Below are positions 1-50,660 of a DNA stretch of 50,660 nt, in pieces. A program made the position numbers and the translations under genes. Source of the DNA: Xenophilus sp. AP218F (lineage in GTDB: Bacteria; Pseudomonadota; Gammaproteobacteria; Burkholderiales; Chromobacteriaceae); contig NJIE01000034.1 of NCBI GenBank assembly GCA_002213445.1, forward strand, positions 1 to 50,660, in the 5' to 3' direction. The notes beneath the pieces were generated by a model that saw nothing but the letters and a program-made list of their open reading frames with translations, was not told where the DNA came from and ran no database searches. Position 1 is the stretch's first letter, and each line of letters begins with the position of its first letter.

Positions 1-13
1 CGGTTATTCGTTC

Positions 14-24
14 TGTTAAAGAGC
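14..24 (-). promoter_or_regulatory. boxA antitermination element of rRNA leader
   Basis: Read on the minus strand this is GCTCTTTAACA, matching the core of the E. coli rrn boxA (TGCTCTTTAACA). It lies about 50 bases downstream of the minus-strand promoter at 71-99, as expected for a NusB/NusE-dependent antitermination site in an rRNA leader. Confidence 0.8.
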
Positions 25-59
25 GGTGCTGATCGCTTCGTTTCGTTCGCTGCGTCAGC

Positions 60-116
60 TGAGGAGGCGAACTATACGCCCCGACCCCTGACCCGTCAAC
101 ATCTTTTTCGAGAAAA
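60..116 (-). promoter_or_regulatory. rRNA operon promoter firing leftward out of the window
   Basis: On the minus strand there is a -35 TTGACG (plus positions 94-99), a 17-bp spacer and a -10 TATAGT (71-76). A GC-rich discriminator follows. Upstream of the -35 lies an A/T-rich tract (about 100-185) that could act as an UP element. Together with the boxA just downstream this is the pattern of a strong, stringently controlled rrn promoter. The 16S gene itself would lie beyond the left edge, so the assignment rests on these elements. Confidence 0.8.
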
Positions 117-248
117 AGCTCATGTTTTTACAATGCAGAACGCAGATCGTTGATTTGAAAAGCGATATGTTTATTTCATTTTTATAAATCCGGGAACTCC
201 CCTTACCCAGAAAGCCTCTCCGTCAGGTGCGGCACCACCGGATTTCGT

Positions 249-278
249 AAAAAACGCCCCATTTCTGGGACGTTTTTT
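249..278 (-). terminator. Rho-independent terminator downstream of argJ
   Basis: Stem of eight pairs (AAAAAACG/CGTTTTTT), one mismatch, then three G-C pairs around a six-base loop. It is followed on the minus strand by the T run. It lies 45 bases past the argJ stop and also separates argJ transcription from the rrn promoter downstream. Confidence 0.75.
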
Positions 279-323
279 CAATTTCTGCTGTTTTTTCAGT
301 TTTCGCCGCCGCGAGCCCAGGGT

Positions 324-1541
324 TCAACTGCGGTAGTCGGCGTTGATCCTGACGTAGTCGTAGGAGAAATCGCAAGTCCAGACGCTGGCGCAGGCCGCGC
401 CGCGATTCAGTTCCACTCGAACCGTGATTTCGCTCTGGTTCATCACCCGCTGGCCGTCTTCTTCCTTATAGGCGGGGTTGCGGCCGCCATCGCAGGCTAC
501 CAGCACATCATCCAGATACAGCGACAACCGGTCCGTATCCAGATCGGCTACGCCGGCGTAGCCGATGGCGGCCAGCAAACGGCCCAGATTGGGGTCGGAA
601 GCGAAGAAAGCGGTTTTAACCAACGGCGAACGCGCGATGGCGTAAGCCACGTCCTTGCACTCGGCGGTCGAGCGTCCGCCGTTGACGACGACGGCGATGA
701 ACTTGGTGGCGCCCTCGCCGTCGCGCACGATGGCCTGGGCCAGCTCCGTCGCCACCTCGGTCAACGCGCGCTTCAACGGCTGATAGCCGGGATGCTCGCA
801 GGAGTCGATCAGCGGCGCGGCGCTCTTGCCGCTGGAAATCAGGATGAAGCTGTCGTTGGTGGAGGTGTCGCCGTCGACGCTGATGCAGTTGAACGACACG
901 TCGGCCACTTCCCTGACCAGCTGGTTGAGCAACGGGCGGGTGATGGCGGCGTCGGTGGCGATGAAGCCGAGCATGGTGGCCATATTGGGGTGGATCATGC
1001 CCGAGCCCTTGGCGATGCCGGTTACCGTCACGCCGTGCCCTGCTATGGAAAGCGAACGGCTGGCGGCCTTGGGCAGGGTATCGGTGGTCATGATCGCCTC
1101 GGCGGCCTCGGCCCAATCGGCCTGGCGCAGCGTCGGCAACGCAGCGATGATCTTGTCGGCCGGCAGCGGCTCCAGAATCACGCCGGTGGAGAAGGGCAAC
1201 ACCTGCTCCGGCGCAAGCCCGTCAAGACGCGCCGCCGCATCGCACACGCGACGCGCCCGCTCCCGTCCGTCGACGCCGGTGCCGGCGTTGGCGTTGCCGG
1301 TGTTCACCACCAGCGCGCGGATCTGGACGCCGGCGTCCAGATGTTCGCGACACAACTGCACCGGCGCGGCGCAGAAGCGGTTGCGGGTAAACACGCCGGC
1401 CACCGTATTGCCCTTGTCCAGCTTGATCAACAGCACATCCTTGCGACTCGGCGTCTTGATGCCGGCCTCCCCCACCCACAGCGCCACGCCCGCGACCGCG
1501 GGCAGCGCGGACGCCTGCGGCGCCTCCAGATTGACAGCCAT
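324..1541 (-). CDS. argJ: Bifunctional glutamate N-acetyltransferase / amino-acid N-acetyltransferase ArgJ
   Basis: ArgJ moves the acetyl group from N-acetylornithine to glutamate, and can also use acetyl-CoA, in the cyclic cytosolic arginine pathway. The 405-residue length and the opening MAVNLEAP fit the family. The conserved [14 protein letters not shown] segment is visible; family knowledge says its Thr is the autocleavage site and nucleophile that splits the precursor into alpha and beta chains. The start at 1541 was chosen because AGGAG lies seven bases upstream on the minus strand. An in-frame extension to 1622 has no ribosome-binding site and no family resemblance. It is a single-gene unit ending at the terminator 249-278, with no other arginine gene nearby. 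Confidence 0.96.
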
Positions 1542-1758
1542 CTCTCTTCTCCTGATTTTCAGCCAGCTTATGCGGTTCGATTGTAAAGGATTTGCCCCGC
1601 CGCGGCTGGCCAAAGCCCTCAAGCCTCAATATAATTAAATGGCATAAAAAAGCGGCCAATAATTATTGCGAATGACTGATTGAAAATCCCACCCGTCGCC
1701 CAAGGCGGCGTTAGCTGCCCGCTCTGCGGGCTTTCGCAACCCGACCAGGAGGTGGAAG

Positions 1759-2565
1759 ATGAAACCGATACCCATGCTGGCAAACCTGATCCTAGCCAGC
1801 GCCTGTCACGCCGCGTTGGCGGCCCACCCCATGCCGACTCCCAATCCGGCCACCATCCCCGCCGGACCGATGGGCGAAGCCATCCGCCTTGGCGAGGCCA
1901 TCGTCACCCAGACGCCGCAGGCGGCCAGAGCCTATTCCGGCAACGGCCTCAATTGCACCAGCTGCCATCTTGACGGCGGCAAGCGCGCTTTCGCCGCGCC
2001 GTGGGTGGGCATCTGGGGCGTGTTTCCGGAATACCGGCCGCGCAACGCCCAGGTGAACGCGCTGCAGGACAGAATCAACGATTGCTTCCAGCGCTCGATC
2101 AACGGCAAGCCCCTGCCGGTGGACAGCAAGGAAATGCAAGGCGTGCTGGCTTATATGTGGTGGCTGTCCAGGGACGTGCCCACCGGACAGAACGTGGAGG
2201 GCCGCGGCTTCGCCCGCTTGAAGAAACCGCAAGCCGTGGACGCGGCGCGCGGCAAGACGCTGTACGCCGCCAAGTGCGCCGCTTGTCACCTGCCCAATGG
2301 CGAGGGCATGAGCGGCCCGGACGGCAAGACCATTTTTCCGGCGCTATGGGGGCCGAAATCCTTCAATATCGGGGCCGGCATGGCGCGGCTGAATACCGCC
2401 GCGGCCTTCATCAAGGCCAATATGCCGCAAGGCCAGGAAAATACCCTGAGCGATCAGGAGGCCTACGATATCGCCGCCTACTTCATCAACCAGCCCAGAC
2501 CGGACTTCGCGGCCAAGCATCTGGACTGGCCCAAGGGCGGCAAACCGGAGGACGCGCGTTACTAG
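1759..2565 (+). CDS. Dihaem c-type cytochrome, TsdA (thiosulfate dehydrogenase)-like
   Basis: The 268-residue protein has a Sec signal (about 1-21, hydrophobic, ending ALAA) and two CxxCH haem sites, CTSCH and CAACH. It is therefore probably periplasmic with two covalent haems. Around the first haem it carries segments typical of the TsdA family: PWVGIWGVFPEY, RINDCFQRSINGK and EMQGVLAYMWWLS. In characterised TsdA a Cys ligates the active-site haem; the Cys in RINDCF is the likely counterpart here. Such enzymes oxidise thiosulfate to tetrathionate or reduce tetrathionate; the preferred direction cannot be read from sequence. AGGAGG lies five bases before the ATG. The leader contains a GC hairpin (1717-1731). 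The gene stands alone and ends 11 bp from the converging recQ stop. Confidence 0.85.
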   Translation: MKPIPMLANLILASACHAALAAHPMPTPNPATIPAGPMGEAIRLGEAIVTQTPQAARAYSGNGLNCTSCHLDGGKRAFAAPWVGIWGVFPEYRPRNAQVNALQDRINDCFQRSINGKPLPVDSKEMQGVLAYMWWLSRDVPTGQNVEGRGFARLKKPQAVDAARGKTLYAAKCAACHLPNGEGMSGPDGKTIFPALWGPKSFNIGAGMARLNTAAAFIKANMPQGQENTLSDQEAYDIAAYFINQPRPDFAAKHLDWPKGGKPEDARY

Positions 2566-2576
2566 GAACGGCTGCG

Positions 2577-4376
2577 CTAGTCGTCTTGCGCCCGGCGCAG
2601 GCAGCCTAGCAGCGCGTCGCCGTAACGGGCGAGCTTGAGTTCGCCCAGGCCGTAGATCTGTCGCAAGCCGGACAAGCTGTCCGGCTTTTTTTCGACCAGA
2701 TCGCGCAAGGTGCGGTCGGAAAACACCGCGTAAGCCGGCACATTGTGCTCGTCGGCCACCTGCCGGCGCCAGCCGCGCAGCGCCTGCCACAGCCGCTCTT
2801 CGCGCTCGGTGCGCAGCCAGCGATCGTTGGCGCCGCTGCTGCGGCTCTTCTTGTCGTCGGCCAGCGGCCGCAGCTGGATGCTCTCCTGCCCCTTGAGCAA
2901 GGGGCGGCAGGCGTCGGTCAACACCAGCGACTGGCCGCGGGCGATGTCCACCTGCAGGATCTTGCGCGCCACCAGCTGGCGCACGATGGAGCGCCAGGCG
3001 CGCTGGTTCAGCTCCTTGCCGATGCCGAAGGTGGACAGCTGCTCGTGCCGCCAGCTGCTGATGTTCTGGTTTTGCCGGCCCAGCAGCACGTCGATGACGT
3101 GGCCGGTGGGAAAGCGCTGCTCCACTCTGTAGATGCAGGACAGCAGCTTTTGCACGGCGACGGTGGCGTCGTAGGTGACGGGCGGATGCAGACAGTTGTC
3201 GCAATGGCCGCAAGGCGCGCTGCTTTCGCCAAAGTGCGCCAGGATGTGCTGGCGGCGGCAGCTGGCCGTTTCGCAAAAGGCCAGCATCGCGTCCAGTTTG
3301 GAGAGCTCCACCTGTTTTTGCAGCGCGGCCATCTCGCCGCCCTCTATCATCTGCCGCAGCTGCACCATGTCGTTGAGCCCGTAGCACAGCCAGCTGGTGG
3401 CCGGCAGGCCGTCGCGGCCGGCGCGGCCGGACTCCTGATAGAAGTTTTCCGGGCTCTTGGGCATGTCGATATGGGCGACGAAGCGCACGTCCGGCTTGTC
3501 GATGCCCATGCCGAAGGCGACGGTGGCCACCATCACGATGCCTTCTTCGCGCAGGAAAGCGCGCTGGTTGGACTCGCGCTCGGCATGGCCCATCCCGGCA
3601 TGGTAGGCCAGCGCGGGGATGCCGTTGTCGCGCAGCCACTGGGCGGTGTCTTCCACCCGCTTGCGCGACAGGCAGTAAACAATGCCCGACGCGCCGGCGT
3701 GCTCGTGGCGAATGAAGTCCAGCAGCTGCTTCTTGGCGTTGTGCTTCTCCACCACCTGATAGAACAGATTGGGGCGATCGAAGCTGGACAGGAACACCCG
3801 CGCCCCGGAAAGCTTCAGATAATGCAGGATATCGAGCCGGGTCTGCTCGTCGGCGGTGGCGGTGAGCGCGATGCGCGGCACCTGCGGGAAGCGCTCGGCC
3901 AGAATGCCCAGTTGCTGGTACTCGGGACGGAAATCATGCCCCCAGTGGCTGACGCAGTGCGCCTCGTCGATGGCGAACAAGCTGATGTCCAGCTGGGTCA
4001 TAAACTCCAGGAAGCGCGGCGTCAGCAAACGCTCCGGCGCCACGTACAGCAGGTCCAGCGTGCCGGCGCGGGCCTGGCGGGCGATGTCGCGCGCCTCGTC
4101 CGGCGGCGTGGCCGAATTGAGGCAGGCCGCCGCCACGCCCAGCTCCTGCAAGGTGGCCACCTGATCCTGCATCAGCGCGATCAGCGGGGACACCACGATG
4201 GCGACGCCGGGACGCATCAGCGCCGGAATCTGGAAGCACAGGCTCTTGCCGCCGCCGGTGGGCATCAACACCAGCGCGTGGCCGCCGTAGGCGACGTGCT
4301 CGACAATCTCCAGCTGCTGACCGCGAAACGCGGGGTAGCCGAAGATATTGTTGAGAGTGGTGAGTGCGTCCTGCAT
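2577..4376 (-). CDS. recQ: ATP-dependent DNA helicase RecQ
   Basis: RecQ is a 3'-5' superfamily 2 helicase of recombination and replication-fork repair. The 599-residue chain shows the complete bacterial layout. Walker A PTGGGKS is at about 39-45, DEAH at about 137-140, and the RecQ-specific WGHDFRPEY follows it. Motif VI is ESGRAGRDG. The zinc-binding cysteines sit in CETASC...CGHCDNC. A winged-helix region follows, and an HRDC domain fills about the last 80 residues. The ATG at 4376 starts directly before the conserved domain. It is convergent with the cytochrome gene and appears monocistronic. Confidence 0.97.
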   Translation of the reverse strand: MQDALTTLNNIFGYPAFRGQQLEIVEHVAYGGHALVLMPTGGGKSLCFQIPALMRPGVAIVVSPLIALMQDQVATLQELGVAAACLNSATPPDEARDIARQARAGTLDLLYVAPERLLTPRFLEFMTQLDISLFAIDEAHCVSHWGHDFRPEYQQLGILAERFPQVPRIALTATADEQTRLDILHYLKLSGARVFLSSFDRPNLFYQVVEKHNAKKQLLDFIRHEHAGASGIVYCLSRKRVEDTAQWLRDNGIPALAYHAGMGHAERESNQRAFLREEGIVMVATVAFGMGIDKPDVRFVAHIDMPKSPENFYQESGRAGRDGLPATSWLCYGLNDMVQLRQMIEGGEMAALQKQVELSKLDAMLAFCETASCRRQHILAHFGESSAPCGHCDNCLHPPVTYDATVAVQKLLSCIYRVEQRFPTGHVIDVLLGRQNQNISSWRHEQLSTFGIGKELNQRAWRSIVRQLVARKILQVDIARGQSLVLTDACRPLLKGQESIQLRPLADDKKSRSSGANDRWLRTEREERLWQALRGWRRQVADEHNVPAYAVFSDRTLRDLVEKKPDSLSGLRQIYGLGELKLARYGDALLGCLRRAQDD

Positions 4377-4461
4377 GCTGGGCCGATCCGGGAAAGGCGC
4401 CTATTGTACGGGATGCCCGCCGGCGCGTCGCCCTTTGCCGGCGGATGCCGCGGGCGGCGGC

Positions 4462-4490
4462 AAAAAAAGAGGCCGCCTGGTTGGGCGGCC
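4462..4490 (-). terminator. Minus-strand Rho-independent terminator with no obvious parent gene
   Basis: GGCCGCC/GGCGGCC, seven pairs with a six-base loop, is followed on the minus strand by TCTTTTTTT. It lies upstream of recQ and downstream (minus sense) of a non-coding stretch of about 200 bases, since the gene at 4709 reads the other way. It would end a short leftward transcript before recQ. Confidence 0.65.
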
Positions 4491-4573
4491 CGCAAGTTTG
4501 GATGGAGACAATGTGAAACGAAGAGGAAAAATGCTCTCGCACCATGACAGACCGGACTGCCGGCCATAAAGTT

Positions 4574-4593
4574 CCAGCCCGGCTGGCCTTTTT
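4574..4593 (+). terminator. Possible plus-strand terminator in the recQ-lipoprotein gap
   Basis: CCAGC/GGCTGG-type stem of five pairs with a three-base loop, followed by CC and five T. It is short and weak, but it lies in a gap that already holds an opposite-strand terminator. No coding region in 4377-4708 looks real. No other signal was seen in that gap. Confidence 0.35.
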
Positions 4594-4708
4594 GGGAAAA
4601 TGCACAGAAAATCCGGTTGCAACTGGCATTTCGCGCAGCGCCGCCAGCAACGGGATTTCCCCGCCGCGCGCCGCCATGCGACACTGCCCCGATTCTGTGG
4701 AGGTTTAC

Positions 4709-5188
4709 ATGCGTAATCGTTTTGCCGCCCTGGCGGCCGTTCTCATTCTGGCTGGCTGCGCCAGCGCGCCGCAATCCACCCGTCCCGCCGCCGGCAGCGC
4801 CGCATCCACGGCCGCCGCCAGCCAGGCCAACGCCGACTGGCAAAATCTGGGCGTTTCGCCCAACGGCAACATCCTCAACGAGCTGGACCGGCTGTCGATC
4901 AAACGGCAGGGTTCGCTGGTCACCTTCCGCGACCGCAAAACCATCTTCAATCTGAAAAAAGAAAATTTCCTGTCCACCCCGCGGCACAAGACCTCGCTCA
5001 ACAGCTGGCAGATCGACTGCGCGGCGCACACTTTCCGTCTGCTGGACATGCAGCTGTTCGATGAAAACGGCCGCCAGATCGCCAGCTTTTCCTATAATGA
5101 CAGCCAGATAAAAGCCATGCCGGTGGTGCAGAATTCCGCCAGCTATCAACAAATGCTGCAGGTTTGCAAGGGGGAACCGGGGTTCTGA
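4709..5188 (+). CDS. Small lipoprotein with an adhesin-E-like domain
   Basis: The 159-residue protein has a lipoprotein signal ending in ILAGC, so the mature protein is probably lipid-anchored. An Ala/Ser-rich linker follows. The globular part contains WQIDCAAHTFRL, and it ends in a region with a second Cys. This resembles the surface-adhesin-E-type family of small cell-envelope proteins; the resemblance is by eye and no function is assigned. The start at 4709 was chosen for the signal peptide and TGGAGG six bases upstream. The longer in-frame reading from 4544 lacks both. It lies 58 bp before the parA-like gene in the same direction. Confidence 0.75.
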   Translation: MRNRFAALAAVLILAGCASAPQSTRPAAGSAASTAAASQANADWQNLGVSPNGNILNELDRLSIKRQGSLVTFRDRKTIFNLKKENFLSTPRHKTSLNSWQIDCAAHTFRLLDMQLFDENGRQIASFSYNDSQIKAMPVVQNSASYQQMLQVCKGEPGF

Positions 5189-5246
5189 TCTCCGGCCGAA
5201 CATCGTCAGCTGCCGCGCGGCGCGCGGCCAGCACAAGGGCTTCGCC

Positions 5247-6020
5247 ATGACAATCCGACGTGTGGTATTCAATCAAAAGGGCGGCGTGGGCAAGTCCACC
5301 ATCGCCGTCAACCTGGCAGCCGTGGCCGCCAAGCGCGGCCGGCGCGTGCTCCTGATCGACCTCGACCCGCAAGGCAACGCCAGCCACTACCTGCAAGGCG
5401 AAGACGCGGCGGCCGGCCCGACCGTCGCCGACCTGTTCCAGCAGATGCTCAACATCTCGCTGTTCGCCAAGGAGCCGCAGGACTTCGTGCGCGATACCCG
5501 CATCGAAGGCCTGTCGCTGCTGGCCTCCCATCCGGAGTTGTCGGAACTGATGGTCAAGCTGGAAGCGCGCTACAAGATGTTCAAGCTGAAAGAGGCTCTC
5601 GACGCGCTGGATGGCCGCTTCGACGAAATCTGGATCGATACGCCGCCGGCGCTCAACTTCTACACCCGCTCGGCGCTGATCGCCGCCGACCGCTGCCTGA
5701 TTCCCTTCGATTGCGATGCTTTTTCCCGCCACGCGCTGTACAACCTGAAAACCAGCGCCGACGAGATTCGCGCCGATCACAACCCCGCGCTGTACATAGA
5801 AGGCATCGTCGTCAACCAGTTCCAGCCGCGCGCCAGCCTGCCGGCGCGGATGGTGGAGGAACTCAAGTCCGAAGGGCTGCCGGTGCTGGCCTCGCCGCTG
5901 TCGGCCTCGGTCAAGATCCGCGAATCGCACGAGGCGGCCTGCCCGATGGTGTATTTCGACCCGCGCCACAAGCTGTCGCGCGAATTCGAAGCCCTCTACC
6001 AAGAGCTGGCCGGAAACTGA
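5247..6020 (+). CDS. ParA/Soj-family ATPase
   Basis: The protein of 257 residues opens with the deviant Walker A KGGVGKST, then LLIDLDPQGN, and a Walker B-like EIWIDTPPAL. This is the ParA/MinD-type ATPase fold that dimerises on ATP and positions cargo on the nucleoid or at the pole. There is no ParB partner, and no parS-like repeat was noticed, so it is not the chromosome-partition ParA by context. It lies 10 bp upstream of a sensor kinase gene and two genes from a response regulator. A role in positioning or regulating that signalling system is an inference from this operon. Confidence 0.85.
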   Translation: MTIRRVVFNQKGGVGKSTIAVNLAAVAAKRGRRVLLIDLDPQGNASHYLQGEDAAAGPTVADLFQQMLNISLFAKEPQDFVRDTRIEGLSLLASHPELSELMVKLEARYKMFKLKEALDALDGRFDEIWIDTPPALNFYTRSALIAADRCLIPFDCDAFSRHALYNLKTSADEIRADHNPALYIEGIVVNQFQPRASLPARMVEELKSEGLPVLASPLSASVKIRESHEAACPMVYFDPRHKLSREFEALYQELAGN

Positions 6021-6030
6021 CGAGCGCCCC

Positions 6031-8628
6031 ATGTCGAGGCTGAGCCGCGCCACCTCGCTGCTGCTGAGCGTGCTATTGGGCATCGCGCTGCTGTTCGCCG
6101 AATACTGGCAGCTGCACGCCCACGACCAGAAGCAACAGCACGCCCGGCTGCAGCAATGGAGCGTGCAAGGCGCAAGCCTGGTGCTCTCCCGCTTGCAATC
6201 GGCGCTGGACGAATCGACGCTACTGGCCGAACAACTGTCCGCGCTGCCGGACAGCGGCCCCTTTCCCAGCCTGCCGCCGTCGCTGCGCGGCGTGGCGCGC
6301 GATGACGGCCTGATCGCCGGCGTGGGCGTGTTGCAACGCGTCGACGCCTCGCGCCGCGCCGCTTTCGAAAACCACATCACTACCCCCATCCACGCCTTGC
6401 AAGGCTCCCGGCTGACCAACAGCCCGCCCTTGCCGCTGTATTACCCCGTCGCCAGCTATCTGCCCAACGACGGCAATGCCCTGCCCCTGGGCCTGGACAT
6501 GGGCGGCATCGGCGACGCCAAGCCCCGCATCGAACAGGCCTTGCGCGGCGACGCCGCGGTATTGATGGTGAATCAGCCCTACCGCCATGGGCCGATACGG
6601 CTGGACATCGTCACCCGCCTCAATCGCGGCGACGCCTTGCTGCTCGTCAATCTGCGCCCGGAAAAACTGCTGCAGCCGGCGGGCAGCCTGCCGGACGGCA
6701 ATCCGCTGCGGCACATGCGCCTGCTGGTATGGAGCAAGGAACAAATGGACGCGCCGCTGCTGGATTCGCAGCCGGGACAGGCGCTGCCGTCGGAACCGCC
6801 GCTGTTCACCAGCAGCCAGCGCATAGGCGAAAGCGCCCTGCTGTTCGGCTCCTATCCGCTGCAAGAGCCGCCGCTGCTCAGCCTCACCTCGATACGCGCG
6901 CTGGCGCTGTCCACCATCCTGCTGCTGCTGTTGCTGGGCATACACCTGCGCCAGCAGCGCATCAATCTGCGTTTGCGCAACCGGCTGCAACAGCAACACC
7001 AGCAATTGGAACAAAACAACCAGACGCTGCGCGGCCAGGTGCGGGAGCGGGAGCAATCCGAGCAGGCGCTGGCGCAAAGCGAAGCGCGGCAACGCGCCAT
7101 CCTGCACGCCAGCTCCGACGCCATCATCCTGATCCGCCAGGACGGACGCATCGCGCAAGCCAACCCGGCGGCGGCTCGACTGGTGGGCCAGCCGGCCGCG
7201 TCGCTGGACAATCTGCCGGTGGGCGCGCTGCTGGCCGAGCTGTACAGCGCCGACCCGCGCTATGATTTCGAACAGCACGCCAAAGCGCGCGCCGGCCAGC
7301 CGTTCGAGGCGCAATTGCTGCGCAGCGACGACCAGCGGCTGCCGGTGGAGCTGTCGCTCAGCGAAGTCACCTTGCCGGACGACAAACTGTACGTGATGGT
7401 GTGCCGCGACATCAGCCTGCGCAAGGAGCAGGAAGAAGCGCTGATCCAGCTGAAGAACAGCCTGGCCGAGCAGGTGGAAGTGCAAAGCCGGCAAATGGCC
7501 GCGCTGCTGGACGCCAGCCCGCTGGCGATGGCCTATATCGTCGATCGCAAGCTGCGCCAGGTGAACAAGGCCTTTCTGGAGCTGTTCTCGAAAACGGAAG
7601 AGCAGGCCATAGGCGAGTGCACGATAGGCTACTTCGAAAGCCCGGAAAGCTGGGAGCGCACCGGCAAGGCCCTGTACAGCCTGCTCAACGACGGCAAGGT
7701 GGTGCAAACCGAGGTGAAACTGCGCACCGGCGGCGGCCAGCTGTTCTGGTGCCGGCTGCACGGCAAGGCGGTCAACCCCTCGGTGCCCAAGCTTGGCACC
7801 ATCTGGGTCTACCAGGACACCTCGGCCCAGCGCGCGCTGGAAGAAACGCTGCGCCAGGCCAAGATACTGGCCGAAGAAACCAGCCACGCCAAAACCGAAT
7901 TTCTGGCCAATATGTCGCACGAGCTGCGCACGCCGCTGCACGCCATCCTCGGCTTCGCCGAAATGGGCCAACTGCGCTCGCGCAACCTCGGCGACGACAA
8001 GCTGGAACAATACTTCACCCGCATCAACAACAGCGGCAGCCGGCTGCTGACCCTGCTCAACGACTTGCTGGACATGGCCAAGATGGAAGTGGGCCGCATG
8101 GAGTACAACATCGGCCGCGGCAGCCTCACCCAATGCCTGCGCGAGGCTTGCGACGAGATGACTCCGCTGGCGGCGCGGAACCAGATCAGGATCTATCTGC
8201 ACAGCACGCCGGAACAGCTCACCGCCGATATCGATGCCTTCCGCCTCGGCCAGGTGATCCGCAATCTGCTCTCCAACGCCATCAAGTTCAGCCCGCCCGG
8301 CGCGGACATCCGAGTGGTGGCCAGCCTGATCGCGCAACCGGAAGGCGACCAGATCGCGGTCAGCGTCGAAGACTCCGGTCCCGGCATCCCGGAAAAAGAG
8401 CTGGAAGCGATTTTCGACAAATTCATCCAGAGCAGCAGCACCAAGACCGGCGCCGGCGGCACCGGCCTTGGCCTTGCCATCTGCCGCGAGATCGTCCTCG
8501 CGCACCACGGCCGCATCGCGGCGGCCAACCTCCCGGACGGCGGAGCCGCATTCACGTTCACCATCCCGCAGCGCCATGGGCGGGGCGCAGAAGGAGCTTC
8601 CGATGCCTCACAAACTATTGCTCGTTGA
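6031..8628 (+). CDS. Membrane sensor histidine kinase, periplasmic sensor + two PAS + HisKA + HATPase
   Basis: The 865-residue kinase has a transmembrane helix at about 8-27, a periplasmic region of about 260 residues that resembles CHASE-type sensors, and a second helix near 290-306. A coiled coil follows. Two PAS-like domains occupy about 345-470 and 485-610. The HisKA site is NMSHELRTPLH with His630. The ATPase domain has N box NLLSNAIKF, G1 DSGPGIP (about 781) and GGTGLGLAI. There is no fused receiver. Its stop lies 26 bp inside the next gene, a receiver protein that is the likely phosphorylation target. The ligand is unknown. Confidence 0.9.
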   Translation: MSRLSRATSLLLSVLLGIALLFAEYWQLHAHDQKQQHARLQQWSVQGASLVLSRLQSALDESTLLAEQLSALPDSGPFPSLPPSLRGVARDDGLIAGVGVLQRVDASRRAAFENHITTPIHALQGSRLTNSPPLPLYYPVASYLPNDGNALPLGLDMGGIGDAKPRIEQALRGDAAVLMVNQPYRHGPIRLDIVTRLNRGDALLLVNLRPEKLLQPAGSLPDGNPLRHMRLLVWSKEQMDAPLLDSQPGQALPSEPPLFTSSQRIGESALLFGSYPLQEPPLLSLTSIRALALSTILLLLLLGIHLRQQRINLRLRNRLQQQHQQLEQNNQTLRGQVREREQSEQALAQSEARQRAILHASSDAIILIRQDGRIAQANPAAARLVGQPAASLDNLPVGALLAELYSADPRYDFEQHAKARAGQPFEAQLLRSDDQRLPVELSLSEVTLPDDKLYVMVCRDISLRKEQEEALIQLKNSLAEQVEVQSRQMAALLDASPLAMAYIVDRKLRQVNKAFLELFSKTEEQAIGECTIGYFESPESWERTGKALYSLLNDGKVVQTEVKLRTGGGQLFWCRLHGKAVNPSVPKLGTIWVYQDTSAQRALEETLRQAKILAEETSHAKTEFLANMSHELRTPLHAILGFAEMGQLRSRNLGDDKLEQYFTRINNSGSRLLTLLNDLLDMAKMEVGRMEYNIGRGSLTQCLREACDEMTPLAARNQIRIYLHSTPEQLTADIDAFRLGQVIRNLLSNAIKFSPPGADIRVVASLIAQPEGDQIAVSVEDSGPGIPEKELEAIFDKFIQSSSTKTGAGGTGLGLAICREIVLAHHGRIAAANLPDGGAAFTFTIPQRHGRGAEGASDASQTIAR

Positions 8629-9490
8629 CGACGAGCCGTTCAATCTGGAATTGATGTCGGAGTTGCTGGAAGACGCCGGCTTCCAAACCGTGCTGGCCGA
8701 AAGCGGCGAAGCGGCCTGGCAGATCCTGGAGCGCGAGGGGGAGCAGTTTTCCACCGTGCTGCTGGACAAAATGATGCCCGGCATGAGCGGCTTTGACGTG
8801 CTGCGCCTGATCAAGGGCGAGCCCCGGCTGGAATTCCTGCCGGTGGTGATGCAAACCGCCATGGGCGCGGCGGCCAGCGTGCAGGAAGGCCTGGCCGCCG
8901 GCGCGTTTTACTATCTGACCAAGCCGTTCTCCCGCGACATGCTGCTGGCGGTGGTCGGCGCCGCGGTCGGCCACTGGGACCGCTACGCCAGCTTCCGCGA
9001 GCTGGCCAATATGCACGTGGACGCGCTGCGCCACCTCGACCACGCCCGCTTCCGCTGCCGCAACCACAAGGAGGCGCAATCCATCACCGCGCTGCTGGCC
9101 AAAACTTGCCCGCAGCCGGAACGCGTCGCCACCGGCCTGTTCGAACTGCTGGTCAACGCCATCGAGCACGGCAATCTGGACATCAGTTATGAAGAAAAGA
9201 GCCTGCTGATGGCCGGCGGCCACTGGGAGGCGGAGCTGGAAAAGCGCCTGCGCCAGCCGCAATACGCGGAACGGGAAATCACCGTGGAGTTCACCCGCCA
9301 GCCGCATCAGCTGGACTTCGCCATCCAGGATATGGGCCGGGGCTTCGACTGGGCCGGCTACCAGGACGCGGAGCCCGCTTCGCTGATGAACAGCCACGGC
9401 CGCGGCATCCTGATCGCCCGCAAACTGTCCTTCGACCAGGTGCGCTATCAGGGCTGCGGCAATCTGGTCATCGCCACCGTCACTCCGTAA
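8603..9490 (+). CDS. Response regulator with C-terminal RsbW-like ATPase domain
   Basis: The protein is 295 residues. The receiver domain (about 1-120) has the acidic pair Asp9-Asp10, phosphoacceptor Asp55 in LLDKMMPG and Lys107 in LTKPF. The C-terminal half (about 150-295) is a GHKL ATPase of the anti-sigma/serine kinase type: N box ELLVNAIEHGN, then DMGRGFDW and SHGRGILIARK. There is no HisKA and no DNA-binding domain. Output is therefore probably by protein phosphorylation or binding rather than direct transcription, which is inference. The start at 8603 has AAGGAG seven bases upstream and overlaps the kinase gene by 26 bp. Its end overlaps the converging comEC stop by 11 bp. No PP2C phosphatase or STAS partner lies next to it. 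Confidence 0.88.
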   Translation: MPHKLLLVDDEPFNLELMSELLEDAGFQTVLAESGEAAWQILEREGEQFSTVLLDKMMPGMSGFDVLRLIKGEPRLEFLPVVMQTAMGAAASVQEGLAAGAFYYLTKPFSRDMLLAVVGAAVGHWDRYASFRELANMHVDALRHLDHARFRCRNHKEAQSITALLAKTCPQPERVATGLFELLVNAIEHGNLDISYEEKSLLMAGGHWEAELEKRLRQPQYAEREITVEFTRQPHQLDFAIQDMGRGFDWAGYQDAEPASLMNSHGRGILIARKLSFDQVRYQGCGNLVIATVTP

Positions 9491-11756
9491 CCCCCTCGCC
9501 GCACTCGCCGCGCCGCCGCCAGTAACGCGGCTGCGCGGTCCGCAGGCACGACCACGTCAGCGTCTCGCCGAAGCTCAAGCGCAGCGCCCCGTCAAGATCG
9601 GTCCGCAACACTCCGATGCCGCGCTGGCGCAAACGCTCCATCACCAGCGGGTGCGGATGGCGATAGCGGTTGAGATGCCCAGCGCTGATCACCGCCACCA
9701 GCGGCCGCGCCGCGTCCAGCCAGGCCTCGCTGCTGGAAGTTCTGCTGCCGTGGTGGCCGGCCACCAGCGCCGCGCTGCCCAGCCTGACGCCCGGCTGGGC
9801 GGCCAGCGCCTCCTCCACCGCAGCCGGCGCGTCGCCGCTGAGCAGCAAGGCTTGCGTCGGCCCCGCCACCCGCAAAACGCAGCTGTGAGCGTTATCCTCG
9901 GCCATGGGGATATCGGCGCGCGGCGCCAGCATATCGAAGCGGATCCCGTCCCAGACCCAGCTTTGCCCCTGCGCGCAACCGCCGCCGCTCAGCCCCATCG
10001 CCGGCAGAGCCGCCGGTTGGCCGGCCAGAATCCCGCCGATCGGAAAACGCCGCGCCAAACCGGGCGCAGCCGCGTCGTGATCGCTGTCATGGTGGGACAG
10101 CACCAGCCAGTCGAGCTTGCGCACCCCCAGCCCATGCAATTGCGGCAGCAACACGCGGCCGGCGTCGCCCGCGCCAGTGTCGAACAGCAAATCGTGGCGC
10201 GCGGTTTGCACCAGCACCGACAAGCCCTGGCCGACATCCAGCACCGTGGCCTGAAAACTTCCCGCCGCCGGCCGGGGCGGCTGATACAAGACCATGGGCA
10301 GGAGCAACAGGCCGGCCAACGGTTTGCCCGGCACTCCGCGCGGCGCGATCAACCACGCCGCCCCCAAGCCGGCCAGCGCCAGCAAGGGCCAGGGCAGGCC
10401 GGGCACCGGCCACGACGGCAGCCGGGCCAGCCACTCCACGCCCAGATAAAACACCCGCGTCAACCAAGCGGCGGCGTGCAGCAAACCGTCCCACGGCGCC
10501 GCCACCGCCAGCAACGATAGCGGCGTCAACACGCCGGACACCAACGGGATCGCCAGCGCATTGGCCAAGGGCGACAGCAAAGGCAGGCCGCCGAACCACG
10601 CGGCCAGCGGAACCAGCGCGCACACCCCGGCGGCCCACTGCCCCGCCAACGCGGCGCGCCAACCGCCCGTCGGCCGTCGCCGTCCCAAACTGGACGCCAT
10701 CAGGGCCGCCACCAAGCCGAAAGACAACCACAGCCCCGGCGCCAGGACGCTGAAGGGGTCGATCAGCAACACCACAGCCAAAGCCAGCCACCACGCCTGA
10801 AACGCCGACCAGTTGCGCCGCCAGCACAATGCCAGCAAGCACACCGCCAGCATGAACAAGGTGCGTTGCGTGGGAACGGTAAAGCCCGCCAGCAAAGCGT
10901 AAACGGCGGCAACGAAAAACGACGCGCCGGCGATCAGCACGCGCGGCGCGAACGGCCCGGCCGGCAGACGCCGCAGCGCTCGGGCCGCCAGCCAGGCGGT
11001 CAGGCCGGCCAGCATGGTGATGTGCAGCCCGGAAATGGAAACCAGATGCGTCAAGCCGGTAGCGGCGAACAATTGCCAATCTTCGCGCGCCACTCGTTGC
11101 TGCGCGCCCACCGTCAACGCGGCGATCAGCGCCGATTCCCGGCCCGCGCCCAATACCCGCTCGATGCGCTCCACCTGCGCGCCCCGCCAGCGGTCCACCT
11201 GCGGCAGCAAGCCCGTCGCGTCAGCCAGCCTTTGGCGCGGCTTGCCCACGGAACCGCTGGCCAGCACCCCTTCCGACCACAACCACTGCTCGGCGTCAAA
11301 GCCAAACGGATTGGCGGTGCCGCTGCGCGGTTTGAAGCGCGCCTGCAGCCGCCAACGGCTGCCCGGCGGCCAGCTTTGCTGCCGATAATCAAACGCCTGC
11401 ACTTTGTCCGGCAGCGTCAATTCCGCGCTCAGCGTCCGCTCTACCTCCAGCACCAGCCGGGTGCCGTATTCGCCCGGATCGGGCAGTCCGCGCACCGTAG
11501 CCTCGAACTCCACCGGCTTTTGCCACCACTCGACGGGCAAGGACTGCCCCATCCGCCACTGCGCCCGCAGCGAGGCATAACCCAAGCCCAGCAAGAAAGC
11601 CGGAATCAGCATCGCCCACCCGCGCGCGCGCCGCGGCAAGCGCGCAGCCGGAAGCGCCATCCCCGCCGCCAGGCCAAGGCAGGCAGCGAAGGCCGGCAAT
11701 GTCGGCAAAGCGGCGCAAACTGCCACGCCGCATAACAAAGCGATCAAGATAGGCAT
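9480..11756 (-). CDS. comEC: ComEC/Rec2 DNA-uptake channel protein
   Basis: The 758-residue polytopic membrane protein carries single-strand DNA across the inner membrane during natural transformation. Hydrophobic segments fill the N-terminus. A competence domain contains LTHLVSISGLHITML. The C-terminal metallo-beta-lactamase-like domain shows VLDVGQGLSVL, FDTGAG and the metal motif SHHDSDHD. The ATG at 11756 is preceded by AGGG; a TTG 33 bases upstream (11789) is open in frame but has no ribosome-binding site. No other competence gene is nearby. It converges on the response-regulator gene. Confidence 0.93.
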   Translation of the reverse strand: MPILIALLCGVAVCAALPTLPAFAACLGLAAGMALPAARLPRRARGWAMLIPAFLLGLGYASLRAQWRMGQSLPVEWWQKPVEFEATVRGLPDPGEYGTRLVLEVERTLSAELTLPDKVQAFDYRQQSWPPGSRWRLQARFKPRSGTANPFGFDAEQWLWSEGVLASGSVGKPRQRLADATGLLPQVDRWRGAQVERIERVLGAGRESALIAALTVGAQQRVAREDWQLFAATGLTHLVSISGLHITMLAGLTAWLAARALRRLPAGPFAPRVLIAGASFFVAAVYALLAGFTVPTQRTLFMLAVCLLALCWRRNWSAFQAWWLALAVVLLIDPFSVLAPGLWLSFGLVAALMASSLGRRRPTGGWRAALAGQWAAGVCALVPLAAWFGGLPLLSPLANALAIPLVSGVLTPLSLLAVAAPWDGLLHAAAWLTRVFYLGVEWLARLPSWPVPGLPWPLLALAGLGAAWLIAPRGVPGKPLAGLLLLPMVLYQPPRPAAGSFQATVLDVGQGLSVLVQTARHDLLFDTGAGDAGRVLLPQLHGLGVRKLDWLVLSHHDSDHDAAAPGLARRFPIGGILAGQPAALPAMGLSGGGCAQGQSWVWDGIRFDMLAPRADIPMAEDNAHSCVLRVAGPTQALLLSGDAPAAVEEALAAQPGVRLGSAALVAGHHGSRTSSSEAWLDAARPLVAVISAGHLNRYRHPHPLVMERLRQRGIGVLRTDLDGALRLSFGETLTWSCLRTAQPRYWRRRGECGEGVTE

Positions 11757-11988
11757 GCCAGGACCCTGACGCGACAAAACTAAAGCCAAGAGAAAATGCG
11801 GGATAAAACGCTGACGCGCCCGCCGCCACCGTCAACTCTTAGCAGACAATTCGCCCACGCGAGCCAAGCATAAATGCCTATTGAATTAAACATGCCATGG
11901 TCTACACCTATGGCAATCACTTTGCGAAAGCGTTGACTGCATGCGCCACGTCCCCGCCGATTGTTCCCATCTCGCCAGCGGGCTGCGA

Positions 11989-12066
11989 GGCCGGCGAATG
12001 CCGGCCGCCGGACTTTCGCACCCGATTCTCCGCCAGGCATCCGCCTGGCGGGCTACTCGCAGGAGG
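11989..12066 (+). promoter_or_regulatory. Structured 5' leader before the tail-collar gene
   Basis: Two strong hairpins precede the ribosome-binding site. One is GGCCGGC/GCCGGCC (11989-12006, loop GAAT). The other is CCGCCAGGC/GCCTGGCGG (12030-12051, loop ATCC). AGGAGG follows at 12061-12066. The bases between them (TTTCGCACCCGA) are close to TTTCGCAACCCGA in the cytochrome leader at 1732-1744. I could not match this to a riboswitch class. The rest of 11757-12072 shows nothing I can support as a gene. Confidence 0.35.
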
Positions 12067-12072
12067 TAAAGC

Positions 12073-12660
12073 ATGGACGCATACATGGGGACCATCACGG
12101 TCTACGGCTTCAATTACGCGCCGCAAGACTGGGCGCTCTGCCAGGGCCAGACCTATCAGGTTTCTCAATACGAAGCCTTGTACTCCCTGCTGGGCACGCT
12201 CTACGGCGGCACCGCTTCGCAAAACTTCAAACTGCCCAATCTGACCGGCCGCATGCCGATAGGCACCGGCCCCGCCCAGCCGGCCTATAATCTGCCGGCC
12301 TACAATCCGGGCCAATTCGGCGGCGCGCAAAACGTGGCGCTCGGCGTCGCCAACCTGCCGGCCCACTCGCACACCGCCACGTCCATGGCGGTGACCTTCC
12401 ATGCCGCCGGCACGCCGTCACCCACTACGCCGGCCAGCGCGCCCAGCGCCAGCAACCCATATCTGGGCGCGTCCGGCGGAGGAACCGGACTGGCCAGCAT
12501 CTGGTCCACCGCGCTGAACAACCCGGTATCGGTGCAAGGCCTGTCCGCCACCGGCAATACCGATCTCACCGGCGGCAACGCGCCGTTCAGCGTGCAAAAC
12601 CCGTTCCTGGCGTTGAATTTCTGTATCGCCATCAACGGCTTGTATCCGGTCCGCCCCTGA
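12073..12660 (+). CDS. Phage-tail-collar-domain protein (MdpB-like)
   Basis: The 195-residue protein begins with YMGTITVYGFNYAPQDWALC and continues with LYGGTASQNFKLPNLTGR, both hallmarks of tail-collar (microcystin-dependent) proteins. Despite the name these are common in bacterial chromosomes outside prophages, and no phage structural, lysis or integrase genes lie here. It has no signal peptide. The C-terminus ends FSVQNPFLALNFCIAINGLYP, again typical of the family. AGGAGG lies six bases before the ATG. Many genomes carry such genes as tandem sets of three; this locus has one. It is followed by a DUF6916-like gene in the same direction. Function is unknown. Confidence 0.85.
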   Translation: MDAYMGTITVYGFNYAPQDWALCQGQTYQVSQYEALYSLLGTLYGGTASQNFKLPNLTGRMPIGTGPAQPAYNLPAYNPGQFGGAQNVALGVANLPAHSHTATSMAVTFHAAGTPSPTTPASAPSASNPYLGASGGGTGLASIWSTALNNPVSVQGLSATGNTDLTGGNAPFSVQNPFLALNFCIAINGLYPVRP

Positions 12661-12683
12661 CACCACACCGGCACACGCTCCCG

Positions 12684-12712
12684 CATGCCCGCCGCCCCAG
12701 GCGGCGGGCATG
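12684..12712 (+). terminator. Perfect 12-bp hairpin between the tail-collar and DUF6916-like genes
   Basis: CATGCCCGCCGC pairs with GCGGCGGGCATG across a five-base loop. No T run follows on either strand, so it is more likely an mRNA-stability or partial-termination element than a full terminator. Confidence 0.4.
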
Positions 12713-12734
12713 TCAACCTGGCAAGGAAATCGAT

Positions 12735-13067
12735 ATGCTCGCAGCCATCCAAGCCGAAGATTTCATGCGCCTGCTAGGCCGGCACTGCATTTTCCGTAGT
12801 CCACAACAAGCCGATATCGCCCTGCAGATCCAGGCCGTCAAACTGCGGCCGCAAGCCCAATCGCCCCATCAGGCCGCACGCCGCACGCCCTTTGTCGTCG
12901 AGTTGGCAGCCCCCGGCGACACCGGCATGGCCGATGCGGTGGGGCAACTGGAATTGCCGGCCGCTGACGATGGCGATCCTGTCCGGCTGGATTTGGTCTG
13001 GATTGGACGCGTGATTCCCGCGGGCCGCGATCCGGCGCAGGCTTACTTCCAGCTGCCGTTCAATTAA
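12735..13067 (+). CDS. Small protein resembling the DUF6916 family
   Basis: The 110-residue protein has no signal peptide or membrane segment. The pattern of a short alpha-helical start (EDFMRLLGRHCIF) followed by a beta-rich body and a C-terminal YFQLPFN resembles DUF6916-type proteins that accompany tail-collar genes. The name is from memory and the match is by eye. The start ATG follows a purine-rich AAGGAAAT. It lies 74 bp after the tail-collar gene on the same strand, so co-transcription is likely. No function is known. Confidence 0.65.
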   Translation: MLAAIQAEDFMRLLGRHCIFRSPQQADIALQIQAVKLRPQAQSPHQAARRTPFVVELAAPGDTGMADAVGQLELPAADDGDPVRLDLVWIGRVIPAGRDPAQAYFQLPFN

Positions 13068-13147
13068 CGGAACCGCTTTTCTTGAAGGTGAATCGGGTAC
13101 AAAAACGGGTCTGGCGCATTGCGCCCAGAGGACGAAACGCGCGGCGA

Positions 13148-13195
13148 TTGGCCCACGTGCACTTGCGTCCGGCGCGTCAAAGCGACCAGCCTTTC
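13148..13195 (+). pseudogene. 5' remnant of an acetyltransferase gene, inverted copy of 13702-13752
   Basis: Plus positions 13162-13195 are identical over 34 bases to the minus strand of 13702-13735, inside the acetyltransferase gene. The similarity extends outward with a three-base indel and one substitution, to TTGGCCCAC on both. The copy would encode LRPARQSDQPF in the plus direction. It then loses all similarity, so it is a broken start of a paralogous gene, not a working one. Confidence 0.7.
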
Positions 13196-13242
13196 CACGC
13201 TCTACGCGCCACGCGCTTCAGGCTTGCGCGGGAGTTGGCGCA

Positions 13243-13779
13243 TCAAACGCCAACCCGCGTCTCGCCCCGCAAAGAGCGGCGCTCCGGATACCACACCAGC
13301 TTGCTGGCCATCTCTCCGATTGCTTCCGGCACAAAACCCAGCTGTTGATAAAGCTGGCGCGCCTGCGCATTGCTGTTCCACACCACCACCGCCAAAGGCG
13401 CGCGAACTTGCCAGGCAGCCTGCTGCAAACCCTGCAGCACCTCCTTGCCATAGCCTTGGCCGCGCGCCACCGGGGCCATGGCCAGGAAAATGACGCGTAC
13501 TTCGTTGTGGCCGAAATCCACCATGACGACGCCTACGCTGGCATCGGACTTTTCAACGATGAAATGCATTGCATTGGGATAGTTGTCGCCCGCGCCCCGC
13601 TGCAGCACTTGATACTGTTGCGCCTGCACGGTGCGAATCAACTCGTCTTCGCCGTCTATCAATTGCAGATCCGGGCGAGCGCTGCGATAAATTTCGGCGA
13701 TGAAAGGCTGGTCGCTTTGACGCGCCGGACGCAAGCGCACGTTGTGGGCCAACGCGGCCGTATTCAAGAATGCAGACAT
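13243..13779 (-). CDS. GNAT-family N-acetyltransferase at the end of the giant-protein operon
   Basis: The protein has 178 residues. Visible GNAT elements are VRLRPARQSDQPFIAEIYR at the N-terminus, the acetyl-CoA loop-like ARGQGYGKEVL, and NSNAQARQLYQQLGF. The start at 13779 was preferred over 13785 because a GGGGG tract sits seven bases upstream of it. It begins 37 bp after the M50-HlyD gene on the same strand, so it is probably the last gene of that operon. Similar acetyltransferases are also known beside tail-collar genes, and a broken inverted copy lies after the DUF6916-like gene. The substrate is unknown. Confidence 0.85.
   Translation of the reverse strand: MSAFLNTAALAHNVRLRPARQSDQPFIAEIYRSARPDLQLIDGEDELIRTVQAQQYQVLQRGAGDNYPNAMHFIVEKSDASVGVVMVDFGHNEVRVIFLAMAPVARGQGYGKEVLQGLQQAAWQVRAPLAVVVWNSNAQARQLYQQLGFVPEAIGEMASKLVWYPERRSLRGETRVGV
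13702..13752 (-). repeat. Partner copy of the 34-bp inverted repeat
   Basis: This is the intact copy, lying in codons near the start of the acetyltransferase gene. The two arms are about 510 bp apart and in opposite orientation. The arms therefore bracket nearly the whole acetyltransferase gene. Confidence 0.75.
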
Positions 13780-13816
13780 CGCCATCCCCCCACTCTGTAA
13801 ACGGATCGCCGGCTGC

Positions 13817-15925
13817 TTACCAACCGGCCTCTTTTCTGAAGATGGCCAATAGCTGCCGCCATCCCTTTTCCAGCAAGCTGTAACGCTCGCCCCGCAGCTG
13901 CGCCACGCCGGCCAGCTCTCTTAACGGCGCGGCCAGACGATCGCAATGCTCGAACCGAACCCTGAATGTGGAAGCCAGCGGCACCAAGCCATGATCGCGA
14001 ACCTCCACCGGAATCGGACCGCCATAGCTGGAAGCCAGCAAGGGCTGGTCCAATATCGGCAGATTCAGCTTATCGATCTGGCCCAATCGACAGGTTACGC
14101 CCCAGCGCTCGCCGCTATCGGCGACAAAGCGGGCGATTTGTCCGGTTTGCAGGCCTGCCAGGCCGGCCTCGTCGACGAAAGCCTCTCCTTTCACCCCTTC
14201 CAGACCCACAACGCTCAACAACTGCTCGCCCTCCGGAACGGTTGTGCCTGTTCGAAGCGCGTCGTTGACGTCCGCCACCCTGCCGGAGAACGGCGCAATC
14301 AAGATTAACCGGGCCTGTTGCTGACGCAAGGCCGTCACCTGTTCCTGAGCGGCCTGCCACTGTTTGCGCAAAACCGGGCCTTGCTGCTGCAAAGCCTGAT
14401 CAAACGGCTGCTGCGTAGCTTGCCAGGCCAGATCCCGTTCCCGCGCCTCGGCCAGCGCCAGCTGCGCTTCCATGCTCTGGGAACGCATGCGCGCCAAAAT
14501 CTGTCCGGCTTTGACCCGCTCCCCGTCCCGCGCCAAAACTTCCGTCACTTCGCCCGTCGCGGGCGCGTAAACGCCTTGCGATTGCAAGGCGCCCAATACC
14601 GCCGGACTGGCCACCTCGCGCTGCCAGGGCAAAACCAGAGCCAGCAGCAAAACCAGCGCCGCAGCGACGCTGCGGCGCGTCTCCCGGCCCCAGCGCAGAT
14701 CGGCGCGGCGCATCCACCACGTCATCCATTCGCCGACGATCGGACGGACAATGAACCAGCCAAGCTCGACCGCCAGCAACAGCATGCCAAGCGCCTTGAA
14801 AAACAGGTGATAAACCAAGAGGGCGATGGACAGAAACAATGCCAGACGATACAGCCAGGTCGCCCAGGCGAATAGAATCAATCCGCGCTGTCGCGCCGGC
14901 GGGAAATGCTCAGGCACCGGGTCATCCAGACCCAGCAATGTCCGACGCAAGTGCCAGCGGGCCAAAGCAAAGGCGCGATGGTGCAAATTGGGCAAACCCA
15001 GGTAATCAGCCAGCAGAAAATAGCCATCGAAGCGCATGAACGGGCTGGCGTTGATAGCCAGCGTCGCCAGCCAGGTCGTAGTCGCCAGCAAAAACGCGCC
15101 GGCGCGCAATGGTCCGTCAGGCAAAAAACTCCAGGCCAGCGTAGCCAGGACGGCCAGAATCAATTCCGCCAGCATTCCCGATGCGCCGATCAGCAAACGC
15201 TGTCGCCGGGAGTCGAGTTTCCACGCATCGTTGGTGTCCGTATACAACACCGGCATCATCACCAGGAAAGCCACCCCCATGGCCGGCACCCGGCAGCCGA
15301 AATGGCGCGCGGTCAAGGCATGCCCCATCTCGTGCAGCACTTTGGCGATGCTCAGCGACAGGCCGATGCCGATGGCCGCGCCGAGGCCGCTGTAGGCGGA
15401 AAAGGTATGCGTGAACTCGTCCCAGCGCCGCGACGCCAAAGCCAGCGCCCACAGCGACACCGCCCCCATCGCCAGCCAGAAACGCGGATGAAATACCCAA
15501 CGCGTCCAAGGCAGCAGCCGGTTGAGCAACGCTTCCGGCCGCAGCAAGGGCACCCGGAAAAACAGGTAATTCTTCAGCAGCCACATGGCGCGGCCAGGGC
15601 GGCTGGCGACATGCATCTGCCACAGCCGTTCGCTCTGCTCGACGCTGCCGGCCTGCAACAGCTGGTGACCGGATAGAAACCGCAGCACGGCCGCCACGTC
15701 GTCGCCGTCCAAATGCAAGGCGGTGTCGGCATTGACCGCCCGCACCACCGCATCGACGGTCCCCAACGGCCAACGCGACAGGATTTCAAAGCTGGCCCAG
15801 CCAATCTGGTAATACCGGTTGGCGCAAGGATCATGCAAAGTCCAGCTGGGAGAGCCATCCGCCAGGGTCGGGCCGGCATGCAGCGTCAGCTCCTGACGCA
15901 AGGGGGGGAGCGCAGGCGCACTCAC
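13817..15925 (-). CDS. PqqD-like / M50 site-2 protease / HlyD tripartite membrane protein
   Basis: The protein has 702 residues. About 1-100 looks like a PqqD-type peptide-binding domain, with ANRYYQIGWASFEILSRW and a helical end. The membrane region (about 145-440) carries HEMGH at 198-202 and NASPFMRFDG (292-301). These are the zinc motif and the distal Asp motif of site-2 proteases, so catalysis in the membrane is plausible. From about 450 a HlyD/biotinyl-lipoyl-like adaptor begins (GVYAPATGEV, then GERVKAGQIL). A hydrophobic helix separates the two parts. It starts with GTG at 15925, one base past the upstream gene's stop codon. No ABC ATPase is encoded in the operon. I infer a role in recognising, clipping or exporting the giant protein. 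Confidence 0.85.
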   Translation of the reverse strand: MSAPALPPLRQELTLHAGPTLADGSPSWTLHDPCANRYYQIGWASFEILSRWPLGTVDAVVRAVNADTALHLDGDDVAAVLRFLSGHQLLQAGSVEQSERLWQMHVASRPGRAMWLLKNYLFFRVPLLRPEALLNRLLPWTRWVFHPRFWLAMGAVSLWALALASRRWDEFTHTFSAYSGLGAAIGIGLSLSIAKVLHEMGHALTARHFGCRVPAMGVAFLVMMPVLYTDTNDAWKLDSRRQRLLIGASGMLAELILAVLATLAWSFLPDGPLRAGAFLLATTTWLATLAINASPFMRFDGYFLLADYLGLPNLHHRAFALARWHLRRTLLGLDDPVPEHFPPARQRGLILFAWATWLYRLALFLSIALLVYHLFFKALGMLLLAVELGWFIVRPIVGEWMTWWMRRADLRWGRETRRSVAAALVLLLALVLPWQREVASPAVLGALQSQGVYAPATGEVTEVLARDGERVKAGQILARMRSQSMEAQLALAEARERDLAWQATQQPFDQALQQQGPVLRKQWQAAQEQVTALRQQQARLILIAPFSGRVADVNDALRTGTTVPEGEQLLSVVGLEGVKGEAFVDEAGLAGLQTGQIARFVADSGERWGVTCRLGQIDKLNLPILDQPLLASSYGGPIPVEVRDHGLVPLASTFRVRFEHCDRLAAPLRELAGVAQLRGERYSLLEKGWRQLLAIFRKEAGW

Positions 15926-15926
15926 G

Positions 15927-17258
15927 TTACCACCCCAGCCATTGGCGCGCCGCGGTCAGGGGGCGGCGCAAAGCGTAGTAAACCAGCGGCACCCAGTCGC
16001 CATACACTCGCGCCGTGCCCATCTGTCCCAGTCTTGGCTTGTCGCCGCCGATGAAGCGGGCCTGCAGCCGATACGCCAGCAGCCCGCCGTCGGTTACCTC
16101 CGCCTTGTAGGCGACGCGCAGAATCTCCGCCTCGTACGATTCGGTCGGAGAGGCATTGGGATACAAGGTGACCTGGCCGCCCGGCTGAACGTCGATCGCC
16201 TCCGCCGCCGGCAGCCAGGCCGCCAGCTCCACATGAGCCGGATCGGCCAGCGTCATGACTTTTTCGCCTACCGTCACCGCCCGTCCTTGCCAATCATTGC
16301 GGTCCGAAAACACCACGACTCCGGCGCCCGGCGCGACCACATGCAAGCGCTGCAGCTCCCGGCCGGTATATTCAGCCGCGATGCTTTTCTCCTCGAATCT
16401 GGCGCGATCCTGCGCCATGGCAAGTTTGCCTTTGTCGTCCGTCACCGCCAGCTGGGCGCTGGCGCGAAAGCTCTCCTGCGCGGCGTCGCGTTCACGCGCC
16501 GCCATGGCGAACTGGCCCGCCAGAGCCGTCGCGTCCAGATCGAACAAGGAGTCGCCGGCCTTGACGCGCTGGTTGGGCTGCACCTGGATACTGTCGATGA
16601 CGCCGCTCAGCGGCGCGCGCAGCAAGATCGGCGTTTGCGGCACGACTTCGCCTCGCGCCAACACGCTCAAACGGACCGGCAAACATGCCAGCAACAGCAC
16701 GCCAAGCAATAGCCAGCGCTGCCGACGCCCTGGCCTCAGCCATTGCAGGGCCGCCTCTCGCCAATTGCGCTTCGGCGCGAACCGCAACAGCGCATGGCCA
16801 TAGCCGTGCGCCAACTCCTCCGCCAATTTGCGCTCGTAATCGCTCCAAGGGTGTTCGCGCGCCAGCAGCCAGGCGCCTTGCTCGCCCAAGCGCAACCACA
16901 AGGCATGCGCAGGCAACCAGGAAGACCACTCCTCGGCCAAGGCTTCCGGCAACTGGCCGGCGTCGATCAACCGGCTGGCAGCCGCGCCTTCCGGCTCAGG
17001 CTGCGCCGCCAGATGCCGAAATACGCGGGACAGCCATTGCAGATAAGGGGCGGTAGGATCCAGTTCCGACAGGCCGGACAGCGCCGCGACATGGCGATGC
17101 AGGCCTTCCCGCCATACTGCCGCCTGTCGATAAGGCAGCAGCTGCTGGCTCTCGTTGACGATGATGAAACCCAGTTGCTCGGGCTTGGCCGCATCGCGCG
17201 CGCGGCGCAATAACTGCAGCAGACCCGCCAGTTCGCGGCTTCTATCGGCGTGTCCCAT
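15927..17258 (-). CDS. HlyD-like adaptor with cytoplasmic GAF-like N-terminus
   Basis: The protein has 443 residues. The first 180 residues are soluble and look like a GAF-type sensory domain, a weak match by eye. A single transmembrane helix follows (WLLLGVLLLACLPV, about 190-205). The rest is a periplasmic adaptor with lipoyl half-motifs LRAPLSGVIDSIQVQPNQRV and VVAPGAGVVVF, and a beta-barrel end. It is an inner-membrane-anchored membrane-fusion protein. It starts seven bp after the upstream HlyD gene and ends one base before the M50 gene's start. The GAF-like part could respond to a small molecule, which is inference. Confidence 0.82.
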   Translation of the reverse strand: MGHADRSRELAGLLQLLRRARDAAKPEQLGFIIVNESQQLLPYRQAAVWREGLHRHVAALSGLSELDPTAPYLQWLSRVFRHLAAQPEPEGAAASRLIDAGQLPEALAEEWSSWLPAHALWLRLGEQGAWLLAREHPWSDYERKLAEELAHGYGHALLRFAPKRNWREAALQWLRPGRRQRWLLLGVLLLACLPVRLSVLARGEVVPQTPILLRAPLSGVIDSIQVQPNQRVKAGDSLFDLDATALAGQFAMAARERDAAQESFRASAQLAVTDDKGKLAMAQDRARFEEKSIAAEYTGRELQRLHVVAPGAGVVVFSDRNDWQGRAVTVGEKVMTLADPAHVELAAWLPAAEAIDVQPGGQVTLYPNASPTESYEAEILRVAYKAEVTDGGLLAYRLQARFIGGDKPRLGQMGTARVYGDWVPLVYYALRRPLTAARQWLGW

Positions 17259-17265
17259 GCGCGGC

Positions 17266-18027
17266 CTATTTGAAACTGGCCCAGCCGCTCATCCCCGGCA
17301 ACAGGCTGGCGCTATCGCCGTCAATGACGCCTACCGCGAGAATGGACTGGCTGACCGGATCGATCTGCGCGCCCAGGCGCTCAATCCTGGCGGGAAAGCT
17401 GGCGCCGAGCTCATCCACCGCCACGCTGAACTTGCTGCCGGGCTTGAGCTTGCCCAGCCATCTGGACGGCACCAGCATGCGCAGTTCCAGAGCGCCGGCA
17501 TCGACGATATCCAACACCGGATTGCCCGGGTTGACATATTGATGGACCGCCGCGATGCGGCGCGCCACGCGGCCATTGAATGGCGCATTGATGACGCACT
17601 TGCCGACGATGGTCTGCATATAGCTGGCGTCGGCCGCCGCCTCCTTCGCCTTGCCTTGCGCCTGCGCCACGTCCAGCGCGCCGGCGGAGTTAAGCTTGGC
17701 CAGTTGATTGTTGACCTTGAGCAATTGGCTGGCGGCTTCCAGCGAGGCTTGCGACTTGCGCAATTGGGCGCGGTAGCTGCCGCAGTCGAACTGCACCAAG
17801 GCCTGGCCCTTGCTGAAACTGCCGCCCTCCGGCACCGGCAGCGCCGCGATCTTGGCGGCCACTTCGCCGGAAAGCGTCACCGCGTTGCGCGCCATCAACT
17901 GCACGCGAATGCGGCCATCTCCGACGCCGGCAACCGGCGCCGCAAGCGGCTTGGCTGGCGGCGTCGCCGCGCAGACCATCCCTGCGGACAACAAGATCGC
18001 AAGACCCAGCTCCTGTGTTCGCTTCAT
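17266..18027 (-). CDS. HlyD-like periplasmic adaptor protein
   Basis: The 253-residue protein has an N-terminal Sec signal (about 1-20). The lipoyl-like halves are VTLSGEVAAKIAALPVPEGG...GQALVQFDC and CVINAPFNGRVARRIAAVHQ. A short alpha-helical hairpin and a C-terminal barrel follow, ending in LLPGMSGWASF. This is a short membrane-fusion protein, secreted to the periplasm rather than anchored. Its ATG overlaps the TolC-like gene's TGA (ATGA), so the two are probably translationally coupled. Confidence 0.85.
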   Translation of the reverse strand: MKRTQELGLAILLSAGMVCAATPPAKPLAAPVAGVGDGRIRVQLMARNAVTLSGEVAAKIAALPVPEGGSFSKGQALVQFDCGSYRAQLRKSQASLEAASQLLKVNNQLAKLNSAGALDVAQAQGKAKEAAADASYMQTIVGKCVINAPFNGRVARRIAAVHQYVNPGNPVLDIVDAGALELRMLVPSRWLGKLKPGSKFSVAVDELGASFPARIERLGAQIDPVSQSILAVGVIDGDSASLLPGMSGWASFK

Positions 18028-19544
18028 TGTCCGCTCCCGGTCATTTGTCCTTGCCAGCGAACTTCCGCGCCCTGAAACGCCGCAGACAAGGCTGACAGGT
18101 CATGGCTGGCGGCGCTTTCCGGCAGCGGGTCCAACCCCAGACTGGAGCCCATCTGGCCATAAGCGTTTTGCAGGTCTCCGTAACTTTGATACAAGCGCAA
18201 GGTCGAGAACACCGCATTGGCGTCCGCCAGAATCGCCGGCAGACGGCCTTGCACGCCGCTATCGGTGGCATTGCGGTTCTGCACATAGATGCGCTGCTCC
18301 ACATCGTTCAGCTCTTGCTCCAGGGAGAACTGACGCGAACGGCCATTCAGATCCAGGTAGGCCACATGGACCTGGGTCAACACCGCCATGTTCAAGGCCA
18401 TGCGCTGGGCTTGAGCGACTTGCAGCTGCGCGTCGGCGGCCTTGGTGATCGGCCCCGCGCTGAACAGATTGAGCAGGTTCCAGCTGATGCGCAGGCCCGC
18501 GTCGCTCCATGTGTTGTTGACCAGGAACTTGTTGCTGTCATAATTCTGGCCGACGCTGAATTCCAACCCGGGCAGCAGCCTGGCAATGGCCTTGCGCGTT
18601 TCCGCCACGCCGATGCGCTCGTTGTAACGCGCCTCGTTCAACTCCGGCCGATTGAGCAAGGCCATCTCCTCCATCTCCTCCAGCTTGAGCCCCAGCGTCG
18701 GAATCGGCAGCCCATCGGGAACCGCTACCTTGAATGGAGTGCCCGGCGGCACATTCATGATGGCGGCCAATCTGGGCTTGGCCTGGAAGAGCGCGTTGCG
18801 GATGGCGCTCATCTGCCGAATCACATCCAGCAATTGGCGGCGATAGTTCAGCGCCTCCAGCGGCGCGCGCAACTTTTGCTTCTCCACCTGCCGCGCATCC
18901 TCCAGCGCGCGGTTGGTCTCTGCCAGCAACGAATCGATGCGGCCTTCCAGTTGCTGCGCGCCCACAGCCTGCCACCAGGCCTCGCGCACTTGCTGCATCA
19001 GTTGTTGCGCCACCTTGCGTTTGCGCTGCTGCAAAATCAGCAACCGATCGGACTGCTGCTGAGCGGAGTAGTAGCTGACGCCAAAATCCAGCACATTCCA
19101 GCTCAGATTCAGATCCGCGGTATGGCCGCGGCGCTCCGAGGAGATGGAGGGCACCAGCGACTGTTCGCCGGTGGCGACGTTCTGCGATGAAGACGCGTTG
19201 TCTTTGTTGCGGGTGGTGTAGCCCGCCGCCAAAGCCAGCTTGGGCAACATATCCAGGCTGGACAGATCCAGCTGGCGCTGCGCCATCGCCTCTTCCATCA
19301 GTTTGACGCGGTAGTCCAGGTTGTACTTCAGCGCGCGCGCCATCGCCTCTTGCAAGCTAACCGGGCCGGCCAGCGGCTCCTGGCTGCCGAACATCGCCTG
19401 GCGATCCGCCGCCAGCGTGGCTTGGCGATCCCCCAGGCTCATCGGCGCGGGCGCGACCGCGCAACCGGACAAGGCCAGCGCCACCCACGCCGCCAGCGCG
19501 CGACGACCTCCGCGCCCCGCGCCTCCCCCTTGAATCTTCTTCAT
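18024..19544 (-). CDS. TolC-family outer-membrane lipoprotein channel
   Basis: The 506-residue protein has a signal ending in ALSGC, a lipobox. Long alpha-helical stretches with periodic Gln/Ala and the repeat AEARKAIARLLPG-like pattern (here ETRKAIARLLPGLEFSVG) are typical of outer-membrane efflux proteins. Its length fits the TolC/OprM family. The start at 19544 has GGGGGC just upstream; the in-frame extension to 19661 overlaps the giant gene and lacks features. It is the probable outer-membrane exit for the operon. It overlaps the HlyD gene by 4 bp and begins 55 bp after the giant gene. Confidence 0.85.
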   Translation of the reverse strand: MKKIQGGGAGRGGRRALAAWVALALSGCAVAPAPMSLGDRQATLAADRQAMFGSQEPLAGPVSLQEAMARALKYNLDYRVKLMEEAMAQRQLDLSSLDMLPKLALAAGYTTRNKDNASSSQNVATGEQSLVPSISSERRGHTADLNLSWNVLDFGVSYYSAQQQSDRLLILQQRKRKVAQQLMQQVREAWWQAVGAQQLEGRIDSLLAETNRALEDARQVEKQKLRAPLEALNYRRQLLDVIRQMSAIRNALFQAKPRLAAIMNVPPGTPFKVAVPDGLPIPTLGLKLEEMEEMALLNRPELNEARYNERIGVAETRKAIARLLPGLEFSVGQNYDSNKFLVNNTWSDAGLRISWNLLNLFSAGPITKAADAQLQVAQAQRMALNMAVLTQVHVAYLDLNGRSRQFSLEQELNDVEQRIYVQNRNATDSGVQGRLPAILADANAVFSTLRLYQSYGDLQNAYGQMGSSLGLDPLPESAASHDLSALSAAFQGAEVRWQGQMTGSGQ

Positions 19545-19599
19545 ATTGCCCCCTGCCCCGCTCGCTGATTTATATGGATGTCGGGATGCTGCCCGACGG

Positions 19600-22500
19600 T
19601 CAGGCCACATCGCCCGCCTGCAGCCAGGCGGCGACCTGCTCGTCGAACGCCGGTTTGCCATGCTGGCTGAACTGCTCGCTCAAGGCCGGCTTGCCGGCAA
19701 GCTCCGCGTTTTCCGTCGCCGCGGCGGCCGCTTGGCGTTCCGCTCCCGCCTTCAATTGCATATGCGTCACGCCGCGATGGCCGTCCTGATCGCTGACGGT
19801 TACCTCCAGCGACAGCGATTTGCTCCATCCCGCCGGCGGCGTGCCGCTGAAACGCCCGGTCTGGGGGTCGAACTTCAGCCAGGCTGGCAAGGGTTGACCG
19901 TTGCTTTGGCGCACCTGGACGTTCAATACCGCGTCGGTGTTGCGCGAAATCACCGTGCCGGCCGGCAGGCTGAAGTTAAAGCTTTGTCCCGCAGTCAGCG
20001 GCCGCACGCCCAGATCCGGCAAAACCTGCAACGCTGCGCCAGCGGGGCCGCCCAGACTGGAAACGAAAGGCAAGCCGACGCTCCCCTGCGCACGCGAAAT
20101 CGACGCCGCCGGCGGGAATGGGTCCTGGCCAAACGGGATCTGGATGGCGTTGCCGGTTAGCGGCCCTGACAACCCTATCGCCGGCATGCTTTGCGCGCCG
20201 CCATGCTCAGCGTCGCTTACCGCCGCCAGCACGATATTGGGCGTGATAGGTCCGACATTGATGACTGGAGCAGGAGAAGACTGGGGCGCGGTTTCGACTG
20301 GCGGCGTCACCGGGATGACCACATTGGCAGACGTGGCCAGCTGGTAAGCCGGGCCCACGACTTGCCGTTGCGTCACATTGCCGGCCAGGTCAGCCGCCGC
20401 GCCGGACCGGAGCGCCAACGCCACCGAACCTGCTCCGCTGATCCCGGTCAATTGCACCACGTAATGGCTATCGCTGAGGCGGACGATATTGCCGATGCTG
20501 CCGCTCGCCCCGCCGCTGGCGATCAGCCGCAAGTCGCTGGCGCTCAAACCGACGATAGGCTTGTTGAAGACCAGGTCGTAACGCAGGCTGCTGGCTGATC
20601 CGGTAGCCGGATCCAGTCGGGCAAACGTCTGCAATGCCGGCGCGGAGGTATCCACGGTCAGAGTGAACGATGACGACTGCGCGCTGACATTGCCGGCCAG
20701 ATCAGTGGCGGCGGCGCGGACGCTGTGCTGGCCATCGGCCAGGGGCTGGGTCAGGTTGTAAAGCCAGACGCCGTTGCCATCGGCGGTGGCGACGCCCGCT
20801 TGCGCGCCATCGATGAAGACCGTCACCTTGCTGCCCGCTTCGGCGTGCCCGGTCAGGCTCGGGCGATTGACATTGGTGATGCCGTCACGGTCGCTGGAGC
20901 CGCTATCGGTAGCCACCGTCAGACTGGTGTCGGTTGGCGTGTCGGGCGCGGCCGTATCGACCGTGACGACGTAGGCGGCAGACTGGCCGCTGACATTGCC
21001 CGCCGCGTCAGTCGACGTCGCGCGGACGCTGTGGTTGCCGTCCGCCAGCGGACTGGTCAGGCTGTAGCTCCACGCGCCGCTGCCGTCCGTAGTCGCCGTC
21101 CCCACCGCCGTGCCGTCGAGATAAACCGTTACCGTGCTGTTCGCTTCGGCGCTGCCGGTCAGCGTTGGCTGAGCGTTGTTGGTGACGCCGTCGCCATGGC
21201 TGCTGCCGGTATCGGTCGCCGCGCTCAAGCCTAGGCTTGACGGCGCGCTTGGCGCAGCGGTGTCGATCGCCACGTTGCAGGCGCCGGATAGGCTGCTGTT
21301 GACGCCCCCGCTGCTGGCCATGACGGTAATCGCGTGCGCGCCATCGCTCAACGGCACCGCAAAACTGTAGCTCCACGCGCCGCTGCCATTCGCCGTGGTG
21401 GAGTCGACCGCCACGCCGTCAACGTAGATGGTGACCGTGCTGCCGGCCTCCGCTGTACCTGTCACCGTCGGGGTATGGTCGCTGGTCCTGCCATCGGTGT
21501 TGCTGCTGCCGGTGTCGGTACCCGCCGTCAGACCGCTGACCGTCGGGGTAGGCAGCTGAATCGCCATATTGCGGGTGGCCGCCGCGCTGTTCTTGATGCC
21601 GTCATTGACGACGAAGCTGATCACTCGGGTGGCAGTGCTGGGCGAAACGGCAGTGTCGTTGTAAGTGACCGCCCGCAACGCGGCCTGCCATTGCGCCAGG
21701 GTGGCTGTCGCGCCGCTGGAGCTTAGCGTCAACACGCCGGTGCCGCTGTTGTAGCTGGCGACGATGTTGCCGAAAGCGCTGGCATTGCTATTTGTAAAGG
21801 CCAGCACGTCTTCGCCGCTGTGGAAGTTGCCGGTGATCGATACCGTCGCGCTGGCCAGGGTGGCGTTGTCCAGATCCGACAGCGCGATGCCGCCATCTAC
21901 CGCCACTGGCGTCGGCGCGCCGCTGATGGTGTAGCTACCGCTGGCGCCGGACACGGTGGCGATAGGCGTCTGGTCTGTAGCGGCGACTGTGATTGTGCGG
22001 GTTGCCGCCGCGCTGTCTTTGCTGCCGTCGTTGACCATAAAGCTGACCATGCGCGTGGTCGTGTTGGGCGTAATGGCGCTGTCGGTATAGGCAACCGCGC
22101 GCAAGGCCGCCTGCCACTGCGCCAAGGTAGCCGTCGCGCCGCTGGAGGTCAGCGTCAGCACGCCGGTTCCGCTGTTGTAGCTGGCGACGATGTTGCCCAT
22201 GGTGCTGCCGTTGTTGGTAAAGGACAGCACGTCTTCGCCGCTATGGAAGTTGCCGGTGATCGCCACCGTCGCCGAGGCCAACGTAGCGTTGTCGAGATCG
22301 GACAAGGTCAGGCCGCTGTCCACCGCGACTGGCGTGGAGACGGCGTTATCGCCGGCGGTGAAGGCGGCGCTGCCGCCGCTGGCGGTGGCGACAGGCGTCT
22401 GATCGGTAGCGGCTACCGTAACGGCGCGGGTTGTCGCCGCGCTGCTCTTGGTCCCATCGTTGACCACGAAGCTGACGGTGCGTGTTGCGGTATTGGGCGT

Positions 22501-25482
22501 CACCGCGCTGTCGGTGTATTTGACTGCGCGCAGCGCCGCCTGCCACTGCGCCAAGGTGGCCGTCGCGCCGCTGGAGGTCAGCGTCAGCACGCCGGTGCCG
22601 CTGTTGTAGCTGGCGACGATGTTGCCGTAAGTGATGGCGCTGGTATTGGTAAAGCTCAGCACGTCCTCGCCGCTATGGAAGTTGCCGGTGATCGATACCG
22701 TGGCGCTGGCCAGCGTGGTGTTGTCGAGGTCGGACAAGTTCAGGCCGCTGTCTACTGCGACTGGCGTCGAGCTGACATTGTCGCCGGCCGTAAACGCCGC
22801 GCTGCCGCTGCTGGCGGTGGCGACAGGCGTCTGATCGGTGGCGGCTACCGTGACGGTACGCGTCGTCGCCGCACTGCTGTTGCTGCTGCCATCCACCACC
22901 TGGAAGCTGATAGTGCGCGTGGCGGTATTGGGCGTCACCGCGCTGTCGGTGTAGGCAACCGCGCGCAGGGCCGCCTGCCACTGCGCCAAGGTAGCCGTCG
23001 CGCCGCTGGAGGTCAGCGTCAGCACGCCGGTGCCGCTGTTGTAGCTGGCGACGATGTTGCCCATGGTGCTGCCGTTGTTGGTAAAGGACAGCACATCTTC
23101 GCCGCTGTGGAAGTTGCCGGTAATCGAAACCGTGCCGCTGGCCAGGGTCGGGCTGGCGTTGTCGGTGACGGTGATGCCGCCATCCACCGCCACCGGCGTG
23201 GAAGCTGCATTGTCGCCGGCGGTGAACGCCGCGCTGCCGCCGGTAACCGCGAGTGCCGGCGCGGCGCTCACCGCCATCGCCACGCTGGCCGCGCTGCTGG
23301 TGCCGCCGCGGCCGTCGTTAACGGTCACCTGGATGGTGCGGGTGGAGGTGTTGGGGATGCCCGCGGCGGTATTGTTGTAGGTCAGCGCGTCCACCAGCGT
23401 GGTCACCCGGCCGGCGGTGGCGTAGCTGTTCAAGCTCACGATCAGGTCATGGCCGCTGACACCGTCGCCGCTGGCGGCGATGGTGCCGATGGCGACGCCG
23501 CCCACCGATACGGTGCTGCCGACGCTGGTGCCGCTGGACAAGGCCACGGCGCCGCCGGTGTCTATGCCCAGCGCGTCCTCGGCGCCATGGCCGTTGGCCG
23601 AGATGTGGACCGTCACGTTGCCGCCATTGAAATTGGAGGTGTCCGTATCGCTGACGGTGGCGGCCGCGCCGGTATCAAGATGCACGGCGCCGTTGCCGGC
23701 GTAATATATGCTGCTATCGCCGTTCAAGTTGCCGATGACGGGCGCGCTGTCCGCCGCCACGCTGACGGTCTTGGTCACCGTGGAGCTGGTATTGCTGCTG
23801 GCGTCGGTGATGGCGAAGCTGATGGTGCGGCTGCTGGTATTGGGCGTCAGCGAGCTGTCCCGATAGGTGACCGCCTCCAAGGCCGCCTGCCACTGGGCGT
23901 TGGTGGCGGTGGAGCCGCTGGAGGTCAGCGTCAGCACCCCAGTGCCGCTGTTGTAGCTGCCGCTGATGTTGCCCATGGTGCTGCCGTTGTTGGTGAACGC
24001 CAGCACGTCCTCGCCGCTATGGAAGTTGCCGGTAATCGACACCGTGGCGCTGGTCTGCGTCGACGCGGCGGTATCGCTCAACGTGATGCCGCTGTCCACC
24101 GTCACCGCGCTGCCGGTGCCGGAGCTGTAGGCGCTGCTGCCGCCGCTGGCGGTCAGCGTCGGCCCGGGGAAATGGAAGTTGGTGGCGTTGATGGCGCCGA
24201 TGCCGAGCAGGCCGGTGATGTTGTGGCCGTTGGCGGCCAGCACGCGGAACGAGTCTATGCCCTGGAAATTGCTGTTGCTGGACACATTGAACGTCACCGG
24301 CGAGCCGTCGTTGTCGATGTCGCTGACGCTCTGGCTCAAGGTGGCGCCGGCCACCGCGGAACCGTTCAGATACCCCACCAGCTGCATGGTGCCGCCATTG
24401 AAGGTGGAATCGTAGCCGTTGATCACCACCGTGATGGAGTTCAGCGTGAACAGGCTGCCGTCGTTGGGCTTCACCGAGAAGTAATTGATCTGCTTGACGC
24501 CGTCGCTCAGCGCATCCACGGTTTCCACCGAACTGGCGCCGTCCTTCTCGATGATGATCATCTCGTTCTGGCCGTCGCTGTTGGAATTCATCTGCATCGT
24601 GAAATTCCAGCCAAGAACATTGCTGACCGTCAGCGAGGAAACCCCAGTGGGCACCACGGTGGTGGAGCCATCCTGCGAATCGAAGGTGGTGGTGCCGGAG
24701 GTGGGGCGGGTCAGCAAGCCGTGATAGTCGGCCAGGTTCAGCGCCGCCACATGCAGCCGGTCGGTCGAATACTCCAGCGTCCAGTCGCCGCCCAGGCTGG
24801 CGGCGCCGGTGGCGTCGGTCGAACCGGCGGTAGTGCGCCCGCTTTCACGGGCGATGGCGTTGATCAGCGCCGCGCCATCGTGGCCTTCGGCGACATCGCA
24901 GCCATACAGCAGAATGTCGCCGCCGGGCCGCAAGGCCTGGCCTATTGTCGCCAGGTCTGCCTGACGGCTGGCGACATTGGCGGTGGTCAGCTCCACCCCT
25001 CCAAGCTGCAAATCGTTTTCCTGGCCATGAGAGATGATATGGATGGCGCCGTAGCCATGGTGCATGCTCGCCCACTGCGCGATCTGCGCCAGGCCATCCT
25101 TGCTGCTGTCCAGGATCACCACTTGATAGCCGGCCGGCAATTGCGCCAGCAGGCTGCGCAGATTGGCGACATCGGACTCGACGAATACAACCTGCGGCGC
25201 ATTGGCGGCCTGGCCGCCGCGGCTGTCGCGCGCGCTGGCCGCGCTGGCGGCCGACTCGTGGATCGCCGGGACGGCCGGCGGGGCGGCTTCGCCGTGCCGC
25301 GGCTGCGCCGCCGCGACGTCGTGCGGCTCGGCGATGGCATGCGTGGCCTCGGCCACCGAGGCCGCCACGGCGCCGTCGAACATCAGCCGCGGCTCCAAGG
25401 CCTGCAGCAGCAAACGGGATTGCGGCCTGGATGCCGCCTTGCCGCCGCGGACATCTTGGCCCGCCTTCTTCCACCATGCCAT
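19600..25482 (-). CDS. Giant repeat surface protein with LEPR-type N-terminus and DUF4347 domain
   Basis: The 1960-residue protein starts at 25482, with AGGGAGAG upstream. The N-terminus (about 1-30) is basic and has no Sec signal, then LEPRLMFDGA at 29-38. DUF4347 covers about 95-260, with His152 in IISHG and Cys195 in LYGCDVA. Next come five copies of a repeat containing HSGEDVL plus one divergent copy, typically 143-144 residues. Three bacterial Ig-like repeats with GSSxxDG follow. A further Ig-like domain and a cadherin-like SFNFSLPAGTVI...LPAWLKFDP domain end the protein. There is no RTX nonapeptide. It looks like an adhesin or matrix protein. The HlyD/TolC/M50 genes downstream are probably its exporter. 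Confidence 0.85.
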   Translation of the reverse strand: MAWWKKAGQDVRGGKAASRPQSRLLLQALEPRLMFDGAVAASVAEATHAIAEPHDVAAAQPRHGEAAPPAVPAIHESAASAASARDSRGGQAANAPQVVFVESDVANLRSLLAQLPAGYQVVILDSSKDGLAQIAQWASMHHGYGAIHIISHGQENDLQLGGVELTTANVASRQADLATIGQALRPGGDILLYGCDVAEGHDGAALINAIARESGRTTAGSTDATGAASLGGDWTLEYSTDRLHVAALNLADYHGLLTRPTSGTTTFDSQDGSTTVVPTGVSSLTVSNVLGWNFTMQMNSNSDGQNEMIIIEKDGASSVETVDALSDGVKQINYFSVKPNDGSLFTLNSITVVINGYDSTFNGGTMQLVGYLNGSAVAGATLSQSVSDIDNDGSPVTFNVSSNSNFQGIDSFRVLAANGHNITGLLGIGAINATNFHFPGPTLTASGGSSAYSSGTGSAVTVDSGITLSDTAASTQTSATVSITGNFHSGEDVLAFTNNGSTMGNISGSYNSGTGVLTLTSSGSTATNAQWQAALEAVTYRDSSLTPNTSSRTISFAITDASSNTSSTVTKTVSVAADSAPVIGNLNGDSSIYYAGNGAVHLDTGAAATVSDTDTSNFNGGNVTVHISANGHGAEDALGIDTGGAVALSSGTSVGSTVSVGGVAIGTIAASGDGVSGHDLIVSLNSYATAGRVTTLVDALTYNNTAAGIPNTSTRTIQVTVNDGRGGTSSAASVAMAVSAAPALAVTGGSAAFTAGDNAASTPVAVDGGITVTDNASPTLASGTVSITGNFHSGEDVLSFTNNGSTMGNIVASYNSGTGVLTLTSSGATATLAQWQAALRAVAYTDSAVTPNTATRTISFQVVDGSSNSSAATTRTVTVAATDQTPVATASSGSAAFTAGDNVSSTPVAVDSGLNLSDLDNTTLASATVSITGNFHSGEDVLSFTNTSAITYGNIVASYNSGTGVLTLTSSGATATLAQWQAALRAVKYTDSAVTPNTATRTVSFVVNDGTKSSAATTRAVTVAATDQTPVATASGGSAAFTAGDNAVSTPVAVDSGLTLSDLDNATLASATVAITGNFHSGEDVLSFTNNGSTMGNIVASYNSGTGVLTLTSSGATATLAQWQAALRAVAYTDSAITPNTTTRMVSFMVNDGSKDSAAATRTITVAATDQTPIATVSGASGSYTISGAPTPVAVDGGIALSDLDNATLASATVSITGNFHSGEDVLAFTNSNASAFGNIVASYNSGTGVLTLSSSGATATLAQWQAALRAVTYNDTAVSPSTATRVISFVVNDGIKNSAAATRNMAIQLPTPTVSGLTAGTDTGSSNTDGRTSDHTPTVTGTAEAGSTVTIYVDGVAVDSTTANGSGAWSYSFAVPLSDGAHAITVMASSGGVNSSLSGACNVAIDTAAPSAPSSLGLSAATDTGSSHGDGVTNNAQPTLTGSAEANSTVTVYLDGTAVGTATTDGSGAWSYSLTSPLADGNHSVRATSTDAAGNVSGQSAAYVVTVDTAAPDTPTDTSLTVATDSGSSDRDGITNVNRPSLTGHAEAGSKVTVFIDGAQAGVATADGNGVWLYNLTQPLADGQHSVRAAATDLAGNVSAQSSSFTLTVDTSAPALQTFARLDPATGSASSLRYDLVFNKPIVGLSASDLRLIASGGASGSIGNIVRLSDSHYVVQLTGISGAGSVALALRSGAAADLAGNVTQRQVVGPAYQLATSANVVIPVTPPVETAPQSSPAPVINVGPITPNIVLAAVSDAEHGGAQSMPAIGLSGPLTGNAIQIPFGQDPFPPAASISRAQGSVGLPFVSSLGGPAGAALQVLPDLGVRPLTAGQSFNFSLPAGTVISRNTDAVLNVQVRQSNGQPLPAWLKFDPQTGRFSGTPPAGWSKSLSLEVTVSDQDGHRGVTHMQLKAGAERQAAAAATENAELAGKPALSEQFSQHGKPAFDEQVAAWLQAGDVA
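21671..24040 (-). repeat. Tandem repeats inside the giant surface-protein gene
   Basis: Blocks encoding HSGEDVL...SGTGVLTLTSSG...WQAAL recur near 21809, 22229, 22668, 23098 and 24009 (plus coordinates of that motif). The best-conserved neighbours are spaced about 429-432 bp. Long stretches are nearly identical in DNA, so recombination could add or drop units. They are coding, not CRISPR. Confidence 0.9.
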
Positions 25483-25550
25483 GCTTTCTCTCCCTGCTCG
25501 CGCGCTTGACGGGATAAAACGCACCGACAAATCATGCGAAAAACATATCA

Positions 25551-25578
25551 AAAATAGGCCATATCCATTTAAGTGCAA
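25551..25578 (-). promoter_or_regulatory. Candidate promoter for the giant-protein operon
   Basis: On the minus strand TTGCAC (25573-25578), a 16-bp spacer and TATTTT (25551-25556) lie in an A/T-rich patch 69 bp before the ribosome-binding region of the giant gene. This is the most promoter-like match in 25483-25837. Nothing else in that gap is supported beyond the rsmJ ribosome-binding site. Confidence 0.3.
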
Positions 25579-25837
25579 ATGGGGAATGAAAATACCGGCA
25601 AAAGCTGGACATCATATTCATCGCCGGCAGTAGCCGTTCTCTCTCTCGCGCCGGTGGGAGGAAGCACAAGCCATAGCTGTAAAATAGTTGCTGCCCATGG
25701 AATGCAATCTAAGTGCTAATACTTACCGCGTTCGAAAAAACATGCCGCGATCGCCGCCGCCGCGCCGGGACGCCATCCCGCTTGCCGGCAAGTTCCGCAT
25801 CCCGTATTGTTCGGCGCTGCTCTTGTCAGGAACCGCC

Positions 25838-26614
25838 ATGTCCGCCACGCCTCTGTATTGCGCCGAACCCGCCCGCCTTGATTACGCCCGCCGCCTCTCC
25901 GAGCGCTTCGCGCTGCCGCTGCTGCGCCAGCGCCCGGAGGATGGCTATTGGCTGGAATTGGGGCCGGAGCGGCTTGAGCTGGTCACCACCGGCAAGCACG
26001 GCGCGGTGTACGCGGAATTCGTCGAAGGCGCGGCCAGGCACCGCCGCGAACAGGGCGGCGGCCGCGGCCAGCCGGTGGCCAAGGCGGTGGGTTTGAAGGG
26101 GGCGAAAGAGCTGCCCTATGTGGTGGACGCCACCGCCGGTCTGGGCCGCGACAGCTTTGTGCTGGCCACGTTGGGCTGCCGGGTGACTATGGTGGAGCGC
26201 TCGCCGGTGGCGGCGGCGCTGCTGGCCGACGCGCTGGAGCGCGCGCTGCGCGACGAAACCACTCGCGACATCGCCGAACGGATGACGCTGGTGCACGCCA
26301 ATTCGCGCGACTGGCTGCTGGCTCTGGACGAGGCGCTGCGGCCGGATGTGGTGTTCGTCGATCCGATGTTCCCCGATACCGACAAGAAGTCGGCCGCCGC
26401 CAAGAAGGACATGCAGGCGTTTCAGCAGGTGATAGGCGACGATACGGACAGCGCCGAGCTGCTCTCCGCCGCCGTCGCCGCCGCCAAAGTGCGCGTGGTG
26501 GTGAAGCGGCCGCGTCTGGGCGCGGCCATCGCCGGCGTGAAGCCGTCGGCCGTGCTGGACGGCAAGTCCACCCGCTTCGATCTGTACGTGATCAAGGCGC
26601 TGGCCTCAGGCTGA
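25838..26614 (+). CDS. rsmJ: 16S rRNA (guanine1516-N2)-methyltransferase RsmJ
   Basis: The 258-residue SAM-dependent methyltransferase matches the RsmJ/YhiQ family in length (E. coli about 250). The SAM site is VVDATAGLGRDSFVLA. The family signature VDPMFPDTDKKSAAAKKDMQ appears near residue 175, and VVVKRPRLG follows. It methylates 16S rRNA in the small subunit. The start at 25838 is preceded by AGGA; the open frame continues upstream to 25688 without family resemblance. It is a single gene, divergent from the giant-protein operon. Confidence 0.93.
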   Translation: MSATPLYCAEPARLDYARRLSERFALPLLRQRPEDGYWLELGPERLELVTTGKHGAVYAEFVEGAARHRREQGGGRGQPVAKAVGLKGAKELPYVVDATAGLGRDSFVLATLGCRVTMVERSPVAAALLADALERALRDETTRDIAERMTLVHANSRDWLLALDEALRPDVVFVDPMFPDTDKKSAAAKKDMQAFQQVIGDDTDSAELLSAAVAAAKVRVVVKRPRLGAAIAGVKPSAVLDGKSTRFDLYVIKALASG

Positions 26615-26762
26615 GTGGGCGACGCGGAGCCGGAAGTTTCTGGCGCGCGATTGGGCGAAGCGGCGGCAGGACTGCCGGACGCCGCGCATCACGCCGGCCG
26701 GGCTCGCTTAGTTGCGCGAGCAGCCGGGCATCCGGCCGCCCCCGCTGGCTGCATGAAGCGGT

Positions 26763-27158
26763 TCAGGCGGTCAGGCGTTCGGCGAAGCCTTCCGGAATGG
26801 CTGGGCGCCCGCGTTCGTTGATGGCGGTGCCGATCACCAACCCGTCCAGCGCCACCTTGCCGTCGGACTCGCGGATCACCTGCTGGCGGAAGCCGAAACG
26901 AACCTTGGAGATGGCCTCGTAAGCCACGGTGACGACAAACCGGTCTCCGCTGCTCAGCGAGGCCTTGTAGTCCATCTCCGAGCGCACCACCACCAGATTG
27001 ATCTTGTCGCGCGCCAGCTGGGCGAAATCGATGCCCTTGGCCAGCAGGAATTCGTGTCTGGCATGTTCCAAGTAATTGAAATACACGCCGTTGTTGACGA
27101 TGCCCTGCATATCGCACTCGTAGTCGCGCACTTTGAATTCAACGGAAAAAACCGGCAT
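26763..27158 (-). CDS. Acyl-CoA thioesterase, 4HBT/YbgC hot-dog family
   Basis: The protein of 131 residues shows the hot-dog thioesterase pattern: YECDMQGIVNNGVYFNYLEHARHEFL near the N-terminus, then VVVRSEMDYKASLSSGDRF. In YbgC-type enzymes the Asp of the DxxGxVxxxxY segment is catalytic. It hydrolyses short acyl-CoA or acyl-ACP esters; the exact substrate is open. ATG 27158 has AGAAGG six bases upstream. The frame stays open to an ATG at 27347 that overlaps the DUF2325 stop (ATGA) and has its own GGAG, so a 194-residue form with a Pro/Arg-rich extension is possible. Similarity favours the short form. Confidence 0.88.
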   Translation of the reverse strand: MPVFSVEFKVRDYECDMQGIVNNGVYFNYLEHARHEFLLAKGIDFAQLARDKINLVVVRSEMDYKASLSSGDRFVVTVAYEAISKVRFGFRQQVIRESDGKVALDGLVIGTAINERGRPAIPEGFAERLTA

Positions 27159-27343
27159 GGCGTACCTTCTCGCGTTTGCGTCCCGGCCTGCGCGGCCCGG
27201 ACCGAAAAACGGCAAGTGTGGCAGAAGCGCGCGCGGCCGGCCAGCCTGCGCCGGCGCGACCGTGCGCCAGGCCACCGTCGGCGGCGCTTGTTCCGGCGTG
27301 CGGCCCAGCAGCCAATCCAGCCAGTGTTGGCTTCCCGAAAAGA

Positions 27344-27640
27344 TCATGCGCGCTTGCTCCAGCCGTGATGTTGCAGCCGCTTCTCCACCGCAGTGGCGGA
27401 GCGGCGGCAGGCCAGCACCGGGATGCCTTGCGCCACGGCGCTGTCGCGGTAATGGCGCATGACGTTGTGGCCGAGAAAGTCGGTGAGCAGGATCAGCAGA
27501 TCCGGTTTGCCGGGCAAGGGAACCTTGCGCTGATGCGCCGCGTTGCGGCCGCAAATGTGGCGGGTGATGCGGATATTGTAATGTTGCAGCACCTGCGGGA
27601 TGTTTCCCAGCGTATCGGCGCCTATCAGCACTGCGTCCAT
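27344..27640 (-). CDS. DUF2325 domain protein
   Basis: The 98-residue protein fits the DUF2325 family in length and pattern: MDAVLIGADTLGNIPQVL at the start, then PDLLILLTDFLGHNVMRHY and AVAQGIPVLACRRS. The fold looks like a Rossmann-type alternation of strands and helices. No function is established. AGGAGG lies seven bases upstream. Its stop TGA overlaps an in-frame ATG of the thioesterase reading frame, suggesting the two are co-translated. Confidence 0.8.
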   Translation of the reverse strand: MDAVLIGADTLGNIPQVLQHYNIRITRHICGRNAAHQRKVPLPGKPDLLILLTDFLGHNVMRHYRDSAVAQGIPVLACRRSATAVEKRLQHHGWSKRA

Positions 27641-27732
27641 CGCTCGCCCTCCTGTCCATCGTCATGAATGCCGCGTCAAGGCCACTCTAACCGGGCAGCG
27701 TAATGCCTCAAAATAATATTGAATGTTAAATA

Positions 27733-27748
27733 ATTCACAAAAGTGAAT
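27733..27748. promoter_or_regulatory. Inverted repeat ATTCAC-AAAA-GTGAAT
   Basis: Perfect six-base arms around four A in an A/T-rich stretch between the DUF2325 gene and the antiporter gene. A TATAAA (27748-27753) abuts it. It could be a repressor or activator site for either divergent gene. The 211-bp gap (27641-27851) holds no coding region. Confidence 0.4.
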
Positions 27749-27851
27749 ATAAAGCCCCGCCATGCGCCAAGCCGCTCGACAAGCCCAAAAAATGACGTTA
27801 CCCTGCCCGGCCTGCGCCAGCGCGCGCTAAGTCACTGATTTGTCTATACCA

Positions 27852-29165
27852 ATGAATGCCGTTGTCCTTGCCGTGGGCGTCATGCTCACTCTGGCGCTAT
27901 TGCGCACCCACGTTGTGATCAGCCTGTTGCTGGGCGCCCTGGTCGGCGGCCTGGCGGGCAATCTGTCCATCGCCGACACGCTGGCCGCCTTCAATCGCGG
28001 CATCACCGGCGGCGCGGCGGTGGCGCTGTCCTACGCCCTGCTCGGCGCTTTCGCGCTGGCCATCGCCAAGTCCGGCCTGCCGCACGCCATGGCCGATCTG
28101 GCCGTCAAGCGGCTGGAGCGGCAAAACGGCCAGACCAAGCTGAAATGGGCCTTGATTCTGCTACTGGGCGCGGTGAGCGTGGCCAGCCAGAACCTGGTGC
28201 CCATCCACATCGCCTTCATCCCGCTCCTGGTTCCGCCGCTGCTGTACGCGATGGCGCGGCTGCATCTGGATCGCCGCCTGGTCGCCTGCGTGATCACCTT
28301 CGGCCTGGTGACGCCTTACATGGTGTTTCCGGTAGGCTTCGGCGACATCTTCCTGAAGCAGATCCTGCTGGGCAACATCGCCAAGGCCGGCATGAGCGTG
28401 GAGGGCATCGACGTGATGCGCGCCATGGCGATCCCGGCGCTGGGCATGGTGGCGGGCCTCGTCTGGGCGGTGCTGATCAGCTACCGCAAGCCGCGCCATT
28501 ACGCCTTGGGCAAGATCGAGAACGCGGAGCGCACCCATGCGCGCATCAGCCGCAGATCGCTGGCCACCGCCTTCGCCGCCATCGCGCTGGCGTTCGGCGT
28601 GCAGCTGTATACCGACTCGATGATCATGGGCGCGCTGGCGGGCTTTTTGCTGTTCCTCGCCACCGGCGTGGTGAAGTGGAAGGACGCCGACGGCCTGTTC
28701 AACGAGGGCATGAAGATGATGGCGATGATAGGTTTCACCATGATCACCGCCCAAGGCTTCGCCGAGGTGCTGAAGGCCACCGGCGAGGTGGGCGCGCTGG
28801 TGACCGCCAGCGCCGGCCTGTTCGAAGGCAACCGCGGCCTGGCCGCCTTCGCCATGCTGGTGGTGGGCCTGGTGGTGACGCTCGGCATCGGCTCGTCCTT
28901 CTCCACCGTCCCCATCCTGACCGCGATTTACGTGCCGCTGTGCCTGCACCTGGGTTTCTCGCCGATGGCGACCGTGGCGCTGATCGGCACCGCAGGCGCG
29001 CTGGGCGACGCCGGCTCGCCGGCCTCGGATTCCACCCTGGGGCCCACCTCCGGCCTCAATATCGACGGCCAGCACGACCATATCCGCGACACGGTGATCC
29101 CCACCTTCCTGCACTACAACCTGCCGCTCTTGGCGGCGGGCTGGATTGCGGCCATGGTGTTGTAG
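27852..29165 (+). CDS. Na+/H+ antiporter family protein (NhaC-like)
   Basis: The 437-residue polytopic inner-membrane protein has about a dozen hydrophobic segments. Motifs typical of this antiporter group are visible: ASQNLVPIHIAFIPLLVPPLL, FGLVTPYMVFPVGFGDIF, and the C-terminal GDAGSPASDSTLGPTSGLN. It probably exchanges Na+ or another cation for protons; some relatives may carry organic substrates. The ATG at 27852 was chosen; a TTG at 27840 is open in frame. Neither start has a clear ribosome-binding site. slyX follows after 10 bp. Confidence 0.85.
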   Translation: MNAVVLAVGVMLTLALLRTHVVISLLLGALVGGLAGNLSIADTLAAFNRGITGGAAVALSYALLGAFALAIAKSGLPHAMADLAVKRLERQNGQTKLKWALILLLGAVSVASQNLVPIHIAFIPLLVPPLLYAMARLHLDRRLVACVITFGLVTPYMVFPVGFGDIFLKQILLGNIAKAGMSVEGIDVMRAMAIPALGMVAGLVWAVLISYRKPRHYALGKIENAERTHARISRRSLATAFAAIALAFGVQLYTDSMIMGALAGFLLFLATGVVKWKDADGLFNEGMKMMAMIGFTMITAQGFAEVLKATGEVGALVTASAGLFEGNRGLAAFAMLVVGLVVTLGIGSSFSTVPILTAIYVPLCLHLGFSPMATVALIGTAGALGDAGSPASDSTLGPTSGLNIDGQHDHIRDTVIPTFLHYNLPLLAAGWIAAMVL

Positions 29166-29175
29166 AATGGCGGGC

Positions 29176-29397
29176 ATGGATACCAATACCGACAATCGCC
29201 TGGAGGCGCTGGAAGTGCGGCTCGCCTTCCAGGACGAGCTGCTGGACGCGCTGAACGCCACCGTGGCGCGGCAGCAAAAAGAGCTGGATCTGCTGCAACA
29301 GCAGATCCGCCTGCTGTACCAGCAATTCCGCAACGCCCAGCCGGACGGCTCCGCCCCCGGCCACTCCCTGCGCGACGAGATTCCGCCCCATTACTGA
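29176..29397 (+). CDS. slyX: SlyX family protein
   Basis: The 73-residue protein matches SlyX in length (E. coli 72). It is almost wholly one coiled coil (RLEALEVRLAFQDELLDALN, then LDLLQQQIRLLYQQ) and ends in the conserved IPPHY. Its role is unknown although it is widespread. The ATG at 29176 is preceded by GGCGGG; an in-frame ATG at 29167 is possible. It lies 10 bp after the antiporter gene, so the two probably share a transcript ending at 29409-29432. Confidence 0.9.
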   Translation: MDTNTDNRLEALEVRLAFQDELLDALNATVARQQKELDLLQQQIRLLYQQFRNAQPDGSAPGHSLRDEIPPHY

Positions 29398-29408
29398 CGC
29401 GCCCGATC

Positions 29409-29432
29409 AAAACGCCCCTTGCGGGGCGTTTT
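29409..29432. terminator. Bidirectional terminator between slyX and an acetyltransferase gene
   Basis: AAAACGCCCC pairs with GGGGCGTTTT across the loop TTGC, ten base pairs, with T runs in both directions. It serves the converging slyX and GNAT genes and abuts the GNAT stop codon. Confidence 0.9.
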
Positions 29433-30011
29433 TCATTGCGGCTTGCGCTTGCGGCTGCGGGAAACGATGGCCTCGATGTTCTTGCGGCCTATCAGCCGGG
29501 CCGGCTCCGGCATCGCCGGCCTTGCCTCCTCCAGCCACTTGTACATCACCAGGCAATCCACCAGTCCGTGGACGGGATGGCGATAGGCGCGCGGCAGGCG
29601 GCCGACGACATCGAAACCCAGCTTGCGCCACAGCGCCGCCGCCGCGGCGTTGCTCTCCACCACGCTGTTGAACTGCATGGCGAGAAAGCCGCGTTCGCGC
29701 GCCCGCTGCTGCGAGTGCAGGCACAGGGCGCGCGCCACGCCGCGGCCGCGGGCGGCGGAAGCGACCATATAGCCGCAGTTGCAGACGTGGCCGCCGGGGC
29801 CGGCGGCGTTGGGCTTCAGGAAATAGCTGCCCAGCAGCTGGCCGCCGTCTTCCGCCAGCCAGGTTTCCAGCGGCGACTCCAGCCACCAGCGGCGCGCGGC
29901 GTCCTCGTCCATGGCCGGGTCCAGCGCATAACTTTCGCGCGCGGCGACGATGTCGCGGAACGTCGGCCAGAACGCCGCGAAATCTTCAGCCCGCATCGGT
30001 CGGATGTCCAT
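29433..30011 (-). CDS. GNAT-family N-acetyltransferase
   Basis: The 192-residue enzyme has MDIRPMRAEDFAAFWPTFRD at the start, the acetyl-CoA motif VASAARGRGVARALC, and VVESNAAAAALWRKLGFDVVGRLP. These are GNAT motifs A and B. A basic tail follows. The start 30011 has AAGGAGG four bases upstream and shares one base with the EamA gene's stop (TGATG), so the two are coupled. The substrate is unknown; joint expression with a small-molecule exporter could mean the two act on the same compound, which is speculation. Confidence 0.9.
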   Translation of the reverse strand: MDIRPMRAEDFAAFWPTFRDIVAARESYALDPAMDEDAARRWWLESPLETWLAEDGGQLLGSYFLKPNAAGPGGHVCNCGYMVASAARGRGVARALCLHSQQRARERGFLAMQFNSVVESNAAAAALWRKLGFDVVGRLPRAYRHPVHGLVDCLVMYKWLEEARPAMPEPARLIGRKNIEAIVSRSRKRKPQ

Positions 30012-30928
30012 CACGCCTCCTTCGCCTCCGCCAGCGTTTTTTTCGCCGGCGGATGGGTCATGCGGTTGGAGAACAGGCTGGCGCCGGCGATCAGCGCGCC
30101 GCCCAGCCACTCGCGCGCCGTCATCGCCTCGCCGGCCAGCAGGTAAGCCGAGATGGCGGCGAACAGCAGCTCCATCAGCATCAAGGTCATCGCCTGCGTC
30201 GCCGGCAGGATGGACACGCCGTGCTGGGAAATCACGCTGGTGCACAGCAGGGTGACGCCCAGGATGCCGAGCAGCAGCCAGCTGTCGGCCGGAATCGCCA
30301 GCATCTGCGACAACTGGCCCTGGCTGCCCAGGCTGATCGCGCCCATCAGCGCCACGCCCAGCCAGATGGTGGCCGATTTCACCGGCACCGGCAGCGACTT
30401 GGCGGCGCGGCTGATGACGTTGCCGCAGGCGAAGGCCATCCCGCCGGACAGGGCCAGCCACTCGTAGCGGGTGGACAGCAGCTCGCCGCCGCTGAGCATG
30501 CCCGGCTTGTAGATGAAGATGAAGCAGCCGGCCAGCGACATCGCCACCACCAGCCAGCCGCTGCGGGTCAGCCGCTCCTTGAGAAACAGCCAGGACAGCA
30601 GCGCCACCCACAGCGGCGACAGGTAAAACAGCAGCAGCACGCGCATCACCGGGCCTTCCGCCACCGCCCAGGTATAACTGAAATTGCACCAGCCAAAGGC
30701 CGCCAGCAAGGCCAGCAACACCGGCTGAAAGCGGAACTGCCTGCGGTACAGCTGGAAGAACAGGGTCACGCCCAGCAAGGTGGCGATGGAATACACCGCC
30801 AGCGAGGTCATCGCCACGCTCACGCCGCGCTCGTTCAGGCTGCGAAACGGGTACCACATCAGCCCCCACACCAGCGCGGTGGTGAGAATTCCGCTGGCGG
30901 CCACAATCTTTTGTTTTACAAGTGCCAT
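30011..30928 (-). CDS. EamA/DMT-family transporter
   Basis: The protein of 305 residues has ten predicted membrane helices in two EamA-like halves (for example SGILTTALVWGLMWYPFRSL and the second-half GGMAFACGNVISRAAKSL). Family members export amino acids, nucleosides or other metabolites. The substrate is not evident. It is divergent from dapC and overlaps the downstream acetyltransferase start by one base. Confidence 0.9.
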   Translation of the reverse strand: MALVKQKIVAASGILTTALVWGLMWYPFRSLNERGVSVAMTSLAVYSIATLLGVTLFFQLYRRQFRFQPVLLALLAAFGWCNFSYTWAVAEGPVMRVLLLFYLSPLWVALLSWLFLKERLTRSGWLVVAMSLAGCFIFIYKPGMLSGGELLSTRYEWLALSGGMAFACGNVISRAAKSLPVPVKSATIWLGVALMGAISLGSQGQLSQMLAIPADSWLLLGILGVTLLCTSVISQHGVSILPATQAMTLMLMELLFAAISAYLLAGEAMTAREWLGGALIAGASLFSNRMTHPPAKKTLAEAKEA

Positions 30929-30980
30929 CGCGTTTTCTTAAGATGATTCGTTTGATAAGTCGTCGCCGAGAGAACACACC

Positions 30981-32183
30981 GTGCATCCGCAACTGGCCCA
31001 CCTGCAGCCCTACCCCTTCCAGCGCCTCGGCAAGCTGCTGGCCGACGCCCGGCCGCCGGCCGAACTGCCGCACATCAGCCTGGCGATGGGCGAACCCAAG
31101 CACCCGGCCCCGCAGCTGGTGAAGGACGCGCTATGCGCCAATCTGGACGGCCTGTCGGGCTATCCGGCGACGCAAGGCACGGCGGCGCTGCGCCAGGCTT
31201 GCGCGGCGTGGGCGGAACGACGGTATGGAGTCAAGCTGGACGCGGAGCGCGAGGTGCTGCCGGTGAACGGCAGCCGCGAGGCGCTGTTTGCGCTGACGCA
31301 GTGTCTGATCGACGCCAGCGCCGGCGACAAACCGGTAGTGATCTCTCCCAATCCTTTTTACCAGATTTACGAAGGCGCGGCACTCCTCGCCGGCGCAGAA
31401 CCTTGCTACCTCAACTGCGAAGCCGGCAACGGCTTTCTGCCGGACTGGGACAGCGTGCCCGACGCGGCATGGCGGCGCGTCCAGCTGGCGATCGTCTGCA
31501 GCCCGGGCAACCCCACCGGCGCGGTGATGCCGCTGGCCGACTGGGAAAAGCTGTTCGCGCTGTCCGACCGCTACGGTTTCGTCATCGCCAGCGACGAGTG
31601 CTATTCCGAAATCCATTTCGGCGCGCCGCCGCTGGGCGGGCTGGAAGCCGTCCGCCTGCTGGGCCGCGGCCTGGACAGGCTGGTGATGCTCACCAGCCTG
31701 TCCAAGCGCTCCAACGTGCCGGGCATGCGTTCCGGCTTCGTCGCCGGCGACGCGGCCATCCTGGAAAAATTCCTGCTGTACCGCACCTACCACGGCTGCG
31801 CGATGAGCCTGACGGTGCAGGCCGCAAGCCAGGCCGCCTGGAACGACGAGGCGCACGTCGAGTCCAACCGGGCCGCTTACGCCGCCAAGTTCGACGCCGT
31901 GCTGCCGCTGCTGCGGACGGTCTTGACCGTCGACCGCCCCGACGCCAGCTTCTATCTGTGGGCCAAAGTGCCGGGCGGCGACGACGTCGCCTTCGCCCGC
32001 GCGCTGTTCGCCAGCCGGAACGTCACCGTGCTGCCCGGCAGTTACCTGGCGCGCGACGCCCACGGCGCCAACCCCGGCCGCGGCTATATCCGCATCGCGC
32101 TGGTGGCGCAGCTGGCCGAGTGCGTGGCCGCCGCGCGAAGAATTGTAGAATTCTGCCAACACTACGCCGCCGCCCCCGCGTGA
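30981..32183 (+). CDS. dapC: N-succinyldiaminopimelate aminotransferase DapC
   Basis: This PLP enzyme (400 residues) makes N-succinyl-LL-diaminopimelate in the lysine and peptidoglycan branch. The fold-type I motifs are [11 protein letters not shown] (about 173-183), [11 protein letters not shown], and the PLP lysine in SLSKRSN (Lys242). It begins with GTG at 30981 after a GAGAG tract; MHPQL fits the family start. dapD follows 64 bp downstream, which supports DapC over a general aminotransferase. Confidence 0.93.
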
Positions 32184-32247
32184 CGGCATCGCCACCAGAA
32201 ACCGATACATGACCATTCCGATCCACATCGCCAAAGGACTCAACCAG

Positions 32248-33069
32248 ATGCATCCGATCCAGAGCCTGATCGAACAAGCTTTTGAAAACCGCGCCGAGAT
32301 CACTCCGGCCACCGTCTCCCCGGAACTGAAGGCCGCCATCGAACAGGTGATCGCCGAGCTGGACAACGGCCACCTGCGCGTCGCCGAAAAACAGGGCGGC
32401 GACTGGGTGGTCAACCAGTGGGTGAAGAAGGCGGTGCTGCTGTCCTTCCGCATCCGCGACAACGTGGTGCAGGACGACGGCGTGAGCCGCTACTTCGACA
32501 AGGTGGACACCAAGTTCGCCGACTGGAGCCAAAGCCGCTTCCAGGAAGCCGGCTTCCGCGTGGTGCCGGGCGCGGTGGCGCGCAAGGGCAGCTTCATCGC
32601 CAAGAACACCGTGCTGATGCCGTCCTACGTCAACATCGGCGCTTATGTCGATGAAGGCACCATGGTGGACACCTGGGCCACCGTAGGCAGCTGCGCCCAG
32701 ATCGGCAAGAACGTGCACCTGTCCGGCGGCGTCGGCATCGGCGGCGTGCTGGAGCCGCTGCAGGCCAACCCCACCATCATCGAAGACAACTGCTTCATCG
32801 GCGCGCGCTCGGAAGTGGTGGAAGGCGTGATCGTCGGCGAAGGCTCGGTGATCTCGATGGGCGTCTACATCGGCCAGTCCACCAAGATCTACGATCGCGA
32901 AACCGGCGAAGTGACTTACGGCCGCATCCCGCCGGGCTCGGTGGTGGTGTCCGGCAACCTGCCGTCCAAGGATGGCAGCCACAGCCTGTACTGCGCGGTG
33001 ATCGTCAAGAAGGTGGACGCCCAGACCCGCAGCAAGACCAGCATCAACGAGCTGCTGCGCGGCGTATAA
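32248..33069 (+). CDS. dapD: Tetrahydrodipicolinate N-succinyltransferase DapD
   Basis: The enzyme has 273 residues (E. coli 274). It succinylates tetrahydrodipicolinate using succinyl-CoA, just before the DapC step. A helical N-terminus is followed by left-handed beta-helix hexapeptide repeats, with [20 protein letters not shown] and [16 protein letters not shown]. The start at 32248 has AAGGA nine bases upstream and aligns with the E. coli start; an in-frame ATG at 32209 adds 13 residues. Co-directional with dapC. Confidence 0.95.
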
Positions 33070-33257
33070 GCGCCCCGGTCCGGCACGCCCGCCGGCGTGT
33101 CGGACAATCCAACCCCTTGTCGCGCAAACGAAAACTGCGCGCGCGCTTTTCCGCCGCGGCGCAACATATTTGCCCCCGCAATCTCGCCGGCATTTGGCGT
33201 TATGCCGCCGACACTATAAAATCCACCTGTTCGGGAATATCAAGCGGTACGCTGCCC

Positions 33258-33277
33258 GGCCGCGCAGGCGGCCTTTT
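33258..33277 (+). terminator. Terminator-like hairpin in the dapD-mlaF gap
   Basis: GGCCGC/GCGGCC with a four-base loop and four T. It lies about 40 bases after a TATAAA (33215-33220) and 130 bases before mlaF. It may end the dapCD transcript or act in the mla leader. The rest of the 339-base gap (33070-33408) contains only another GC stem just after dapD (about 33082-33101, no T run) and no credible gene. Confidence 0.4.
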
Positions 33278-33408
33278 CTCCAAGAGCAGGCGACCTCGTC
33301 CCGCCATTCAACACGCGGCATCGCTCTGCCGCGGGCGCAACGGTCTGAATTTAACCGTCGCGCCGGGGTCTTACTCCTGACCTATTTTGCAAGCAATCTG
33401 GAATTTTC

Positions 33409-34227
33409 GTGTCTTTAGACAACTTCATAGAATTCAGAAACGTGGGCTTCGCCTATGGCAGCCGCCCCATTCTGGAGAATCTCGATCTGGCCGTGCCGCG
33501 CGGCAAGCTGGTCGCCGTCATGGGCGGCAGCGGCAGCGGCAAGACCACCTTGCTGCGGCTGATCTCGGGGCAACTGCGCCCCAACGTCGGCCAGGTGCGG
33601 GTGGACGGCCGCGACGTGGCCGGGATGAGCCGGGACGAGTTGTACCGCCATCGCCGCCGCATGGGCATGCTGTTCCAGTTCGGCGCGCTGTTCACCGACC
33701 TCAACGTCGAGGACAACGTCGCCTTCCCGCTGCGCGAACACACCCGCCTGCCGGACAGCATGATCCGCGACCTCGTCACCATGAAGCTGGAAGCCGTCGG
33801 CCTGCGCGGCACGCAGCCGCTGATGCCGGCCGAGCTGTCCGGCGGCATGGCCCGGCGCGTGGCGCTGGCCCGCGCCATCGCCCTCGATCCGCAACTGATG
33901 CTCTATGACGAACCCTTCACCGGCCTCGACCCGATTTCGCTGGGCGTGATCGCGCTGCTGATCAAGAAACTGAACGACGCGCTCGGCACCACCGCGGTGA
34001 TGGTGACGCACGACGTGCACAAATCGCTGGAGATCGTCGATCACGTGCTGTTCCTCGCCGCCGGCAAGGTGGTGGCGCAGGGTTCGCCCGACGAAGTGCG
34101 TCGTTCCGACGCTCCGTGGGTGCAGCAATTCATCAACGGCGAAGCCGACGGCCCCGTGCATTTCACCTACCCGGCCGGCCGCTCGCTGGCCGCCGACCTG
34201 GGCCTGCAAGGAGACGGTCATGCTTGA
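33409..34227 (+). CDS. mlaF: Mla phospholipid transport ATPase MlaF
   Basis: MlaF powers the MlaFEDB complex, which moves phospholipids between the membranes and keeps the outer membrane asymmetric. The 272-residue ATPase has Walker A GGSGSGKTT, signature LSGGMARRVA and Walker B MLYDEPFTGLDP. The start is GTG at 33409 with only a weak GGA upstream. It overlaps mlaE by eight bases and begins the six-gene mla operon. Confidence 0.95.
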   Translation: MSLDNFIEFRNVGFAYGSRPILENLDLAVPRGKLVAVMGGSGSGKTTLLRLISGQLRPNVGQVRVDGRDVAGMSRDELYRHRRRMGMLFQFGALFTDLNVEDNVAFPLREHTRLPDSMIRDLVTMKLEAVGLRGTQPLMPAELSGGMARRVALARAIALDPQLMLYDEPFTGLDPISLGVIALLIKKLNDALGTTAVMVTHDVHKSLEIVDHVLFLAAGKVVAQGSPDEVRRSDAPWVQQFINGEADGPVHFTYPAGRSLAADLGLQGDGHA

Positions 34228-35005
34228 GTTCCTGACGTCCCCGCTGCGCCGCCTGGGGCATCTCACCATCAACGCCGTGTGGCGGCTGGGCTTCGCCAGC
34301 CGCTTCCTCGTCGCCATTCTGCTCAACAGCGGCCAGGCGCTGACGCGGCTGCAGCTCACCATCCGCGAGGTTTACTTCGCCGGGGTGATGTCGCTGATCA
34401 TCATCGTGGTCTCCGGCCTGTTCGTCGGCATGGTGCTGGGCCTGCAGGGCTACACCACGCTGGCCAAATTCGGCTCCGCCGACGCGCTGGGCGCGATGGT
34501 GGCGCTGGCGCTGCTGCGCGAGCTGGGCCCGGTGCTGGCCGCGCTGTTGTTCGCCAGCCGCGCCGGCAGCGCGATGACCGCCGAAATCGGCCTGATGAAA
34601 ACCACCGAACAGCTGGACGCGATGAGCGTGATGGCCGTCGATCCGATCGCCCGCGTCATCGCGCCGCGCTTCTGGGCCGGCGTGATCTCCATGCCCATCC
34701 TGGCCGCGCTGTTCAACGTGGCGGGCATCTTCGGCGGCTATCTGGTGGGCGTGGTGATGATAGGCCTGGATGTCGGCACTTTCTGGTCGCAAATGCAGGG
34801 CAATGTGGACCTGCATTACGACGTGATCAACGGCCTGATCAAGAGCCTGGTGTTCGGCGTGGCCGTCACCCTGATCGCCGTGTTCGAAGGCTACGACGCC
34901 GCCCCCACCGCCGCCGGCGTATCGGCCGCCACCACCCGCACCGTGGTCACCTCGGCCCTCGTTATCCTGGCGCTGGACTTCGTGCTCACCGCCTTCATGT
35001 TTTAG
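34220..35005 (+). CDS. mlaE: Mla permease MlaE
   Basis: Inner-membrane permease of the MlaFEDB complex, 261 residues. The family core is visible: VVSGLFVGMVLGLQGY, LALLRELGPVLAALLFASRAGSAMTAEIG split across two helices, and FSVAVTLIAVFEGYDA-like text near the end. AAGGAG lies seven bases before the ATG, inside the mlaF end. Confidence 0.95.
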   Translation: MLEFLTSPLRRLGHLTINAVWRLGFASRFLVAILLNSGQALTRLQLTIREVYFAGVMSLIIIVVSGLFVGMVLGLQGYTTLAKFGSADALGAMVALALLRELGPVLAALLFASRAGSAMTAEIGLMKTTEQLDAMSVMAVDPIARVIAPRFWAGVISMPILAALFNVAGIFGGYLVGVVMIGLDVGTFWSQMQGNVDLHYDVINGLIKSLVFGVAVTLIAVFEGYDAAPTAAGVSAATTRTVVTSALVILALDFVLTAFMF

Positions 35006-35017
35006 GAAGAAATCCGA

Positions 35018-35488
35018 ATGAAACGCTCTACCATTGATCTATGGGTCGGCATCTTTGTGGCGCTGGGCATCGCCGCCGTCGCCTTCTTGTCGCTGAAGGT
35101 GGCCAATCTCGCCCCGCAAAGCGCCGCGCAAAGCTACGTGCTGTACGCGGATTTCGACAACGTCGGCGGCCTCAAGGTCAAGGCGCCGATCAAGGAGGCC
35201 GGCGTGGTGGTGGGCCGGGTGGCCGATATCCGCCTCAACCCGAAAACCTATCGCGCCCGCGTCACCATGAGCATCGACAAGTCCTACCAATTCAGCGATG
35301 ACGCCAGCGCCTCCATCCTGACTTCCGGCCTGCTCGGCGAGCAATATATCGGCATGCAGCAGGGCGGCTCGGAAACCACGCTGGCCGAAGGCGGCGCCGT
35401 CACCATCACCTCCTCGGCGATGGTGCTGGAAGAATTGATCGGCAAATTCATGACCGGATTCACCGGCAACAAAGACGCAAGCAAATAG
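35018..35488 (+). CDS. mlaD: Mla phospholipid-binding MCE protein MlaD
   Basis: A 156-residue protein with one N-terminal transmembrane anchor (LWVGIFVALGIAAVAFLSL) and a single periplasmic MCE domain (FDNVGGLKVKAPIKEAGVVV, then GLLGEQYIGM). It forms the hexameric ring through which lipids pass between MlaC and MlaE. It follows mlaE by 12 bp, with TAGGAAG upstream. Confidence 0.95.
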   Translation: MKRSTIDLWVGIFVALGIAAVAFLSLKVANLAPQSAAQSYVLYADFDNVGGLKVKAPIKEAGVVVGRVADIRLNPKTYRARVTMSIDKSYQFSDDASASILTSGLLGEQYIGMQQGGSETTLAEGGAVTITSSAMVLEELIGKFMTGFTGNKDASK

Positions 35489-35572
35489 CGTCGCAAGCGG
35501 GAGGAACTCCGCGGCCGCCCGGCGCTCGCGTCTGGCGGTTTCTTACAAGACTATGGAAATTGGATTAACGCA

Positions 35573-36214
35573 ATGAAAAAACTGCTTACCCTGTTCTGCC
35601 TGCTGTTCGGCCTGTCCCAGCTCGCCATGGCCGCCAGCGATTCGCCCGTGGACACCATCAAGGACGCGTCCCGCCAGGTGCTGGACATCCTCAAGCAGGA
35701 CAACGGCAAGAACACCCGCCAGATTCGCCAGCAGGCCGAAGCCGCCGCCGTGCCGCTGTTCGACTTCCCGCGCATGACCGCGCTGGCGGTGGGCCTGGGC
35801 TGGCGTCAGGCCACGCCCGAGCAGCGCGCCGTGCTGACCCAGCAATTCCAGACCCTGCTGGTGCGCACCTATTCCTCCACCATGACCCGCTTCAAGAGCG
35901 CCCAGGTCGACGTCAAGCCCAATCCGGTCATGGGCAACGGCGGCCGCGACGCCACCGTCAAGACCGTGGTCACCCTGCCGGGCAGCAACAGCAACAACAC
36001 CGTCGCCGTCGACTACATCCTGAACAAGGGCGACAAGGGCTGGAAGATTTACAACGTCAGCGTCGAAGGCGCCAGCCTCGTCACCGTCTACCGCAACAGC
36101 TTCAACGAAGAAATCCGCAAGACCGGCGTGGACGGCCTGATCAAGCTGCTGCAGGACAAAAACGCGGCCCCGGTGGCATCGGCCCCGGCCGCAGGCGCCA
36201 AGGTCAAGGGTTAA
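35573..36214 (+). CDS. mlaC: Mla periplasmic phospholipid shuttle MlaC
   Basis: The 213-residue protein has a Sec signal (about 1-21, ending AMAA). The mature part has the MlaC/Ttg2D pattern with FDFPRMTALAVG, ATPEQRAVLTQQF, and YRNSFNEEIRKTGVDGLI. It carries lipids between MlaA at the outer membrane and MlaD. An 84-bp gap separates it from mlaD; mlaB starts three bases after its stop. Confidence 0.95.
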   Translation: MKKLLTLFCLLFGLSQLAMAASDSPVDTIKDASRQVLDILKQDNGKNTRQIRQQAEAAAVPLFDFPRMTALAVGLGWRQATPEQRAVLTQQFQTLLVRTYSSTMTRFKSAQVDVKPNPVMGNGGRDATVKTVVTLPGSNSNNTVAVDYILNKGDKGWKIYNVSVEGASLVTVYRNSFNEEIRKTGVDGLIKLLQDKNAAPVASAPAAGAKVKG

Positions 36215-36217
36215 CGC

Positions 36218-36514
36218 ATGCTGCGCGAAATCGCCCCCGGCCAGGCCGCCCTGAGCGGCCCGCTCGACATGGCCAGCTGCGCCGAGCTGGCCCGCCCGCT
36301 GGCGCAGCTGGCCGCCAAGGGCCCGCTGCGTCTGGACCTGGCGGCGGTGGACGCCGCCGACTCCGCCGCGCTGGCGCTGTTGCTGGAAGCGAAACGCGCC
36401 GCCGACCGCGCTGGCCATCGCCTCAGCCTCTGCGGCATGCCGGCCGGCCTGCGCAGCCTGCAAGCCTTGTACTCGATGACCGACCTGCTCCCCGCCGGAG
36501 ACGAGAATGCCTAG
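36218..36514 (+). CDS. mlaB: Mla STAS-domain subunit MlaB
   Basis: The 98-residue STAS-domain protein (LRLDLAAVDAADSAALALLLEAKR) binds MlaF in the cytoplasm and supports its ATPase activity. Length and position in the operon identify it. Its last codons overlap the mlaA start by eight bases. Confidence 0.88.
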   Translation: MLREIAPGQAALSGPLDMASCAELARPLAQLAAKGPLRLDLAAVDAADSAALALLLEAKRAADRAGHRLSLCGMPAGLRSLQALYSMTDLLPAGDENA

Positions 36515-37307
36515 CCTCAAACCGCTGCTGGCCGCCGGCCTGCTGCTTCTGGCCGGCTGCGCCAGCAACCCGGAAGCGCCGTACGACCCGTACGAGCCGT
36601 ACAACCGCGCCATGTTCAAGGTCAACGACACCGCGGACGCCTACCTGATCCGCCCGGTGGCGCAGGGCTACCAGGCCGTGGTGCCCTCGCCGGTGCGCAC
36701 CGGCGTCGGCAACTTCTTCGACAACCTGAAGGACGTGTACAGCACGGTGTTCAACGTGCTGCGCGCCGAGCCGGAAAAAGCCGCCAACGACTTCATGCGC
36801 GTGGCGATCAACACCGGCTTCGGCCTGTTCGGCCTGATCGACATCGCCACCCAGGCCGGCCTGAAAAACAACAAGACCTCGCTGGGCGACGTGATGGCGG
36901 CCTGGGGCTGGAAGGACAGCAGCTACTTCGTGGTGCCGTTCTTCGGCCCGTCCACCGTGCGCGACGCCGCCGGCCTGACCGCCTCGCTGGCCGGCCCCGG
37001 CCCGGAAAAGATGTTCTACAGCAACACCTGGGAAGCGGTGGGCTTTTACGGCCTGTACGGCGTCAGCACCCGCGCCAAATACCTGAGCGCCGACAGCCTG
37101 TTCGACACCGCCGCGGTGGATCGCTACAGCTATATGCGCGACGCCTACATGCAGCTGCGCAGCAAGCAGCTGGGCCTGCCCAACCCGGTGCAGCCGGTGG
37201 ATACCTTCAACCTGGACGAGCTGATGAACACGCCCGCCCCGGAAGGCAAACAGGACAGCTCCGCGCCGGCCGCGGCAACGCCCGCCGACGCCTCCGCCGC
37301 CATGTAG
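36507..37307 (+). CDS. mlaA: Outer-membrane lipoprotein MlaA (VacJ)
   Basis: MlaA sits in the inner leaflet of the outer membrane and removes misplaced phospholipids. The 266-residue protein has a lipobox LLAGC (Cys18) and the family's YDPYEPYNRAMFKVND, VGNFFDNLKD and FFGPSTVRDAAG. In E. coli it is encoded away from the mla operon; here it closes it, as in many beta-proteobacteria. A Pro/Ala-rich tail ends the protein. A strong terminator follows. Confidence 0.95.
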   Translation: MPSLKPLLAAGLLLLAGCASNPEAPYDPYEPYNRAMFKVNDTADAYLIRPVAQGYQAVVPSPVRTGVGNFFDNLKDVYSTVFNVLRAEPEKAANDFMRVAINTGFGLFGLIDIATQAGLKNNKTSLGDVMAAWGWKDSSYFVVPFFGPSTVRDAAGLTASLAGPGPEKMFYSNTWEAVGFYGLYGVSTRAKYLSADSLFDTAAVDRYSYMRDAYMQLRSKQLGLPNPVQPVDTFNLDELMNTPAPEGKQDSSAPAAATPADASAAM

Positions 37308-37330
37308 GCTCGCCGCGCGGACCAGACGAC

Positions 37331-37360
37331 ATCGCCGCCCATCGGGGCGGCGATTTTTTT
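37331..37360 (+). terminator. Terminator of the mla operon
   Basis: ATCGCCGCCC/GGGCGGCGAT, ten pairs with loop ATCG, followed by seven T. It lies 23 bases after mlaA and just before the end of the converging ada gene. Confidence 0.9.
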
Positions 37361-37377
37361 GGCACTCGGCTGGCTGC

Positions 37378-38460
37378 TCACGCGCGATCCGCGCCGCCGG
37401 CGTCGCCCATCCCCATGCCATGCTCGTGCGCCAACAGCCAGCGCTTGCGCTCCAGACCGCCGCCGTAGCCGGTCAGGCTGCCATCCTTGCCGACGACCCG
37501 GTGGCAGGGCACCACGATGGCCACCCGGTTCATGCCGTTGGCCGCAGCCACCGCTCGCGCGGCGTGCGGCCTGCCGATCGCTTCCGCCTGTTGCTGGTAA
37601 CTGGCGGTCGAACCGCAGGGGATGGCCAGCAGCGCCTGCCACGCCTGCTGCTGGAAAGGCGTGCCCGGCAGGTGCAGCGCCAGCTCGAAACGCTGGCGGC
37701 TGCCGGCGAAGTATTCGTCCAGCTGGCGGCGCAAAGCCCGCAGATGTTCGTTTTCGCCGGCCAGGATCGGCGCTTGCAGACGGCGTTGCAGATCCTCGAA
37801 CTCGCTCTCCAGCATGCGCCGGTCGACGAACTCGAGCAGACAGACGCCCTGCTCGCTGGCGCAGGCGAACATCGGCCCCAGCGGCGTGGTCAACCGCGCC
37901 AGCAAGATCGCCCGCACGCCTTCGCTGCCGCGCGGCGTCGCGCCCAGATATTTCTTGTAGATGTAACCGAAGCCGCTCAATGAGTCGTAGCCCGCGTCCA
38001 TCGCGCAGTCCGACGCCTTGCGCCCGCTCTGCAACTCGCGCACCGCCTGGTTGACGCGCGCCATGCGCTGGAAGGCGTGAAACGTCATGCCGTAGTGGCG
38101 CAAAAACCAGCGCCGCACCCGTTCCGGCGCGATGCCGGCGGCGCGCAACCTGGCGTCGCCTATCTTTTCCTTCGGGTGCTCTCGCGCCAGTTCGATGGCC
38201 GCGGCCACTTCCGGCGGCGCCAGCTCCGCGTTCTCGGTCGGCCGGCACACCTTGCACGGGCGGAAGCCGGCGTCCAGCGCCGCCTTGAAGGTGGTGTAGA
38301 ACTCGACGTTTTCGCGCTTGGGCTTGCGCGCGCGGCAGGTGGCGATGCAGAACACGCCGGTGGTGCGCACGCCGACGTAAAACACGCCGACGTGGTCGGC
38401 GGCGCGCGCCAGCAGCGCCTGGTAATAACGGTCTTCTACAGCGGGGTCGGCGACTCTCAT
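37378..38460 (-). CDS. ada: Ada: methylphosphotriester sensor and O6-methylguanine-DNA methyltransferase
   Basis: The 360-residue protein has the full Ada layout. The N-terminal zinc domain has Cys38, Cys42, Cys69 and Cys72 (FCIATC...CKVC). Methylation of one of these converts Ada to an activator. An AraC-type helix-turn-helix lies at about 95-175. The C-terminal suicide methyltransferase has VVPCHRV with acceptor Cys319. It repairs alkylated DNA and switches on the adaptive response. The start at 38460 overlaps the upstream gene's TGA (ATGA); an in-frame extension to 38505 is less likely. It converges on mlaA. Confidence 0.95.
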   Translation of the reverse strand: MRVADPAVEDRYYQALLARAADHVGVFYVGVRTTGVFCIATCRARKPKRENVEFYTTFKAALDAGFRPCKVCRPTENAELAPPEVAAAIELAREHPKEKIGDARLRAAGIAPERVRRWFLRHYGMTFHAFQRMARVNQAVRELQSGRKASDCAMDAGYDSLSGFGYIYKKYLGATPRGSEGVRAILLARLTTPLGPMFACASEQGVCLLEFVDRRMLESEFEDLQRRLQAPILAGENEHLRALRRQLDEYFAGSRQRFELALHLPGTPFQQQAWQALLAIPCGSTASYQQQAEAIGRPHAARAVAAANGMNRVAIVVPCHRVVGKDGSLTGYGGGLERKRWLLAHEHGMGMGDAGGADRA

Positions 38461-39209
38461 GAATAGACGCTCTCGAAGCTTTGCTGCCGCAAAATGGCCT
38501 GCCAACTGGCCCCCAACTGTTGCAATGTCTTTTCAAACAGGAAATCGCCCATGCTGATGCGCTTGACCCCCAGTTCGGCCAAGACGGAAAAATCCGGCAA
38601 GCCCGGCATGCACATCACATTGAGCGGCAGGGAAGCGCCTACGGCCAAGGCGGCAATCGCCTCCGGGTCGACCACGCCCGGGGCAAACAGGCCATCCGCT
38701 CCGGCATGCCGATAACGTTCCGCCCTGCCCAGGCAGACGTCCAGGGCGCCCTCCATGCCCAACAGAAACGCATCGGTGCGGATATTGAAAAAGCAGGGCT
38801 GCGAGACATGGGCGCGGACCTCGGCGATCATCGCGGCAAACTCGTCGGGGTCCCGCAATCGGCGCTTGCCGTTCACCACCAGGCTGTCTTCCAGATTGAT
38901 AGCCACAACGCCCAGCTCAAGCAACCGCGTCACGTGCTCGGCGACCTGGGCAGGATCGCGGCTGTAGCCCGCCTCGATATCTACCGACAAAGGCAGCCGG
39001 GTGCTGGCGCGAATGCATCGCGCCAGCTCGAGCAAGCTGGAGAATGGCATCCCCTCCCCATCCGGATGGCCCAGCAGCGACGACATGGCGGCGCTGGAAG
39101 TGCCCAGGGCGGAAAAGCCGAGCGCTTCGGCCAGTCGGGCGCTCGCGGCATCCCAGATATTGCACAGCAGCAAGGGCTGCGCTTGTCGATGCAGATCCCA
39201 AAAATCCAC
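38457..39209 (-). CDS. Isocitrate lyase / PEP mutase family protein
   Basis: The 250-residue TIM-barrel protein has the family's WDAASARLAEALGFSALGTS, SVDIEAGYSRDP (Mg-binding Asp and Glu region) and LEDSLV. It acts on small 2-substituted dicarboxylates or phosphonates in related enzymes (2-methylisocitrate lyase, oxaloacetate decarboxylase, PEP mutase); which one applies here cannot be told. The GTG start at 39209 has AGGAGG six bases upstream. It overlaps ada by 4 bp, so the two are co-translated, an unusual pairing. Confidence 0.85.
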   Translation of the reverse strand: MDFWDLHRQAQPLLLCNIWDAASARLAEALGFSALGTSSAAMSSLLGHPDGEGMPFSSLLELARCIRASTRLPLSVDIEAGYSRDPAQVAEHVTRLLELGVVAINLEDSLVVNGKRRLRDPDEFAAMIAEVRAHVSQPCFFNIRTDAFLLGMEGALDVCLGRAERYRHAGADGLFAPGVVDPEAIAALAVGASLPLNVMCMPGLPDFSVLAELGVKRISMGDFLFEKTLQQLGASWQAILRQQSFESVYS

Positions 39210-39297
39210 GGCGTGCCTCCTCTCGATGACAGCAGGCAGGGTATCTGCCAGGCTCTTGCCCCTCAACCGAAAACTGGACAAGCATTTTCCGGATGCG

Positions 39298-39332
39298 AAA
39301 AAACGCCGCGGCCCGAAGGCGCGCGGCGTTTT
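39298..39332 (-). terminator. Terminator downstream of murA
   Basis: AAAACGCCGCG/CGCGGCGTTTT, 11 pairs with an 11-base loop, followed on the minus strand by a T run. It lies 20 bases beyond the murA stop and separates murA from the PEP-mutase-family gene. Confidence 0.85.
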
Positions 39333-39352
39333 GCCATCGCCGGCGAAAAGGC

Positions 39353-40636
<1,284 letters not shown>

Positions 40637-40765
40637 TCACGCAACAATTCGGAAACGCGCGCGGCGCGGCGGGACGGCAAGCGCGGCTCCGCCGGACGGG
40701 GAGGCGCATTTGCCTGCCTCGGCCGGCGCGCGGCGGCGCGGGATCGGGAAGCCCCGGCGGCAGAA

Positions 40766-41014
40766 TCAGCCTTGCAGCTTGGCCCACTCCTCGGGAGTGG
40801 CGGCCTTGACGATGGACAGCGCGTGGATTTCATTGCTGGCCAGGCGGCTGGCGATGACTTCCTTCACCAGGCGGTGGCGGTCGATCAGGCGTTTGCCTTC
40901 AAACGCCGGGGACACCACGGTGGCGTAGAAGTGGTGGCCGTCGCCCTCCACTTCCAGGTGGGAGCAGGTCAGGCCCGCTTCGAGGTATTGCTTGACTTGT
41001 TGTGCGGTAATCAT
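40766..41014 (-). CDS. ibaG: BolA-family protein IbaG
   Basis: An 82-residue BolA-like protein with the family pattern GDGHHFYATVVSPAFEGKRLI then DRHRLVKEVI. BolA/IbaG proteins bind monothiol glutaredoxins through an iron-sulfur cluster. Its place just before murA identifies it as IbaG rather than BolA. It starts 24 bp after the ABC permease gene. Confidence 0.9.
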   Translation of the reverse strand: MITAQQVKQYLEAGLTCSHLEVEGDGHHFYATVVSPAFEGKRLIDRHRLVKEVIASRLASNEIHALSIVKAATPEEWAKLQG

Positions 41015-41038
41015 TGCTTGAATCCTGTGCGGTGCATG

Positions 41039-41794
41039 CTAGCTGCGCAGCTTGTAGCCCGATTTGATCAGCCACAAGGCCAGCGCGGACAGCAGAATGA
41101 AACTGGAGCCGACCACGCCGGCGGACAGCCAGGGGCTGACGTCGGCCTGGCCGAAGAAACCGTAGCGGAAGCCGTCGATCATGAAGAACACCGGGTTGGC
41201 GTGCGACACGGCGTACCAGAACGGCGGCAGGCTGTTGATGGAATAGAACACGCCGGACAGGAAGGTCAGCGGCATGATCAGGAAATTCTGGAAAGCGGCC
41301 AGCTGGTCGAACTTTTCCGCCCAGATGCCGGCGATCACCCCCAGCGCGCCCAGCACGCCGCAGCCCAGCAGCGCGAAGGTCAGCGCCCACAGCGGCTGGG
41401 CCGGCAGCGGCAGGCCGAACCAGCCGGTCACCAGCAGCACGCCGGCGCCGACGGCCAGGCCGCGCACGATGGCGGCCAGAAGATACGCGCCGAAGAACTC
41501 CAGCGCGGTCAGCGGCGGCAGCAGCAGGAACACGATGTTGCCGGTGATCTTGGACTGGATCAGGCTGCTGGAGCTGTTGGCGAAGGCGTTTTGCGCCATA
41601 GACATCATGGCGAGGCCCGGAATCAGGAAGGCGGTATAGGCGACGCCGGGATAGGCCTCGACGTGGCGCGACAGGACGTGGGCGAAGATCAGCTGATACA
41701 TCAGCGCGGTCAGCACCGGCGCGGCCACGGTCTGGAACGCCACTTTCCAGAAACGCACCAGTTCCTTCCTGAACAACGTGAGAAAACCTATCAT
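41039..41794 (-). CDS. ABC-2 type transporter permease (YadH-like)
   Basis: The 251-residue permease has six membrane helices of the ABC-2 type, with FLIPGLAMMSMAQNAFANSS and the C-terminal FLSGVFYSINSLPPF. It pairs with the ATPase gene upstream, whose TGA overlaps its ATG (ATGA). The YadGH-type pump has no firm substrate; its place before ibaG-murA suggests an envelope role. Confidence 0.9.
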   Translation of the reverse strand: MIGFLTLFRKELVRFWKVAFQTVAAPVLTALMYQLIFAHVLSRHVEAYPGVAYTAFLIPGLAMMSMAQNAFANSSSSLIQSKITGNIVFLLLPPLTALEFFGAYLLAAIVRGLAVGAGVLLVTGWFGLPLPAQPLWALTFALLGCGVLGALGVIAGIWAEKFDQLAAFQNFLIMPLTFLSGVFYSINSLPPFWYAVSHANPVFFMIDGFRYGFFGQADVSPWLSAGVVGSSFILLSALALWLIKSGYKLRS

Positions 41795-42693
41795 GCCGCG
41801 CCCCCGTTCATCATTTTCACGAACACGCTTTCCAGGTCGGCCTCCACCACGTTCAACTCGCGCACCTCCACGCCGGCCTCGCGCAGCGCGGCCAGCACGC
41901 CTTCCAGCTCGGACAGGTCGGCCAGCTCCAGCACCACGCGCTGCTCTTCCTCGCGCAGCACTCTGGCGGCCAGCGCCGCCGGCAAGGCGGCGGACAGTTT
42001 CAAGGCCACTTCGCGGCGCGCGCTGTGCGCCAGCAGCTTGTCCTTGCTCTCCAGCGCGATCAGCCGGCCCTTCTTCATCATGGCGATGCGCGAACACAAG
42101 GCTTCGGCCTCTTCCAGATAGTGGGTGGTGAGCACGATGGTGTGGCCGGCGCGGTTCAGTTCCTGCACGAAGGCCCACAGGCTCTGCCGCAGCTCGACGT
42201 CGACGCCGGCGGTGGGTTCGTCCAGCACGATGACGGGCGGGCGGTGCACCAGCGCCTGCGCCACCATCACCCGCCGCTTCATGCCGCCGGACAGCGCGCG
42301 CATATTGCTGTGCGCCTTATCGGACAGCCCAAGCTTGAACAACAGCTCGTCGATCCAGGCGTCGTTGCCGGACAGGCCGAAGTAGCCGGACTGGAAGCGC
42401 AGCGTCTCGCGCACGCTGAGGAAGGGGTCGAACACCAGCTCCTGCGGCACCACGCCCAGCGCCATCCGCGCCTGGCGGAAGTCGCGCTGCACGTCGTGGC
42501 CCATGATGCGGATGCTGCCGCTATCGGGCCGGCCCAAGCCGGCCATGGCCGAGATCAACGTGGTCTTGCCCGCGCCGTTGGGGCCGAGCAAGGCGAAGAA
42601 CTCCCCGGGAGCGACCGTGAAACTTACCTGGTCCAGCGCTTGCAGCTGGCCGTAGCGCTTGCTGACCGCCTGGATTTCAATAGCCTGGGACAT
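41791..42693 (-). CDS. ABC transporter ATP-binding protein (YadG-like)
   Basis: The 300-residue ATPase has Walker A GPNGAGKTT, signature LSGGMKRRV and Walker B VIVLDEPTAGVD, then the H-loop TTHYLEEAE. A regulatory C-terminal region of about 90 residues follows. It drives the permease encoded immediately after it. MSQAIEIQ at 42693 fits the family start; an ATG nine bases upstream (42702) is also possible. It is the first gene of the ATPase-permease-ibaG-murA operon. Confidence 0.92.
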   Translation of the reverse strand: MSQAIEIQAVSKRYGQLQALDQVSFTVAPGEFFALLGPNGAGKTTLISAMAGLGRPDSGSIRIMGHDVQRDFRQARMALGVVPQELVFDPFLSVRETLRFQSGYFGLSGNDAWIDELLFKLGLSDKAHSNMRALSGGMKRRVMVAQALVHRPPVIVLDEPTAGVDVELRQSLWAFVQELNRAGHTIVLTTHYLEEAEALCSRIAMMKKGRLIALESKDKLLAHSARREVALKLSAALPAALAARVLREEEQRVVLELADLSELEGVLAALREAGVEVRELNVVEADLESVFVKMMNGGAA

Positions 42694-42774
42694 GGACACC
42701 ATGACAGCCGCCCGCCGGGCAACATGCCGCAGCGCGCCAGCCGCTTGAGAAAAAAGCGCAATTATAACGTCGCC

Positions 42775-43416
42775 TTAGCCGGCGTTGGAAAGTTGTTCCA
42801 CGATTTCCGGACGGAAAATGCCGCGATACAGGCACAGCAGCATCGGCCGGCAATCTCGCAAGGCGCCGAGGTCGTCGGCGAGGTAGTGGCTGAGCAGGCC
42901 GCGATGCAGCGCCTGCAAGGCCTGCGCCGCGGAATCCGGCTCCACGTCCGGCAGCGTCTGCCCGGCGGCGATCGCCAGGCTCAGCACCGCCGCCAGCGCG
43001 CCCCGCGCCGCGTGCATATGCGCCACACACTCGTCCTGAATCGGCGCCAACTCGCCGACATGCTCGCTTCGCATATACAGGATAAGTAAAATACGATGAA
43101 CTTGCGGATTCTCATCCACCGTATTCAATACCCGGAGGCTATGATGCCATAGCGCCAATGCCGGATCGTCCCGGGCCTCCTCGGGCAGCTTGCCGCTGAT
43201 CGCCTCGAACTGCGCGGCGATGCGCGCCAGCAAGGCCCGGTACAAGTCCAGCTTGTTTTGGAAATGCCAGTACACCGCTCCGCGGGTCAGTCCCGCCGCG
43301 CCGGCGATATCGGCCAGCGTGGTTTTGGATACGCCCTTTTCGCTGAACAGCTGCTCTGCGGTGTCCAGCAACAATTGCCGTGTCTGTTCGGCTTCTTCAC
43401 GAGTCTTGCGTGCCAT
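42775..43416 (-). CDS. TetR/AcrR-family repressor of the RND pump
   Basis: The 213-residue protein has a TetR-type helix-turn-helix near residues 29-60 (TTLADIAGAAGLTRGAVYWHF) that is very close to AcrR and TtgR. The ligand-binding C-terminal domain fits the family length. It is divergent from the RND operon across a palindrome of AcrR-operator type, so it is very probably its local repressor and also represses itself. In C. violaceum a pump of this kind has a repressor called CdeR; identity with it is not proven here. The start at 43416 was chosen because longer frames run into the operator. Confidence 0.9.
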   Translation of the reverse strand: MARKTREEAEQTRQLLLDTAEQLFSEKGVSKTTLADIAGAAGLTRGAVYWHFQNKLDLYRALLARIAAQFEAISGKLPEEARDDPALALWHHSLRVLNTVDENPQVHRILLILYMRSEHVGELAPIQDECVAHMHAARGALAAVLSLAIAAGQTLPDVEPDSAAQALQALHRGLLSHYLADDLGALRDCRPMLLCLYRGIFRPEIVEQLSNAG

Positions 43417-43484
43417 GTTGAACGTATCGGAAATATTCTGGTCTGGTGGAATCGGTTTCAACGCGCGCTGGCGATATAGGTTTA

Positions 43485-43514
43485 TTTTACATACGTACAT
43501 GCATGTATGTAAAA
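43485..43514. promoter_or_regulatory. AcrR-type operator with embedded divergent promoters
   Basis: TTTTACATAC and GTATGTAAAA are exact inverted arms separated by ten bases. The inner 24-base unit TACATAC-N10-GTATGTA has the size and arms of the E. coli AcrR operator as I remember it. Because of the symmetry, both strands read TTTACA, 18 bp, TAAAAT, so the operator also holds plausible divergent promoters for the repressor and the pump. A bound repressor would block both. Confidence 0.85.
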
Positions 43515-43603
43515 TGGCGCGTTCACATTCGTGCCCGGCAACCTCCGTGTTGCGCTAGATTTTTAGTTCAAACATTACTGTTCAGTTCCTGAGGACATCC
43601 TAA

Positions 43604-44791
43604 ATGAAAATTCAAGGCAAGCCCCTCGTGCAGCACGGCGGGCAATGGCTGCTGCTTGGCGGCCTCGCCGCCGGCCTGATGGCCTGCGGCCCCAAACCCG
43701 ATCAACACGCCGGCGCGATGCCGCCGGTGCCGGTTTCCGTCATCCAGGTCCAGCCGGGCGATGTGCCGGTTTCCTACGAGTTCGTCGGCCAGGCGGCCGG
43801 CTCCCGCGAGGTGGAAGTGCGCGCCCGCGTAGGCGGCATCCTGCTCAAGCGCGCCTACACCGAGGGCAAACCGGTCAAGGCCGGCGACCTGCTGTTCCAG
43901 CTGGACCCGGAACCGTTCAAGGCCGCGCTGGACCAGGCTCGCGGCAGCTTGCAGGTGCAACAGGCCCAATTGGCCCGCACCAAGCAGGACTACGACCGCA
44001 TCATGCCGCTGTTCAAGGAAAACGCCGTCAGCCAGAAGGACCGCGACGACGCCATCTCCGCTTACGAAGCCGCCAAGGCTTCGGTGGCCGCCGCCCAGGC
44101 CCAGGTGCAGCAGGCGCAGATCAACCTCGGCTACGCCCGCGTCACCGCGCCGATTTCCGGCATCACCAGCCAGGAAACCCGCTCCGAGGGCAGCCTGGTG
44201 ACCACCACCGCCGACGGCAGCCTGCTGACCAAGGTGTCGCAGCTGGACCCGATCTACGTCAACTTCAGCATGTCCGACAACGACATGCTCAACCTGCGCA
44301 AGCTGCAGGACAGCGGCAAGCTGAAGCTGCCGGCGCACGGCCAGTTCAGCGTCGCGCTGCTGATGGCGGACGGCAGCCGCTACAACAAGACCGGCCATCT
44401 GAACTTCACCGACAGCCTGATCGACAGCAGCACCGGCACCGTGCGCTCGCGCGCCACCTTCGCCAACCCTGAAGCCAAGGTGCTGCCGGGCCAGTTCGTG
44501 CGCGTGCTGCTGCAAGGCGCCAAGCGCGCCAACGCCATCACCGTGCCCCAGCGCGCGGTGCTGACCACCCAGCAAGGCAAGATGGTGTGGGTCGTGGCCG
44601 ACAACAAGGCCCAGCCGCGCCCCATCTCCACCTCGCAGGAGGTAGGCATGAACGTGCTGGTGGAAAGCGGACTGAAGGCCGGCGATCAGATCATCGTCGA
44701 CAACATCATCAAGCTGCGCCCGGGGGCCGAAGTCAAGCCGCATCCGTTCAAGCCGGACGCCAGCGCGCCCGCCGCCGCAGCCAAGCCGTAA
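43604..44791 (+). CDS. RND efflux periplasmic adaptor (AcrA/MexA-like)
   Basis: The 395-residue adaptor has a lipoprotein signal ending LMAC (Cys28). The lipoyl halves (REVEVRARVGGILLKRAYTE and INLGYARVTAPISGITS) flank an alpha-hairpin with QQAQLARTKQDYDRIMPLF. The beta-barrel region has QLDPIYVNFSMSDNDML. It links the RND pump to the outer-membrane channel in the periplasm. GAGGA lies nine bases upstream. It is the first gene of a three-gene efflux operon. In C. violaceum such a pump is named CdeAB-OprM; orthology is not shown here. Confidence 0.95.
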   Translation: MKIQGKPLVQHGGQWLLLGGLAAGLMACGPKPDQHAGAMPPVPVSVIQVQPGDVPVSYEFVGQAAGSREVEVRARVGGILLKRAYTEGKPVKAGDLLFQLDPEPFKAALDQARGSLQVQQAQLARTKQDYDRIMPLFKENAVSQKDRDDAISAYEAAKASVAAAQAQVQQAQINLGYARVTAPISGITSQETRSEGSLVTTTADGSLLTKVSQLDPIYVNFSMSDNDMLNLRKLQDSGKLKLPAHGQFSVALLMADGSRYNKTGHLNFTDSLIDSSTGTVRSRATFANPEAKVLPGQFVRVLLQGAKRANAITVPQRAVLTTQQGKMVWVVADNKAQPRPISTSQEVGMNVLVESGLKAGDQIIVDNIIKLRPGAEVKPHPFKPDASAPAAAAKP

Positions 44792-44812
44792 CCGCAAGGG
44801 GAATCTGAATCC

Positions 44813-47800
44813 ATGTTTTCAGCCTTCTTCATCAGGCGACCCATCTTCGCCAGCGTGATCTCCATCGTGATCATGCTGGCGGGTTTGGCCGCCATCAAGG
44901 CGCTGCCGATCGAGCAGTACCCTGAAATCGTGCCGCCGGTAGTGAGCGTGACCGCCAGCTACCCGGGGGCTTCCGCCGAAGTCATCGCCAACACCGTGGC
45001 CGCTCCGCTGGAGCAGGCCATCAACGGCGTGGACGACATGCTGTACGTGCAGTCCAGCAGCGCCAGTACCGGCACGCTGACCCTGAACGTGTCGTTCAAG
45101 ATCGGCACCAACGCCGACCAGGCCACCATCAACGTCAACAACCGCGTGCAGTCCGTGCTGTCGCAGTTGCCGGAAGAGGTGCGCCGCCAGGGCGTGAACG
45201 TGCGCAAGAAATCCACTGCCATCCTGCAGGTGATTTCGCTGTTCTCGCCGGACAACAGCTACGACACCCTGTTCATCAGCAACTACGCGCTCTTGAACGT
45301 GGTGGACGAGCTCAAGCGCATCCCGGGCGTGGGCGACGTGGTCAACTTCGCCGGCCAGGATTACTCGATGCGCATCTGGCTGAAGCCCGACCGCCTGGCC
45401 CAGCTCAAGCTGACGCCTAGCGACGTGGCGGGCGCCATCCGCGAGCAGAACTCGCAGTTCGCCGCCGGCAAGCTGGGCGCCGAGCCCAATGCCCAGAAGC
45501 TGGACTTCACCTACACGGTCACCACCAAGGGTCGTCTGGCCGAACCGGAAGAGTTCGAGAACATCATCGTGCGCGCCAATCCCGACGGCTCGGCGGTGAA
45601 GCTCAAGGACGTGGCTCGCGTCGAACTGGGCGCGCTGTCCTACGACTTCCACGGCAAGCACAACGGCAAGCCCACCATCCCGATCGGCATCTTCCTCGCG
45701 CCGGGCGCCAACCAGCTGGCCACGGCCCAGGCGGTGGAAGCGGAAATGCAGAAGCTGTCGCTGAGCTTCCCGAAAGGCATGTCCTTCGGCATTCCGTACG
45801 ACACCACCAAGTTCGTGGAAGTGTCGATCAAGGAGGTGTACCACACCCTCGGCGAAGCCATGGTGCTGGTCTTCCTGGTGGTGTTCCTGTTCCTGCAGAA
45901 CTGGCGCGCCACGCTGATTCCCTGCCTCGCGGTGCCCGTTTCCATCATCGGCACCTTCGCCGGGATGTACGCCTTCGGCTTCACCATCAACACGCTGACG
46001 CTGTTCGGCCTGGTGCTGGCCATCGGCATCGTGGTGGACGACGCCATCGTGGTGCTGGAAAACGTCGAACGCCTGATGACGCAGGAGAAGCTGTCGCCGC
46101 GCCAGGCTAGCTTCAAGGCCATGGAAGAAGTGGCCGGCCCGGTGGTCGCCATCGTGCTGGTGCTGTGCTCGGTGTTCATTCCGGTCGCCTTCCTCGGCGG
46201 CATCGCCGGCCAGATGTACAAGCAGTTCGCCATCACCATCGCGGTATCGGTGGCGATTTCCGGCCTGGTGGCCCTGACGCTGACCCCGGCGCTGTGCGCG
46301 CTGATCCTGAAGGAAGGCCATCAGCATCCGGCCCGCTTCTTCCAGATCTTCAACGACTGGTTCGACAAGCTGACCCACGGCTACGCCAACGGCGTGTCCT
46401 TCCTGATCAAGCGCGCCGCGCTGGCGCTGATCATCTTCGCCGGCCTGATCGTGGTGTCGGTGGGCCTGTTCCGCAGCATCCCGTCCAGTCTGGCCCCGGA
46501 TGAAGACCAGGGTTACGTGCTGGCCGCGGCCTTCCTGCCGGACGGCTCCTCGCTGCAGCGCACCGCCGCCACCATGGACAAGCTGGACGCCATGATGGCT
46601 GGCAACCAGGCGGTGAAGGACCGGATGAGCTTCGCCGGCTTCGACATCCTGTCGGGCGCCAACAAGAGCAACGCCGGCGTATCGTTCATCACCCTCAAGC
46701 CCTGGGACGAGCGCAAATCGCCTGAGCTGTCGTCGATGGCGGTGGTGAAGGACGTGTTCGGCAAGGGCATGATGGGCATCACCGACGGCATCGTGCTGGC
46801 GTTCAACCCGCCGCCGATCTCGGGCATGTCCAACACCGGCGGTTTCGAGGCCTACGTGCAGAACCGCGCCGGCGCCGACTCGGTGGCGCTGGGCGAAGTC
46901 ACCAAGAAACTGGTGGCCGCGGCGGCCAAGCGCCCGGAACTGAAGGGCGTGCAAACCACCTTCTCCGCCAACGTGCCGCAGATCTTCGTGCAGCTTGACC
47001 GCGCCAAGGCCAAGGCCCTGGGCGTGCCGATCAACAGCGTCTTCGACACCATGCAGAGCACCTTCGGCGCGCTGTACGTCAATGACTTTAACAAGTTCGG
47101 CCGAACCTTCCGGGTGCAGCTGCAGTCGGAATCTGCGTTCCGCACCAAAGTGGACGACTTGCGCAACGTCTACGTGCGTTCCCAAGACGGCAACATGATC
47201 CCGCTGACCGCGCTGGTCAACATCCAGCAAACCACCGGTCCGGAAACGCTGGAACGCTTCAACGTGTTCCCGGCGGCCAAGGTGGTGGGCGGCCCCGCTC
47301 CGGGCTACAGCTCCGGCGAAGCGCTCAACGCCATCGAACAGGTGGCCAAGGAAACGCTGCCGGAAGGCTACACCCTGGCGTGGACCGGCTCCGCCTTCCA
47401 GGAGAAATCCACCAGCGGTTCGTCGGCGATGGTGTTCGGCTTCGGCATGATCATGGTCTTCCTGATCCTGGCGGCGCAATACGAACGCTGGAGCCTGCCG
47501 ATTTCGGTGCTGATGGCGGTGCCGTTCGCGGTGTTCGGCGCGCTGATGGCCAACTGGCTGCGCGGCCTGGCCAACGACGTCTACTTCCAGGTGGCGCTGG
47601 TGACGCTGATCGGCCTCGCGGCCAAGAACGCGATCCTGATCGTGGAGTTCGCGGTGCTGAAAATGGAGGAAGGATTGTCGCTGATGGACTCGGCCATCCA
47701 GGCCGCCAAGCTGCGCTTCCGCCCCATCGTGATGACTTCGCTGGCCTTCGTGCTGGGTTGCGTGCCGCTGGCCATTTCCAGCGGCGCCGGCTCCGCCAGC

Positions 47801-47956
47801 CGCCACTCCATCGGCACCGGCGTGATCGGCGGCATGCTGGCGGCGACCTTCATCGCCACCTTCTTCATCCCGCTGTTCTTCATGCTGATCATGAAGCTGT
47901 CGAAAACCAAACCGCAGCCGCCCAAGACGGAAGCGGAAGGAGAGACACATGCTTAA
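44813..47956 (+). CDS. RND multidrug efflux pump, HAE1 family (AcrB/MexB-like)
   Basis: The 1047-residue inner-membrane proton-driven exporter opens with [20 protein letters not shown]. Proton-relay residues are Asp409-Asp410 ([14 protein letters not shown]) and Lys938 ([12 protein letters not shown]), matching AcrB 407/408/940. [13 protein letters not shown] and a second-half repeat confirm the HAE1 layout of 12 helices and two large loops. It probably expels hydrophobic drugs, dyes or signals; substrates cannot be read. It starts 21 bp after the adaptor and overlaps the outer-membrane gene by eight bases. Confidence 0.97.
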
Positions 47957-49352
47957 GCGCGCATTGCTTCCCAGCGTGCTGGCCGTAGCGCTGACCGCCT
48001 GCGCGGTCGGCCCCGACTACAGCCGCCCCAAGGTGGAGCTGCCCGGCGCCAGCGCCGCGGCGGCGACGCCCGATATCAGTCAGGACTGGTGGAAACAGTT
48101 CGGCGACCCGGTGCTCGATCAACTGATCGCCGAAGCGTTGCAAAACAACCAGAACCTGGCCGCCACCGCCGCCCGCGTCGAGCAGGCGGCGGCCCAGGCC
48201 GGCATCGCCCGCGCGGCGCTGCTGCCTTCGCTGGGGGCCGGCGCCGGCTTCCAGCGCGGCCGCGCCTCGACCGAAACCGCCACGCCCGGCGCGCCGCTGG
48301 TTTCCGACGTGCGCAACGCCAACCTGACCGCCGCCTGGGAGCTGGACCTGTGGGGCAAGCTGCGCCGCGGCAACGAGGCGGCCCGCGCCGAGTTCGAAGC
48401 CAGCCGCTTCGCCCGCGACGCGACCGAACTGGCGCTGACGGCGCAGGTGGCGCAAACCTACTTCCAGCTGCGGGCGCTGGACGCCCAGCTCGACATCGCC
48501 AAGCGCACGCTGCAAAGCCGCGAGGAATCGCTGCGCCTGCAAACCAAGCGCTTCACCGGCGGCATGATTTCCGAGCTGGATCAGCGTCAGGCGGAGGCGG
48601 AAGCCGCCTCCGCCCGCGCGGCCGTCCCGCAGATCGCCCGTTCGCTGGAGCAGACCGAAAGCGCGCTCGGCGTGCTGCTCGGCCACTCGCCCAGGCAGCT
48701 GGTGGAAAACAAGCTGCTGCGCGGCAAGGACATCAACAGCCTGGCCACGCCGCCCGACGTGCCGGCCGATCTGCCGTCCAGCCTGCTGGAGCGTCGTCCC
48801 GACATCGCCGCCAGCGAGCAGCAGCTGATCGCCGCCAACGCCCGCATCGGCGTGGCCAAGGCCGCCTACTTCCCCAGCATCAACCTGACCGGCTCGCTCG
48901 GCTCGCAAAGCCTGTCGCTGGACAGCCTGTTCACCGGCCCGACCCGCACCTGGGGCTTCGCCGCCAATCTGGCCGCGCCGATCTTCAACTTCGGCGCCAC
49001 CGGCTACGGCGTGGACGCCGCCAGCGCCGGCCAGAAGCAGGCGCTGGCGCAATACCAGCAGACCATCCAGAATGCGTTCAAGGACGCGCTGGACGCGCTG
49101 TCGGCCAACGCCGCCGCCCGCGACATCCTGCAAGCGCAAACCACTCAGCTCGCCGCGCTCAACCGCACCCTGCGCCTGGCCGGCTTGCGTTACGACAACG
49201 GCTACTCCAGCTATCTGGACGTGCTGGACGCGCAACGCAACAGCTTCCAGTCGGAACTGAATCTGGTCAACGCCAAGCTGGATCGTCTCAACACCACCGT
49301 CAGCGTCTACAAGGCGCTGGGCGGCGGCTGGCACGCGCCGGCCAAGCCGTAA
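47949..49352 (+). CDS. Outer-membrane efflux lipoprotein (OprM/NodT family)
   Basis: The 467-residue channel has a lipobox LTAC (Cys18) followed by VGPDYSRP, the family's usual opening. Then come [39 protein letters not shown] and the C-terminal [22 protein letters not shown]. It completes the tripartite pump. The operon ends at a strong terminator 17 bases later. Confidence 0.96.
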
Positions 49353-49368
49353 GGTTGCACAGGCAAAC

Positions 49369-49400
49369 AAAAGGCCGTCCTCTTCGGGACGGCCTTTTTT
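49369..49400. terminator. Bidirectional terminator after the RND operon
   Basis: AAGGCCGTCC/GGACGGCCTT, ten pairs with loop TCTTCG, then six T. An A run on the other side lets it also serve the converging gene at 49416-49997. Confidence 0.92.
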
Positions 49401-49415
49401 CATGCCTTGCGGCAT

Positions 49416-49997
49416 TCACGGCGCGGGGCGAATCTCCACCGCGGCGGACTCGGTAATCACCGCCACCACCTGGTTGCCAACTTCCACATCGGCCAGCAGC
49501 CTGGGATCGCGCGCCGCCACATCCAGCACCCGCCCATGCGGCCCTTCCAGCGTCGCCACGCCCTTGGCGCGATCCAGCGCCACCACATTGCTGACCACCG
49601 TGCGGATGCGGGTTTCCAAAACCCCCGGCTTGCCGCCGGCGCCCGGCGCGGCCTGGATGGTTTTCTCCACATCCTTGCGCACGCTGTCGCCGCCCTTCTT
49701 CAAGGCCAGCGCCAGCGCGCTGCGATATACGATCGCCACCCGATCGCCCACCTTCAACTGATCGAAATTGCGCACCTCCGGTCCCGCCGGAATGTCCAGC
49801 GACCACCCCTGATCGCCCTTCAGCGTCACCACCCGCGCCTGGCTGTCGATCGCCTCCACCACCCCGCGCGCTTCGCGCTGCTGCACCGCCACGTCGGCGG
49901 CGACCACCTGCGCCGGTTCTTCGGCATGCGCAAAACCGACAACGCTGGACACTCCGCCCGCCAGCACCGCGCACAAACAAGCCTTTGACCAGATCAT
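49416..49997 (-). CDS. Secreted protein with two beta-barrel-like repeats (DUF5666-like)
   Basis: The 193-residue protein has a Sec signal (about 1-26, ending FAHAEE). The mature part has two related units. One has GVVEAIDSQARVVTLKG...LKVGDRVAIVY, the other VVSNVVALDRAKGVATLEG...VEVGNQVVAVI. This resembles small OB-like DUF5666 domains in periplasmic proteins; the match is by eye. No cofactor motif is visible. ATG 49997 has GGGAGAGG upstream. It converges on the RND operon; no functional link is apparent. Confidence 0.7.
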   Translation of the reverse strand: MIWSKACLCAVLAGGVSSVVGFAHAEEPAQVVAADVAVQQREARGVVEAIDSQARVVTLKGDQGWSLDIPAGPEVRNFDQLKVGDRVAIVYRSALALALKKGGDSVRKDVEKTIQAAPGAGGKPGVLETRIRTVVSNVVALDRAKGVATLEGPHGRVLDVAARDPRLLADVEVGNQVVAVITESAAVEIRPAP

Positions 49998-50253
49998 GGC
50001 CTCTCCCTGATTGGAAATGAATACTGCTGAGCTGCCATCATACCCGCAGGCCCGGCATCGCGGCAGGCCTGCTTGCAAAACCACTTCAACCTCTGCTTCT
50101 GATCGAGCAAGAGTCGCTGAATTTTAATTTATTGTTACTTCTAAAAAAACATATGTTGTAAAATTGAGACGACTTCATAGTCAGACACAAGCTGCCAGGC
50201 CCGATGCGCAGCCTGTCATAGTCCCCATGCCATAATCAGTCGTGCCATTGCAC

Positions 50254-50284
50254 CTGGCTGGAACAGTCTCCAGCCAGATTTTCT
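50254..50284 (+). terminator. Terminator-like hairpin just before the 67-residue gene
   Basis: CTGGCTGGA pairs with TCCAGCCAG around a six-base loop and is followed by ATTTTCT. The ribosome-binding AGGAG at 50287-50291 begins a few bases later. It could end a short RNA from the A/T-rich tract at about 50119-50165, or act as an attenuator. The rest of 49998-50297 shows no gene. Confidence 0.5.
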
Positions 50285-50297
50285 ACAGGAGAAAGTC

Positions 50298-50501
50298 ATG
50301 AGCTTGATTGGAGATTTGGCAGGCGCCGCCGCCGCCGTGATAGCGACAAAGGAACTGGATCCGGATGCCTCCTTGCTGACCGAAGGCATTGCCGCCATTG
50401 CCGGTTACAAGGGCGTGGAAGCGCTGACCGAACACATGGAGAAGAAGAGCGAAGAACCGGCGCAAGCCGAAGACGACAGCCAAGCCGATTCGCAAGCCTA
50501 A
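50298..50501 (+). CDS. Small hypothetical protein, 67 residues
   Basis: I do not recognise this protein. It starts MSLIGDLAGAAAAVIATKEL, a short Ala-rich helix, and ends in an acidic Glu/Gln/Asp tail. AGGAG seven bases upstream and codon use like the neighbours argue that it is real. There is no signal peptide. It is preceded by a terminator-like hairpin and followed by the terminator it shares with the 5S rRNA gene. Confidence 0.7.
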   Translation: MSLIGDLAGAAAAVIATKELDPDASLLTEGIAAIAGYKGVEALTEHMEKKSEEPAQAEDDSQADSQA

Positions 50502-50548
50502 ACGAACAAAGCCCGGCGGCATGCGGTCGTTTGTGTCGCCGAAACGCA

Positions 50549-50576
50549 CAAAGCCCAGCTCGTTTGAGCTGGGCTT
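50549..50576. terminator. Terminator between 5S rRNA and the 67-residue gene
   Basis: AAGCCCAGCTC/GAGCTGGGCTT, 11 pairs with loop GTTT. On the minus strand TTTG follows, placing it about ten bases past the 5S 3' end, as expected for an rrn operon terminator. Confidence 0.85.
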
Positions 50577-50586
50577 CGTTAAAGGG

Positions 50587-50660
50587 CGTCTGGCGGTGTC
50601 CTACTTTCACATGGCGAATGCCACACTATCATCGGCGCTAAGGCGTTTCACGGTCCTGTT
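50587..50660 (-). rRNA. rrf: 5S rRNA, 3' part, cut by window edge
   Basis: On the minus strand the last 74 bases match the 3' two thirds of 5S rRNA: GTGAAACGCCTTAGCGCCGA, GATAGTGTGGC, CGCCATGTGAAAGTAGGACA and CCGCCAGAC at the end. The 5' part lies beyond the window. The gene reads leftward, the same direction as the rrn promoter at the left edge. The 3' end is placed at about 50587 by analogy with E. coli 5S pairing. Confidence 0.93.

Follow-up and report, generated by a model that had tools for sequence, protein, structure and literature searches.

The window analyzed here, a 50,660-nucleotide stretch of contig NJIE01000034.1 of Xenophilus sp. AP218F, carries on its minus strand (13243-25482) an operon that is a real, widespread, and conserved cassette. 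Read from sequence, the chances appear evenly balanced that this operon encodes one giant surface protein together with a private export and maturation machine, which would be driven by SecA and would operate without a type I ABC ATPase. The observation made in the initial annotation of this DNA, i.e., a giant repeat protein encoded next to TolC-like and HlyD-type proteins and an intramembrane protease fusion with no ABC ATPase among them, is real and was confirmed upon re-reading of the window; the interpretation given there to the operon was partly supported.

Gene content and conservation of the cassette

Transcription of the operon proceeds from the gene of the giant protein through those of a TolC-family channel, a short HlyD adaptor, a GAF-like/HlyD adaptor, and a PqqD-like/M50/HlyD fusion to a GNAT gene. 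The annotated order and tight spacing held up: 55 bp separate the stop codon of the giant gene from the TolC start, the TolC and short HlyD genes share a 4-bp overlap, and the following junctions measure 7 bp (short HlyD/GAF-HlyD), 1 bp (GAF-HlyD/M50 fusion), and 31 bp (M50 fusion/GNAT). The features of the operon are as follows.

19600..25482, minus strand: giant surface protein, 1960 aa from ATG, with DUF4347 and Ig-like repeats; the cargo
25369..25398, minus strand: N-terminal motif LEPRLMFDGA of the giant (residues 29-38), proposed export/leader signal
24715..25191, minus strand: DUF4347 domain of the giant (Pfam), CHAT/caspase-like by model
19603..19695, minus strand: C-terminal tail of the giant, with the motif GKPALSEQF at 19669-19695, 31 residues from the end
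18024..19544, minus strand: TolC-family outer-membrane channel, predicted lipoprotein, 506 aa (OEP; lipobox LALSGC)
17266..18027, minus strand: short HlyD/RND-type periplasmic adaptor, 253 aa (Pfam; TIGR01730)
15927..17258, minus strand: GAF-like part, one predicted membrane helix, and HlyD adaptor, 443 aa (Pfam; homology)
13817..15925, minus strand: PqqD/RRE-like, M50, and HlyD fusion, 702 aa, GTG start (Pfam; homology; model)
15320..15334, minus strand: HEMGH zinc-binding motif of the M50 domain, residues 198-202 (sequence)
13243..13785, minus strand: GNAT acetyltransferase, optional last gene of the operon (Pfam, 42.5 bits)

An in-frame TTG at 25578 would extend the giant protein to 1992 aa. 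Pfam searches recovered DUF4347 (154 bits) and Big_13/Big_6 repeats in the giant, consistently with its description as a repeat protein, as well as HlyD domains in three operon proteins, and returned no ABC family in any of the six, so that the reported lack of an ABC ATPase in the operon stands. The TolC-like lipoprotein was likewise recognized by its OEP domain (110 bits) and its lipobox, and a lipobox-like site occurs in 42 of 47 relatives. The short HlyD protein scored 110.4 bits with TIGR01730 (cut-off, 94.9) and has a hydrophobic, signal-like N-terminus by hydropathy. The operon encodes both the HlyD-type adaptor and the TolC-type channel that belong to the definition of type I secretion.

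Besides the window-type fusions, there is a sister clade of fusions that are about 20-25% identical to the window protein, and this clade helped to assign the parts that Pfam leaves blank. The GAF-like part proposed for the second adaptor has no Pfam match in the window protein but was retained by homology, because sister-clade adaptors match GAF (above the cut-off in the three scanned) and the window-type and sister sets align end to end (428 columns, E 5e-35); among window-type adaptors, GAF was matched weakly in 6 of 40 (best E, 0.0044). The GNAT gene, also counted as a member of the export system, is indeed the last gene here but is found at only 10 of 80 loci, and it was rejected as a core part of the cassette.

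The fusion is present in 40 of 101 relative genomes searched, among them the window's own genome and 17 of the 18 further genomes of its genus, and its neighboring genes keep their order in these relatives. When a collection of 84,980 species was scanned, at least 592 stretches matched. The 80 most like the window were kept as loci, which extend 10 kb to each side unless the contig ends sooner, as many do. The idea of a dedicated cassette was borne out by this neighborhood survey: the same order recurs, and the stretches of the best 80 of at least 592 loci contain the GAF-HlyD gene in 76 cases, the short HlyD gene in 55, the TolC gene in 51, and a large cargo gene in 62. These loci belong to many families of Pseudomonadota, to Nitrospira, to Geobacteraceae, and to sulphate reducers. 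The initial annotation had named a neighborhood not conserved in other genomes as grounds for abandoning its reading; this does not apply, as the cassette is conserved across the loci surveyed. A chance arrangement of the operon was ruled out by the same conservation. Genes with an ABC motif lie somewhere in the stretch at 8 of the best 80 loci and never inside the cassette, the nearest being 183 bp away on the other strand (L147), and no SecA gene was found within the stretches read at the 80 window-type loci. It is unlikely that an ABC gene was missed at a cut locus, since loci reach 10 kb on each side and none of the 80 has one inside the cassette.

Cargo and fusion also travel together at the genome level. 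Both DUF4347 and the fusion occur in 38 of the 101 genomes, neither in 59, the fusion only in two, and DUF4347 only in two (Fisher p about 6e-23; outside the genus, 20/2/2/58, p about 8e-15), in tests that treat genomes as independent and leave relatedness uncorrected. The four machine genes (TolC to fusion) found a match in 24 of 5,426 complete Escherichia coli genomes, over at least 80% of the query in 22 of the 24, at 21 places on plasmids and 4 on chromosomes; Citrobacter plasmids also carry a window-type fusion. By tblastn, the fusion gene alone was found in Azospirillum brasilense and Cupriavidus metallidurans CH34. In one E. coli plasmid that was read, a cargo gene lies beside the four machine genes as a compact set and encodes a protein of 4,459 aa in which the motif ALESRQLFDGAA is followed by DUF4347-like sequence.

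Candidate signals on the cargo and architecture of the fusion

The N-terminus of the giant protein is basic and precedes the LEPR motif. The most hydrophobic 12-residue stretch within its first 110 residues has a mean hydropathy of 1.62, compared with 1.97 and 2.39 at the N-termini of the TolC and HlyD proteins by the same measure. On this simple hydropathy measure, used in place of SignalP, a classical signal peptide appears to be absent from the giant, in agreement with the annotated lack of a Sec signal. The window cargo aligns with that of the E. coli plasmid at E<=1e-3 only over residues 19-260 (36%), i.e., the N-terminal motif and DUF4347. A motif of the form LExRxxF[DN] lies upstream of DUF4347 in 34 of 36 proteins in its loose form and in 32 in its strict form, compared with 3 (loose) and 1 (strict) of 1315 control windows. 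These 36 are all DUF4347 proteins with room upstream of the domain (L105 and L107 were dropped because DUF4347 stands at the end of the stretch); they represent 35 distinct domains (L069 = L106), with 17 from window relatives and two (L038 and L046) from the sister clade. The two exceptions, both from the sister clade, have the near forms LAPRILFSAD and LEPRIMYSAD. Among 23 motif-bearing proteins of the named loci, 17 have DUF4347 and 6 do not. Sister cargo proteins carry LEPRxLLS, LEKLEDRILLSAD, and similar motifs, which take the LEPR-XLL form and come near the planctomycete surface signal. The window cargo was not assigned to the LEPR-XLL family (NF012209), having scored 13.3 bits, below the cut-off of 17; the sister-clade cargo of L037 reached 30.8 bits, above it.

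Behind the motif, DUF4347 has a conserved pair, His152 and Cys195, of which the Cys is kept in 20 of 20 aligned homologues and the His in 17 of 20. By VIA-align, which here served as a second look at Foldseek's own candidates, the DUF4347 model is similar to CHAT/caspase-like folds. A stationary-phase proteome study (PMC12322963) reports a DUF4347 protein among those raised.

The opposite end of the cargo is also conserved within the window's clade. A signature G[KR]xx[LFVI]xxQ[LFVIM], 19-49 residues from the end, was found in 35 of 51 window-type tails and in neither 10,200 internal windows nor 25 sister tails; the pattern was written after inspecting the tails, which were picked by composition and exclude those with unread letters (L160). 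This signature suggests that the N-terminus may not necessarily be the sole end of the cargo that is recognized. A candidate C-terminal motif for the sister clade, R[I..]x[WF], occurred in 6 of 25 tails, compared with 6.1% of internal windows, and was discarded as weak. Inspection by eye showed a hydrophobic stretch and then basic residues at the end of several sister-clade tails. No RTX family was matched in the window cargo at E<=1.

Window-type cargo proteins with both ends read range from about 1,850 to 4,459 aa, and sister cargo is often far longer. Open frames of 9,794, 9,804, and 9,797 aa were found in three genomes of one genus, nine of twenty further sister upstream stretches stay open through 19.5 kb, and the Pseudosulfitobacter sister cargo gene measures 38.2 kb; some sister cargo is shorter, as in L249 (2,025 aa).

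The fusion combines a PqqD/RRE-like part (about residues 10-90), an M50 domain (PF02163, 38.6 bits, above the cut-off of 27.2) with HEMGH at 198-202 and FDG at 299-301, and an HlyD part from about residue 435 to the end. All 67 aligned homologues keep H198, E199, H202, and D300, and the window fusion has the HExxH motif, distal Asp, and membrane domain by which M50 site-2 proteases are defined. The PqqD-like part had been proposed in the annotation. Like GAF, PqqD was not matched by Pfam in the window protein itself, and PF05402 was found in none of 67 window-type fusions at E<=0.05; the domain is nevertheless indicated on the window fusion, because 16 of 30 sister-clade fusions match PF05402 at E<=0.01 and the two sets of profiles align over their full length (690 columns, E 2e-100). 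Structure prediction had been suggested as a check. In the model of the window fusion (mean pLDDT, 89.6; pTM, 0.71), residues 14-86 form three strands and then three helices, and PqqD/RRE domains have a strands-then-helices order of this kind. Foldseek with the whole model yielded 68 matches at E<=0.001, but the 50 listed are all adaptors (MacA, MexA, AcrA, EmrA, etc.), and among these 50 there was no fold match for the PqqD-like or M50 parts.

SecA, type I ABC transporters, and the proposed export route

In the sister clade, a gene for a SecA-like protein of about 670 aa lies directly beside the fusion gene, often overlapping it. The two proteins scanned matched the SecA DEAD, preprotein-binding, and P-loop domains, and TG[EA]GK[ST] is kept in 49 of 50 SecA-like reading frames scoring over 500 bits. 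The 101 relatives have 11 extra SecA homologues with a full-domain score, every one of which adjoins a sister-clade fusion; this count disregards matches scoring less than about 32 bits as well as the canonical gene of G027, which is split. Conversely, the SecA gene accompanies 11 of the 12 sister-type fusions in these relatives; none was found in the stretches read at the sister fusion L046 and at the outlier forms G028 and G035. Across 398 Pseudomonadota genomes, 40 of 42 extra SecAs adjoin a fusion with HExxH (38 pairs in retrieved loci and two from coordinates), and the remaining two stand at contig ends (L245 and L258). The 42 were counted by eye (41 of at least 575 bits and a broken copy in G387), with two to three best candidates scored per genome, so that these counts are lower bounds. 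The pair resides on plasmids in Rhizobium, Mesorhizobium, Ensifer, Methylosinus, and roseobacters. When SecA is mapped as a label onto a tree of 84 fusions, 2 changes suffice, compared with 28.2 for shuffles, a contrast that overstates the linkage because most sister rows were chosen for the presence of SecA. The window fusion falls in the SecA-less clade of this tree, and the window genome has one SecA (924-aa frame).

Type I ABC transporters were surveyed in 50 genomes chosen for presence of the fusion and absence of an extra SecA (G028 has only the long outlier form). An LssB-type ABC exceeded the cut-off in 32, including the window genome, where it lies outside the cassette (G000 C16:469411-471492). 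The HlyB and PrtD types, searched only in the 18 genomes lacking LssB, were found in 5 genomes each, with a union of 9. Hence 41 of the 50 have at least one type I ABC over the cut-off, and nine have none over the three curated cut-offs (G001, G016, G017, G072, G116, G123, G182, G310, and G394). Within these nine, G072 and G116 have high scorers below the cut-off, G016 and G017 each gave a full-length hit with a generic score, and G001, G123, G182, G310, and G394 show generic scores only, with HlyB-model matches (E<=1e-100) that miss the N-terminal domain. TolC, HlyD, GAF-HlyD, and fusion occur together in G001, G016, G017, and G072; only the fusion was found in the other five. A type I ABC is thus common but not constant in genomes with the fusion.

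The initial annotation had not settled on an energy source. Because the sister clade has a private SecA beside the same fusion, ATP hydrolysis of the Sec type has become the leading candidate; for the window itself, Sec-driven passage is the best single hypothesis, at roughly even chances, since a type I ABC is not constant and the sister clade has its SecA. The motor of the window's branch is thereby read by analogy from the sister clade, across about 20-25% identity.

In the route that we propose, the basic stretch and the LExRxMFDGA motif of the giant would act as an export/leader signal in place of a classical signal peptide and would be bound by the cytoplasmic PqqD-like (RRE) domain of the fusion. 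The M50 intramembrane center would cut near this signal, freeing the mature N-terminus. The inner membrane would be crossed by SecA-driven threading, most simply through SecYEG; in the sister clade, the dedicated SecA paralogue would serve a cargo that is often far larger, and the window's branch, with no private SecA, would use the housekeeping SecA. The HlyD domains of the fusion, of the GAF-HlyD protein, and of the short HlyD protein would align with the TolC-like lipoprotein across the periplasm and the outer membrane. A type I ABC ATPase would play no part in export. Of these steps, we infer the binding, the cleavage, the Sec passage in the window's branch, and the assembly of the conduit. 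Several observations weigh against the proposed route: the sister and outlier fusions L046, G028, and G035 have no SecA gene in the stretches read, the window genome has an LssB-type ABC and 41 of 50 genomes have some type I ABC over a cut-off, no dedicated SecY was found, and window-type fusions gave no PqqD match, while the 50 Foldseek matches listed for the fusion are all adaptors. Counted further against a Sec-driven passage are the lack of a SecA gene in the window's clade and of a normal Sec signal at the cargo N-terminus, together with the C-terminal motif of 35 of 51 tails, which could be viewed as a type I-like C-terminal signal.

That last feature leads to a type I-like secretion, which we consider unlikely. 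Here, the cassette would supply adaptors, channel, and processing protease, and an unlinked ABC (LssB/LapB or a general one) would power export, perhaps reading the GKxxLxxQL tail. The adaptor and TolC families are those of tripartite systems, LssB-type or other type I ABCs are as frequent as reported above, and the cargo bears a conserved C-terminal motif; in type I systems, the signal of RTX cargo lies at the C-terminus (PMC8277102). However, the nine genomes devoid of all three ABC types over cut-off, the lack of an ABC-motif gene inside the cassette at 80 loci, and a sister clade that has SecA rather than an ABC argue against such a motor.

It is more doubtful still that the giant reaches the periplasm by ordinary Sec and that the cassette acts afterwards, with HlyD and TolC carrying or holding the protein, the M50 center releasing it late, possibly C-terminally, and DUF4347 possibly self-processing the N-terminus. 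Against this reading, the cargo feature seen to be shared most widely lies at the N-terminus, the protease of sister fusions stands behind a PqqD-like domain, the cargo lacks a classical signal peptide by hydropathy, and DUF4347 is missing from 6 of the 23 motif-bearing cargo proteins. In its favor are the conserved C-terminal motif of the window's clade, the hydrophobic-then-basic ends seen by eye in several sister tails, and the CHAT/caspase-like DUF4347 with its kept His and Cys; M50 proteases elsewhere cut within or near membrane segments.

Export with no ATPase at all, in which the M50/HlyD membrane domain would form or gate the passage and a proton gradient or folding outside the cell would pull the chain, appears improbable. 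Of the three proteins compared (fusion, GAF-HlyD, and giant), the fusion alone has several predicted membrane segments, and the cargo and four machine genes of the E. coli plasmid form a compact set; yet neither a channel-like fold nor conserved pore residues were identified, and the sister SecA-like ATPase keeps its TG[EA]GK[ST] motif almost throughout. Finally, a RiPP-type peptide processing and export system with the giant as a mere neighbor is very improbable: PqqD-like and M50 parts are typical of RiPP maturation, and the daptide leader-protease model NF041824 and NF058609 match the window fusion below their cut-offs (148.3 bits versus 300, and 35.5 bits, respectively; window-type fusions matching, 67 of 67 and 55 of 67), but the giant is the regular partner of the cassette.

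Relation to known systems and significance

Type I secretion of giant adhesins (LapBCE/LapA and SiiE type) is among the closest known systems, as there, too, a TolC channel, HlyD adaptors, and a giant repeat protein are encoded together. The cassette differs from it in that no ABC ATPase was found by motif inside the cassette at 80 loci, what the cargo has in common with a distant relative lies at its N-terminus, the M50 protease is fused to an adaptor, and the window cargo has no RTX match. With no ABC encoded alongside HlyD and TolC, the cassette falls outside the definition of type I secretion; should the window's branch be driven by an unlinked ABC, it would instead be type I secretion in a new form. 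The daptide and YydH-LiaK leader proteases (NF041824 and NF058609) belong to the same M50 subfamily as the fusion by profile and have PqqD/RRE domains, and a PqqD-like domain likewise stands in front in sister fusions. Unlike them, the window protein is below both cut-offs and fused to HlyD, and its partner is a giant protein instead of a small peptide.

The LEPR-XLL family (NF012209) and the planctomycete signal PF07595 share with the cargo an N-terminal LExRxL(L/M) on large surface proteins, whereas the window cargo has the LExRxMFDGA form and stays below the NF012209 cut-off. The planctomycete surface signal is quoted as RRLxxExLExRxLLA (PMC8567305, which cites Studholme et al. 2004 for this cell-surface motif), and a Vibrio protein of about 8000 aa is described with LEPR-XLL (PMC10868602). 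The two motifs are catalogued as signals for export or as domains. The literature searched, as far as it was accessible, names no export machinery for the LEPR-XLL or planctomycete motifs, and in the same search, which covered few subscription journals, we found no described system of the kind presented here.

The comparison with the accessory Sec system (SecA2/SecY2) concerns the sister clade only. In Gram-positive bacteria, this system links a second SecA to giant surface proteins, as the sister loci do. A dedicated SecY was not found, however: of 18 genomes checked, 16 have one SecY, another has two, and the last gave none. Moreover, the sister SecA is partnered by HlyD adaptors and an M50 fusion, the two sister SecAs scanned are below the cut-offs of all four SecA2 models, and the window's clade has no private SecA. 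What would set the system apart is the combination of an N-terminal LExR signal, an RRE-M50-HlyD fusion, and, in the sister clade, a SecA.

A broader reading can be offered tentatively, at somewhat less than even chances. The LExR motif, in its forms LExRxMFDGA, LEPR-XLL, and LExLEDRxLLSA, would be a cross-phylum export signal read by PqqD-M50-HlyD fusions, with Sec transport and leader cleavage replacing an ABC. The branch with its own SecA would be a Gram-negative accessory Sec system for proteins of about 2,000 to >12,000 residues, and the window would represent the SecA-less form relying on housekeeping SecA.

The cassette provides a concrete candidate machine for the LExR/LEPR-XLL motifs, one that can be deleted gene by gene. 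If the proposed route is true, Gram-negative bacteria would export giant proteins without an ABC pump, intramembrane proteases would take part directly in protein secretion, and an explanation would be at hand for a class of extra SecA genes of Pseudomonadota, nearly all of which adjoin the same fusion (40/42).

C-terminal ends of the cargo proteins

The pattern G[KR]xx[LFVI]xxQ[LFVIM], drawn up after the tails had been inspected, occurred near the C terminus in 35 of 51 tails of window-type cargo, the giant surface proteins encoded beside fusions that lack a SecA gene of their own (pattern count over loci L105-L184), versus 0 of 10,200 internal windows. The tail of the window cargo carries this motif almost twice over (GKPALSEQF...GKPAFDEQV).

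19603-19695, minus strand: C-terminal tail of the window cargo, containing the conserved motif

In the sister clade, where a SecA-like gene adjoins the divergent fusion, several cargo proteins (L270, L274, and L278-L282) have, as judged by eye, a short hydrophobic segment at the C terminus with basic residues after it. These ends resemble a sorting tail; a simple pattern test on sister-clade tails gave a weak result (6/25).

Neighboring genes and a plasmid-borne cassette

Directly past the operon end lies a gene whose small product has a phage tail collar domain. At the SecA-type locus L288, a small DUF3467 gene separates the cargo gene, 38.2 kb long, from the one encoding GAF-HlyD.

Window 12073-12660, strand opposite the operon: small phage tail collar-domain protein gene (85 bits)
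NZ_CP085155.1, 7616-7957: small DUF3467 gene of L288
NZ_CP081687.1, 4830-24581: window-type cassette with cargo (L290), Escherichia coli plasmid

The plasmid bearing L290 is typed IncFIA/IncFIB (PLSDB), and its cassette encodes a cargo of 4,459 aa, with IS1 and a MalT-type regulator close by. Matches to window-type machine genes were found in 24 of 5,426 E. coli genomes.

Unusual forms of the fusion

At three sister-clade loci (L260, L261, and L262), the PqqD-like N-terminal part (143 aa) and the M50-HlyD part (∼590 aa) occupy two overlapping frames, reflecting either a split gene or a frameshift. Two further loci, L049 (genome G028) and L054 (genome G035), encode outlier fusions of ∼827 aa, around which neither SecA nor DUF4347 cargo was seen within the stretch read; the HlyD part of the L049 protein holds a long insertion. 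These two proteins are a third form of the fusion family.
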